A DNA stretch of 39,847 bases from Candidatus Parcubacteria bacterium (GTDB lineage: Bacteria; Patescibacteriota; Minisyncoccia; JAHIHE01; JAGLIN01): NCBI GenBank assembly GCA_023132875.1, contig JAGLXN010000040.1, positions 1-39,847 of the forward strand, in the 5' to 3' direction. Made by a program: the position numbers and the translations under genes. This document shows positions 1-39,847 of the stretch, in pieces (position 1 is the first letter of the stretch; every line of letters starts with the position of its first letter). The notes below the pieces were generated by a model. The model was not told the origin of the DNA, searched no databases, and saw only the letters and a list, made by a program, of their open reading frames with translations.

Positions 1-42
1 AAAATTAAAAATTAATTTTACCAACTATCGCTTCAGAGTCTG

Positions 43-68
43 CCCTGAATTTAGTTCAGGGATGACAG
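43..68. repeat. Palindromic end of a TGTCAT-type intergenic element
   Basis: The sequence reads CCCTGAA, a 5-nt loop, TTCAGGG and then ATGACAG. The same end (CTGTCATYCCTGAA... in reverse) recurs near 12880, 12980, 16886, 16995, 18178 and 19930. Only one end lies inside the window start, so the rest of this copy may be outside it. Confidence 0.6.
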
Positions 69-98
69 AAAATGATAGAAATGATTTAATTTTAGGGC

Positions 99-126
99 TT
101 GACAATATTTCTCCAGCATATATAAT
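99..126 (+). promoter_or_regulatory. Consensus sigma-70-type promoter upstream of rpoB
   Basis: TTGACA at 99-104 and TATAAT at 121-126 are separated by 16 bp; both hexamers are perfect. Transcription would start near 133, leaving about 430 nt before rpoB. An imperfect hairpin (206-229) followed by a T-rich stretch could end a roughly 100-nt RNA. Whether this promoter serves rpoBC, a small RNA or both cannot be decided from sequence. Confidence 0.6.
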
Positions 127-263
127 AAAAATATACTTGTTATTCAAGTCAACATATACATTTTATGATTTATATGGCAATCGAATAAAAAAGAGGGCTT
201 TTTGTGCCTGCAGTGTTTGCTGTCTAGGCTTGTTTTTGTGTTTTTGGAATTTATAATATTATA

Positions 264-293
264 GCTAAATTGTTACATTGTTCTATTGTTAAA
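264..293. repeat. Octamer array (NNATTGTT-type)
   Basis: About four degenerate 8-bp units, read as GCTAAATT GTTACATT GTTCTATT GTTAAATT. This belongs to the period-8 family found at many gene edges in this window. The rest of 1-566 holds only AT-rich repeats and the promoter; no convincing gene is seen there. Confidence 0.55.
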
Positions 294-300
294 TTTTTAT

Positions 301-350
301 GGGAACTGATCATGCTTACGGCAGACAAATTCGTAACCAGTTTCAAGATG
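301..350. repeat. GGGAACTG..ATGCTTAC repeat, copy 1
   Basis: It begins GGGAACTGATCATGCTTAC and continues with GGCAGACAAATT. A related copy is at 10397-10446 (GGGAACTGGTTATGCTTAC then GGATAGATTT), and a third, inverted copy is at about 20050-20085. All lie between genes beside an octamer array. Confidence 0.5.
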
Positions 351-390
351 TTTTCCAAGTAGACTAAAACAAAATTTTTAAATTTTGTAA

Positions 391-426
391 TTTTTAAATA
401 ATTTCTAATGACTAAATTTTTAAACA
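391..426. repeat. AT-rich repeat with TTTAGTCATTAG core (inverted copy)
   Basis: The reverse complement shares 22 identical bases, including AAATTTAGTCATTAG, with 11561-11600. A weaker copy is at 7901-7931. The low complexity lowers confidence, but the mixed-base core is specific. Confidence 0.5.
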
Positions 427-566
427 AGTGTTTCAATATTGTGTTTAGAAATTAAAAATTAAGATTTATTTATAAAATTAAAAATTATTAATTCTCTAAT
501 GTTTGTTTTTTTAGAGTTTAGAGTGAATTTACAATAATTGAGTTTTCAAACAATTAAATTATATTT

Positions 567-3500
567 ATGCTCAAAAAAAAGGAAATGACAAGTTTAAAAT
601 CAAGCAGGAAATATTTTGACAGAATAAGAGAATTAATAAGTCCGCCTTATTTGATAGAATCTCAAATTAATTCTTATAATTGGTTTATTGAAAGAGGATT
701 GAAAGAGCTTTTAAGCGAGGTTTCTCCCATTGTTAGTTTTAATAAAGAAATGGAGCTTGATTTCATTGATTATTATCTTGACAAGCCGAAATATGACGAA
801 GAAACCTCAAAGAAAAAGAATTTATCCTATGAAGCGCCTCTGCGATGCAAAGTTAGATTAACAGATGTGAAAGCTAAGGCAAAAAAAGAGCAAGAGATTT
901 ATTTTGGAGAGTTCCCCCTCATGACAGATCGTGGAACTTTTATTATTAACGGAGTGGAGAGAGTGGTTGTAGGACAGCTTATTAAATCCCCTGGAGTATT
1001 CTTTAGCGTTTCTTCTGAAAAAGAAGATAAAAAATATTTTGGCGCAAAATTAATTCCAACAAGAGGAGCATGGCTTGAAATAGAAACAGAAGCAAGCGGC
1101 GCTATTTTTGTTAGAATAGACAAGAAAAGGAAAGTAGCTGTTACTTCATTGCTCAGAGCTTTTAAAGAGGGATCTGATGATGGCTTGTTGAAACTATTTT
1201 CTGATGTTGATACTGGAAATGTGAAATTTATAAAAGAAACAATAGGTAAGGATTTAGCAACATCCCAGGCCGAAGGTTTTATTGAGGTATATAAGAGAGT
1301 TAGGCCTGGAGATTTAGCAACCGCTGACAATGCCAAGCAGTTAATTGAAGGAATGTTTTTTAAATTTGACAGATATGATCTTGGCAAGGTTGGAAGGCAT
1401 AAAATAAACCAAAGGCTTAATATTAATTTAGAAGACTCTGTTACTAACAGAATATTCCAGCCTAGTGATTTAGTTTTAACTGTTAAAGAAATAATTAGGC
1501 TTAATAATTCTCTTAATGCTGTTGGAGATGATATTGATCATCTTGGCAATAGAAGAGTAAGAATGATTGGAGAGCTTGTTCAGGAAAGGTTCAGGCTAGG
1601 ATTTATGAGAGTTGAAAGAAACATTAAAGATAGAATGAGCACTCTTGATTCAAATACAGTCACTCCTTCTCAGCTTATAAATACAAGGCCTCTTATCGCG
1701 GTTATAAGAGAATTTTTTATGTCTAGCCAGCTCTGCCAGTTTATGGACCAGGTAAATCCATTGGCCGAACTTGAGCACAAAAGACGCCTTTCCGCTATGG
1801 GTCCGGGAGGACTTACGAGGGAAAGAGCTGGATTTGAAGTTCGCGATGTGCATCGCAGCCATTACGGAAGAATTTGTCCGATTCAAACTCCTGAAGGTCC
1901 GAATATCGGCTTGGTAGGACATCTTGCTCTTTATGGAGAAATTAATGAATATGGATTTTTAGAAACTCCGTACAGAAAAGTTAAAGATAGCAAAGTCACA
2001 GAAAAGGTAGTGTATTTGGATGCTACAGAAGAAGAAAAGTCCAGCATTGCTCATGCTAGCGTTCCTTTTGATAAAAATTCCGGCAAATTCATTCAAAAAG
2101 AAGTTCAAGCAAGAGATAAAGGCAAGCCTGGAATAGTTGAAGCAGAAAAGATAGATTTTATGGATGTATCTCCTAACCAGGCAATTAGCGTTGCAACATC
2201 GCTTATTCCTTTTCTTGAACATGATGACGCGCACAGGGCACTTATGGGTTCAAATATGCAACGCCAGGCTGTTACTTGTATTATTTCTCAGTCTCCTGTA
2301 GTCGGAACGGGCTTTGAAAAAAAAGCTGCGCTTGATTCAGGACATATCATTCTTGCTGAAAAAGACGGAAAAGTTATTGAAGTTGATGGAACTCATATAA
2401 AAATTAAGAATTCAGATTCAGGATGGACATATCATAATCTTTCTAGTTTTGTCAGATCAAACGCTGCCACATGTATGACGCAATATCCGAGAGTGGAGAA
2501 AGGACAGTTAGTCAAAAAAGGAGATCTTATTGCTGACAGCTCTGGAACTGAAGATGGAGAACTTGCTCTTGGCCAGAATTTATTGGTAGCATTTATGCCT
2601 TGGGGAGGCTGTAATTTTGAAGATGCTATAATACTTTCACAAAAAGTTGTTGAAGATGATAGATTTAGTTCAATTCATATTGAAGATTTTTCAATTGATG
2701 TTCGCGATACAAAACTTGGTCCGGAAATTGTAACCAGAGATATTCCTAATGTTGGAGAAGAAAAATTAAAAGATTTAGATGAAGATGGAATTATAAGAAT
2801 CGGAGCGGAAGTTAGATCTGGGGATATTTTGGTCGGAAAAATTACACCGAAAGGGGAAAGCGATTTAACGGCTGAAGAAAGGTTATTGAGATCTATATTT
2901 GGCGAGAAAGCGAGAGACGTGAAAGATACTTCTTTATATCTGCAGCATGGCGAACAGGGAAAAGTGGTTGATGTAAAAATATTTTCAAGAGATCAGGGAG
3001 ACAAGCTTTCTAGCGGTGTCATAAAAAAAATACAAGTAAGCGTGGCGCAGTTAAGGAAGATTCAAGTTGGAGATAAATTAGCGGGCAGGCATGGAAATAA
3101 AGGTGTTATCTCAACAATTCTTCCCGTTGAAGATATGCCTTATTTGAAAGACGGAACCACTATTGATATAATTTTAAATCCTTTAGGCGTGGCTAGCCGT
3201 ATGAATATCGGCCAGATTCTTGAAACTCATCTTGGCTGGGCGGCAAGCAAGCAGGGATATAAAGTTGCTTGTCCTTCTTTGGCTGGCGTTACTGAAAAAC
3301 AGATAAAAGAAGAACTCAGAAAAGTCGGTCTTCCGGAAGACGGAAAAGTTCAGCTTTATGACGGTAAAACCGGCAAATCTTTTGAGAATAAATCTACCGT
3401 AGGAATTACTTATATGTTAAAACTGAATCATCTTGTCGAAGATAAAATACATATGCGTTCTATCGGCCCATATTCTCTTATTACGCAGCAACCGCTTGGA

Positions 3501-3800
3501 GGAAAGGCTCAGTTTGGAGGACAGAGATTTGGAGAAATGGAGGTTTGGGCGCTTGAAGGACACGGAGCCGCTCATACTTTACAAGAAGTGTTGACTATAA
3601 AATCAGACGACGTGCTGGGAAGATCAAAAGCGTATGAAGCAATTATTAAGGGCGAATCAATAAGAAGCCCTCACATTCCTGCTTCATTTCATGTTCTAGT
3701 AAACGAATTAAAAGCTCTTGGTTTAAGCGTTGATCTTATTGGAACAAAAGAAGAAAAATCTGAAGAAGAAGCAATAGAATCCAATAATTCAACAATATAA
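567..3800 (+). CDS. rpoB: DNA-directed RNA polymerase subunit beta
   Basis: This is the beta subunit of RNA polymerase, which together with beta-prime forms the catalytic core for all transcription. The 1077-aa length suits a compact bacterial RpoB. Recognisable blocks run in order: the N-terminal start of the protrusion (RKYFDRIRELISPPYLIESQ), the lobe segment TDRGTFIINGVERVVVGQL, the rifampicin-region motif RRLSAMGPGGLTRERAGFEV, the signature QTPEGPNIGLV, GDKLAGRHGNKGVIS, and the C-terminal GGKAQFGGQRFGEMEVWALE. The start at ATG 567 has no Shine-Dalgarno; an in-frame ATG at 585 is an alternative. The stop is 20 nt before rpoC, so the two are co-transcribed. No ribosomal protein gene (rplL) lies directly upstream, unlike in many bacteria. 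Confidence 0.98.
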   Translation: MLKKKEMTSLKSSRKYFDRIRELISPPYLIESQINSYNWFIERGLKELLSEVSPIVSFNKEMELDFIDYYLDKPKYDEETSKKKNLSYEAPLRCKVRLTDVKAKAKKEQEIYFGEFPLMTDRGTFIINGVERVVVGQLIKSPGVFFSVSSEKEDKKYFGAKLIPTRGAWLEIETEASGAIFVRIDKKRKVAVTSLLRAFKEGSDDGLLKLFSDVDTGNVKFIKETIGKDLATSQAEGFIEVYKRVRPGDLATADNAKQLIEGMFFKFDRYDLGKVGRHKINQRLNINLEDSVTNRIFQPSDLVLTVKEIIRLNNSLNAVGDDIDHLGNRRVRMIGELVQERFRLGFMRVERNIKDRMSTLDSNTVTPSQLINTRPLIAVIREFFMSSQLCQFMDQVNPLAELEHKRRLSAMGPGGLTRERAGFEVRDVHRSHYGRICPIQTPEGPNIGLVGHLALYGEINEYGFLETPYRKVKDSKVTEKVVYLDATEEEKSSIAHASVPFDKNSGKFIQKEVQARDKGKPGIVEAEKIDFMDVSPNQAISVATSLIPFLEHDDAHRALMGSNMQRQAVTCIISQSPVVGTGFEKKAALDSGHIILAEKDGKVIEVDGTHIKIKNSDSGWTYHNLSSFVRSNAATCMTQYPRVEKGQLVKKGDLIADSSGTEDGELALGQNLLVAFMPWGGCNFEDAIILSQKVVEDDRFSSIHIEDFSIDVRDTKLGPEIVTRDIPNVGEEKLKDLDEDGIIRIGAEVRSGDILVGKITPKGESDLTAEERLLRSIFGEKARDVKDTSLYLQHGEQGKVVDVKIFSRDQGDKLSSGVIKKIQVSVAQLRKIQVGDKLAGRHGNKGVISTILPVEDMPYLKDGTTIDIILNPLGVASRMNIGQILETHLGWAASKQGYKVACPSLAGVTEKQIKEELRKVGLPEDGKVQLYDGKTGKSFENKSTVGITYMLKLNHLVEDKIHMRSIGPYSLITQQPLGGKAQFGGQRFGEMEVWALEGHGAAHTLQEVLTIKSDDVLGRSKAYEAIIKGESIRSPHIPASFHVLVNELKALGLSVDLIGTKEEKSEEEAIESNNSTI

Positions 3801-3820
3801 TTTTATAACAATATAATTTT

Positions 3821-6800
3821 ATGACAAACATAGGCGTAAAAGTTGAAGATTTTAAGGCAGTTCGGCTCAAGCTTGCCAGCCCTGAAGAAATTTTAAATTG
3901 GTCTTGTGGAGAAGTTCTTAAGCCAGAAACGATAAATTATAGAACTCAGAGGCCGGAAAAAGACGGGCTGTTCTGTGAAAAAATATTCGGACCGACAAAA
4001 GATTGGGAATGCTATTGCGGAAAATATAAGAGGATAAGATATAAAGGTATTGTCTGCGATAAGTGTGGAGTGGAAGTTACAAAATCCATAGTCCGGAGAG
4101 AAAGAATGGGACATATAAAATTAGCCGTGCCTATTTCTCATGTCTGGTTTTTAAGAGGAGTTCCTTCAAGTATTGGTTTGGTGCTTAATATGTCTATTCA
4201 AGAGATGGAAAGAGTTATTTACTTCGCAAGCTATTTAATTACTGATGTCAATGAAGAAGAAAGAAAGGTAGTTTCTGATCAAATTGAAGCTGAATATAAA
4301 TCAAAAATTAAAAACGGAAAAAAGACTCTAACGGTTCCTGAGATTAATAATATTAAAGAGGCGAGAGATAAGGCGAAGGAGGAGTTGAGAAGCATTAAAA
4401 AACTTAAAGTTATTTCAGAAGTTGAATATAGGAATCTTTCTTTGAAATACGCGTCTGTCTTTAAAGCTGACATAGGAACTGAAGCTGTAAAAAAGGCATT
4501 GTATAATATTGATTTGAAAAAATTGGCTAAGAAATTGGAAAAAGAAATCTCTGAGTTGCCGAAAACTTCTGCTCAGAGAAAGAAAATGATGAAAAGGTTG
4601 AGGCTTGCGCGAGGTTTTATGAAAGCGGGAATAAAGCCAGAATGGATGTGTTTGACGGTCATTCCTGTTATACCTCCAGATCTAAGGCCTATGGTGCAGT
4701 TAGATGGAGGGAGGTTTGCGACTTCTGATCTTAATGATCTTTATAGAAGAGTTATTAATAGAAATAACCGTCTAAAAAAACTTATAGAACTAGGAGCTCC
4801 AGAGGTTATTTCCAGAAATGAAAAAAGGATGTTGCAAGAAGCTGTTGATGCGCTTATTGATAATAGTGCTAGGAGAGGACAGGCTACTATGGCAGCTACT
4901 GGAAAGAGAAGGCAATTAAGATCGCTTGCCGACATGTTAAAAGGAAAGCAAGGAAGATTTAGGCAGAATCTTTTGGGCAAGCGAGTTGATTATTCAGCGC
5001 GTTCGGTTATCGTTATTGGTCCGACTCTAAGGCTTGACCAGTGCGGACTTCCGAAAAAAATGGCTCTAGAACTTTTCAAGCCTTTTGTAATGAAGGAGCT
5101 TATAGAAAGAGGTTTTGCGTATAATGTGAGAAGCGCGAATAAATTAATAGAGCAAGGAATAACGGAAGTTTGGGATATTTTGGAGGAAGTAATTAAAAAT
5201 AAAGCGGTTCTTCTTAATCGCGCTCCAACTTTGCATCGTCTTGGAATTCAGGCTTTTTATCCAATTTTAATTGAGGGAAAGGCTATTCAGATTCATCCGA
5301 TGGTCTGTAAAGCGTTTAACGCTGATTTTGACGGAGATCAAATGGCTGTGCATCTTCCGCTTACCAAAGAAGCTCAAAAGGAATCAAGAGAAATAATGCT
5401 TTCTTCTAAAAATCTTCTAAAACCGGCAACTGGAGAGCCTATTGTAGTTCCTTCTCAAGATATAGTTCTTGGCTGTTATTATATGACTAAAATTATAGAT
5501 GGAACAAAAGGAAAAGAAAAGGCTTTTAATTCTTTTGAAGAAGCGGTAATTTCTTATGAGCTTGGCTTAATTGATCTTAGAGCTAGAATAAAACTTAAGA
5601 ATAATTCATGGGTCAAAGCTGAAAATTCGGCTTCGGGTGTTCAAAACCGAATTTCCGATCGCACAGAAAAATTTATTGAAACTAGTGTTGGACGCGTAAT
5701 TTTTAATCAATCATTGCCGGGAGAATTGTTATTTATAAACAAGATTATGGATTCTAACGCTCTTAAAAATCTTATAGCAGATGCTCTGGATACGATTGGA
5801 GAAGAAGAAACTGTGGAATTAATTGATAAAATCAAAAGCCTTGGATTTAAATACGCGACTAAGTCTGGGTTGAGCTGGGGGATGGACGATGTTATAATTC
5901 CGGACATTAAAGAAGAGCTTATAAAAAAAGGAGACGGAAAAATTGACGAAATTAGAGAGCAATACGAAGAAGGACTGCTCACAGAGAATGAAAGAAGAAT
6001 AAAATCAATAGAAGTTTGGAATAATGTTAAGGGCAAAATAGCTCAAGAGATCCCAGGCACTATAGGAGAGGAAAGTTCTGTGGCATATATGATTAATTCC
6101 GGAGCAAGAAGCAATTGGGCTGTTATAACTCAGATGGGAGGAATGAAAGGGCTGGTTGTAAATCCGTCAGGAGAAACAATTGAACTTCCCATTAAAAGCA
6201 GCTTTAAAGAAGGTTTTAATGTTTTGGAATATTTTATATCTACTCATGGCACCAGAAAAGGAATGGCCGACACGGCTCTTAGAACTTCAACAGCCGGTTA
6301 TTTAACCAGAAGGCTTGTTGATGTTGCGCAGGATGTTATTATTCATGAAAAGGATTGTTATGATACTAATGGAACTGAAGTTGTTGCCAATGAACATTTG
6401 GATATAGGACGGACAATATCAATGAGACTAAGAGGAAGAACAGCCTTAAAGGACATCAAAGATCCAAAGACTAAAAAAGTTATTGTCAAAGCTAATGATC
6501 AAATTAACAAAGAAGACGCGGGAAAAATAGAAAAAGCGGGAATTGAAAGAGTATGGATCAGAAGTATTGTTAATTGCAAGGCTAAGAGAGGAATATGCCA
6601 GGCATGTTACGGATATGATCTTGGGAAAAATAAGCTGGTAGAAATAGGGCAGGCGGTAGGAATAGTTACAGCTCAGGCAATTGGAGAGCCTGGAACACAG
6701 CTTACTATGAGAACATTTCATAGTGGAGGAGTTGCCGGTAAAGATATTACGCAGGGGCTTCCCAGAGTTGAAGAAATTTTTGAAGCAAGGCTTCCAAAAG

Positions 6801-7519
6801 GAAAAGCTATTATTTCTGAAGTTGATGGTATAGTTGAAGACATTGAAGAAACTCAGGATTCAAGAATTATTCATATCAAATTTAAACCAAAAGCGGAAGA
6901 TGTGGTCGATAAAGAGAAAATTGAAGATGTAAGAAGTTATGTGATTGATAAAGACATTTCAATTTTGGTTAAAAAGGGAGAATTAATAACAGCAGGACAG
7001 CAGTTGATTGAAGGGCATGTCGATATTCATGAATTATTTAAATTAAAAGAAATCAAAGAAGTACAAAGATATATTATCAAAGAAGTACAGCAAGTTTATA
7101 CTTCCCAAGGGGAAGGCATTGATGACAAGCATATTGAAATAATTATAAGACAAATGCTTTCAAGAGTTCGAATTAAAGATGTTGGAGATACTAGCCTGCT
7201 AATAGGAGACATCGTAGAAAAAGCTCAATTAACTGAAGCTAATAATGAGATTGAAAGAGAAAATAAAGAAAATAAAGGAGTAACAGATAAAATTAAAGAG
7301 CCTGCTGTTGTTAAGCAATTGCTTTTAGGAATAACAAAGGCGTCTCTTACCACAGAAAGTTTCTTGTCTGCCGCTTCTTTTCAGGAAACCGCGCGCGTTC
7401 TAATAGGCGCTGCTATTACCGGGAAAGAAGACAAGCTCAGAGGGCTTAAGGAAAATGTAATTATTGGAAGACTAATCCCATCGGGAACAGGATATTTCAG
7501 AAATATAGACAAAGAATAA
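3821..7519 (+). CDS. rpoC: DNA-directed RNA polymerase subunit beta-prime
   Basis: This is the largest subunit of RNA polymerase and carries the active-site Mg2+. The 1232-aa protein contains the N-terminal zinc-binding element (Cys64, Cys66, Cys79, Cys82), the catalytic [12 protein letters not shown] loop with Asp502, Asp504 and Asp506, and the second zinc site (Cys846, Cys919, Cys926, Cys929). It also has the trigger-loop region around [16 protein letters not shown]. The C-terminal [23 protein letters not shown] segment is intact. It starts at ATG 3821, 20 nt after rpoB, with no clear Shine-Dalgarno, consistent with a two-gene operon. An octamer array begins 7 nt after the stop. Confidence 0.98.
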
Positions 7520-7525
7520 AAAAAT

Positions 7526-7560
7526 AAATTGTCAAATTGTCAAATTGCTGAATTGTTCTA
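7526..7560. repeat. Octamer array following rpoC
   Basis: Period-8 units AAATTGTC AAATTGTC AAATTGCT GAATTGTT start just after the rpoC stop. An opposite-orientation array (AACAATTT-type) ends the same spacer at 8013-8040, directly before ftsK. The 521-bp spacer 7520-8040 therefore has inverted ends. Confidence 0.6.
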
Positions 7561-7569
7561 ATCTCCGCT

Positions 7570-7600
7570 GGCTCCATAGTCCCGATAGGGCTGTGGAGCC
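7570..7600. repeat. GGCTCCATAG inverted repeat, left copy
   Basis: GGCTCCATAGTCCC pairs with GGGCTGTGGAGCC across a 4-nt spacer, with one mismatch. The mirror copy lies at 7979-8009 at the other end of the same spacer. Related copies are at 16202, 32167, 32236 and 37483. In RNA it would form a strong hairpin followed by TTTTGTAATTTT, so it may double as the rpoC terminator. Confidence 0.65.
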
Positions 7601-7610
7601 TTTTGTAATT

Positions 7611-7639
7611 TTGCTTTTACGGCGATTTTAAGCTATAAT
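7611..7639 (+). promoter_or_regulatory. Possible promoter for ftsK
   Basis: TTGCTT, a 17-bp spacer and a perfect TATAAT (7634-7639). It lies inside repeat material about 400 bp before ftsK and could provide transcription after rpoC termination. Confidence 0.35.
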
Positions 7640-7738
7640 GAAATAAGAGAATAGAGACCATCGTGTTGTCTAGAATTTTGATTCAATTTTGAATGATAGA
7701 ATGTTTAAGCATTAAAAATTACAAATCCAAAATTATCC

Positions 7739-7762
7739 GCCCGAGGCGGACCAGCCTCGGGC
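7739..7762. repeat. GC-rich hairpin in AT-rich spacer
   Basis: GCCCGAGGC, a 6-nt loop and GCCTCGGGC form a perfect 9-bp stem, much richer in GC than the flanks. It can also be read as two adjacent dyads (TCCGCC/GGCGGA and CCAGCC/GGCTGG). Confidence 0.55.
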
Positions 7763-7978
7763 TGGCAAATAACAAATAAATTACAATAACCAAAATCCAA
7801 AATGTCTAAAATAAAGTTTTGAATTTTGAATATTATAATTTTGAATTTGGTGCTTGACGGTTTTTTGTTACGGGAATGACAGATGCTTCGTATCTCGTAA
7901 TTAAAAATTTAGTTATTAAAAATTATTTATAAAATTACAAAATTAAAAATTATAAAATTAACAAACCTTTTGCAAACA

Positions 7979-8040
7979 GGCTCCACAGCCCTAAATGGAC
8001 TATGGAGCCAATGGTAACAATTTAACAATATAGTAATTAT
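7979..8040. repeat. GGCTCCACAG inverted repeat plus octamer array before ftsK
   Basis: GGCTCCACAGCCC pairs with GGACTATGGAGCC (7979-8009). It is followed by the array AACAATTT AACAATAT AGTAATT, which runs to the ftsK start codon. This is the mirror image of 7526-7600. Confidence 0.6.
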
Positions 8041-10362
8041 ATGTCAAGAAAAAGAAGAAAAAAAAGGAGCTATAACGGCTTATCGTTTGGATTTCCAGAA
8101 ATTGAAATTGATGATTGGATTAAAAAAGATGTAATAGCTATCTTTCTTTTTGTTTTGGCGCTGATAAGTATTTTAAGTTTTGTGGATTTAGCCGGCGGAC
8201 TTGGAGAAAAATTAAGCGAAATTATAAAAATTTTATTTGGATGGGGGCTTATTCTTTTTCCGTTTGCTTTGATTTTGTGGGGATGGAAAATGCTTAAATC
8301 AGAAAGTATTTTTGAAAGCAGGGTTTCCGTGTTTGGAATAGTAATGATAGTTTTCTCTGTGCTTTCTTTCATGCATATTTTTTATGATCCGTCTGCAATG
8401 TTTGAAATTGCGAAAGCGGGCGGCGGCGGCGGTATTTTGGGCGCGATTTTAGCATGGACTCTAGTTAGCTTGGTTGGTAAATGGGGAGGTTTGATTATTA
8501 TTTCCGCGTTATTTTTAATATCTTTACTTTTGATTTTTGATATATCATTTATTGATTTATTGGGCAAGATTAAATTTGCGCGAAAAACTAATAAACTTAA
8601 TCTTGATAAAAAAAGCGGAGAAGAAGATGACGACGAGGATGAAGATGAAGAATATGAAGAAGAGGATGATGGTGATATTAAAATTAATATGGTCGGGAAA
8701 TGTAAAGAAAAAAAAGAAGGCATACTTTCTTCTATCGCGGGTAAAATTAAAAGAGACAAGAAAGAGCCGAAATTTTCGGTTAAAGCGATAGAAGATATGA
8801 ATGATTCGGACGAAGAATATGATGAAAAATATGATAAAAATAATAAAGTAGATAATGAAAACATTGAAGATAATTTTACTGATAGCTTAGATAACCACAA
8901 ACAAAAAGAAAAAAACTGGAAAATCCCTTCCTCCAGTATCTTAAATGGAAAAGATAGCGAGCCTACAAGCGGAAACATAAAAGCTAATTCAAATATTATT
9001 AAAAGAACACTTGCTAATTTTGGCATTGATATTGAAATGGGAGAAGTGAATGTTGGTCCCACTGTTACTCAATATACTTTAAAGCCGGCAGTTGGAATAA
9101 AGCTTAGCAGGATAACTGCGCTTCAAAATGATCTTGCTCTTGCCTTGGCGGCTAGATCGCTCAGAATAGAAGCTCCAATTCCTGGAAAATCCTGGATTGG
9201 ATTGGAATTGCCAAACCAGTCTGTTGCAATGGTTGGGCTGAAGAATATATTAAACTCTACTGAGTTTTATAATAGAAAATCTAATCTAAGTGTTATTTTA
9301 GGCAGGGATGTCGCAGGCAACGCGATTTTGGCTAATCTCGACAGAATGCCTCATCTTATGATCGCTGGATCTACGGGAAGCGGTAAAACAGTGTGCGTCA
9401 ATACTTTAGTTGCTAGTCTCCTTTTCCAAAATTCTCCAGAAATGCTCAAGTTTATTATGGTTGATCCAAAGAGAGTTGAGCTTACTTCTTACAATGATAT
9501 TCCTCATCTTTTAACTCCAGTTATTACCGATCCTGATAAAGCGATAAATTCTTTGAAATGGTCAATTACAGAGATGGAAAATAGATATGATTTACTGAGT
9601 CATTTAGGCTGTAGAAACATTGAATCATATAATCAGGCCGTGAGGACAAAATATAAGCAAAGAGAAATTCTGCCTTATATTATAATTATTATTGATGAAC
9701 TTGCTGATCTTATGGCAACGCATGGAAGAGAGGTTGAGGCCGCGATTGTCAGACTGGCCCAAATGGCCAGAGCTGTTGGAATTCATTTAGTTCTTTCAAC
9801 TCAAAGGCCGTCTGTTGAAGTTATAACGGGATTAATTAAAGCGAATATAACTGCTAGAATTGCTTTTCAAGTTGCAAGCCAAATTGACTCCAGAACCATT
9901 CTTGATATGTCCGGAGCTGAAAAACTTTTAGGAAGCGGAGATATGCTTTATCTTTCTGGGGATTCAAATAAGCCGAAAAGAATTCAAGGAGTATTTATTT
10001 CTGAAGAAGAGATTCAGACGATTGTAAACTTTCTCAAAGATCAAAAAGAAGAAGAGATGGAATATAATGAAGAAATAACAGAAACAAAAAAATCCTCGCT
10101 TGATTTGAATGGAGACGATAGCATAATTAATGATGATATGTATGATGAAGCGGTTGAAACCGTGATTAATGCAGGAAAGGCCTCCGCTTCGCTTTTACAG
10201 AGGAGGCTTAGAGTCGGATATGCCCGCGCCGCCCGCTTACTTGATCTAATGGAAGAACAAGGCATAGTAGGTCCTGCAAACGGAGCAAAGCCGAGAGAAG
10301 TTTATGGGATAGGAGAGGGCGAAGATGATAAAGAAGGTAATGAAAGCGAAGTGGAAGAATAA
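8041..10362 (+). CDS. ftsK: DNA translocase FtsK/SpoIIIE family
   Basis: This is a membrane-anchored dsDNA translocase that moves chromosome termini through the closing septum. The 773-aa protein has an N-terminal membrane region of about four segments (residues ~30-180). Next comes a highly acidic D/E-rich linker (~190-300), then the motor with Walker A GSTGSGKT (Lys449) and Walker B IIIIIDELADL (Asp552, Glu553). The C-terminal winged-helix gamma domain (VGYARAARLLDLMEEQGIVG) normally reads polar DNA motifs. The linker is short compared with E. coli FtsK. The start ATG 8041 directly follows an octamer array and has no Shine-Dalgarno. It stands alone between repeat spacers. Confidence 0.95.
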   Translation: MSRKRRKKRSYNGLSFGFPEIEIDDWIKKDVIAIFLFVLALISILSFVDLAGGLGEKLSEIIKILFGWGLILFPFALILWGWKMLKSESIFESRVSVFGIVMIVFSVLSFMHIFYDPSAMFEIAKAGGGGGILGAILAWTLVSLVGKWGGLIIISALFLISLLLIFDISFIDLLGKIKFARKTNKLNLDKKSGEEDDDEDEDEEYEEEDDGDIKINMVGKCKEKKEGILSSIAGKIKRDKKEPKFSVKAIEDMNDSDEEYDEKYDKNNKVDNENIEDNFTDSLDNHKQKEKNWKIPSSSILNGKDSEPTSGNIKANSNIIKRTLANFGIDIEMGEVNVGPTVTQYTLKPAVGIKLSRITALQNDLALALAARSLRIEAPIPGKSWIGLELPNQSVAMVGLKNILNSTEFYNRKSNLSVILGRDVAGNAILANLDRMPHLMIAGSTGSGKTVCVNTLVASLLFQNSPEMLKFIMVDPKRVELTSYNDIPHLLTPVITDPDKAINSLKWSITEMENRYDLLSHLGCRNIESYNQAVRTKYKQREILPYIIIIIDELADLMATHGREVEAAIVRLAQMARAVGIHLVLSTQRPSVEVITGLIKANITARIAFQVASQIDSRTILDMSGAEKLLGSGDMLYLSGDSNKPKRIQGVFISEEEIQTIVNFLKDQKEEEMEYNEEITETKKSSLDLNGDDSIINDDMYDEAVETVINAGKASASLLQRRLRVGYARAARLLDLMEEQGIVGPANGAKPREVYGIGEGEDDKEGNESEVEE

Positions 10363-10446
10363 TTGAATTGCTAAATTGTTGTATTGTTTTTCTTGCGGGA
10401 ACTGGTTATGCTTACATCGGATAGATTTCCAATCAATTTCCAATGA
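10361..10446. repeat. Octamer array and GGGAACTG repeat after ftsK
   Basis: The array TTGAATTG CTAAATTG TTGTATTG follows the ftsK stop. From 10397 the GGGAACTG..ATGCTTAC repeat, related to 301-350, follows. The order stop, array, element is the same as after rpoC, ychF and mscS. Confidence 0.55.
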
Positions 10447-10499
10447 TTTAAAGAAACAAAATATAAGATACAATAACCAATAAATTTCCAAACACCACT

Positions 10500-10660
10500 G
10501 TCATTGCGAGGCTCATCAGAGCCGTGGCAATCCCGAGTCTATGCGCGCAGAACTTCAGTATAAAGCCGTGCAAAACTGAATTTGGGATCCTTCAGTCGCT
10601 CCGCTTTCTCAGGATAACAGAAAAGCAATAACAATTTAACAATACAACAATTTAACAATT
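10500..10660. repeat. TGTCAT MITE-like element and octamer array before the rodZ-like gene
   Basis: The element starts TGTCATTGCGAGG and ends CTCAGGATAACAG (near 10621). It contains the core CGAGTCTATGCGCGCAGAACTT, which is shared with 18178-18292. It is followed by (AACAATTT)n-type octamers at 10626-10660, just before the start codon at 10668. Nothing in 10363-10667 looks coding. Confidence 0.6.
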
Positions 10661-10667
10661 TATTTAT

Positions 10668-11474
10668 ATGTTAACCCGATTTAAAACTAAAAAAGTAAAT
10701 ATTACTGTAACTGTCGGAGAATGTTTAAAAAAGAAAAGAGAAGAAAAAGGAATTTCAATTAAGGAAATTAGCGAAAAACTGAAGATAAAGATGAGCTATC
10801 TTGAAGATCTTGAAGAAAACAATTATGACAAGCTTCCTCCCGATGTTTATGTCAAGGGGTTTATTAGGAGTTACGCGCAATTTGTTGGATTTAATGCGCA
10901 GAAAATGGTTGATTTGTATAGCAAGGAAAAGTTAATTAATGACAAAATTGAAAACAAAAAAAATCCCAAAAGAAAAATCAATAAAGGGAGAAAATTTTTA
11001 ATTTCTAATTATATAATAATAACTCCAAAAATACTGACTGTTATTTTTAGTTTATTTATTTTATCTATTATTGGATATTATTTATGGCATCAGATAAGTT
11101 CTTTTAATTCAACGCCATATCTTTTTATTTCAAGTCCCATTGCGGATCAAGCATCAGACAAATCAGAAATAGAAGTTGCCGGAAAAACAGAAGCTCAAGC
11201 GGTCTTGAAAATAAACGGAGAAGATGTTTTTATTGATTCTGATGGCTATTTTAGTGAAATAATTCCGCTAGAATCCGGTAATAATATCCTTGTTGTTGAA
11301 GCCACAAATAGATTTAATAGAACTGCCAGGCAAGTAAGGAATATAGTCTATGAAAAAAAGCTTGATCCGGTTCCGGTTGATTTTTTAGAGAATGATATGT
11401 TTGAGGAAAGTAATGAGGAAAATACTAAAGAAAATATATTTTTTAATGAAGAAATGGAATTTATAGGGCCGTAA
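10668..11474 (+). CDS. RodZ-like HTH membrane protein with C-terminal beta domain
   Basis: The N-terminal Cro/C1-type helix-turn-helix (residues ~12-80, with the segment KREEKGISIKEISEKLKIK and then LPPDVYVKGFIRSYAQFVG) is typical of the HTH_25/RodZ group. A basic stretch and one transmembrane helix (~122-142, ending near SIIGYYLWHQI) follow. The extracytoplasmic part has a glucodextranase-B-like/Ig-like repeat (ISSPIADQASDKSEIEVAGK then GNNILVVEATNRFNRTARQV). RodZ links the MreB cytoskeleton to the wall in rods; no mreB is in this window, so the role here is an inference from architecture. The start lies a few nt after an octamer array, with no SD. The acidic C-terminus is unstructured. Confidence 0.8.
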   Translation: MLTRFKTKKVNITVTVGECLKKKREEKGISIKEISEKLKIKMSYLEDLEENNYDKLPPDVYVKGFIRSYAQFVGFNAQKMVDLYSKEKLINDKIENKKNPKRKINKGRKFLISNYIIITPKILTVIFSLFILSIIGYYLWHQISSFNSTPYLFISSPIADQASDKSEIEVAGKTEAQAVLKINGEDVFIDSDGYFSEIIPLESGNNILVVEATNRFNRTARQVRNIVYEKKLDPVPVDFLENDMFEESNEENTKENIFFNEEMEFIGP

Positions 11475-11560
11475 TTGGAATTTTGAATTTTGAATAATGA
11501 ATAGGAAATAAATTTTTAATTTTTAATTTTGTAATTTTATAAATAAATCTTAATTTTTAA

Positions 11561-11600
11561 TGTTTAAAAATTTAGTCATTAGATCATTATTTAAAAATTA
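11561..11600. repeat. AT-rich repeat with TTTAGTCATTAG core
   Basis: This is the direct copy of the element at 391-426 (22 identical bases at one side). It sits in a longer AT-rich inverted repeat at about 11505-11630, in which AATTTTTAATTTT-type arms face AAAAATTAAAAATT arms. Confidence 0.5.
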
Positions 11601-11640
11601 AAAATTATAAAATTAACAAAACTTTTTGATAAGCTCAGGG

Positions 11641-11683
11641 TGACAATACAACAATTTAGCAATATAATAATATAATTTAATTA
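11641..11683. repeat. Octamer array before recA
   Basis: Units GACAATAC AACAATTT AGCAATAT AATAATAT in the AACAATNN orientation, about 20 nt before the recA start. A CTCAGGGTGACA element end lies just upstream. Confidence 0.55.
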
Positions 11684-11702
11684 ATTCCTAACAAACAAAT
11701 TT

Positions 11703-12743
11703 ATGGCAAAAGAAGAAGATAAAAAAAATAACGAAAAAAATGTAAATAGCGAAAAAAAAGAAAAACTAATAAAAGATACGCTGGATGAAATTAAAACCAG
11801 ATTTGGCGAGGGAGCTATTATGAAACTTGGAGAAGCAAAAACTTTAGACATTGAGTTTATTCCAACCGGATCAATTTCACTTGATATTGCTCTTGGCGGA
11901 GGAATCCCAAAGGGTAGAATAATAGAAATTTATGGTCCTGAGTCCAGCGGCAAGACAACATTGTCTTTACATATTGTTTCTGAATTACAAAAAAAAGGCG
12001 GAACAGCTGCTTTTGTGGACGCAGAGCACGCTCTTGATCCGGAATACGCGAAAAAGATCGGAGTCAAGACAAATGATTTGATCATTTCCCAGCCAGATAG
12101 CGGAGAGCAGGCTTTGGAAATCGTGGAAGCTCTTGTCAGATCAGAAGTCGTTGAGATGGTTGTCGTTGATTCTGTAGCTGCTCTTACTCCAAAAGCTGAA
12201 ATTGAAGGTGAAATGGGAGCCTCGCATATGGGTCTTCAGGCAAGGCTTATGAGCCAGGCGCTTAGGAAGCTTGCTGGAATTACGCATAAATCAAACACAA
12301 CTGTAATATTTATAAACCAAATAAGAATGAAAATTGGAGTTGTTTTTGGAAATCCAGAAACAACGACTGGGGGAAACGCCCTCAAGTTTTATTCATCTGT
12401 TAGAATTGAAGTCAGAAAATCAGCGCAGATAAAACAAGGAGAAAATATAATCGGAAACAGAGTTAAGGCAAAAGTTGTTAAAAACAAAGTAGCTCCTCCT
12501 TTTAAAACTACCGAGTTTGACATTATGTATAATGAAGGAATTTCGTATTATGGAGATATTTTAAATACTGGAGTTAAATACGGAATAGTTAAAAAAGGCG
12601 GAGCTTGGTATAATTATGGAGAAAATAAACTCGGTCAGGGCAGTGAAGCTAGCAAGAGATTTTTGAAAGAAAATCCAAAGATTGCAAATGAGATTATCAA
12701 AAAGATAAATGAAGCGGTAAAGAAAGAAGCGGAGAGCGCTTGA
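11703..12743 (+). CDS. recA: Recombinase RecA
   Basis: This is an ATP-dependent strand-exchange protein for homologous recombination and DNA repair. The 346-aa length is normal. Walker A is GPESSGKT (Lys84). [12 protein letters not shown] carries Walker B, and the L2 loop region includes [20 protein letters not shown]. The C-terminal domain is present but ends in a mild KEAESA tail rather than a strongly acidic one. The N-terminus has a short Lys/Glu-rich extension before the conserved core. It starts at ATG 11703 without a Shine-Dalgarno and is the only gene here that stops at TGA. No lexA or recX neighbour is seen. Confidence 0.98.
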
Positions 12744-12785
12744 TACTTATATTAAATTTTACTTTGTCTAACGCTCAGTTTTGTT

Positions 12786-12809
12786 GGCTCCATTCTCCTG
12801 AATGGAGCC
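12786..12809 (+). terminator. Hairpin after recA
   Basis: GGCTCCATTC and GAATGGAGCC form a perfect 10-bp stem with a TCCT loop, 43 nt after recA. It is followed by CCTTGTG rather than a clean T run, so it may be a shortened member of the GGCTCCATAG repeat family used as a terminator. Confidence 0.45.
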
Positions 12810-12845
12810 CCTTGTGTAAATATAAAGTGTAACTATGCTTGCTAT

Positions 12846-13029
12846 ATAGTGATATTACTTTAAATTAACTAGTTTGTCATTCTGAATTTAGTTCAGAATC
12901 TTTATGCAATCAAGGTTATGTTTGCTTATTTAAAACTAGACGTAGTAATCAAAAGATCTTGAAACAAGTTCAGAGCCTGTCCTGAATTCAGTTCAGGAAT
13001 GACAGGATAATTTAAAGTAATACCACTAT
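12846..13029. mobile_element. MITE-like element with 22-bp terminal inverted repeats
   Basis: The left end at 12846-12867 and the right end at 13008-13029 are inverted copies with 21 of 22 bases matching; the core is TTACTTTAAATTA and the outer part is ATAGTGRTA. The 184-bp interior has two palindromes (TCATTCTGAA..TTCAGAATC and CCTGAATTCAGTTCAGG followed by AATGACAG) and no ORF. No clear target duplication is seen. The size, ends and lack of coding suggest a non-autonomous mobile element. Confidence 0.65.
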
Positions 13030-13080
13030 GCAGCTGATAGGATTGTTTAATGGAGTTTAACAAAAGACTCCAATCGGCAA

Positions 13081-13158
13081 ACTGGAGTCAACGGAGTAAT
13101 AAAAGATGATAGTTTGGTCAAGGTTGATGCGGACAACGGAATTGTTAAAGTAATTTAA
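13081..13158 (+). pseudogene. Remnant of a PEP-utilising mobile (swivel) domain
   Basis: In frame, the sequence before TAA at 13156 ends NGVIKDDSLVKVDADNGIVK plus VI. This resembles the end of the PEP-synthase/PPDK mobile domain, where a segment like 'NATxVLKDGDxVxVDxxxGIVK' is usual. The upstream catalytic His part is absent; repeat DNA and a MITE-like element lie there instead. It sits 13 nt before a lone ATP-grasp gene of the same enzyme family. I infer a broken gene; chance similarity is possible because only about 25 codons remain. Confidence 0.5.
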
Positions 13159-13171
13159 AAAATAAAATAAT

Positions 13172-14116
13172 ATGCTCACAAAAAACTTTAAACAACTCTC
13201 AAAATCCGATGTTTCTATTGCTGGTGGGAAGGGGGCTTCGCTTGGAGAAATGGCAAATGCAAAAATTTCCGTACCTGAAGGTCTTGTGATTTTGTCGTCT
13301 GTTTTTGACAGATTCCTTGAAGAGACTAATCTTGGGATTAAAATAGAATCAATAATAAAAAAAGTAAATTATGAAGACATTGGCTCAGTTGATAGGGCTT
13401 CAAATGAAATTAGAGATCTGATTGCTGGCGCGAATATGCCGGAAGATATATCTGAAGCTGTTGTCAAAGAATTTGCTAAATTAAACGCTAAATATGTTGC
13501 TGTGAGATCTTCCGCTACTGCTGAAGATTCTTCAGCCGCGTCTTGGGCGGGGGAGTTGGAAAGCTATCTTAATGTTACAAAAAGCAATTTATTAGATTCG
13601 GTAAAAAAATGCTGGTCATCGCTTTTTACTCCTCGCGCTATATTTTATCGCTTTGAAAAAAAAATGAGCAAACAAAAAGTTTCTGTCGCTGTTGTTGTTC
13701 AAAAAATGATCCAGTCTGAAATTTCCGGAATTTGCTTTACTGTTCATCCCGTAACAAAAGATCATAATCAAATGGTCATTGAAGCTGGATATGGATTGGG
13801 CGAGGCTATTGTTGGCGGGAAAATTACTCCGGATACATATATAATTGACAAAAATTCAAAACATAGTTTTAATATTTTAGATAAGAATATTTCTGAACAA
13901 AAGATGATGATCGTAAAAAATAAAAATGGCACGGTTGAAAAAATTGTGCCGAGAGCAAAGCAAGGTAAACAAAAGCTAACCGATAAGCAAGTCAAAGAAC
14001 TCGCCAAAGTTTGTTTTGAAATAGAGAAGCATTACAAAAAACCGCAGGATATTGAATGGGCTTTAGGGAAAGACAAATTCTATATTGTTCAATCAAGACC
14101 AATTACCGCTTTATAG
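13172..14116 (+). CDS. Lone PEP synthase/PPDK N-terminal ATP-grasp domain protein
   Basis: This is the nucleotide-binding (PPDK_N) domain of phosphoenolpyruvate synthase or pyruvate phosphate dikinase. Visible motifs are GGKGASLGEMANAKISVPEG near the N-terminus, the ATP-binding AVRSSATAEDSSAASWAG (~110-128), GEAIVGGKITPDTYIID (~211-227) and the terminal DIEWALGKDKFYIVQSRPIT. It stops at the domain border at 314 aa. The phosphohistidine mobile domain and PEP/pyruvate barrel that complete the roughly 750-900-aa enzyme are missing. The remnant at 13081-13158 suggests a mobile domain once lay upstream. Alone it could phosphorylate a partner's histidine or be inactive; it could also act with a separately encoded domain. 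No Shine-Dalgarno is visible. Confidence 0.85.
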   Translation: MLTKNFKQLSKSDVSIAGGKGASLGEMANAKISVPEGLVILSSVFDRFLEETNLGIKIESIIKKVNYEDIGSVDRASNEIRDLIAGANMPEDISEAVVKEFAKLNAKYVAVRSSATAEDSSAASWAGELESYLNVTKSNLLDSVKKCWSSLFTPRAIFYRFEKKMSKQKVSVAVVVQKMIQSEISGICFTVHPVTKDHNQMVIEAGYGLGEAIVGGKITPDTYIIDKNSKHSFNILDKNISEQKMMIVKNKNGTVEKIVPRAKQGKQKLTDKQVKELAKVCFEIEKHYKKPQDIEWALGKDKFYIVQSRPITAL

Positions 14117-14154
14117 CTTATTGTTAAGGAATTTGAATATTTACATTTTGAAAA

Positions 14155-14188
14155 GAAACTTGGTTTCGGGTACCCGAAACCAAGTTTC
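14155..14188. repeat. Perfect 34-bp palindrome
   Basis: GAAACTTGGTTTCGGGT is followed at once by its exact complement, with no loop and no mismatch. It lies between convergent genes, 39 bp after the ATP-grasp gene. No T run follows on either strand, so it is not a standard intrinsic terminator. Confidence 0.8.
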
Positions 14189-14241
14189 AGAATGGATAGG
14201 TGTATGTTAAAGATTTAATTCAAGTAATTTATTTTACATAA

Positions 14242-14274
14242 AAATATGCCAGTTTAAAAACTGGCATATTTTTT
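14242..14274. terminator. Bidirectional intrinsic terminator
   Basis: AAATATGCCAGTTT and AAACTGGCATATTT form a 14-bp stem around a 2-nt centre. T6 follows on the plus strand and A-rich flank precedes it. It separates the convergent ATP-grasp gene and the rpsF-ssb-rpsR operon. The 14275-14401 stretch holds nothing else I can name. Confidence 0.85.
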
Positions 14275-14401
14275 CTCAACACAAAATCGTTTTTTTGTGT
14301 GATGTTTTAATACTAAGAAATTTGAATTTACACTCTAAAAAGTGAACTCCTATTCTGAAGTTTGGGTTTTAACCTGTAAAAATGTATTACTAGAACTATA
14401 T

Positions 14402-14629
14402 TTACTTTGAAACATATGGAAGTAATCCCATAAATCTTGCTCTTTTGATTGCGTTTGCGATCTGTCTTTGATGTTTTGTACAAGCTCCCGTTCTTTTTGG
14501 CTGCACAATTTTAGCGCGCTGATTTATAAATCTTCTCAGTGTTTGAGGGTCTTTATAATCTACATTTCTTTCTTTTTCAACACAAAACAAACATTGTTTT
14601 TTTGGTTGTAATATATCGCGATTCATCAT
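14402..14629 (-). CDS. rpsR: 30S ribosomal protein S18
   Basis: This is a small-subunit ribosomal protein that binds next to S6 at the platform. Its 75 aa include the S18 signature DYKDPQTLRRFINQRAKI followed by KRTGACTKHQRQIANAIKR. The N-terminal CLFCVEKERNVDY has a Cys pair plus a later Cys, as in zinc-capable S18 variants. It is the last gene of the minus-strand rpsF-ssb-rpsR operon, 23 nt after ssb. A strong intrinsic terminator lies downstream at 14242-14274. Confidence 0.97.
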   Translation of the reverse strand: MMNRDILQPKKQCLFCVEKERNVDYKDPQTLRRFINQRAKIVQPKRTGACTKHQRQIANAIKRARFMGLLPYVSK

Positions 14630-14652
14630 AATTAGTTAAGTTTATAATTTGT

Positions 14653-15141
14653 TTAAAACGGTATGTCTTCAATTTTTATCTCTTCATCATCATTAGAAAT
14701 GTTCTTCGGAGTTTGCTCGTTTGTTTGATTTTGGCTGGTATTATTTTGTGCAGGTTCTTCTTTTACCTGATTATTTTGATTAGCTTGATAAGTTGAACCT
14801 TCTTCTTGAGATCTTGGTCTCGGTCCCATTTGCATATTTTCCGCGATTATTTCTGTTTTTGATCTCTTGACTCCGTCCTGACCGTCCCATGTTCTGGTTT
14901 CCAGTCTTCCTTCAAAAAGAACTAATTGACCTTTTGTGAGATATTGTCCGCATATTTCAGCAAGTTTACCCCAGGCGACAATACTGTGATATTCAACTTT
15001 TTCTTGTTTTTCTCCGTTATTTGTATTCCAAACTCTGTTAGACGCGACACCGATTGAAGCTACGGTTTGGCCGTTCGGAGTAGTTCTGGTTTCAGGGTCT
15101 TTCGTTACCCTCCCTATTATTATAGCTTTGTTGAAATTCAT
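14653..15141 (-). CDS. ssb: Single-stranded DNA-binding protein
   Basis: This protein coats single-stranded DNA in replication and repair. The 162-aa protein has an N-terminal OB fold (residues ~1-110, beginning NFNKAIIIGRVTKDPETR and including WGKLAEICGQYLTKGQLV). A Gln/Asn-rich flexible linker follows, then an acidic tip ending EEIKIEDIPF that normally recruits partner proteins. It lies between rpsF and rpsR, as in the classic bacterial operon, so it is likely expressed with the ribosomal proteins. It has no obvious Shine-Dalgarno. Confidence 0.97.
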   Translation of the reverse strand: MNFNKAIIIGRVTKDPETRTTPNGQTVASIGVASNRVWNTNNGEKQEKVEYHSIVAWGKLAEICGQYLTKGQLVLFEGRLETRTWDGQDGVKRSKTEIIAENMQMGPRPRSQEEGSTYQANQNNQVKEEPAQNNTSQNQTNEQTPKNISNDDEEIKIEDIPF

Positions 15142-15219
15142 AGTTTTAAATTAAACTGATTAAATTAGGTAGATAAAATTCATTCGTGAAAATTTGTTAT
15201 TGATTCGTATAAATTTGTT

Positions 15220-15936
15220 TTATATCATTGAATCTTCAAGAATTTCGTCAAGTTTATCTTCAAGGTCTTCAAGTTTTATCTTCTTTTTCTTTTTGCTTGC
15301 TCCCTTTTCTTCCTTTTCCTTCTTTTTCCCTTCTTCTTTTTCTAATTCCTGTGGAGTTATTTTTTCATCTGCTTTCTCTTTCTTAATTTCATCCTTCTTT
15401 TCAATATCTTCTTTTGGCATTATCTCTTTCTTTTTCTTTTCTTCAGTTTTTAAAATTTTCCTATCATCTTTCTTTTTTTGCTCTTCAGCTGTTTTAGTTT
15501 CTTCTTTTTTGTTTTCTTTTTCTTGCTCAGCCTTTTTTCTAGCAAATAATTTTTGTAGTTGGGCTAATTCTTCTTTACTCATCGGATTAGCTTGAAGCAT
15601 AAAATGTCTTAAAATATTTTTATTCATTTTAAGATATTTATCAATTTCTTTAAGTTTATTTCCTTCGCTGCTGAAATTGAAAAGACAATAGAAGCCAAAG
15701 CGATTCTTTTTTATAACATATGCCAGTTTGCGTTTTACCACTGGAAGATTTTTTAATTCTTCAGAACCTTCCTCTTTTGACATCTCAGTTTTTGATAAAA
15801 AAGGATGATCAAGTAAAGTTTCAAGCTTTTCCCCTCCTATCTTTAGAATTTCCTTTTCTATATCTCTGAAAGCAGATTTAATTTCCGCGCCTGTCATATT
15901 TGACGGCAGAATATAAAGTAGTTCGTAATTGTTCAT
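15220..15936 (-). CDS. rpsF: 30S ribosomal protein S6 with long charged C-terminal extension
   Basis: S6 pairs with S18 on the 30S platform. The fold is in residues ~1-115 (MNNYELLYILPSNMTGAEIK near the start; PVVKRKLAYVIKKNRFGFYC centrally). The family is usually about 95-135 aa; here the protein runs to 238 aa. The extra ~115 residues are almost only Lys and Glu, with predicted coiled-coil character and an acidic end (LEDLEDKLDEILEDSMI). It heads the rpsF-ssb-rpsR operon. An AACAATNN octamer array ends a few nt before its start codon on the coding strand. The extension could be a flexible tail contacting RNA or partners; that is an inference. Confidence 0.93.
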   Translation of the reverse strand: MNNYELLYILPSNMTGAEIKSAFRDIEKEILKIGGEKLETLLDHPFLSKTEMSKEEGSEELKNLPVVKRKLAYVIKKNRFGFYCLFNFSSEGNKLKEIDKYLKMNKNILRHFMLQANPMSKEELAQLQKLFARKKAEQEKENKKEETKTAEEQKKKDDRKILKTEEKKKKEIMPKEDIEKKDEIKKEKADEKITPQELEKEEGKKKEKEEKGASKKKKKIKLEDLEDKLDEILEDSMI

Positions 15937-15995
15937 TTGATTATATTGTTATAAATTATATTGTTAAATTGTTCTATTGCTAGATTGTTATGCAT
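15937..15995. repeat. Octamer array upstream of rpsF
   Basis: On the coding (minus) strand the array reads AACAATCT AGCAATAG AACAATTT AACAATAT and ends close to the rpsF start codon. The rest of 15996-16293 has a long dyad (CATATATGG at 16051 with CCATATAT at 16091), a variant array (AACATATA AACATTTT AACATATA at ~16157-16184) and a GTTCCATAG repeat. I see no gene there. Confidence 0.6.
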
Positions 15996-16201
15996 GATAC
16001 AATAATATAGCAAGATGATTTTAAGTTAAATTTAGCGCAAAAAAAGCAGACATATATGGACCTTTGGGCGCAGAAATTAACTTATCTGTGCCATATATCT
16101 TTGATGCCTATATTTTATCATGGGGTTTTGTTTTTGGCAAGAGCAGTGGCATTTTAACATATAAACATTTTAACATATAAACAATAAAAATTGAGTTGAT
16201 A

Positions 16202-16230
16202 GTTCCATAGTCCTTTTAAGGCTGTGGAAC
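16202..16230. repeat. GTTCCATAG inverted repeat
   Basis: GTTCCATAGTCC pairs with GGCTGTGGAAC. The flank (CCGTATCTGCAAAC, then TATTTATTTATATTAA and TTTGCATT) closely matches the flank of the copy at 32167. These are therefore two copies of a roughly 70-bp element rather than only a shared stem. Confidence 0.6.
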
Positions 16231-16293
16231 CGTATCTGCAAACTGTATTTATTTATATTAACAATTTGCATTCAGGGTATTAAATTTTCACGG

Positions 16294-16809
16294 TTATAAA
16301 TCTAAAATATTCCAATTTTCCTTGTATTTATTAAGCCAGCCTTCACTATGTTCTTTAATGAAAGGGTGATCTGTTTTAAGTGTTTTGGAATAGTCTGGCA
16401 GAAGACGCCTCATGTCAGTATTTTTATGCGGTCTACCGTTCTTTCCAGGCAGTGACAGCCATATTTTATGAGCAGCGCTAATAACTTTAGCAACTGCTTT
16501 ACTGGGAATAATATAAATTATCGGAACTTTATTTATTTCGTTCGGTAAATCAACAAAACAATAATATAAGTTTTTTTCAATTAATTTTTCGTGTTTTACT
16601 TTCATATGCCAGCCATTATCACTGCCTTTTTTTAATCTTGTTTTTACTTGAATTGCCACTCGTCTTTTGCCTTTAATGTCAGTAACGATAAGATCTAAAT
16701 TTGAAGCTCCTTGTGGAGCAAGCCCAGCAATATGTCCCAATTCAAGCAAACGAAAAATAATATAATGTTCACCTGCTGCTCCCGTTAATGCTGTTTTATT
16801 GATTGTCAT
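16294..16809 (-). CDS. PD-(D/E)XK nuclease-like protein
   Basis: This 171-aa protein looks like a small restriction-endonuclease-fold protein. The N-terminal GEHYIIFRLLELGHIAGLAP has the conserved Glu14 at the first helix. LDLIVTD supplies Asp39 and VAIQVKTR supplies Gln54-x-Lys56, together forming an E..D..QxK core. This pattern is common in uncharacterised nuclease-like families and group-I-intron-type homing or repair nucleases. The C-terminal half is basic and aromatic. No methyltransferase or specificity gene is beside it, so restriction-modification is not supported. The start ATG 16809 lacks a Shine-Dalgarno. The function is unknown; the fold assignment is moderately sure. Confidence 0.65.
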   Translation of the reverse strand: MTINKTALTGAAGEHYIIFRLLELGHIAGLAPQGASNLDLIVTDIKGKRRVAIQVKTRLKKGSDNGWHMKVKHEKLIEKNLYYCFVDLPNEINKVPIIYIIPSKAVAKVISAAHKIWLSLPGKNGRPHKNTDMRRLLPDYSKTLKTDHPFIKEHSEGWLNKYKENWNILDL

Positions 16810-16885
16810 AGTAAAAATTTAATAATATTTTGGATAATCCGTTTTTATGCGAATAAAATGTTTTTGTTATCATTGGTTTGTCTAC

Positions 16886-17036
16886 TGTCATCCTGAACTT
16901 GTTTCAGGATCTTTTGTATGTTAGGTTTTGTCTTAATTTATTTCACAAAATTAAATGTAACGGACGGTAGATTCTGAAATAAATTCAGAATGACATTTTT
17001 ACAACAATCCAACAATTTAACAATCCAACAATTTAA
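16886..17036. repeat. TGTCAT-ended element and octamer array after ychF
   Basis: The element runs from TGTCATCCTGAACTTGTTTC to TTCAGAATGACA (16886-16995) with inverted ends. The array AACAATCC AACAATTT AACAATCC AACAATTT (17001-17036) touches the ychF stop. On the ychF strand the order is stop, NNATTGTT array, element. Confidence 0.65.
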
Positions 17037-17037
17037 T

Positions 17038-18108
17038 CTAAATCTTAAACTCAATCACATCTCCATCTTGAACAATATATTCTTTCCCTTCTGTTCGTAA
17101 TAATCCTTTTTCAGTCGCGTTTTGCCATGATTCGGAATCTAATAATTTTTGCCAATTAATGATGCTAGCACGAATAAATTTTTCTTCAAAATCACCGTGA
17201 ATCGCGCGGCCTGCTTGCGGGGCTGTGGAATCTTTTCTGACTGTCCAGGCGCGCGTTTCGTCTTCACCTGTTGTGAGGAATGTTATAAGTCCCAATAGGT
17301 CATAGCATTTTACGATTAAATCATCTAAACTGGAAATATTTTCATCCAATTTTGTTTCGGCTTTAAATTCTTGAGCTTCTTCAATGGAAAGTTCTGATAG
17401 GTCTAGTTCAAATTTTATTGGGAGAAAAATTTTGTTATTGATCTCACTAAGAACTTCATTTACATTTATTTTTTGATTTTCATTAACATTCACTATATAA
17501 AAAACCGGCTTATTAGTTAAAAGCTGAAGTTCTTTGACAGCCTTTTTTTCATTTTCGTCTAATTCGACGCTATTTGCGAATTTTTCATTTTCAAGCGCTA
17601 GTTTATATTTTTCAAGAATATTTTGAAGCTCCATTGCTTCTTTCTTACCTGCTTTGACATCTTTTTGTATCTTTGACAAGCTCTTATTAATTGTTTCTAA
17701 ATCAGCCAAAATAAGCTCAAGATTAATTGTTTCAATATCATCTTTAGGATCTGTTTTGCCGCTGACATGAGTAATGTTTCTATCTTCAAATCCTCTTACA
17801 ATATGGACTATCATATCCACCTCTCTTATATTAGAAAGAAATTTATTTCCAAGTCCTTCCCCTTTGTGCGCGCCTTTTACAAGTCCGGCAATGTCAACAA
17901 ATTCAATGGCTGTGGGAATTATTTTCTTGCTTTTTGAGAATTCAGCTAATTCTTCCAACCTTTTGTCGGGCACTTTTACAATGCCAATATTTGGGTCTAT
18001 TGTGCAAAATGGATAATTTGAAATGTCTATTTCTTTTCTTGTTAATGCTTTAAATAGCGTGGATTTTCCTACATTAGGAAGTCCCACTATTCCGGCTGAA
18101 AATCCCAT
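17038..18108 (-). CDS. ychF: Ribosome-binding ATPase YchF (Obg family)
   Basis: This is a conserved P-loop NTPase of the Obg/HflX superfamily that binds ribosomes and hydrolyses ATP. The 356-aa protein has Walker A GLPNVGKST (~10-18), switch FVDIAGLVKGAHKGEGLGNKF, the altered G4 motif NVNE that gives YchF adenine preference, and a coiled-coil insertion (~130-205). It ends with a TGS domain (QAGRAIHGDFEEKFIRASII, ending QDGDVIEFKI). The coding-strand leader has period-8 repeats (AAGAAGCT AAGAAGCT ...) up to the ATG. It is not obviously in an operon. Confidence 0.97.
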   Translation of the reverse strand: MGFSAGIVGLPNVGKSTLFKALTRKEIDISNYPFCTIDPNIGIVKVPDKRLEELAEFSKSKKIIPTAIEFVDIAGLVKGAHKGEGLGNKFLSNIREVDMIVHIVRGFEDRNITHVSGKTDPKDDIETINLELILADLETINKSLSKIQKDVKAGKKEAMELQNILEKYKLALENEKFANSVELDENEKKAVKELQLLTNKPVFYIVNVNENQKINVNEVLSEINNKIFLPIKFELDLSELSIEEAQEFKAETKLDENISSLDDLIVKCYDLLGLITFLTTGEDETRAWTVRKDSTAPQAGRAIHGDFEEKFIRASIINWQKLLDSESWQNATEKGLLRTEGKEYIVQDGDVIEFKI

Positions 18109-18177
18109 GGAGTTGTGTTAGCTTATTAGGTTGTAGCTTCTTAGCTTCTTAGGGTTTATTTTTATATTGTCATTCTG

Positions 18178-18292
18178 AGCGAAACGAAGAATCACGAGTC
18201 TACGCGCGCGGAACTTTCTATTATGTCAATACGACACTCTGAGCGAGATCCTTCGTTGATACTCAGGATGACAGCGTAGTTCAGGATGACAG
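18178..18292. repeat. TGTCAT MITE-like element upstream of ychF
   Basis: It begins TGTCATTCTGAGCGAAACGA and ends ACTCAGGATGACAG (18274), with a second end copy at 18292. It contains the core CGAGTCTACGCGCGCGGAACTT, shared with 10500-10618 and in part with 31035-31140. The spacer 18109-18428 has no other visible content except a terminator. Confidence 0.65.
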
Positions 18293-18377
18293 TTTTTTTA
18301 CAATTCCGCATTCTTTCTACAGCTTACTTTAAAATTTTGTTTAGGTCAATCGTATTATTGGAATATGGAATATAGAT

Positions 18378-18414
18378 AAAAAAATGAGGAAATAGAATGT
18401 TATCTATTATCCTC
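18378..18414 (-). terminator. Intrinsic terminator of the small membrane protein gene
   Basis: On the minus strand, GAGGATAATAGA and TCTATTTCCTC form a stem with one bulge, followed by ATTTTTTT. It starts 15 nt after the stop at 18429. Confidence 0.75.
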
Positions 18415-18428
18415 TTTTATTGGCTTTT

Positions 18429-18635
18429 TTAGCCGTTTCTTCCTCTAAGAACAAGCCATGCCACTGCTAACAATCCCATTATGGCAAGTACCGGCGTATA
18501 TCCGGATTTTTCCTTCACATTTTCGTCTTTTGTAAGTCTATAAGATGCAGATTCTTCGGTATTTTTAAAACAAATAGTCGCTAGTGCAAGCATTAGCAGT
18601 ATCGCGAGCATGATCGTTATTATTTTTATGTCCAC
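18429..18635 (-). CDS. Small two-segment membrane protein
   Basis: This 68-aa protein has an N-terminal hydrophobic helix (~4-22, IITIMLAILLMLALATICF), a polar middle with charged residues, and a second hydrophobic helix (~46-63). It ends in LRGRNG. I do not recognise a family. The GTG start is chosen because AGAAGGAAG lies about 5 nt upstream. The gene has its own -35/-10 pair, a very short leader (~17 nt) and an intrinsic terminator, so it is an independent unit. The first helix plus the polar stretch could also be a signal-anchor. An alternative is a spurious ORF, but the complete expression signals argue against that. Confidence 0.7.
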   Translation of the reverse strand: MDIKIITIMLAILLMLALATICFKNTEESASYRLTKDENVKEKSGYTPVLAIMGLLAVAWLVLRGRNG

Positions 18636-18658
18636 TTATCTTCCTTCTATTTTTCTAA

Positions 18659-18686
18659 AGATTAGCACAGAATATTTTCTTGTCAA
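18659..18686 (-). promoter_or_regulatory. Promoter of the small membrane protein gene
   Basis: Minus-strand TTGACA (18686-18681), a 16-bp spacer, and TAATCT (18664-18659) preceded by TG, giving an extended -10. The predicted start is about 17 nt before the GTG codon. Confidence 0.65.
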
Positions 18687-18747
18687 TAATTCAACAATTT
18701 AACAATACAGCAATTTACTCATTTACTCTTCCAAAATTATATGTTTC

Positions 18748-18756
18748 TGTTATAAT
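18748..18756 (+). promoter_or_regulatory. Extended -10 promoter for mscS-like gene
   Basis: TGTTATAAT, a perfect extended -10, about 67 bp before the channel gene. The leader contains a GCAGCAGTGCTGC dyad, which could be an operator or a small hairpin. Confidence 0.5.
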
Positions 18757-18823
18757 AAAATTATGGAGATGCAGCAGTGCTGCGTTTCTACGATAATGTT
18801 ATAAAAAATTAACAAAAACGATT

Positions 18824-19903
18824 ATGACTGACTATTTTAGCCAATTAAACCAAATGCTTGGGGCTTATGCGGGGATAACTATAGCATCTTATATTATTGC
18901 CATAGTTATTCTTATTGTTTTCTTTATTCTTGCCCAAATCACAAATTTTTTATTCAATAAGGTATTTAAAGCACTGACCGTTAAAACTAAAACTGAAGTT
19001 GACGATAAGATAATGAAAATATTAAATATGCCTATATTTTATTCTGTTGTTCTCCTTGGTGTTTATCAATCTTTTGATTATATCGGAGCTTTAGCAAATT
19101 ATTCTAGTGATTTTTCCAGAATTATAAAATCGTTGGCAGTGATAATCTGGATTTACGCAATTGCAAAACTTGCTAGTGTTATAATTTCTGAATTAGGGTT
19201 TAAATTTGTCGCTAAAACAAAATCAACCCTGGATGACGAACTGATGCCTCTTTTTCAGAAGCTTAGCAATATAATTATATATTTTGCCGGCATAATGTTT
19301 TTGCTTAAGATGTGGAATATTGACATTACTCCTCTTTTGGCTTCGGCCGGGATTATGGGTTTTGTGATCGCTTTTGCCGCACAAGATACTTTATCTCATT
19401 TATTCGGAGGAATTTCTATATATTTTGACAAGCCGTTCAAGGTAGGAGATCGCATTCAGCTTGAAAGCGGGGAAATCGGAAATGTTTTGGAAATTGGCAT
19501 CAGATCTACGAAAATAAAAACATTTGATGAAACTGTAATAGTTATTCCTAACAGCACAATAGCAAGTTCTAAAATTATAAATTACAATCAGCCGGAGGCA
19601 AAAATTAAAAACAAAATAAAAGTCGGAGTTGCCTATGGATCTGATATAGATAAAGTTAAAAAAACGCTTCTTGATATCGCAAATAATATAGAGGGCGCGG
19701 AAAAGGATCCTTTGCCATCAGTTAATCTTGTTGAGTTGGGGGAATATGCCTTGGAATTTGTTGTGACAATGTGGGTTGACAGCCCCTCAAATCAATTTGC
19801 CGTCAAAGTGAAAATGAATGAAGAAATTTACAAAAGATTTAACAAGGAAGGAATTTTAATTCCTTATCCGACGCAGAATATATATCTTAGAAATAGTAAA
19901 TAA
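18824..19903 (+). CDS. Small-conductance mechanosensitive channel (MscS family)
   Basis: This is a membrane channel that releases solutes when membrane tension rises. The 359-aa protein has about five hydrophobic segments (N-terminal ~17-45, ~70-90, ~100-125, ~145-170, and the pore helix ~172-195). The pore-helix region reads GIMGFVIAFAAQDTLSHLFG. The beta-domain motif IYFDKPFKVGDRIQLESGEI follows at once, then IGIRSTKIKTFDETVIVIPN and the C-terminal alpha/beta domain with RFNKEGILIPYPTQNIYL. It is longer than E. coli MscS (286 aa) because of extra N-terminal helices. It is a single gene behind an extended -10 promoter; an octamer array follows the stop. Confidence 0.93.
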   Translation: MTDYFSQLNQMLGAYAGITIASYIIAIVILIVFFILAQITNFLFNKVFKALTVKTKTEVDDKIMKILNMPIFYSVVLLGVYQSFDYIGALANYSSDFSRIIKSLAVIIWIYAIAKLASVIISELGFKFVAKTKSTLDDELMPLFQKLSNIIIYFAGIMFLLKMWNIDITPLLASAGIMGFVIAFAAQDTLSHLFGGISIYFDKPFKVGDRIQLESGEIGNVLEIGIRSTKIKTFDETVIVIPNSTIASSKIINYNQPEAKIKNKIKVGVAYGSDIDKVKKTLLDIANNIEGAEKDPLPSVNLVELGEYALEFVVTMWVDSPSNQFAVKVKMNEEIYKRFNKEGILIPYPTQNIYLRNSK

Positions 19904-19904
19904 A

Positions 19905-20176
19905 ATTCTATTGCTATATTGTTCTATTGTCATGCTGAATTCATTTCAGCATCTTTCAGTTGCTATATCTAGTTTATATTTAATTCACTAAACCCTATAT
20001 CTCACTTTTATAAATGATAGATGATATAGGACTGGTTATTGTAATATATTATAAATCTATCTGCCGACAAGCATGTTTCTTGGTCACTGTGGTTCATTTC
20101 GAGAGACAAAAAACGGTTAATTTGGAATAATACTATTATTACACGCAACAATAGAACAATTTAACAATTTAATACT
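19905..20176. repeat. Repeat-filled spacer between mscS-like and HAD genes
   Basis: After the stop come CTATTGCT ATATTGTT CTATTGTC units, then TGCTGAATTCATTTCAGCATC. An inverted GGGAACTG-family copy follows at about 20050-20085 (its reverse reads CATGCTTGTCGGCAGATAGA). AACAATAG AACAATTT AACAATTT at 20149-20172 reaches the next start codon. Inverted octamers thus frame the spacer. Confidence 0.55.
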
Positions 20177-20821
20177 ATGAAAATAATTTTAGATTTTGAC
20201 GATACAATTTTTAACACACATCGGTTAATGCGGGAGTTTTTAGAAATTGTTAAGAAATTTGGTTTTACCGAGAAGGAATTTTTTAAAGCGTACCAAAAAT
20301 GTAAAGAAAAAGTTGGTGATTTTAACCCTAAAACAATAATTGAATTATTAAATGAAATTAGACCATTTGATAAAACAAAAGCTGAAAAGAAAGTAAGTTT
20401 AATGTTGGACGATTTAAAAGATTTTATTTATTCTGATTTTTTTGATTTTGCCAAAAGTTTTAATAAAGAAGATTTGATTTTACTTTCATTTGGAACAACA
20501 GGCACGCAGAAAATTAAAATTAACAATTCAAAAATAGCGGAATTTTTTAAAGATATAATTATTACTTCAAGAGATAAAACAGACAAAACTGAAGATGTAA
20601 GGCCTATTTTTGAAAAATATAAAAAAGAGAAAATTTTCTTTATAGACGATAAAACAATTCAGGTTGATAATATAAAAAATAATTTTCCGGAAATTATAAC
20701 GATGGAAATGAAAAGGCCACAGGGTAGCGGTATAACTACAGAATCAAGATTAGCTGACCATATTATCAAAGATCTATATGACGCAAGAAACATTGTCGGT
20801 AATTATTTTGACAAAAACTAG
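20177..20821 (+). CDS. HAD-superfamily hydrolase
   Basis: This 214-aa protein begins MKIILDFDDTIFN, the HAD motif I with nucleophile Asp6 and acid/base Asp8. A helical cap region follows (~20-85). Motif II is LLSFGTTGTQKIKI (Thr/Ser before the helix), the motif III lysine probably lies near SRDKTDKTED, and motif IV is IFFIDDKTIQVD. These are the elements of a small phosphatase acting on phosphorylated metabolites; the substrate is not apparent. It is first in a tight plus-strand group: the next gene starts 17 nt after its stop. Co-expression with a phosphohexomutase suggests work on a sugar phosphate, which is an inference. There is no SD; an octamer array precedes the start. Confidence 0.8.
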   Translation: MKIILDFDDTIFNTHRLMREFLEIVKKFGFTEKEFFKAYQKCKEKVGDFNPKTIIELLNEIRPFDKTKAEKKVSLMLDDLKDFIYSDFFDFAKSFNKEDLILLSFGTTGTQKIKINNSKIAEFFKDIIITSRDKTDKTEDVRPIFEKYKKEKIFFIDDKTIQVDNIKNNFPEIITMEMKRPQGSGITTESRLADHIIKDLYDARNIVGNYFDKN

Positions 20822-20837
20822 TTAAATAAAAATCACG

Positions 20838-23300
20838 ATGGAAATAATTAGTCAAAAAGAATTGGAGAGGTTATACAATTTACAGAGAAAGGGAAAGTGG
20901 CAGACTGTCCAAAAAAATCAGATGAGATTAAAAGAAAAATTGTTGCAAGATTTTAAAGATGGCTGGTTTAATTACAAAAAACAGCACCCAAATATTGGGC
21001 CTGTTTTTGATTTGAAAAATAGAAATTCACAGGAATTTATAATTGATGAAAAAGTGGCAAATGAATTTAAGTTAAAAGAACACCTTAATGATTTTTTAAT
21101 AAAATCTCAAAATTCTACTGCTGGAATACGAGCTTTTGTGGATATTTATAATAGCCAAAATCCTCAGAAAATGTATAATGATTTGTTTCTTGCTGTTTTG
21201 GTGCAGGCAGAAGCGGAATTTTTAAAACAGATTCACAAAGAAACTCAAAAAAAATTAGAAAATGTCAATATAGACGAACTTTGCCAATCTCTTAGAAAAA
21301 ATATACCAGAGAAAAATATTGAAATTATTGAGGATATTTATAGATTAAAATTAGAGAATGTAATTGAGCTTATTAGAAAGGTCCCAATAAGGCTTGTTGG
21401 CGGAGAGGTGAGGCCACACACGGGTTCTTTTATAGAAATGGAAACGAGAATTTTAGTGCAAAATGGCATAAAAGTTATTACTCTTGAAAAATATTCCGAC
21501 ACTACCGCAATCTATATATTTTCTTATCTGTGCTTTTTGCTTGGCGCAACTGGAGCGACATATTACACTTCTAGCCATTCTTCAAATTATGTGTGTGGCA
21601 GAAAAGTGCTTGCGTCAGACGGATCTCAAATATTGCCTGATGTGTACGAAAATTACAGAATAATACTTAATAGAATTGTTAACGATGATATTTATAAAAG
21701 CAGAGAAGGATATAAGATTAAAATTTCAAAAAGTAATCATCCAAATATCTTAAATAATTTGTCTTATAAAAAAATAGCTAAATTATATTCTTCAATGTTG
21801 AACACGACCAAGGAAGATGTTGAGATTATAAATAAGGCAGCTTCTCGTGGCCATAAAATTATTATTAACGCTTTGAATGGAAGCTTGGGTAAAACCTTAA
21901 AGCCAATTTTTTCCGAACTGGAAATTAATCAAGGTGTTTTTGAATGGCTGTATGAAGAAGAAGACAGTCTTTTTAATACTGGTTTTATTGTTGTTAAATC
22001 AAAGGACAAAAAAACAGGCAGAAATTTATATGGCGTAGAACATTTAGGAGTAGATACAACGATACCTGATATAGTTAACACAATTTCTTATCCAAAACTA
22101 CTAAAAGGCAAACCGCTTGGAACTAAAATATATGAATGTGATCCAGATTCAGATAGATTTGTAATAAAACAGATTATGAATAAAAAGGACATTAGCTTGC
22201 TTGATAAATATGGCATTCAATATTATGAATTAGACAATGACAAAATACTTGCGGCGCCAAGCCCAAATAAAGTTTTTTTATGCTTGGATATTGTTGACTA
22301 TGAATTGATGAAAAACAGGGGAATCTGGGATAATTATTCTTCTCTTTATTTAATTACCTATGTTTCATGGCGCGCCTGGAGCGAGTTTGCTGATTCTGTC
22401 AAAGGTTTTAAAAAAATGGTTACCCTCGTTGGATTCAAAAACTTAACGGCGCTAAAGAAGAAAGTAGAAAAGTGGTATTTTAACACGGATAAACCGGAAT
22501 TAGTTTTGACAGACTCGCTTGGCAATAAAGTAGAAATAAATAGAACTAAGCGTGTTCGCATACATTGCGCGGAAGAGGAAAGCGGAGGAAGAGTCGCTGG
22601 AATGAATAAGGTGTGTCATAATCTTTTGGGAGAGAAAGTAATGATTATGCCAGAAAAAAGTGCTGCCGATTCATTGATTTCGGAACTTATTTATTCATCA
22701 AAATTACATTTGGAAAATAGTTCGGATTATATTATTACTAATTTTTTGGACAACCGTTTTAAAAAATATAATTTGGTGTCTAAAATAGATTTCAGATTAG
22801 ATATTTTACATGGAATTCCGCAAGGCGTAATTGCGCAAATGGATTATAAAAAACAGCAAGTAGAAATGAAAAAAGCAAGCGCGATTAAAACAAATTTTAA
22901 TAACTTCTTCTTTTCACTGGCAAAGGCGGTTGATAATGAACAAATAGTAAAACAAAAAGTGAAAGAAATACTAACAGAAATTATGCCTACGCATAAAGAC
23001 ACATGGTGCTGTTTGGATAAAATTATATTAACAGAAGAATTATTAGCAAAAGGGAAAAAGAGGCCAGAAGGGGTGATTATGACATTTGAACAAAAAAATG
23101 ATTTTATTCCTATTGTTAGTGAACTTGACTTTAGGCCTTCTGGAACAGACCCTTTAAAAAGCAAAGTCTATGGTGACGCTTTCGCTATATTGCCTGCCCA
23201 ACTTGGTCAAATTAAAAAAGATTTTGAAGAATTGGCTCAACGAGATTTATATGAAATTCTTGAAAAATATAATATAAAATCTGTTATTAAAAAAGAATAG
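20838..23300 (+). CDS. Divergent large phosphohexomutase (PGM/PMM superfamily)
   Basis: This 820-aa protein carries all four alpha-D-phosphohexomutase signatures in the right order. The phosphoserine loop is TSSHSSNY (Ser246, in place of TASHNP). The metal loop is CDPDSDRF (Asp435, Asp437, Asp439, Arg440). The sugar loop is AEEESGG (Glu580-Ser582), and the phosphate loop is FRPSGTDP (Arg766-Pro772). Family members are normally about 450-580 aa. Here an N-terminal extension of ~180 helical residues precedes VGGEVRPHTGSFIEMETRIL, and the domains are widened. It probably interconverts hexose 1- and 6-phosphates, but the altered serine loop and sugar loop leave the substrate open. It lies in a HAD-mutase-AroE-like group. 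Confidence 0.78.
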   Translation: MEIISQKELERLYNLQRKGKWQTVQKNQMRLKEKLLQDFKDGWFNYKKQHPNIGPVFDLKNRNSQEFIIDEKVANEFKLKEHLNDFLIKSQNSTAGIRAFVDIYNSQNPQKMYNDLFLAVLVQAEAEFLKQIHKETQKKLENVNIDELCQSLRKNIPEKNIEIIEDIYRLKLENVIELIRKVPIRLVGGEVRPHTGSFIEMETRILVQNGIKVITLEKYSDTTAIYIFSYLCFLLGATGATYYTSSHSSNYVCGRKVLASDGSQILPDVYENYRIILNRIVNDDIYKSREGYKIKISKSNHPNILNNLSYKKIAKLYSSMLNTTKEDVEIINKAASRGHKIIINALNGSLGKTLKPIFSELEINQGVFEWLYEEEDSLFNTGFIVVKSKDKKTGRNLYGVEHLGVDTTIPDIVNTISYPKLLKGKPLGTKIYECDPDSDRFVIKQIMNKKDISLLDKYGIQYYELDNDKILAAPSPNKVFLCLDIVDYELMKNRGIWDNYSSLYLITYVSWRAWSEFADSVKGFKKMVTLVGFKNLTALKKKVEKWYFNTDKPELVLTDSLGNKVEINRTKRVRIHCAEEESGGRVAGMNKVCHNLLGEKVMIMPEKSAADSLISELIYSSKLHLENSSDYIITNFLDNRFKKYNLVSKIDFRLDILHGIPQGVIAQMDYKKQQVEMKKASAIKTNFNNFFFSLAKAVDNEQIVKQKVKEILTEIMPTHKDTWCCLDKIILTEELLAKGKKRPEGVIMTFEQKNDFIPIVSELDFRPSGTDPLKSKVYGDAFAILPAQLGQIKKDFEELAQRDLYEILEKYNIKSVIKKE

Positions 23301-23375
23301 AAAAAAGCCTCTGGATTATACAAAAAATAAATTTATTTAAAACTTACACATAAGTCCTATTATCATAATATTTTT

Positions 23376-24287
23376 ATGAATGAATTTTTCAATAAAAAAA
23401 TCCCTATTTGTAATTCTGTAAAAGAATTAAAGAGATTTCTTACAAAGTATAGCAAGTTTAAATTTTGTTTGTATCTTGCGTACAAAGATTCTAACGATTG
23501 GAATAAATCTACAAGCAGAGTTTATATGAATCAAGTTATTGATAATTTAATATATTTGCCTGTAAATATCAAAAAAGATGATAATGATTCGTTAAAAGAA
23601 ATTTATAATATCTCTGAATCTAGTGAACAAATTGTGGCAATTAATCAAACCCAACCGCATAAAAGCAATTCTGTACTAAAAGAATGGCTTCGAAATAATT
23701 CTGTTTCTAATATTGATGCGTTAATTAAAGATAAAAACAAAAAATTGGTGCCTTATGATTTAAATGGTCCTTCATTTGTTGGTTGGTTCAAAGATGAAGT
23801 TGATCAATTTCAAGATGAATGTGTTATTCTGTTAGGAGTGGGTGGAGTTGGAGAACCTATTGCCAGAAAAGTGATCAAAGAGAAACCATCTAAACTGATT
23901 CTTGTTGATATAGTTCCAAAAACTGAATTATGCGCTGAATTATCCAAGGAAGGAACTATTGAATATGCTTCCAGTTTAAATGAAATAAAATTAAATGATA
24001 AAAAAATTATTTTTATTAATTGTGCTGGCAAAGAAGGTGTTAGCGAATCTGGAACTGAGAAATTATTGATGAAATTTTTCAAAAAAGATTATATATTCGT
24101 TGATCTTAGGCCACATCTTCAAATTGATTTAGTTAAAAAGGCAACAAAGTTAGGATGGAAAGCATACACGGGTCATGGAATGAATGCAAGAAATGATTAT
24201 TCTCTATTAACAAAAATTGCTGAATTAATTGGAATTATTTCTATGCCATTTGATGAATTTAAAGAATTAGTTGCTAAAGCTTCTTAG
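23376..24287 (+). CDS. Shikimate dehydrogenase-like (AroE fold) protein
   Basis: This 303-aa protein matches the two-domain AroE layout. The N-terminal domain ends with AINQTQPHKSNS, corresponding to the AroE 'NVTxPHK' segment, with Lys96 as the candidate catalytic base. PYDLNGPSFVGWF (~127-138) corresponds to the 'NTDxxG' loop. The Rossmann domain starts CVILLGVGGVGEPIARKVI (~149-167) and ends with NCAGKEG and YTGHGMNARNDYSLL. The substrate-side residues differ from true AroE, and no other aromatic-pathway gene is present. A role on a different polyol or quinate-like substrate is therefore as likely as shikimate. It lies 75 nt after the mutase and is probably co-transcribed. There is no Shine-Dalgarno. 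Confidence 0.68.
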   Translation: MNEFFNKKIPICNSVKELKRFLTKYSKFKFCLYLAYKDSNDWNKSTSRVYMNQVIDNLIYLPVNIKKDDNDSLKEIYNISESSEQIVAINQTQPHKSNSVLKEWLRNNSVSNIDALIKDKNKKLVPYDLNGPSFVGWFKDEVDQFQDECVILLGVGGVGEPIARKVIKEKPSKLILVDIVPKTELCAELSKEGTIEYASSLNEIKLNDKKIIFINCAGKEGVSESGTEKLLMKFFKKDYIFVDLRPHLQIDLVKKATKLGWKAYTGHGMNARNDYSLLTKIAELIGIISMPFDEFKELVAKAS

Positions 24288-24383
24288 AAATATGCGAAAC
24301 ATTCAGCCATTTCGCATTAAGCGTGCAAATTAGGCAAAATTTTCGATTATTAGAAAAACAATCTTGTTTAATCTAAGATAAAG

Positions 24384-25157
24384 CTATTCAAATCTATATC
24401 CCGTAAAGTGAGAAATAATATCAGTTAATCCTTTTACATCTGCAGAGGAAGAAATATATCCATTTTTAGATTTGACCAGTTTTTTGCATTCCTTTGTTGC
24501 GTTGCTGGGGCAGGCTGTATATCCTGCGACTTTAAGAGCTGGAAAGTCTCCTTTCGTATCCCCGATATACAAAATATTTTCCGTTTTAATTTCCGATTTT
24601 TTAGCGGCAAATTTTAGTCCCGATCCTTTATTTGCTCCGCTGGGAGTTATGTCCACTGCCGTAGTGCTGTGAGTTAGTTCTATCACTTTCTCAAATTGAG
24701 AGAGTCTTTTTTTGACTATTTCAAAAAACTTTTCTATTTTCATTCCAGATGGCGGATTCAAACTTATGCAAATTTTCTTCCCTGGTTCTTTTTTGCCTCC
24801 AATTTCTTCAAGCAAGTCTGGTATGATTTCTTGAGATATTTTTTGTATTTTAAGAATATTTTTATTAATTATTGGATTTAATTCAAGTTTATGAGCTCTG
24901 GAATCAAATATAAAAATACCATTTTCGGCAACTGACCAAAAACCGATAGGCGGAAATCCTATATTGGCAAACATGCCTTCTATAAACCCAATTCCGCGCC
25001 CACTACACAGAACAATTGGCGGCAGATTTGGATTATCAAGCGCTTGCAATTGATGATTTTGAATTTTTCGCAATCCTTCAAGATTATTTGGTATAAATTT
25101 GCCACCTTTTCTAAGGCATCCTTCAATATCGGTGCAAATCATTTTTATTTTATTCAT
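24384..25157 (-). CDS. HAD-IIB (Cof/sugar-phosphatase type) hydrolase
   Basis: This 257-aa HAD phosphatase has a C2-type cap. Motif I is ICTDIEGCL: Asp10 is the nucleophile, but the usual second Asp is Glu12. Motif II is VLCSGRGIGF (Ser54), and AENGIFIF is the HAD-IIB 'xENG' element. Motif III Lys is in PSGANKGSGLKFA, and motif IV is ILYIGDTKGDFPAL with the GDxxxD acid pair. The family includes phosphoglycolate, sucrose-phosphate and mannosyl-3-phosphoglycerate phosphatases. The substrate is unknown; the surrounding sugar-nucleotide genes suggest a sugar phosphate. It is convergent with the AroE-like gene. Confidence 0.82.
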   Translation of the reverse strand: MNKIKMICTDIEGCLRKGGKFIPNNLEGLRKIQNHQLQALDNPNLPPIVLCSGRGIGFIEGMFANIGFPPIGFWSVAENGIFIFDSRAHKLELNPIINKNILKIQKISQEIIPDLLEEIGGKKEPGKKICISLNPPSGMKIEKFFEIVKKRLSQFEKVIELTHSTTAVDITPSGANKGSGLKFAAKKSEIKTENILYIGDTKGDFPALKVAGYTACPSNATKECKKLVKSKNGYISSSADVKGLTDIISHFTGYRFE

Positions 25158-25234
25158 TTTGGTTTTTATAAAAAGTTATTGTTATTTTAATTATGATTTT
25201 TTTGTAACGTTGTGTCAAATAAAAATTTTTGAAA

Positions 25235-25264
25235 TAAAAAAAATAGGATAATAAATTATCCTAT
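25235..25264 (-). terminator. Intrinsic terminator after the 298-aa unknown gene
   Basis: On the minus strand, ATAGGATAA and TTATCCTAT form a 9-bp stem around TTTA, followed by seven Ts. It begins about 20 nt past the stop at 25285. Confidence 0.85.
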
Positions 25265-25284
25265 GCGTACTTTATATAAATATT

Positions 25285-26181
25285 TTATTTTCTCTCGGCA
25301 AGTTCTTTGAGAATTGTTTTAAGAATTGGAGTCTGCGGGAAATTTATTCCTTCGGGGGGAGTAAATAATTTTCCAGATTTCCATCCAGCACCTATTTCAC
25401 CGTTCCAGTTAAAGTTTTTATCAAGTTCAAGGGCGTAAATATCTCTATTTAAAAGGTTTTTTCCGCCCATTATTCTTCCGTCTAAAAATTTTATATTTTC
25501 GATTTTTTCATTAAACTCAAGAATCATCAATTTGATAAAATCAAGTCCTCTTGTGCCATGATCATGAACAGGTAGTCCTTGATATGTATATTCATTATTT
25601 CGCCAGCATATCTTAAATTCTTTTTCATTTGGCAAATTAAGCATACGCGCTTCAGTTTCTCTTCCGGGAAGATTTTTAGTTTTTTCATAAAGTGTAGCTC
25701 CGTTCTGAACGATAGCTTTTATATTAATTTCTAAAAATGAATCATCGTTGAATTGAGGGACAATAACCTTGTTATTGACTACAATTATCAAATCTTCAAT
25801 CCCTTTTCTGACGGCGGTTCTTTCAGGGTTTGTAATTTCTGATTTGCATCCCAATCCAGTGAAAGATGTGAGATGACAATCAAAAGAAGACTTTGATACT
25901 CTGACAGTAGCCATTAGATGATTTCGTCCGGGTGTTTTTATAATTATTCCCAGCCCTCCAGCTGCGAATCTAATATCTTTCACGCTGCCATTTTCCGGTT
26001 TTGGATCACTGATTATCCGTCTTTCGGCTATGTTGCTTGCTGTTTCAGGATTATCATCAATTTTAATTTTTATTGTTTTTTCAGTTTCTTTAATTATTCT
26101 AGCCTTAACTATGAGAAATTCCTCGCGTTCTTTTCGGGCTGTATAATTATCTAGTTTTGGCAAATTAATAATTTGATTCAT
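25285..26181 (-). CDS. Uncharacterised protein, possibly degenerate Nudix fold
   Basis: I do not recognise this 298-aa soluble protein. It has no membrane segment or Cys cluster. Residues ~85-150 run beta-strand, beta-strand, then ERTAVRKGIEDLIIVVNNK. This recalls the position and shape of a Nudix box (RExxEExGU), but the catalytic Glu set is mostly lost, so a hydrolase activity is doubtful. The second half has QGLPVHDHGTRGLDF and a hydrophobic C-terminal helix (ILKTILKELAERK). It is on its own with a strong terminator, between a HAD-IIB phosphatase and another unknown gene. The ATG start is preceded by AT-rich DNA with no Shine-Dalgarno. Confidence 0.6.
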   Translation of the reverse strand: MNQIINLPKLDNYTARKEREEFLIVKARIIKETEKTIKIKIDDNPETASNIAERRIISDPKPENGSVKDIRFAAGGLGIIIKTPGRNHLMATVRVSKSSFDCHLTSFTGLGCKSEITNPERTAVRKGIEDLIIVVNNKVIVPQFNDDSFLEINIKAIVQNGATLYEKTKNLPGRETEARMLNLPNEKEFKICWRNNEYTYQGLPVHDHGTRGLDFIKLMILEFNEKIENIKFLDGRIMGGKNLLNRDIYALELDKNFNWNGEIGAGWKSGKLFTPPEGINFPQTPILKTILKELAERK

Positions 26182-26339
26182 TTTCTTTTATAATATATAA
26201 AAAATAAATTTACTTGAAATTATGAAAGGCATTAAAATTATCGGACAGGCAGGCTTTTCAAGGGATATGGAATATCATTTTGTCTAATTATAGTTCGACT
26301 TGCTCACTATGACAAATAAATATATCGTAATTTTCAAAT

Positions 26340-26366
26340 AAAAAAAGGATGAAAAAGTATTCATCC
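26340..26366 (-). terminator. Intrinsic terminator after the 236-aa unknown gene
   Basis: Minus-strand GGATGAA and TTCATCC form a 7-bp stem with a 6-nt loop, followed by seven Ts. It lies about 70 nt beyond the stop at 26438. The spacer 26182-26437 shows nothing else convincing. Confidence 0.8.
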
Positions 26367-26437
26367 AATGATAAATTCTCCTTAGGCTCTTTATTAAGAA
26401 AGCGTCCAAAAAGAACTTATCCTTGGAAACACTAGTT

Positions 26438-27148
26438 TTATTTAATATTATTTATTTCACATAAGTTTTTGCCGATTTTTATCGCTTCAGCCATTTTTAC
26501 AGAGGCCATGTAGTCTGGCATTTCTATTAAATTATTAATAGACATGCCTTCACACCATAAAGTGATATATGGTGTGACAATTACTATTCCAGCTGGTCTG
26601 TTAAACTGGATATCTTTTATATTTTCCCATATTTCCGGCTCCCAGAGAAGCAGAGTTGTTTCTAGAGAGTCTGGTCCATTTCCAAATTCAGTCGAAAGAC
26701 CAATTTTGGATATTAGACCATGAAGTTCTGGCAGTTTCTCTTCTTTATTCCGCAACCTTGTTTCAAGTTCTAATTCCCTGTGTTCAATATTTAATTCTAT
26801 GGCTGCTTCAACGTCGATTGAGCCACATCCCAGTGAGATAAACCCAATTTCATCTTCTTGGTCAACATTGAATTTTCGTACTCCAGCAATTACAATCGCT
26901 TGATCAAACGCTGGCCATCCGCGTTCTTGAAAAATTCTTAAGAGAATAGAATTTTTACCATTTAATACAATCTCATTTTTCTTATCAAATGCCTTTTTGC
27001 ATTTAATGGTTACATCGGAGATTTCCTCAAAGGTCATTCGTCCTATTCGAACTGAACCTCCTCCAGATCTCTTTCCTATCATCTCTGCGAACTTTTCTAT
27101 GTCTGTTATATTAACAGTCAATTTTTCCTCATGTTTATTGTTTGTCAT
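26438..27148 (-). CDS. Uncharacterised 236-aa soluble protein under a structured leader
   Basis: This protein is not recognised. It is hydrophilic, with mixed alpha/beta predicted character and no membrane segment. Visible stretches include FAEMIGKRSGGGSVRIGRM near the N-terminus, an acidic middle (EAAIELNIEHRELELETRLR) and PAGIVIVTPYITLWCEGMSI. The start is ATG 27148 rather than the in-frame TTG at 27166, because AAGGAGG lies 8 nt before that ATG and would otherwise be inside the gene. This SD is far stronger than those of the housekeeping genes. Its own promoter, a leader of ~150 nt with a long inverted repeat and a terminator make it a separate unit, divergent from the RHH-nucleotidyltransferase gene. 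Confidence 0.65.
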   Translation of the reverse strand: MTNNKHEEKLTVNITDIEKFAEMIGKRSGGGSVRIGRMTFEEISDVTIKCKKAFDKKNEIVLNGKNSILLRIFQERGWPAFDQAIVIAGVRKFNVDQEDEIGFISLGCGSIDVEAAIELNIEHRELELETRLRNKEEKLPELHGLISKIGLSTEFGNGPDSLETTLLLWEPEIWENIKDIQFNRPAGIVIVTPYITLWCEGMSINNLIEMPDYMASVKMAEAIKIGKNLCEINNIK

Positions 27149-27300
27149 ATTTTGTCCTCCTTGCAAAACGAGCTCCTTTTTCTCAAAAGGGTTACTAGTG
27201 TTTCACAAGATTTATTTATTGCTCTAATGAGCGATTTCTACTTTCTTAATTAGGAAGTTTCCTTTAAAAAAGCAGATATTTGCTCATTAGAAAAATTATT
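27149..27300 (-). promoter_or_regulatory. Structured leader of the 236-aa gene
   Basis: CTAATGAGC and GCTCATTAG at 27224-27290 are perfect 9-bp arms enclosing ~49 nt. That interval contains AGGAA/TTCCT and a weak AGCA-TGCT hairpin followed by TTTTTT. A CCTTTT-GAGA-AAAAGG stem-loop lies just before the SD. The alternatives GCTC/GAGC compete with the long stem. This may be an RNA regulatory element; no known riboswitch class is recognised. Confidence 0.45.
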
Positions 27301-27307
27301 AAAGATC

Positions 27308-27316
27308 ATTATAACA
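27308..27316 (-). promoter_or_regulatory. Extended -10 promoter of the 236-aa gene
   Basis: On the minus strand the sequence is TGTTATAAT, a perfect extended -10. The -35 position (17-bp spacer) is TGTCAT, a poor -35. That hexamer overlaps an ATGACATA box resembling the repeats at the divergent gene. Confidence 0.6.
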
Positions 27317-27403
27317 TACCATAATAAAGCATGACATATATTATTTTTTTGTCAATATGTGATAAATACTAATAAATGATATTTTTCTGTGGATAATTCT
27401 ATT

Positions 27404-27431
27404 TTGCATAATTTTAAAACTATGTTATTAT
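27404..27431 (+). promoter_or_regulatory. Promoter of the RHH-nucleotidyltransferase gene
   Basis: TTGCAT (27404-27409), a 16-bp spacer and TATTAT (27426-27431). Transcription would begin near 27438, directly over the tandem TATGACAAA boxes. Confidence 0.5.
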
Positions 27432-27436
27432 ATTTG

Positions 27437-27455
27437 TATGACAAAGTATGACAAA
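27437..27455. promoter_or_regulatory. Tandem TATGACAAA boxes, candidate RHH operator
   Basis: TATGACAAA occurs at 27437-27445 and 27447-27455, exactly 10 bp apart, so both face the same side of the helix. The first is also part of the dyad TTTGTATGACAAA. Partial boxes occur at 27331-27338 (ATGACATA) and inverted at 27348-27354 (TTTGTCA). Ribbon-helix-helix proteins of the MetJ/Arc/CopG type typically bind such short tandem boxes, and the downstream gene encodes an RHH domain. Confidence 0.5.
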
Positions 27456-27472
27456 TTTTAATAATATTCAAA

Positions 27473-28273
27473 ATGAGAAATCGTTCAAGAATCACAATTA
27501 CCATAAAAAACGAATTGCTTAAAAATATTGATAGAATTATAGATGGTACTGAAATAAAAAATCGTTCTCACGCGATTGAGTTTTTGTTGGCTAAAAATTT
27601 TGGGGAGCAAAAAATCAAAAAAGCGGTTATTCTTGCTGGGGGAGGAGGAGTAGTGCCAAAAGGAAAAATAAAACCTGTTTCAAGAATTTTGACTGATTGC
27701 AAAGGAAAAATGTTTGTTGAGCATGTTTTTGATTGGCTTAAAAAAGAGGGGATTAAAGAAGTTATAATTTCTGCTGGCGATTTATCATTAGAAGTAAAAG
27801 ACAAAATTGGCGATGGATCTAAATTTGGTTTGCAAGTTTCTTATCTCTCAAAAGATACCGGAACCGCGAGTGTTTTAAAATATCTTGTTAACATTATAGA
27901 CGAGACATTCTTAATGATGAATGGCGATGTTCTATCCGATGTTGATTTGGATGAAATGTTTGATTTTCACAAAAAATCCGGAGGTCTTTGCACAATCGGA
28001 ATGATTTCGGTAAAAGAGCCGTCTTTGTTCGGAACTATAAAACTAAAAGGAAGCCAAATTGTTGATTTTATCGAAAAGCCGAAAGAGGGCAAGGAAGAAT
28101 CTTATTTAATAAATGCCGGGATTTATTTGGTTGAGCCGGAGATTTATAAGTCAGCTTCTTATAAGTGCTTGAGCTTGGAAAAAAATCTTTTCCCAGCTTT
28201 GGCAAAGAAAGGAAATCTTTTCGGATATTATTTGCAGGGAAAATGGTTCCATTTGGATAAAATTGGCAAGTAG
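27473..28273 (+). CDS. Ribbon-helix-helix DNA-binding domain fused to sugar nucleotidyltransferase
   Basis: The 266-aa protein joins two parts. Residues ~5-43 (RITITIKNELLKNIDRIIDG then NRSHAIEFLLAKNF) form a CopG/Arc-type ribbon-helix-helix with the beta strand, helix and 'NRSxAIE' turn. From ~49 it is a GT-A nucleotidyltransferase: KKAVILAGGGG, MMNGDVLSDVDLDEM with the metal Asp, VDFIEKP, and NAGIYLVEPEIY. The usual GTRLxPL loop is replaced (GGGGVVPKGKIKP), so catalytic activity may be altered, and the C-terminus stops soon after the sugar-binding region. The reading frame through the junction is intact. It sits first in a block with manC, an epimerase and gtrA. The fusion suggests a metabolite-sensing autoregulator of glycan genes. 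Confidence 0.75.
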   Translation: MRNRSRITITIKNELLKNIDRIIDGTEIKNRSHAIEFLLAKNFGEQKIKKAVILAGGGGVVPKGKIKPVSRILTDCKGKMFVEHVFDWLKKEGIKEVIISAGDLSLEVKDKIGDGSKFGLQVSYLSKDTGTASVLKYLVNIIDETFLMMNGDVLSDVDLDEMFDFHKKSGGLCTIGMISVKEPSLFGTIKLKGSQIVDFIEKPKEGKEESYLINAGIYLVEPEIYKSASYKCLSLEKNLFPALAKKGNLFGYYLQGKWFHLDKIGK

Positions 28274-28340
28274 TGTCGGTTAAGGTGATACATTGTAGAT
28301 TTTAATTTCACTGATAATAAAAATAAGAATCAACACAGTG

Positions 28341-28407
28341 TTAAATTGTCAAACTGTTAAATTGTCACACGCCTTGCTTGTCTCTGGCAATTTAACAATT
28401 TGACAAT
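28341..28407. repeat. Compact inverted pair of octamer arrays
   Basis: The left arm ATTGTCAAACTGTTAAATT (28345-28363) and the right arm at 28389-28407 are inverted, with 18 of 19 bases matching, around about 25 nt (a GCC...GGC inner stem). It is the minimal form of an octamer-flanked spacer, and as RNA it would be a long hairpin between the fusion gene and manC. Confidence 0.65.
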
Positions 28408-28491
28408 AAAAAACGTTTATAAAACAGCAAGAATTCAAAATAAGCACATCGGTTTCATACTGATCTTAATTAATATTTATTTATACTTAAA

Positions 28492-29565
28492 ATGAAATTT
28501 TTAATAATGGCTGGCGGTAAAGGCACGAGGCTTTGGCCAGTTTCCAGAAAAAACAAGCCGAAACAATTTCAAAAATTGATTAGTGACCAAACGATGCTGC
28601 AAGAAACTGTCAGTCGTCTTTTGTCTTTTGCTTCGTTTAAAGATATTTATGTCGCTACCAATAGATCTTATGCAGGAGAAGTTAAAGAAGAATTGCCTAA
28701 GTTGTCGGCAAGCAATGTCATAGGCGAGCCTGCTTTCAGAGAAAGGGCATCTTGTATTGCGCTTGCTTCAGCTATTTTTTCCAAAGAAGGAGAAGACGAA
28801 ATAATGGCTATTTTTCCTTCAGATCATTATATTAAAAAAGAAAAGGAGCTAATTCAAGTTCTGAAAGAAGCGGAGAAATTTTTAAATGACAATCCTGATC
28901 ATCTAATCGCTGTGGGAGTTAAGCCAACCGGACCAGAAACCGGCTATGGATATATAAACTATAATACAAAAAACATAGCTGGAAAAAATAACAAGAAATT
29001 TTATAAAGTTGAAAAATTTATTGAAAAACCGGATTTAAAAACAGCCAAAAAATATTATCAGGAAAATAATTTTTTATGGAATACCAGTATTTATTTATGG
29101 AAAACTTCGGCAATTATTGATAGATTTAAAAGGTTCATTCCCGATTCATATGAAAGATTATGCAGGATTAAAAAAGCGGTTGGCACTTCTGAATTTAAGG
29201 AAGTGTTAGAAAAAGAATATCCGTTAATGGATATGATCTCAGTGGAATATGGTATATTGGAAAATGACGATAAAACCGTTGTTGTTTCCGCGGACTTGGG
29301 ATGGAGTGATGTCGGAAGCTGGTCAGTGCTTAAAGATTCCTTAATTGATCAGGATAGTCATTTTGTAAAGGGGGAACATTTGGATGTCGGTTCAAAAAAC
29401 CTGCTTGTTTATGGTTCAAAAAAGTTGATTACGACTGTCGGCTTGAAGAATCTGATCATTGTTGATACTGATGACGCCATATTGATATGCGATAAAAATA
29501 ATTCTCAGCTTGTCAAAACTGTCGTAGAAAAACTGGAAAAAGACGGGAAAATAAAATTATTATAA
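28492..29565 (+). CDS. manC: Mannose-1-phosphate guanylyltransferase
   Basis: This enzyme makes GDP-mannose from mannose 1-phosphate and GTP, a precursor for surface glycans. The 357-aa protein has the signature MAGGKGTRLWPVSRKNKPKQ, the metal site FPSDHYI, the sugar-binding GVKPTGPETGYGYI, EKFIEKPD, and LWNTSIYLW. It ends with a left-handed beta-helix-type tail, GWSDVGSWSVLKDSL onwards, but lacks the phosphomannose-isomerase cupin found in bifunctional homologues (~470 aa). It is 218 bp after the RHH fusion and 22 nt before the epimerase. The start lacks a Shine-Dalgarno. Confidence 0.92.
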   Translation: MKFLIMAGGKGTRLWPVSRKNKPKQFQKLISDQTMLQETVSRLLSFASFKDIYVATNRSYAGEVKEELPKLSASNVIGEPAFRERASCIALASAIFSKEGEDEIMAIFPSDHYIKKEKELIQVLKEAEKFLNDNPDHLIAVGVKPTGPETGYGYINYNTKNIAGKNNKKFYKVEKFIEKPDLKTAKKYYQENNFLWNTSIYLWKTSAIIDRFKRFIPDSYERLCRIKKAVGTSEFKEVLEKEYPLMDMISVEYGILENDDKTVVVSADLGWSDVGSWSVLKDSLIDQDSHFVKGEHLDVGSKNLLVYGSKKLITTVGLKNLIIVDTDDAILICDKNNSQLVKTVVEKLEKDGKIKLL

Positions 29566-29587
29566 TTTATTTTTTAAAATACAAAGT

Positions 29588-30487
29588 ATGAAAATATTAG
29601 TTACCGGCGGAGCTGGTTTTATTGGTTCTAATTTGGTTCACGATTTAGTTGAAGAAGGTTATGAAATAATTGTTATTGATAATCTTTCTACTGGAAGCAT
29701 AGAGAATATTTCTGATGTAATGGATAAAATAAAATTTATAAAAGCTCCTTGCGCTGAAGTGTCAAATTTTAAGGAGTTAAAGGGCATAGATGGCATATAT
29801 CATTACGGGATTCCTTCTACAACGCAGTTATATCGGGACGATAGATCTCTTGTTGGGCATGCGGTTAATGAATTTATAGAAATTCTTGAACTTGCCAAAA
29901 GAGAAAATTGTAAAGTTATTTACGCGTCTTCCTCGTCAGTATATAATGGCAATGTTCCTCCGTTTCATGAAGAAATGACGGTTCATATAAAAGATTTTTA
30001 CACAGAAGCTCGTTATTTAATGGAAAGAGTAGCGAAGCTTTATAATGATTTTTATGGAGTCAGGTCTGTTGGATTCAGATTTTTTAGCGTATATGGTCCT
30101 CGCGAAGAAGCGAAGAAAGACTTTGCCAATCTTGTTTCGCAATTTTTATGGGACATGAAAGAAGGAAAAGCACCGCTGATTTATGGAGATGGAACACAGA
30201 CCAGAGATTTTACTTATGTAGACGATATTAATCGCGGTTTCAGGCTTGGAATGGAGGGTGATATAGACGGTGATGTCTTTAATCTTGGAACCGGCAGATG
30301 TTATAGCTTAAATGAATTAGTTGATATGCTCAATGAAATTCTCAATATTGACATTCAGCCGGTTTATAAAGAAAATCCGATTCAAAATTATGTTCAGGAA
30401 ACATTGGCTGATGCTTCCAAAGCCAAAGAGCATTTTGGTTTTGAGCCAAGAGTTCATTTAAAAGAGGGAATTGGAAAAATTATTTAA
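29588..30487 (+). CDS. NAD-dependent sugar epimerase/dehydratase (extended SDR)
   Basis: This 299-aa extended short-chain dehydrogenase/reductase acts on nucleotide sugars. The NAD-binding motif is TGGAGFIGSNLV (~6-17) with IDNLSTGS next. The serine region is YASSSSVYNG (~112-121). The usual YxxxK is Y138-TEA-R142, so the expected lysine is arginine. FRFFSVYGPREE and the substrate loop YGDGTQTRDFTYVDD are typical of UDP-glucose 4-epimerase-like enzymes. The Y-x-x-x-R form is, to my knowledge, seen in some archaeal and CPR relatives, so activity is not excluded. Its substrate may be a UDP- or GDP-sugar. It overlaps the gtrA reading frame at the end. Confidence 0.88.
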   Translation: MKILVTGGAGFIGSNLVHDLVEEGYEIIVIDNLSTGSIENISDVMDKIKFIKAPCAEVSNFKELKGIDGIYHYGIPSTTQLYRDDRSLVGHAVNEFIEILELAKRENCKVIYASSSSVYNGNVPPFHEEMTVHIKDFYTEARYLMERVAKLYNDFYGVRSVGFRFFSVYGPREEAKKDFANLVSQFLWDMKEGKAPLIYGDGTQTRDFTYVDDINRGFRLGMEGDIDGDVFNLGTGRCYSLNELVDMLNEILNIDIQPVYKENPIQNYVQETLADASKAKEHFGFEPRVHLKEGIGKII

Positions 30488-30920
30488 TATTTTTATGGAA
30501 TTTTTTAAAAATCGCCATCCAAAAAGATTCGCGAAATTCTCAATAGTGGGCAGTTTTAATTTTTTGGTTGATATAATAGTTTTAAATATATTAAGTTATG
30601 TAACGGGATTTAATAAAGGTGTTTTCGCGGCTATTTTCAGCGCGATTTCTTTTTTGCTTGCGAATGTGAACAGTTATTACTTAAATAAAAAATGGACATT
30701 CAAGAGCAATAGTAAAAATTCAAGATATAAAGTGTTTTTGGCAGTAAGTATTATGGGAGTTTTTGTAAATGCAGTCGTAGTTTATAATTTTACCACATAT
30801 ATTAATCAGACTTATTTTTCTGATATTGTATGGTTGAATATCTCGAAAATAGTAGCAACATTGTTGGTAGTATTCTTCAATTATTATAGTTATAAAAAAT
30901 ATGTTTTTAGTGGAAATTAA
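30471..30920 (+). CDS. GtrA-family membrane protein
   Basis: GtrA-like proteins are small four-helix membrane proteins, thought to help move lipid-linked sugars across the membrane. The 149-aa protein starts with a basic FFKNRHPKRFAKFSIVGSFN and has four hydrophobic segments (~25-45, ~50-70, ~85-107, ~118-140). NSYYLNKKWTFKS and YSYKKYVFSG are typical sequence blocks of the family. The listed start is TTG 30471, inside the epimerase end, preceded closely by AGAGGG. ATG 30495, after the epimerase stop, is the more conventional choice and keeps the whole family domain. It ends the sugar block and fits surface polysaccharide decoration. Confidence 0.88.
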   Translation: MEKLFNIFMEFFKNRHPKRFAKFSIVGSFNFLVDIIVLNILSYVTGFNKGVFAAIFSAISFLLANVNSYYLNKKWTFKSNSKNSRYKVFLAVSIMGVFVNAVVVYNFTTYINQTYFSDIVWLNISKIVATLLVVFFNYYSYKKYVFSGN

Positions 30921-31140
30921 TTGCTATATTATATTGCTAAATTTCTCAATTCGTTAGTTCTATACTTCCTCCCAAGGCGGACAGGCTTGTGTGGAGCCTT
31001 TTGTAATTTTGGGAAAGAATTATCCTAAATCGATAGTCATACGAGATTAATCTCAGGATCCTTCGTTGATACTCAGGATGACGATAAATAAGTTCGTCAT
31101 TCTGAGGAGGGACGACGAAGAATCCCGAGTCTATGCACAC
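30921..31140. repeat. Composite repeat spacer after gtrA
   Basis: It contains TTGCTATATTATATTGCTAAA octamer-like units, an imperfect TTCTATAC...GTGGAGCC member of the GGCTCCATAG family, and TCAGGATCCTTCGTTGATACTCAGGATGAC. It ends with an inverted TGTCAT-type end with CGAGTCTATGCACAC. No gene is supported; a 64-codon reverse reading frame across it is made of repeats. Confidence 0.55.
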
Positions 31141-31209
31141 AAAACAATTGCATTGCGTATGAGCCTTAAAGTGTTTGTATATTTATATGATGGTTGTGGA
31201 TAAGTGGGC

Positions 31210-31238
31210 TTGACGAGAGTTTTAATTTATAAGATAAT
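31210..31238 (+). promoter_or_regulatory. Promoter of the winged-helix/Cys-rich pair
   Basis: TTGACG (31210-31215), a 17-bp spacer and GATAAT (31233-31238). The predicted start is near 31245, about 100 nt before an intrinsic terminator and 200 nt before the first gene. Confidence 0.6.
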
Positions 31239-31346
31239 GCATATTAGGAATAATAAATTTAAAAAGCAGTCAATGTTAGCAATGATCGGAAAAAATAATA
31301 CCGGATTTCTCAAACCCTGTTTTTCTATTTTATATTTATTGTTTAT

Positions 31347-31380
31347 AAAAAAATAACCTCAGTAAAGAGGTTATTTTTTT
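31347..31380 (+). terminator. Intrinsic terminator inside the leader (candidate attenuator)
   Basis: AAAAAAATAACCTC and GAGGTTATTTTTTT make a 14-bp stem with a 6-nt loop, with the U tract built into the 3' arm. It lies between the promoter at 31210 and the gene at 31451, so downstream expression needs readthrough. A 27-codon reading frame (31273-31356) stops inside the 5' arm. Confidence 0.8.
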
Positions 31381-31435
31381 ATAGGCAAAAAATTTTGCCT
31401 GTTTTTGAAAAACAAAAACAATTAAAACAAAAAAA

Positions 31436-31765
31436 TTGGGAATGATAGGTATGTACAAATTGATAATTGAAACTGAAGAAGATGATTTGAAAAATGGAAT
31501 TGATATAACCTTATTGACAATTGAAGCTATGAAAGTGGATAATATATCTTCTATAAATTATTCATTGCTCATTGAGCTCTTAAAAGGAAAAATTATTGAT
31601 AAGTCAATGAGATATATGATTCTTGAAGCAGAAAAAGCCGGATTTATAAAAAGGGGGCCAATAGTGAAAATTGATGATAATAGAAAATCAAGTCTTATGC
31701 TAATAACAGATAAAGGTTGTAATAGGCTAGAAGAAATAAAAAACAAAAAAAAGGAGGGAAGATAG
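31436..31765 (+). CDS. Small winged-helix-like protein
   Basis: This protein is about 104-109 aa. The middle to C-terminal half (LLIELLKGKIIDKSMRYMIL, then AEKAGFIKRG, a charged hairpin KIDDNRKSS and LMLITDKGCNRLEEI) has the order helix, recognition helix, wing, then 'ITDKG' seen in MarR/PadR-like winged helices. The N-terminal 40 residues are acidic and unassigned. The longest frame begins at TTG 31436; ATG 31451 is preferred because GGGA lies 9 nt upstream. Its stop overlaps the next start (TAGTG), so the two are translationally coupled. It is transcribed behind an internal terminator, so it may be controlled by attenuation. A DNA-binding role is inferred. Confidence 0.6.
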   Translation: MGMIGMYKLIIETEEDDLKNGIDITLLTIEAMKVDNISSINYSLLIELLKGKIIDKSMRYMILEAEKAGFIKRGPIVKIDDNRKSSLMLITDKGCNRLEEIKNKKKEGR

Positions 31766-32091
31766 TGTTATTTGCCGTAATACCGGAAGAAAGATCAAAG
31801 ATTCAAGATGTGGATTTTTTGACTTGTGTTGATTGTTCTGTGGAAGAAATAACGATCACACCTGAGAGAAAAGTAAAGAAAATAATATTATGTAGTCAAA
31901 AGTGCAATGGTAGAGTATGCTTTGATGATATAAGCAGAACTTGTGTAGTAGCAAGAATAATAGTAGAAGAATATGATTCCAAGCAAGGAGTAACTGATTT
32001 GACAGATTGTCTACGTGGGTCGACATCTTTCAAAGGGTCTGGATATTCTTTTGAACTGAAAAGTCATAAACAAAAAATGATTGCAGTATAA
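31765..32091 (+). CDS. Uncharacterised small Cys-rich protein
   Basis: This 108-aa protein is not recognised. It has a CxxC pair (Cys21 and Cys24 in FLTCVDCSVEE) and further cysteines in LCSQKCNGRVCFDD and SRTCVVARIIVEEYD, plus one near residue 82. Together they could bind a metal or form disulfides. It has no signal peptide or membrane helix. The GTG start is fixed by AAGGAGGG 8 nt upstream, one of the strongest Shine-Dalgarno sequences in the window, and the start shares a base with the preceding stop. It is probably a partner of the winged-helix protein. Confidence 0.6.
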   Translation: MLFAVIPEERSKIQDVDFLTCVDCSVEEITITPERKVKKIILCSQKCNGRVCFDDISRTCVVARIIVEEYDSKQGVTDLTDCLRGSTSFKGSGYSFELKSHKQKMIAV

Positions 32092-32136
32092 CATTACCGC
32101 AATCTCTTTTTTTTATGAGGATTTTATATTAAAGGT

Positions 32137-32160
32137 GACGGGCACTTATAGGTGCCCGTC
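32137..32160. repeat. GC-rich hairpin after the small gene pair
   Basis: GACGGGCAC and GTGCCCGTC form a perfect 9-bp stem with a 6-nt loop and are much more GC-rich than the surroundings. No U tract follows. It may end the 31436-32091 transcript or be a separate repeat. Confidence 0.6.
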
Positions 32161-32166
32161 ATCGAC

Positions 32167-32270
32167 GGTTCCATAGTCCCGAAGGGCTGTGGAACCGCAT
32201 TTGCAAAACAATATTTATATTAATAACTTGCGTTTAGAGTTCCACAGGACTATCGCCACTATGGAACTCT
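32167..32270. repeat. Facing pair of GTTCCATAG inverted repeats
   Basis: GGTTCCATAGTCCC/GGGCTGTGGAACC (32167-32196) and AGAGTTCCACAG/CTATGGAACTCT (32236-32270) lie in opposite orientation around CGCATTTGCAAAAC and an AT-rich centre. The first half matches 16202-16270 closely, so this is a repeat element abutting the trpS stop. Confidence 0.6.
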
Positions 32271-32279
32271 CGGGTTATT

Positions 32280-33257
32280 TTACAAAACCAATCCAACTTT
32301 TTCCTTCACCTCTCTCATAGTTTCCCGCGCGATAATTCTTGCTTTTTCAGCTCCTTCATTCAAAATCTTTTTTACTTCTTCCGGATTTTTTTCAAGTTCC
32401 TTTCGCTTTTTTCTAAAAGGCGCGAAATAATTTCCAATATCTTCAGCAAGCGCGTCTTTTAATTCGGAGAATTTTATATCTTTACTTCTAAACTTTTTAT
32501 CAAAATATTTTTTATTTCTTTCTGATCCAAACTTCTCCAATAAAGTTATGTAAAAACTGTAAATATCTTTATTATACTCAGTGGTTGAAATTGCCTTTCT
32601 TATTTTTTTCTCAATAACTTCCGGCTCGTTATTAATTCCAATATAAGATTTCGGTCCGTGGGATTTACTCATCTTTTTTGTCGGATCAGTTAGCGACATA
32701 ATTTTTGGAGTTTCGGTTACAATATCTTTCGGTTCTGGAAATATTTTTCCAAATTTATTATTGAAAAATCGTGCGATTTTTCTGGTAAGTTCAATATGCT
32801 GAAGCTGATCCTGTCCTACGGGAACGCCATAAGCTTTATACATTAAGATATCGGCAGCCTGAAGAACGGGATAGTCAAACAGACCCATATTAATATTCTT
32901 TTCTTGATCTTGAGATTTATCTTTAAACTGCGTCATTCTTTGCAGTTCTGAAATTGGAGTAACAGTATTTAAAATCCATGCCAGTTCTGTATGTTCGGGA
33001 ATTTGTGATTGGACTGCGATCACGCATTTTTTAGGATCTAGTCCGGCTGCCAAAAAATCCAAAGCCAAATCAAAAATTTGTTTCGGTTTTTCTTTCAAAT
33101 TATAATTTTCCGTAATTGAATGATAATCGGCAATAAAGAAAAAACATTCGTATTTGTCTTGAAGCTCCACGAAATTTTTTAACGCCCCAAGATAGTTGCC
33201 GATATGCAATTCTCCCGAAGGCTGAATCGCGCTGAAGATCGTTTGTTTTTTAATCAT
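32280..33257 (-). CDS. trpS: Tryptophanyl-tRNA synthetase
   Basis: This class I aminoacyl-tRNA synthetase charges tRNA-Trp. The 325-aa protein has the HIGH-type motif in PSGELHIGNYLGALKNF (~14-30), the tryptophan-pocket region DYPVLQAADILMYKAYGVPV with GQDQLQHIELTR, and the KMSKS loop TKKMSKSHGPKSYIG. It ends in a helical C-terminal domain with NEGAEKARIIARETM. Length and motifs are normal for bacterial TrpS. It is a single minus-strand gene; the stop abuts a repeat pair, and no Shine-Dalgarno precedes the start. Confidence 0.97.
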   Translation of the reverse strand: MIKKQTIFSAIQPSGELHIGNYLGALKNFVELQDKYECFFFIADYHSITENYNLKEKPKQIFDLALDFLAAGLDPKKCVIAVQSQIPEHTELAWILNTVTPISELQRMTQFKDKSQDQEKNINMGLFDYPVLQAADILMYKAYGVPVGQDQLQHIELTRKIARFFNNKFGKIFPEPKDIVTETPKIMSLTDPTKKMSKSHGPKSYIGINNEPEVIEKKIRKAISTTEYNKDIYSFYITLLEKFGSERNKKYFDKKFRSKDIKFSELKDALAEDIGNYFAPFRKKRKELEKNPEEVKKILNEGAEKARIIARETMREVKEKVGLVL

Positions 33258-33346
33258 AGTTTTATTATTATTTATAATCTAATTATAGCTTTATATAAAA
33301 AATATATCAATTTAAAATAGAGAAGGGGATTTTGCTTTTTAATCCC

Positions 33347-33703
33347 CTAAACTTCGGTTAACTTAAAATAATCATCATTTTTGCCAGACATGTCTATATG
33401 TTTTGTTTTTTTATACTTCTTTTTGCATTTTTTACACATATAATATATTCCTTCAGACATCACTCCATCTTTGTGTGTTTCAAGTTTTGAACCGCATCTA
33501 TAATTTGGACAAAAAACATCTTGTCTGGAGCTAAATTTCAGTAGAAAATATTTTTCAGTTTTCCTTTCGATTAATATTTTTTCAAGTTTATTTTCGCATT
33601 TTGGACATGTATAGAATTTGTGTCTATCTATTACGATTTCTAAATCGCAATAGGGGCAGAAGCATTGACTATTTTCAAGGGACATTACTAAAGATTGTGT
33701 CAT
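33347..33703 (-). CDS. Double zinc-ribbon protein under an attenuator-like leader
   Basis: This 118-aa protein has two zinc-binding modules. The first is CPYC (~16-19) with YTCPKCENKL (~32-40). The second is FCPNYRCGSKL (~64-73) with YYMCKKCKKKYKK (~88-100). Between them is a basic segment with IERKTEKYFLLKF. The second module resembles topoisomerase- or TFIIS-type ribbons, so nucleic-acid or protein binding is likely; no enzyme domain is present. The ATG start has AGGAGG nearby (AGGAGGAGAG, spacing about 6-9). The gene has a perfect consensus promoter and a leader of about 165 nt with an intrinsic terminator 34 nt before the start. I do not recognise a named family. Confidence 0.7.
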   Translation of the reverse strand: MTQSLVMSLENSQCFCPYCDLEIVIDRHKFYTCPKCENKLEKILIERKTEKYFLLKFSSRQDVFCPNYRCGSKLETHKDGVMSEGIYYMCKKCKKKYKKTKHIDMSGKNDDYFKLTEV

Positions 33704-33736
33704 TATTTCTCTCCTCCTAAGGGCTCGTCCCTAACT

Positions 33737-33821
33737 AAAAAACAGCTCTTAGGCTGTTTTGAATTTGCTCAATTATTCTAAAATATAAGAAAACACCAAA
33801 ACAGTCTAAATGCTATTTTGG
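33737..33821 (-). promoter_or_regulatory. Candidate attenuator/riboswitch leader with three alternative hairpins
   Basis: On the RNA strand, CCAAAATAG (33821-33813) can pair with CTGTTTTGG (33804-33796; one G-U). CTGTTTTG (33804-33797) can instead pair with CAAAACAG (33761-33754). AAAACAGC (33760-33753) can pair with GCTGTTTT (33746-33739), which is followed by TTTTTT, forming a terminator. Each choice excludes the next. No known riboswitch consensus is recognised. Confidence 0.6.
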
Positions 33822-33875
33822 CTCCACCAACTTGAAACTAGGTTAAATTTCATTTTTATTTCATTCATAAATTTA

Positions 33876-33904
33876 ATTATACAAGAGTATTTTTTATTTG
33901 TCAA
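33876..33904 (-). promoter_or_regulatory. Perfect consensus promoter of the zinc-ribbon gene
   Basis: Minus-strand TTGACA (33904-33899), a 17-bp spacer and TATAAT (33881-33876). Both hexamers are exact. The predicted start is near 33869, giving a leader of about 165 nt. Confidence 0.8.
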
Positions 33905-33917
33905 ATTTAAGTCTTTC

Positions 33918-34090
33918 TGTCATTCCGCGGAGGCGGGAATCCAGTAAGTCTCAATTAAATAATAATTTTCGTATAGTTTTATTAAGTGAGATAAACTAGA
34001 TCCCAGACATTTTTTCTAAAGCTATCGCTTTATAGAAAAAATTCTGGGATGACAATTTGTTAAAATGTTAGTATGTTTATATGTTAAAAT
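33918..34090. repeat. TGTCAT-ended element and octamer array after RNase J
   Basis: TGTCATTCCGCGGAGGCGGG begins an element ending TTCTGGGATGACA (34054), with an inner stem TTTTTTCTAAAGC/GCTTTATAGAAAAAA. From 34057, TTAAAATG TTAGTATG TTTATATG TTAAAATG is a period-8 array close to the rnj stop. Nothing coding is seen in 33704-34095. Confidence 0.6.
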
Positions 34091-34095
34091 GATTT

Positions 34096-35826
34096 TTAAA
34101 CTTCAATCACAACCGGTAGGATCATTGGCCGTCTTTGTGTTTTGTTAAACAGGAATTGTCCAATTTGGTCGCGTATATTGTCTTTTATATAAGCCCAGTT
34201 TGTGTCGTGTTCCGGTGCGGCCTTTTTATTCACGATTTCAGCCACTTTATTTTTCGTTTCTTTTATAAGTTCAGTTGATCCTTTCATATATATGAAACCG
34301 CGGGAAATTATGTCTGGAGAGCCGACTATTTTTCCGGTTTTACTATCTACTATAACTACGATAGTGAACATCCCATCTTCGCTCATTTGCTGGCGATCGC
34401 GAAGGACGATATTTCCGACATCGCCGACTCCGAGTCCGTCAACCATAACATAATTGGAAGGCACTTTTTCTTTTGTTATGGCGGCTGAGTTTTTTGTAAG
34501 TTCAACGACATTTCCATTTCCCGCCACGATCGTGTTTGATGGCGGTATTCCTAAATTCTCCGCGATATTAGCGTGCAGTCTAAGCATATAATAGTTTCCA
34601 TGTATAGGCATAAAGAATTTTGGTTTTATAAGATTTATCATCATCTTAAGATCCTCAATTTGGGCGTGTCCTCCAACATGGACATCCATCATTTTATAAT
34701 GCACAACATCTGCTCCTTGCCTGTAAAGCTGATCTTTTAAATTTTGCACGGTTCTTTCGTTTCCCGGAACTACGGATGAAGAGAAAATAACAGTATCCGC
34801 TTTTTTAATTTGAACATGCCTGTGCTCTTTATTTACGATTCTCATTAAAACCGCTCTTCCCTCTCCTTGCGCTCCCGTGCACATAAGGGAAACTTTGTCG
34901 TCAGGATAGTTTTTCATTTGTTCAGGCCTGATGATCGTTCCCCTCCTGAACTTTAGGTAGCCAAGCTTATTCGCAATTTCAATATTAGTTCTCATACTAT
35001 AGCCGTCAATAGCGACTTTTCTTCCGTATTTTTCGGAAATAGTAATGACTTGCTGGATTCTGCTTATCAGAGATGAAAAAGTTGCTACTATAATTCTTCC
35101 TTTTGCTTTTGAAATGATTCCATCAATGGTTTTTTGTATTTCTTGTTCGCTTATTGAGTGGCCGGGATGTTCAGCTCCGGTGCTGTCAGACATTAAAACA
35201 AGAACGCCTTGTGATCCGAGTTGGGCAATTCTTCCTATGTCTGCCGGCTTATCTGTCGTCGGGCTGTGATCAAATTTAAAATCTCCAGTGTGAATAACAA
35301 GTCCTTCTGGTGTGTAAATTGCCATACCTAGAACATCGGGGATATTGTGATTTACATGGAAAAATTCAACTCTGAAATTTCCCAAACTAATCTTGCTTTC
35401 GAAATTCACAACTTTTAAATTAAGAGGACCTACATTCGGATAATCTTCTTGTTTCTTTTTTATAATCCCCGCAGTCAAAGCGGCTGTGAACATCGGAGGA
35501 TTTCCCAATCTCGGCATAAGATGGGGAATGGCTCCAATATGGTCCATATGGCCATGAGTAATGAAGACTCCTTTTATATTTCGCTCTTTTCCTTTCAGGT
35601 ATTTTATATTTGGAATAATATAATCAATTCCAGGCATATCTTCTTCCGGAAATTGCAATCCCATGTCAACGATTATTATATCATTGCCATATTCAAAAAC
35701 TGTCATATTTCTTCCAACTTCCTCAAGCCCGCCGAGAGGAATTATGCGGAGTTTTTTTGCAGTTTGTCTTATTTGTCTTGTAGGTGTTATTTTTCTAAAA
35801 GGTCTCGTTTGTTTTTGTTGTATCAT
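34096..35826 (-). CDS. rnj: Ribonuclease J
   Basis: This is a metallo-beta-lactamase/beta-CASP ribonuclease with endo- and 5'-exonuclease activity in mRNA decay and RNA maturation. The 576-aa protein has a ~25-residue Lys/Arg/Gln-rich N-terminal extension, then RIIPLGGLEEVGRNMTVFEY and the zinc motif THGHMDHIGAIPHL (~89-102). It also has IHTGDFKFDHSP, SDSTGAEHPGHS, the beta-CASP segment with CTGAQGEGRAVLMRI, and the C-terminal metal His in HVGGHAQIEDLKMM and MPIHGNYYMLRLHA. The C-terminal domain ends RRPMILPVVIEV. It starts at ATG 35826 after a short ATACTAA-repeated leader, without a Shine-Dalgarno. Confidence 0.96.
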   Translation of the reverse strand: MIQQKQTRPFRKITPTRQIRQTAKKLRIIPLGGLEEVGRNMTVFEYGNDIIIVDMGLQFPEEDMPGIDYIIPNIKYLKGKERNIKGVFITHGHMDHIGAIPHLMPRLGNPPMFTAALTAGIIKKKQEDYPNVGPLNLKVVNFESKISLGNFRVEFFHVNHNIPDVLGMAIYTPEGLVIHTGDFKFDHSPTTDKPADIGRIAQLGSQGVLVLMSDSTGAEHPGHSISEQEIQKTIDGIISKAKGRIIVATFSSLISRIQQVITISEKYGRKVAIDGYSMRTNIEIANKLGYLKFRRGTIIRPEQMKNYPDDKVSLMCTGAQGEGRAVLMRIVNKEHRHVQIKKADTVIFSSSVVPGNERTVQNLKDQLYRQGADVVHYKMMDVHVGGHAQIEDLKMMINLIKPKFFMPIHGNYYMLRLHANIAENLGIPPSNTIVAGNGNVVELTKNSAAITKEKVPSNYVMVDGLGVGDVGNIVLRDRQQMSEDGMFTIVVIVDSKTGKIVGSPDIISRGFIYMKGSTELIKETKNKVAEIVNKKAAPEHDTNWAYIKDNIRDQIGQFLFNKTQRRPMILPVVIEV

Positions 35827-35874
35827 AATTTAGTATTTATTGGTTAGTATTTAGTATAATGGCATTGTTTTAAA

Positions 35875-35997
35875 TTGTCATCTCGAAGGAGTCGCAACGA
35901 CTGAGAGATCTATAAATTGAATAAATATAACTGTTCTGTTTGCATGGTAATATTCATAGATTTCTCACTCCGCTGCGGATCCGTTTCAAAATGACAA
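35875..35997. repeat. TTGTCAT-ended inverted-repeat element
   Basis: TTGTCATCTCGAAGGAGTCG at the left and CCGTTTCAAAATGACAA at the right are inverted ends. The inner arms AGAGATCTATAAATTGAATA and TATTCATAGATTTCTC are also inverted. The element is about 120 bp and non-coding. Confidence 0.6.
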
Positions 35998-36009
35998 ATA
36001 AAAATATTA

Positions 36010-36037
36010 AGTATCAAATTACTGAGTACTTGATACT
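36010..36037 (-). terminator. Possible terminator of tRNA-Leu
   Basis: Minus-strand AGTATCAA and TTGATACT form an 8-bp stem with a 12-nt loop, followed by TAATATTTTTATTT. It starts a few nt past the tRNA 3' end. The loop is long, so confidence is moderate. Confidence 0.45.
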
Positions 36038-36043
36038 GCATTG

Positions 36044-36127
<84 letters not shown>

Positions 36128-36134
36128 GAGTTAA

Positions 36135-36162
36135 CTTATAACTGATAACAAATGACTGACAA
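36135..36162 (-). promoter_or_regulatory. Probable tRNA-Leu promoter
   Basis: Minus-strand TTGTCA (36162-36157), a 16-bp spacer and TATAAG (36140-36135), 7 nt before the mature 5' end. Confidence 0.45.
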
Positions 36163-36212
36163 TAGCTGTGTTGGTCAGTGCTTTTAGCCAGTGTTTGTCT
36201 GTGTGCTATTTT

Positions 36213-37433
36213 TTATCTCCCAATTTTTCCTATAATCCCAAAAATATTCTCTTTACTTTTCTCCACCCCCGGTTGGTCGCAGGGGTTTACTCCTCTTAAT
36301 AAAGCGGAGTAAAAAGCGGTATATTGAAAGAGCGCCATAAATTGTCCGATTGTGTACGGCGAAATTTCTTCAAGTTCAAGATGGATCGCAGGAATGTTAT
36401 TATCAACAATATCCTGCCATGTTCCTTGAAATTCAGCTTTGATTATTTTATCTAAATAAATATTATTTAAATCGCCTAAAATTATATTTCGGCATTTGAT
36501 ATTTTTCAAATCATTTTCAACTTTTAAATCTTCTTTATGATCATTATTTTTAACAGTAATAAAAAATCCCAGTGAATTTTTTCTTCCGGAAATAAATCGT
36601 TGCAGAGTATGATGCTGGTTTTCCGGCGCTTCTCCGCCGTAGATTGTCTGGCCTAATTCATTTTTACAAACGCTTTCATGAAAAAGCTGTTTGATCAATT
36701 CAAAAAAGCCAGATAGCTTTTTAGAGTAGATTGACAAAAACATTTCAATATATCCTACTTTTTCAAGTTTGTCAAGGGTTAAAGCAATTTGTAAAGCAGG
36801 ATTATTTTTTAAATCTGATTGCGGATTACATGCTAAATACATCTCTTTCCCGCCTTTTATTATTTCTTCTGTATTTATCCTTACGATTTCAGTTGTAGCG
36901 AGAGCAGATTCTGTTAGGCCAGTGTATCTATCAGTTATTTCAATTTCTGGATAAAAAGAAACATCAAAATCTTTTATTTTTCTAATCTGATTCAACGCGC
37001 CGTCATTATCTTCTGTAATTGCTAAAATAGGATAGTCCTTGAAAGCAAAATAGTTTGACAAAACCTGAATTCTTGTTCCCGATTTGCTAGTTAAAATTAC
37101 CAAGGTTTCTTCTTTTTTGCATTTATTTTTTAAATATTTTATATAATCAGGTTCTTCAGTGTCTAATATAAAAACATTTTTATTGTCTTTTTCTCCAAGC
37201 GCGCTGAAAATTCCTCGGAAATTTGAAATTGACCCGCCGTTTCCCTCTACAATAATATTTTTCTTATCTTTATATTTTTCTTTCAATTTTTTTATTTCTT
37301 TCAAATCAGGAGTATATTTTGCAAAATTGGGAACAGGCGTATTTTTTATTTTCTCAATCTTTTCTTCAAATTCAGAAAAAGATAAATCTATAGTTGAATG
37401 ATCGAGATTTAATTTAAGTTTTGAGGTTGACAT
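36213..37433 (-). CDS. pgi: Glucose-6-phosphate isomerase
   Basis: This enzyme interconverts glucose 6-phosphate and fructose 6-phosphate. The 406-aa protein is shorter and more divergent than typical PGI (~450-550). It keeps the first SIS-domain loop EGNGGSISNFRGIF (~63-76), LTSKSGTRIQVLSNYF (~112-128), the glutamate/histidine catalytic block YGGEAPENQHHTLQRFISG (~263-281) and the C-terminal VNPCDQPGVEKSK, which supplies the conserved lysine. It supplies fructose 6-phosphate, the start of the mannose and amino-sugar routes that manC would continue. The coding-strand leader has an AACAATTT-type octamer array. There is no Shine-Dalgarno. Confidence 0.87.
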   Translation of the reverse strand: MSTSKLKLNLDHSTIDLSFSEFEEKIEKIKNTPVPNFAKYTPDLKEIKKLKEKYKDKKNIIVEGNGGSISNFRGIFSALGEKDNKNVFILDTEEPDYIKYLKNKCKKEETLVILTSKSGTRIQVLSNYFAFKDYPILAITEDNDGALNQIRKIKDFDVSFYPEIEITDRYTGLTESALATTEIVRINTEEIIKGGKEMYLACNPQSDLKNNPALQIALTLDKLEKVGYIEMFLSIYSKKLSGFFELIKQLFHESVCKNELGQTIYGGEAPENQHHTLQRFISGRKNSLGFFITVKNNDHKEDLKVENDLKNIKCRNIILGDLNNIYLDKIIKAEFQGTWQDIVDNNIPAIHLELEEISPYTIGQFMALFQYTAFYSALLRGVNPCDQPGVEKSKENIFGIIGKIGR

Positions 37434-37436
37434 AAA

Positions 37437-37505
37437 ACTATGTTGTTAAATTGTTATATTATTAAATTTGTTTACATCCGTTGGCTCCATACTTCGTGTG
37501 GAGCC
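37437..37505. repeat. Octamer array upstream of pgi and GGCTCCATAC inverted repeat
   Basis: On the pgi strand the array reads TAATAATATAACAATTTAACAAC just before the start codon. Outside it, GGCTCCATACTTCGTGTGGAGCC (37483-37505) is a short inverted repeat of the GGCTCCATAG family, followed by the same TTTTGTG-type flank as at 7600. Further on, GGTTCAG/CTGAACC (37556-37579) forms a small stem. Confidence 0.55.
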
Positions 37506-37664
37506 TTTTGTGCTTTCAGGAAAGATTATGTTAACGGCGGTTTTAAGAAATATCTGGTTCAGGTCAGAGACACTGAACCAACGGTAAAATGAAATCCTAA
37601 AGGATAAATTCCGAGAACTTCATTTTTGTTTAAATGTTTATATGTTAAAATGTTTAGATGATTT

Positions 37665-39245
37665 TTACTTCCAAACCCTCTTTGTCTTCATGTACCATTT
37701 CTCAATCTCATTAAATCTATTAGAAGGTATGACTATATTGTTAAGCTCAACTCCATGCACTGAATTGCTGTGGAGATATAAATAGTTTGGGCTGTAAAGG
37801 AAAATGGCTGGAATATCCTCAACGACAAGTTTTTGAAATTCCTTATATTTTTCAGCTCTTATATTTTGATCTATTTCTTGTCTGGTTTCTTCTAAAAGTT
37901 TGTCAACTTCCGAATTATCGTATAAAGATAAATTCAAGCCGGATTCCTTTTTTTGCGAAGAGTGCCAGAAAGCAAACGGGTCAGGATCATAGTTAAGAAT
38001 TTGCGCGAATAAAATGGCTTCATATTCACGAGGTTTTATATAGTCATTTCGAAGTTCGTTTGTCTGAACGGTTTTTATTTCAATATTAACTCCTATTTCT
38101 TTCCACATCTGCTGGATTATTTTTGCAGTTTCAGAAAGTTCAGTCTGATCGTGTGTGATTAAAGTAAATTCTATTTTAATATCTTCTTTTTCTCTAATTC
38201 CATCGCCATCAGAATCAATCCATCCTGTCGCGTCAAGAGTATTTTTAGCATGTTCTTGGGCATAATCATAAACTTTTGTATCTGAATTATATCCTAACAA
38301 CTGCGGCGGTATTGGAGATTCTGAAGGGCTTCCTTCTCCTATCAGAATTTTTTCTATTAGTTTGTTCTTATCTATCGCGTGCGCAAGAGCTAATCGCACT
38401 TTTTTGTCTGAAAGCGCTTTATTTTTTGTTTGATTAAAAAATACCGCAAAATACCGCGGGATTTTGAGCCTGTATAAATTTGAATTTTCAAAATCCGCGA
38501 CCTTCTCTTTGTTTTTTGGAGAAAGATAATTTATTCCTTTAATCTCTTTTCGATTAAATGCTGATATTGCGTCTTCCTCTTTTTGAAAAAACTTAAATAC
38601 TAATTTTTCTATGTATGGTTTTTGAGCATAATACTCATCATTTCTGATAAATTCAATAGAGCTTATCTTTCCCTCCCTGTCTTTCGCAAACTGGCTGAAT
38701 TTGTACGGACCAGTTCCTATCGGCCTTAAATTATATTCGGCTAAAGGAAAATTATTTATTTCTTTAGGTTCCCATAAATGTTTTGGCAATATTCCAAAAC
38801 TAAGATTATTTAAGAAAGGAGAGTATGCGTTTTTTAAAATAAATTTTATTGTGTAATCGTCTATTTTTTCTGTTCTTATTCCTATCCAGTTTGATCTCAA
38901 AATACTGTTATAATCAGGATTTTGTATAGTTTGAATTGTATATATAATATCGTCTACAGTGAGCTTTTCTCCGCTATGCCATTTCACGTTTCTTTTTATG
39001 TAAAAAGTATAGCTTAATTTATCTTCTCCTATTTTATAATCTTCCGCAAGATCATTAACTAAATTTCCTTCCGTATTAAGTTTTAGAAGGCTGGAATATA
39101 TAATAGACGAAAGATCTGAGTCAATATCATTTGATTGAGATAGTATCGGGTTTATAAATCTTGGCTGTCCTATCATACCCTCTGCGTATTCTCCGCAAAA
39201 ATCCGGGACTTTTTGAGTGTTTTTTGTATAATAAGAAAAGCCCAA
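37665..39245 (-). CDS. Membrane-anchored peptide-type ABC transporter solute-binding protein
   Basis: This is a family 5 extracellular solute-binding protein (DppA/OppA type). Visible motifs are MIGQPRFINPILSQSNDIDS, KLSYTFYIKRNVKWHSGEKL, LRPIGTGPYKF, the hinge segment VRLALAHAIDKNKLIEKIL, and a calcium-like DSDGDGIRE insert. It probably binds oligopeptides outside the membrane. TTG 39245 is the only standard start and gives 526 aa, but it falls inside a transmembrane helix. The open frame continues upstream to 39377 and encodes a basic stretch, KKERR, then VQFLLLLIVVSGVYLGF. No ATG, GTG or TTG lies in that extension, so initiation at ATA (39377 or 39371) or an upstream frame error is suspected. 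No permease or ATPase gene is adjacent. Confidence 0.85.
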   Translation of the reverse strand: MGFSYYTKNTQKVPDFCGEYAEGMIGQPRFINPILSQSNDIDSDLSSIIYSSLLKLNTEGNLVNDLAEDYKIGEDKLSYTFYIKRNVKWHSGEKLTVDDIIYTIQTIQNPDYNSILRSNWIGIRTEKIDDYTIKFILKNAYSPFLNNLSFGILPKHLWEPKEINNFPLAEYNLRPIGTGPYKFSQFAKDREGKISSIEFIRNDEYYAQKPYIEKLVFKFFQKEEDAISAFNRKEIKGINYLSPKNKEKVADFENSNLYRLKIPRYFAVFFNQTKNKALSDKKVRLALAHAIDKNKLIEKILIGEGSPSESPIPPQLLGYNSDTKVYDYAQEHAKNTLDATGWIDSDGDGIREKEDIKIEFTLITHDQTELSETAKIIQQMWKEIGVNIEIKTVQTNELRNDYIKPREYEAILFAQILNYDPDPFAFWHSSQKKESGLNLSLYDNSEVDKLLEETRQEIDQNIRAEKYKEFQKLVVEDIPAIFLYSPNYLYLHSNSVHGVELNNIVIPSNRFNEIEKWYMKTKRVWK

Positions 39246-39377
39246 ATAAACGCCGCTAACGACAATTAATAACAGTAAAAACTGAACAAACCTTCGCTCT
39301 TTTTTGCTTAAGACATAAAAAACTCTATTTAGTTTTCCTAAAAAACCTTTTATATTTTTTATAAGTTTTATTAATAT

Positions 39378-39627
39378 TTATTTAAGACTTGTGTGCTTGG
39401 AGTGTCAGACGCAGTGAAACGGGGTTTGACTAGAAGTCTCGCATAATACTCGCTTTCAGGTAGAACTTCGCTATCGCTTCGTTCTACACTCCGAAACGCA
39501 ATAAAATTGAAGCGCGCAAGCCTAATTTATTTTAATCAAGACAGGACTTTAATTCTCTGGTCTTGATTAATATTCAATTAATATTAAATACCAAGCCTAA
39601 TATTAGCTACTTAATGCTTAATACTAT
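39378..39627. repeat. Inverted repeats between the solute-binding protein gene and secG
   Basis: GTAGAAC...GTTCTAC at about 39459-39486 forms a stem. TTAATCAAGAC (39532-39542) and GTCTTGATTAA (39560-39570) form a perfect 11-bp stem with a 17-nt loop. A period-8, ATTA-rich stretch follows at 39595-39627 next to the secG stop. No gene is visible. Confidence 0.55.
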
Positions 39628-39846
39628 CTAATGCTGTATAAAACCGTAAAAAGCGGTGCCTAAAAATAATATAGCGAGAACTACTGTTGCGATAAAAAGA
39701 AATTTATCAAACCCTCTTTTGGTTTGGTATACATTTCCACTCCCGCCAAAAGTCTCGCTAAGTCCGGCGCCTCTGTTTTGAAGCAAGATTGAAATAATAA
39801 GAAGTACTGATATGATTATTTGAATTGTGCCGAGTGTTTTGTCCAT
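39628..39846 (-). CDS. secG: Preprotein translocase subunit SecG
   Basis: This is a small membrane subunit of the Sec translocon that assists SecYE in protein export. The 72-aa protein has two transmembrane helices (~5-23 and ~48-68) joined by a Gly-rich loop. The family pattern LLQNRGAGLSETFGGSGNVY follows helix 1, and KRGFDKFLFIATVVLAILF starts helix 2. The length is normal. The start codon lies 1 nt from the window edge, so its promoter and neighbours are not visible. Confidence 0.93.
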   Translation of the reverse strand: MDKTLGTIQIIISVLLIISILLQNRGAGLSETFGGSGNVYQTKRGFDKFLFIATVVLAILFLGTAFYGFIQH

Positions 39847-39847
39847 A

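Follow-up and report, generated by a model that had tools for sequence, protein, structure and literature searches.

A probable trpL-type attenuator before a zinc-ribbon gene and trpS in Patescibacteria, with T-boxes at the same locus in related genomes

Introduction

Classical attenuators are predicted before aminoacyl-tRNA synthetase genes, as in the case of pheST of gamma-proteobacteria. The trpL attenuator, described from Proteobacteria, Corynebacterium and Streptomyces (PMC1262725), combines a short leader ORF carrying Trp codons in tandem, the alternative pairings 1:2, 2:3 and 3:4 and an intrinsic terminator. Classical attenuators were also predicted before trpS2 of S. avermitilis and leuS of Streptomyces (PMC1262725). 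In Sinorhizobium meliloti, the leader ORF of trpL is leaderless and the attenuator controls trpE(G) (PMC7298713). The T-box (RF00230) likewise senses tRNA charging, but binds the tRNA directly. In Bacillus subtilis, expression of the small zinc protein anti-TRAP (rtpA) is tied to uncharged tRNA(Trp).

The DNA analysed here, termed the window, comprises 39,847 nucleotides of a Candidatus Parcubacteria bacterium (contig JAGLXN010000040.1, assembly GCA_023132875.1). A 165-nt leader upstream of a gene for a zinc-ribbon protein was identified, with a probability of about 0.9, as a classical ribosome-mediated transcription attenuator of the trpL type. It shares the described architecture of trpL, but belongs to Patescibacteria, is A-U rich and has no Rfam match, and its predicted target is a zinc-ribbon gene, possibly together with trpS. 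As in the trpS2, leuS and pheST elements, its codons are cognate to the downstream synthetase. In contrast to these, a small zinc-ribbon gene separates the attenuator from trpS, which has a promoter of its own; two comparison genomes (G005 and G001) carry tandem copies, and sister genomes have a T-box alternative. The mechanism is that of the textbook trp attenuator, whereas the clade in which it occurs, its zinc-ribbon target, its occurrence as tandem copies and the T-box exchange appear to be new. No report of ribosome-mediated amino-acid attenuation in Patescibacteria or of a tRNA(Trp)-sensor exchange was found in the part of the literature covered. The finding extends amino-acid attenuation by the translating ribosome to Patescibacteria.

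Results and Discussion

Leader ORF, promoter and pairing segments

The leader and its promoter comprised the following features, all on the minus strand.

33876..33904, minus strand: promoter TTGACA-17-TATAAT, 12/12 consensus match
33806..33868, minus strand: leader peptide ORF MNEIKMKFNLVSSWWSQNSI, ATG to TAG, from the sequence and homologous leaders in relatives
33824..33829, minus strand: TGG TGG, two adjacent Trp codons at which the ribosome is predicted to stall, based on an in-frame Trp codon in 10/10 leaders
33821-33812, minus strand: segment 1 CCAAAATAGC, partner of segment 2, from sequence and folding
33804-33796, minus strand: segment 2 CTGTTTTGG, partner of segment 1 or, as antiterminator, of segment 3, from sequence, folding and comparison
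33761-33753, minus strand: segment 3 CAAAACAGC, partner of segment 2 or, as terminator, of segment 4, from sequence, folding and comparison
33746-33737, minus strand: segment 4 GCTGTTTTTT and U-tract, 3' arm of the terminator, from sequence and folding
33718-33711, minus strand: strong Shine-Dalgarno sequence AGGAGGAG of the zinc-ribbon gene, from the sequence

A preliminary description of the region had placed a perfect consensus promoter at 33876-33904; the sigma-70 motif and all coordinates were confirmed. It had overlooked the ORF with Trp codons inside the leader. Directly 3' of the -10 box, ATGAATGAAATAAAAATGAAATTTAACCTAGTTTCAAGTTGGTGGAGCCAAAATAGCATTTAG translates as a peptide of 20 residues with two tandem Trp codons. 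The regulatory codons adjoin segment 1 with a gap of 2 nt, and the stop codon TAG adjoins segment 2 with a gap of 1 nt. The -10 box ends 7 nt upstream of the leader ATG, a spacing that was identical in the comparison genomes G016 and G011. Transcription is predicted to begin no more than one or two bases from the ATG and, because of this spacing, the leader ORF is probably leaderless. The Sinorhizobium meliloti trpL transcript has the same start at the leader ATG (PMC7298713), whereas the start in the window is a prediction and its attenuator does not control trpE(G). In other genera of the order, the 5' UTR of the leader was about 15-25 nt long.

The three mutually exclusive pairings claimed earlier all folded, with predicted energies of -10.7 (1:2), -13.3 (2:3) and -8.2 kcal/mol (3:4). 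The last corresponds to an intrinsic terminator with U-tract, which is short and A-U rich in the window and to that extent speaks against a trpL-type element. A terminator with both upstream alternatives arose in 57 of 20,000 dinucleotide shuffles of the 165-nt leader (about 0.003). The nested design was thus only suggestive from the single sequence, and comparison with relatives was needed.

Leaders in related genomes

The nearest named relatives were MAGs of Candidatus Moraniibacteriota and Paceibacterota, and on that basis the order is called Moranbacterales here. G000 denotes the genome of the window and the other G numbers denote comparison genomes. Apart from the genome of the window, seven Moranbacterales genomes had leaders with Trp codons, located upstream of small genes for zinc ribbons and of trpS. 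A covariance model built from five leaders (R1) detected the element in 7 of 383 genomes of the class, all of them Moranbacterales and each time before small zinc-ribbon ORFs and trpS. An eighth match, in G185, was rejected as a spurious palindrome lacking both a zinc-ribbon ORF and trpS. Among about 40 named trpS loci outside Moranbacterales, no Trp-codon leader of the full layout was found.

Leader peptides in the other genomes included MNGIEMKFNLVSSWWNQNSI, MSEIKIKFNLVSSWWNQDSV and MRKNIATQKLNHWHNQINI; the leader MSRKNITSIVILNLPTGQAGLSKNWWSQNSI was longer, with an altered 5' part and the frame kept. G016, G011 and G002 held close copies of the window leader, the ORF of G002 having a longer and altered 5' part yet remaining in frame to WWSQNSI. 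The leader of G004 showed HWH. G014 was divergent, with WHW and a different terminator. In G005 and in G001, one attenuator was followed by another, with a small zinc ORF behind each of them; these tandem pairs read MKTINNSKMYFWKWQTPSGCFVVFL with MTSIRQSNINHSWWHLN and MKITNSTNMYFKKWQTMSGCFAIFL with MLRESQNDTCHTWRLN. Among 1,016 short ORFs taken as controls, 24% contained an in-frame Trp codon and 2.5% contained WW or WxW, whereas the leaders did so in 10/10 and 7/10 cases; these counts rest on about five independent groups, since G000, G016, G011 and G002 are closely related, and are partly post hoc. In the nine alignable leaders, the Trp codons were located 15-27 nt upstream of segment 2 (G000 read by eye).

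Covariation was counted by a script on hand-anchored segments instead of R-scape. Of the 108 cells of the 2:3 helix in the nine alignable attenuators, 99 were paired, and 3 of its 12 positions showed changes on both sides. In the 3:4 helix, two positions had changed in this way, with G-C replacing A-U in G005b and U-A replacing A-U in G001b, and several one-sided changes were also present. Segment 3 of G005b has G instead of A at two adjacent positions. A change in segment 2 matches one of them and a change in segment 4 the other, with G-U pairs holding the remaining contacts, which is the pattern that a shared segment requires. On the conservation and compensatory changes in the eight attenuators besides that of the window, the pairing design is real. 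The three alternative stems and the terminator of the preliminary description were thereby borne out, as was the covariation it had proposed to test, and its reading of the leader as an attenuator of the downstream gene is supported. Codons and stems were kept across the nine alignable sequences, which represent about five independent groups. Several points argue against a uniform trpL-type layout: the Trp codon was single in three leaders, the 2:3 stem of G000 has one A-C mismatch, and the ORFs of G005a and G001a run through segment 2 to a stop codon beyond it, so that the stop-codon step must differ there.

The signal

The same pairings could in principle serve a riboswitch binding a metal or a metabolite. 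Alternative structures with a terminator and a zinc ribbon as the regulated protein would fit such an element, and the preliminary description had hinted at sensing of a metal or of an RNA or translation state. In a search with the Rfam 15 covariance models, no family came near its threshold, and what the leader did match was attributable to chance and consisted mostly of microRNA models from eukaryotes. The part linking segment 2 to segment 3 was variable in length and sequence and mostly extended the antiterminator helix. Since a ligand riboswitch also leaves the Trp codons, trpS and the T-box for Trp in sister genomes unexplained, it is extremely unlikely.

A translated leader could alternatively respond to another cue by acting as an arrest peptide or by sensing another amino acid or the general translation rate. 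The single Trp codon in three leaders, one of them with His flanks (HWH), and the weak look-alikes with Arg or His codons in other classes would agree with this. Yet Trp was the one residue that every leader shared, the surrounding peptide varied between groups, unlike arrest peptides, and both trpS and the T-box with a TGG specifier indicate Trp. A cue other than Trp is therefore very unlikely. The leader is neither a metal riboswitch nor a member of a new class. It had been said to match no known class, which was mistaken: a pair of Trp codons placed as in classical attenuators, with trpS downstream, characterises a trpL-type attenuator and points to charged tRNA(Trp) instead of a metal or the general state of translation.

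T-boxes at the rnj-trpS interval

A T-box took the place of the attenuator in the interval after rnj in G006, G007, G008, G010, G012 and G013. In total, a T-box with TGG specifier was located ahead of trpS in seven related genomes. The Rfam E values ranged from 1e-9 to 4e-7 per genome, all below the curated cut-off of RF00230. All T-box genomes compared shared the specifier region (C/T)TGGGTCTAG with TGG and the antiterminator AAGGTGG(N)ACCACG. In the Rfam search, no T-box was detected in the window or in its own genome (E 0.01), and the window locus had no specifier stem with a AGGGTGGNACCGCG-type antiterminator.

Gene order behind the T-box varied. Small zinc-ribbon genes followed in G006, G012 (partly broken) and G013, trpD, a BtpA-family gene and trpS in G007, and an amidotransferase-type gene, trpB, trpA and trpS in G010. 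In G008, a FAD-type gene followed and trpS was situated at the edge of another contig. G004 possessed both sensors, in the order T-box, zinc ribbon, attenuator, zinc ribbon, transposase-like gene and trpS. In a poorly resolved TrpS tree, the sensor types were clustered and two changes suffice, so that one replacement via a G004-like state would be enough. From the comparison of these intervals, T-box and attenuator, unrelated devices that both read the charging of tRNA(Trp), are exchanged at one locus, which argues strongly for tryptophan, or tRNA(Trp) charging, as the signal of the attenuator. Such a swap, with one genome holding both sensors, offers a clean natural case of the evolution of RNA control.

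Within Moranbacterales, T-boxes with a TGG specifier that precede trpS or trp genes were found at L018, L019, L020, L031, L034, L088 and L112. TrpS had 360-384 aa in the T-box-bearing G004, G006, G007, G012 and G013 (L034, L019, L031, L035 and L036) and about 325 aa in most other genomes. The difference corresponds to an insert near residue 230.

Proposed mechanism

From this arrangement, leader translation, ribosome stalling and switching can be inferred for the trpL-type attenuator. RNA polymerase would start at or beside the leader ATG and a ribosome would translate the 20-residue peptide. With ample charged tRNA(Trp), the ribosome would reach the stop codon and mask segment 2. Segments 3 and 4 could then pair and transcription would end at about 33737. 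If charged tRNA(Trp) were scarce, the ribosome would stall at UGG UGG and cover segment 1. Pairing of segments 2 and 3 would block the terminator, the zinc-ribbon gene would be transcribed, and read-through would perhaps carry transcription on into trpS.

Genes behind the attenuator

The region downstream comprised four features.

33347..33703, minus strand: protein of 118 aa with two zinc ribbons, encoded by the gene next to the attenuator, from translation, profile and motif comparison
33324..33348, minus strand: GGGGATT..AATCCCC hairpin where the zinc-ribbon gene ends, weak in its U-tract and perhaps a weak terminator
33282..33310, minus strand: further promoter, TTGATA-17-TATAAT, located before trpS and also kept in relatives
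32280..33257, minus strand: trpS, tryptophan--tRNA ligase, TIGR00233 with 304.6 bits, above cut-off

Paired Cys motifs mark two zinc ribbons in the 118-aa protein, of which shorter homologues keep the second only. The protein has no Trp residue, no confident family was found for it and its structure model was weak (pLDDT 68, pTM 0.47). The attenuator is surely directed at this gene. The next gene, trpS, may gain from read-through but is a less certain target because of its own promoter and the hairpin between the genes. Control might thus be confined to the zinc-ribbon gene, with trpS independent and the synteny without shared control. This would narrow the trpL-type explanation, not replace it, and is a realistic possibility at somewhat less than even odds. 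It accords with the promoter TTGATA-17-TATAAT, kept before trpS in eight genomes, and with the hairpin, which follows the zinc-ribbon gene in several genomes. Against it, the U-tract of the hairpin is weak, the hairpin was not evident in every genome and trpS directly ends a T-box-led trp operon in G007 and G010.

No convincing trpA was found in the genome of the window, a further difference from trpL systems, and from its gene content this genome may be unable to make tryptophan. Like anti-TRAP, the zinc-ribbon protein is small and its predicted expression is tied to uncharged tRNA(Trp), but it had no match to the Anti-TRAP model; the only match, below threshold, came from one small ORF of G005 (L013:713-889). 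Regulation by TRAP and anti-TRAP was rejected, as PF02081 was absent from 18 genomes of the order while the B. subtilis control was positive. A broader proposal, conceivable although rather unlikely, is that the T-box and the attenuator swap or stack before small, mostly Trp-free zinc-ribbon genes and that the proteins encoded there are true effectors of Trp starvation, similar to anti-TRAP without TRAP, in apparent non-makers of Trp. The predicted link between expression of the zinc-ribbon family and tryptophan supply makes the role of this family testable.

Further leaders

A second covariance model (R2) gave two weak matches in 379 genomes of the phylum, G613 and G679, which had a three-segment appearance and leaders without Trp. 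A pattern search for further elements of this kind returned none. Attenuators of similar shape in other classes of Patescibacteria, weak matches only, were listed at L121:202-272 and L122:1501-1594; their leaders MENNSLQSNRRDAR and MTQMVINSNQNLRHHRVQAFLGCFLGF contained Arg or His codons and no Trp. By eye, no leader peptide was evident before nine other aminoacyl-tRNA synthetase genes in the genome of the window. A T-box-like leader was seen by eye before thrS in the same genome and was missed by the Rfam model. T-box-like leaders before thrS and, in G006, before a probable glycyl-tRNA synthetase gene were listed at L093 (reverse complement, about 187-470), L115, L116, L117 and L118. Small zinc ORFs of the CxxCxGxG type with weak likeness to the DnaJ central domain were situated near the same loci in G005 (L013:232-462) and G010 (L088:1503-1667). 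Upstream of a 114-aa gene in G010, the region L088:1734-1880 comprises a terminator and an ORF resembling a leader, MQNYNLQQQTIASMGMMMELLP, in which several Met codons form a run; this is possibly a Met-codon attenuator.
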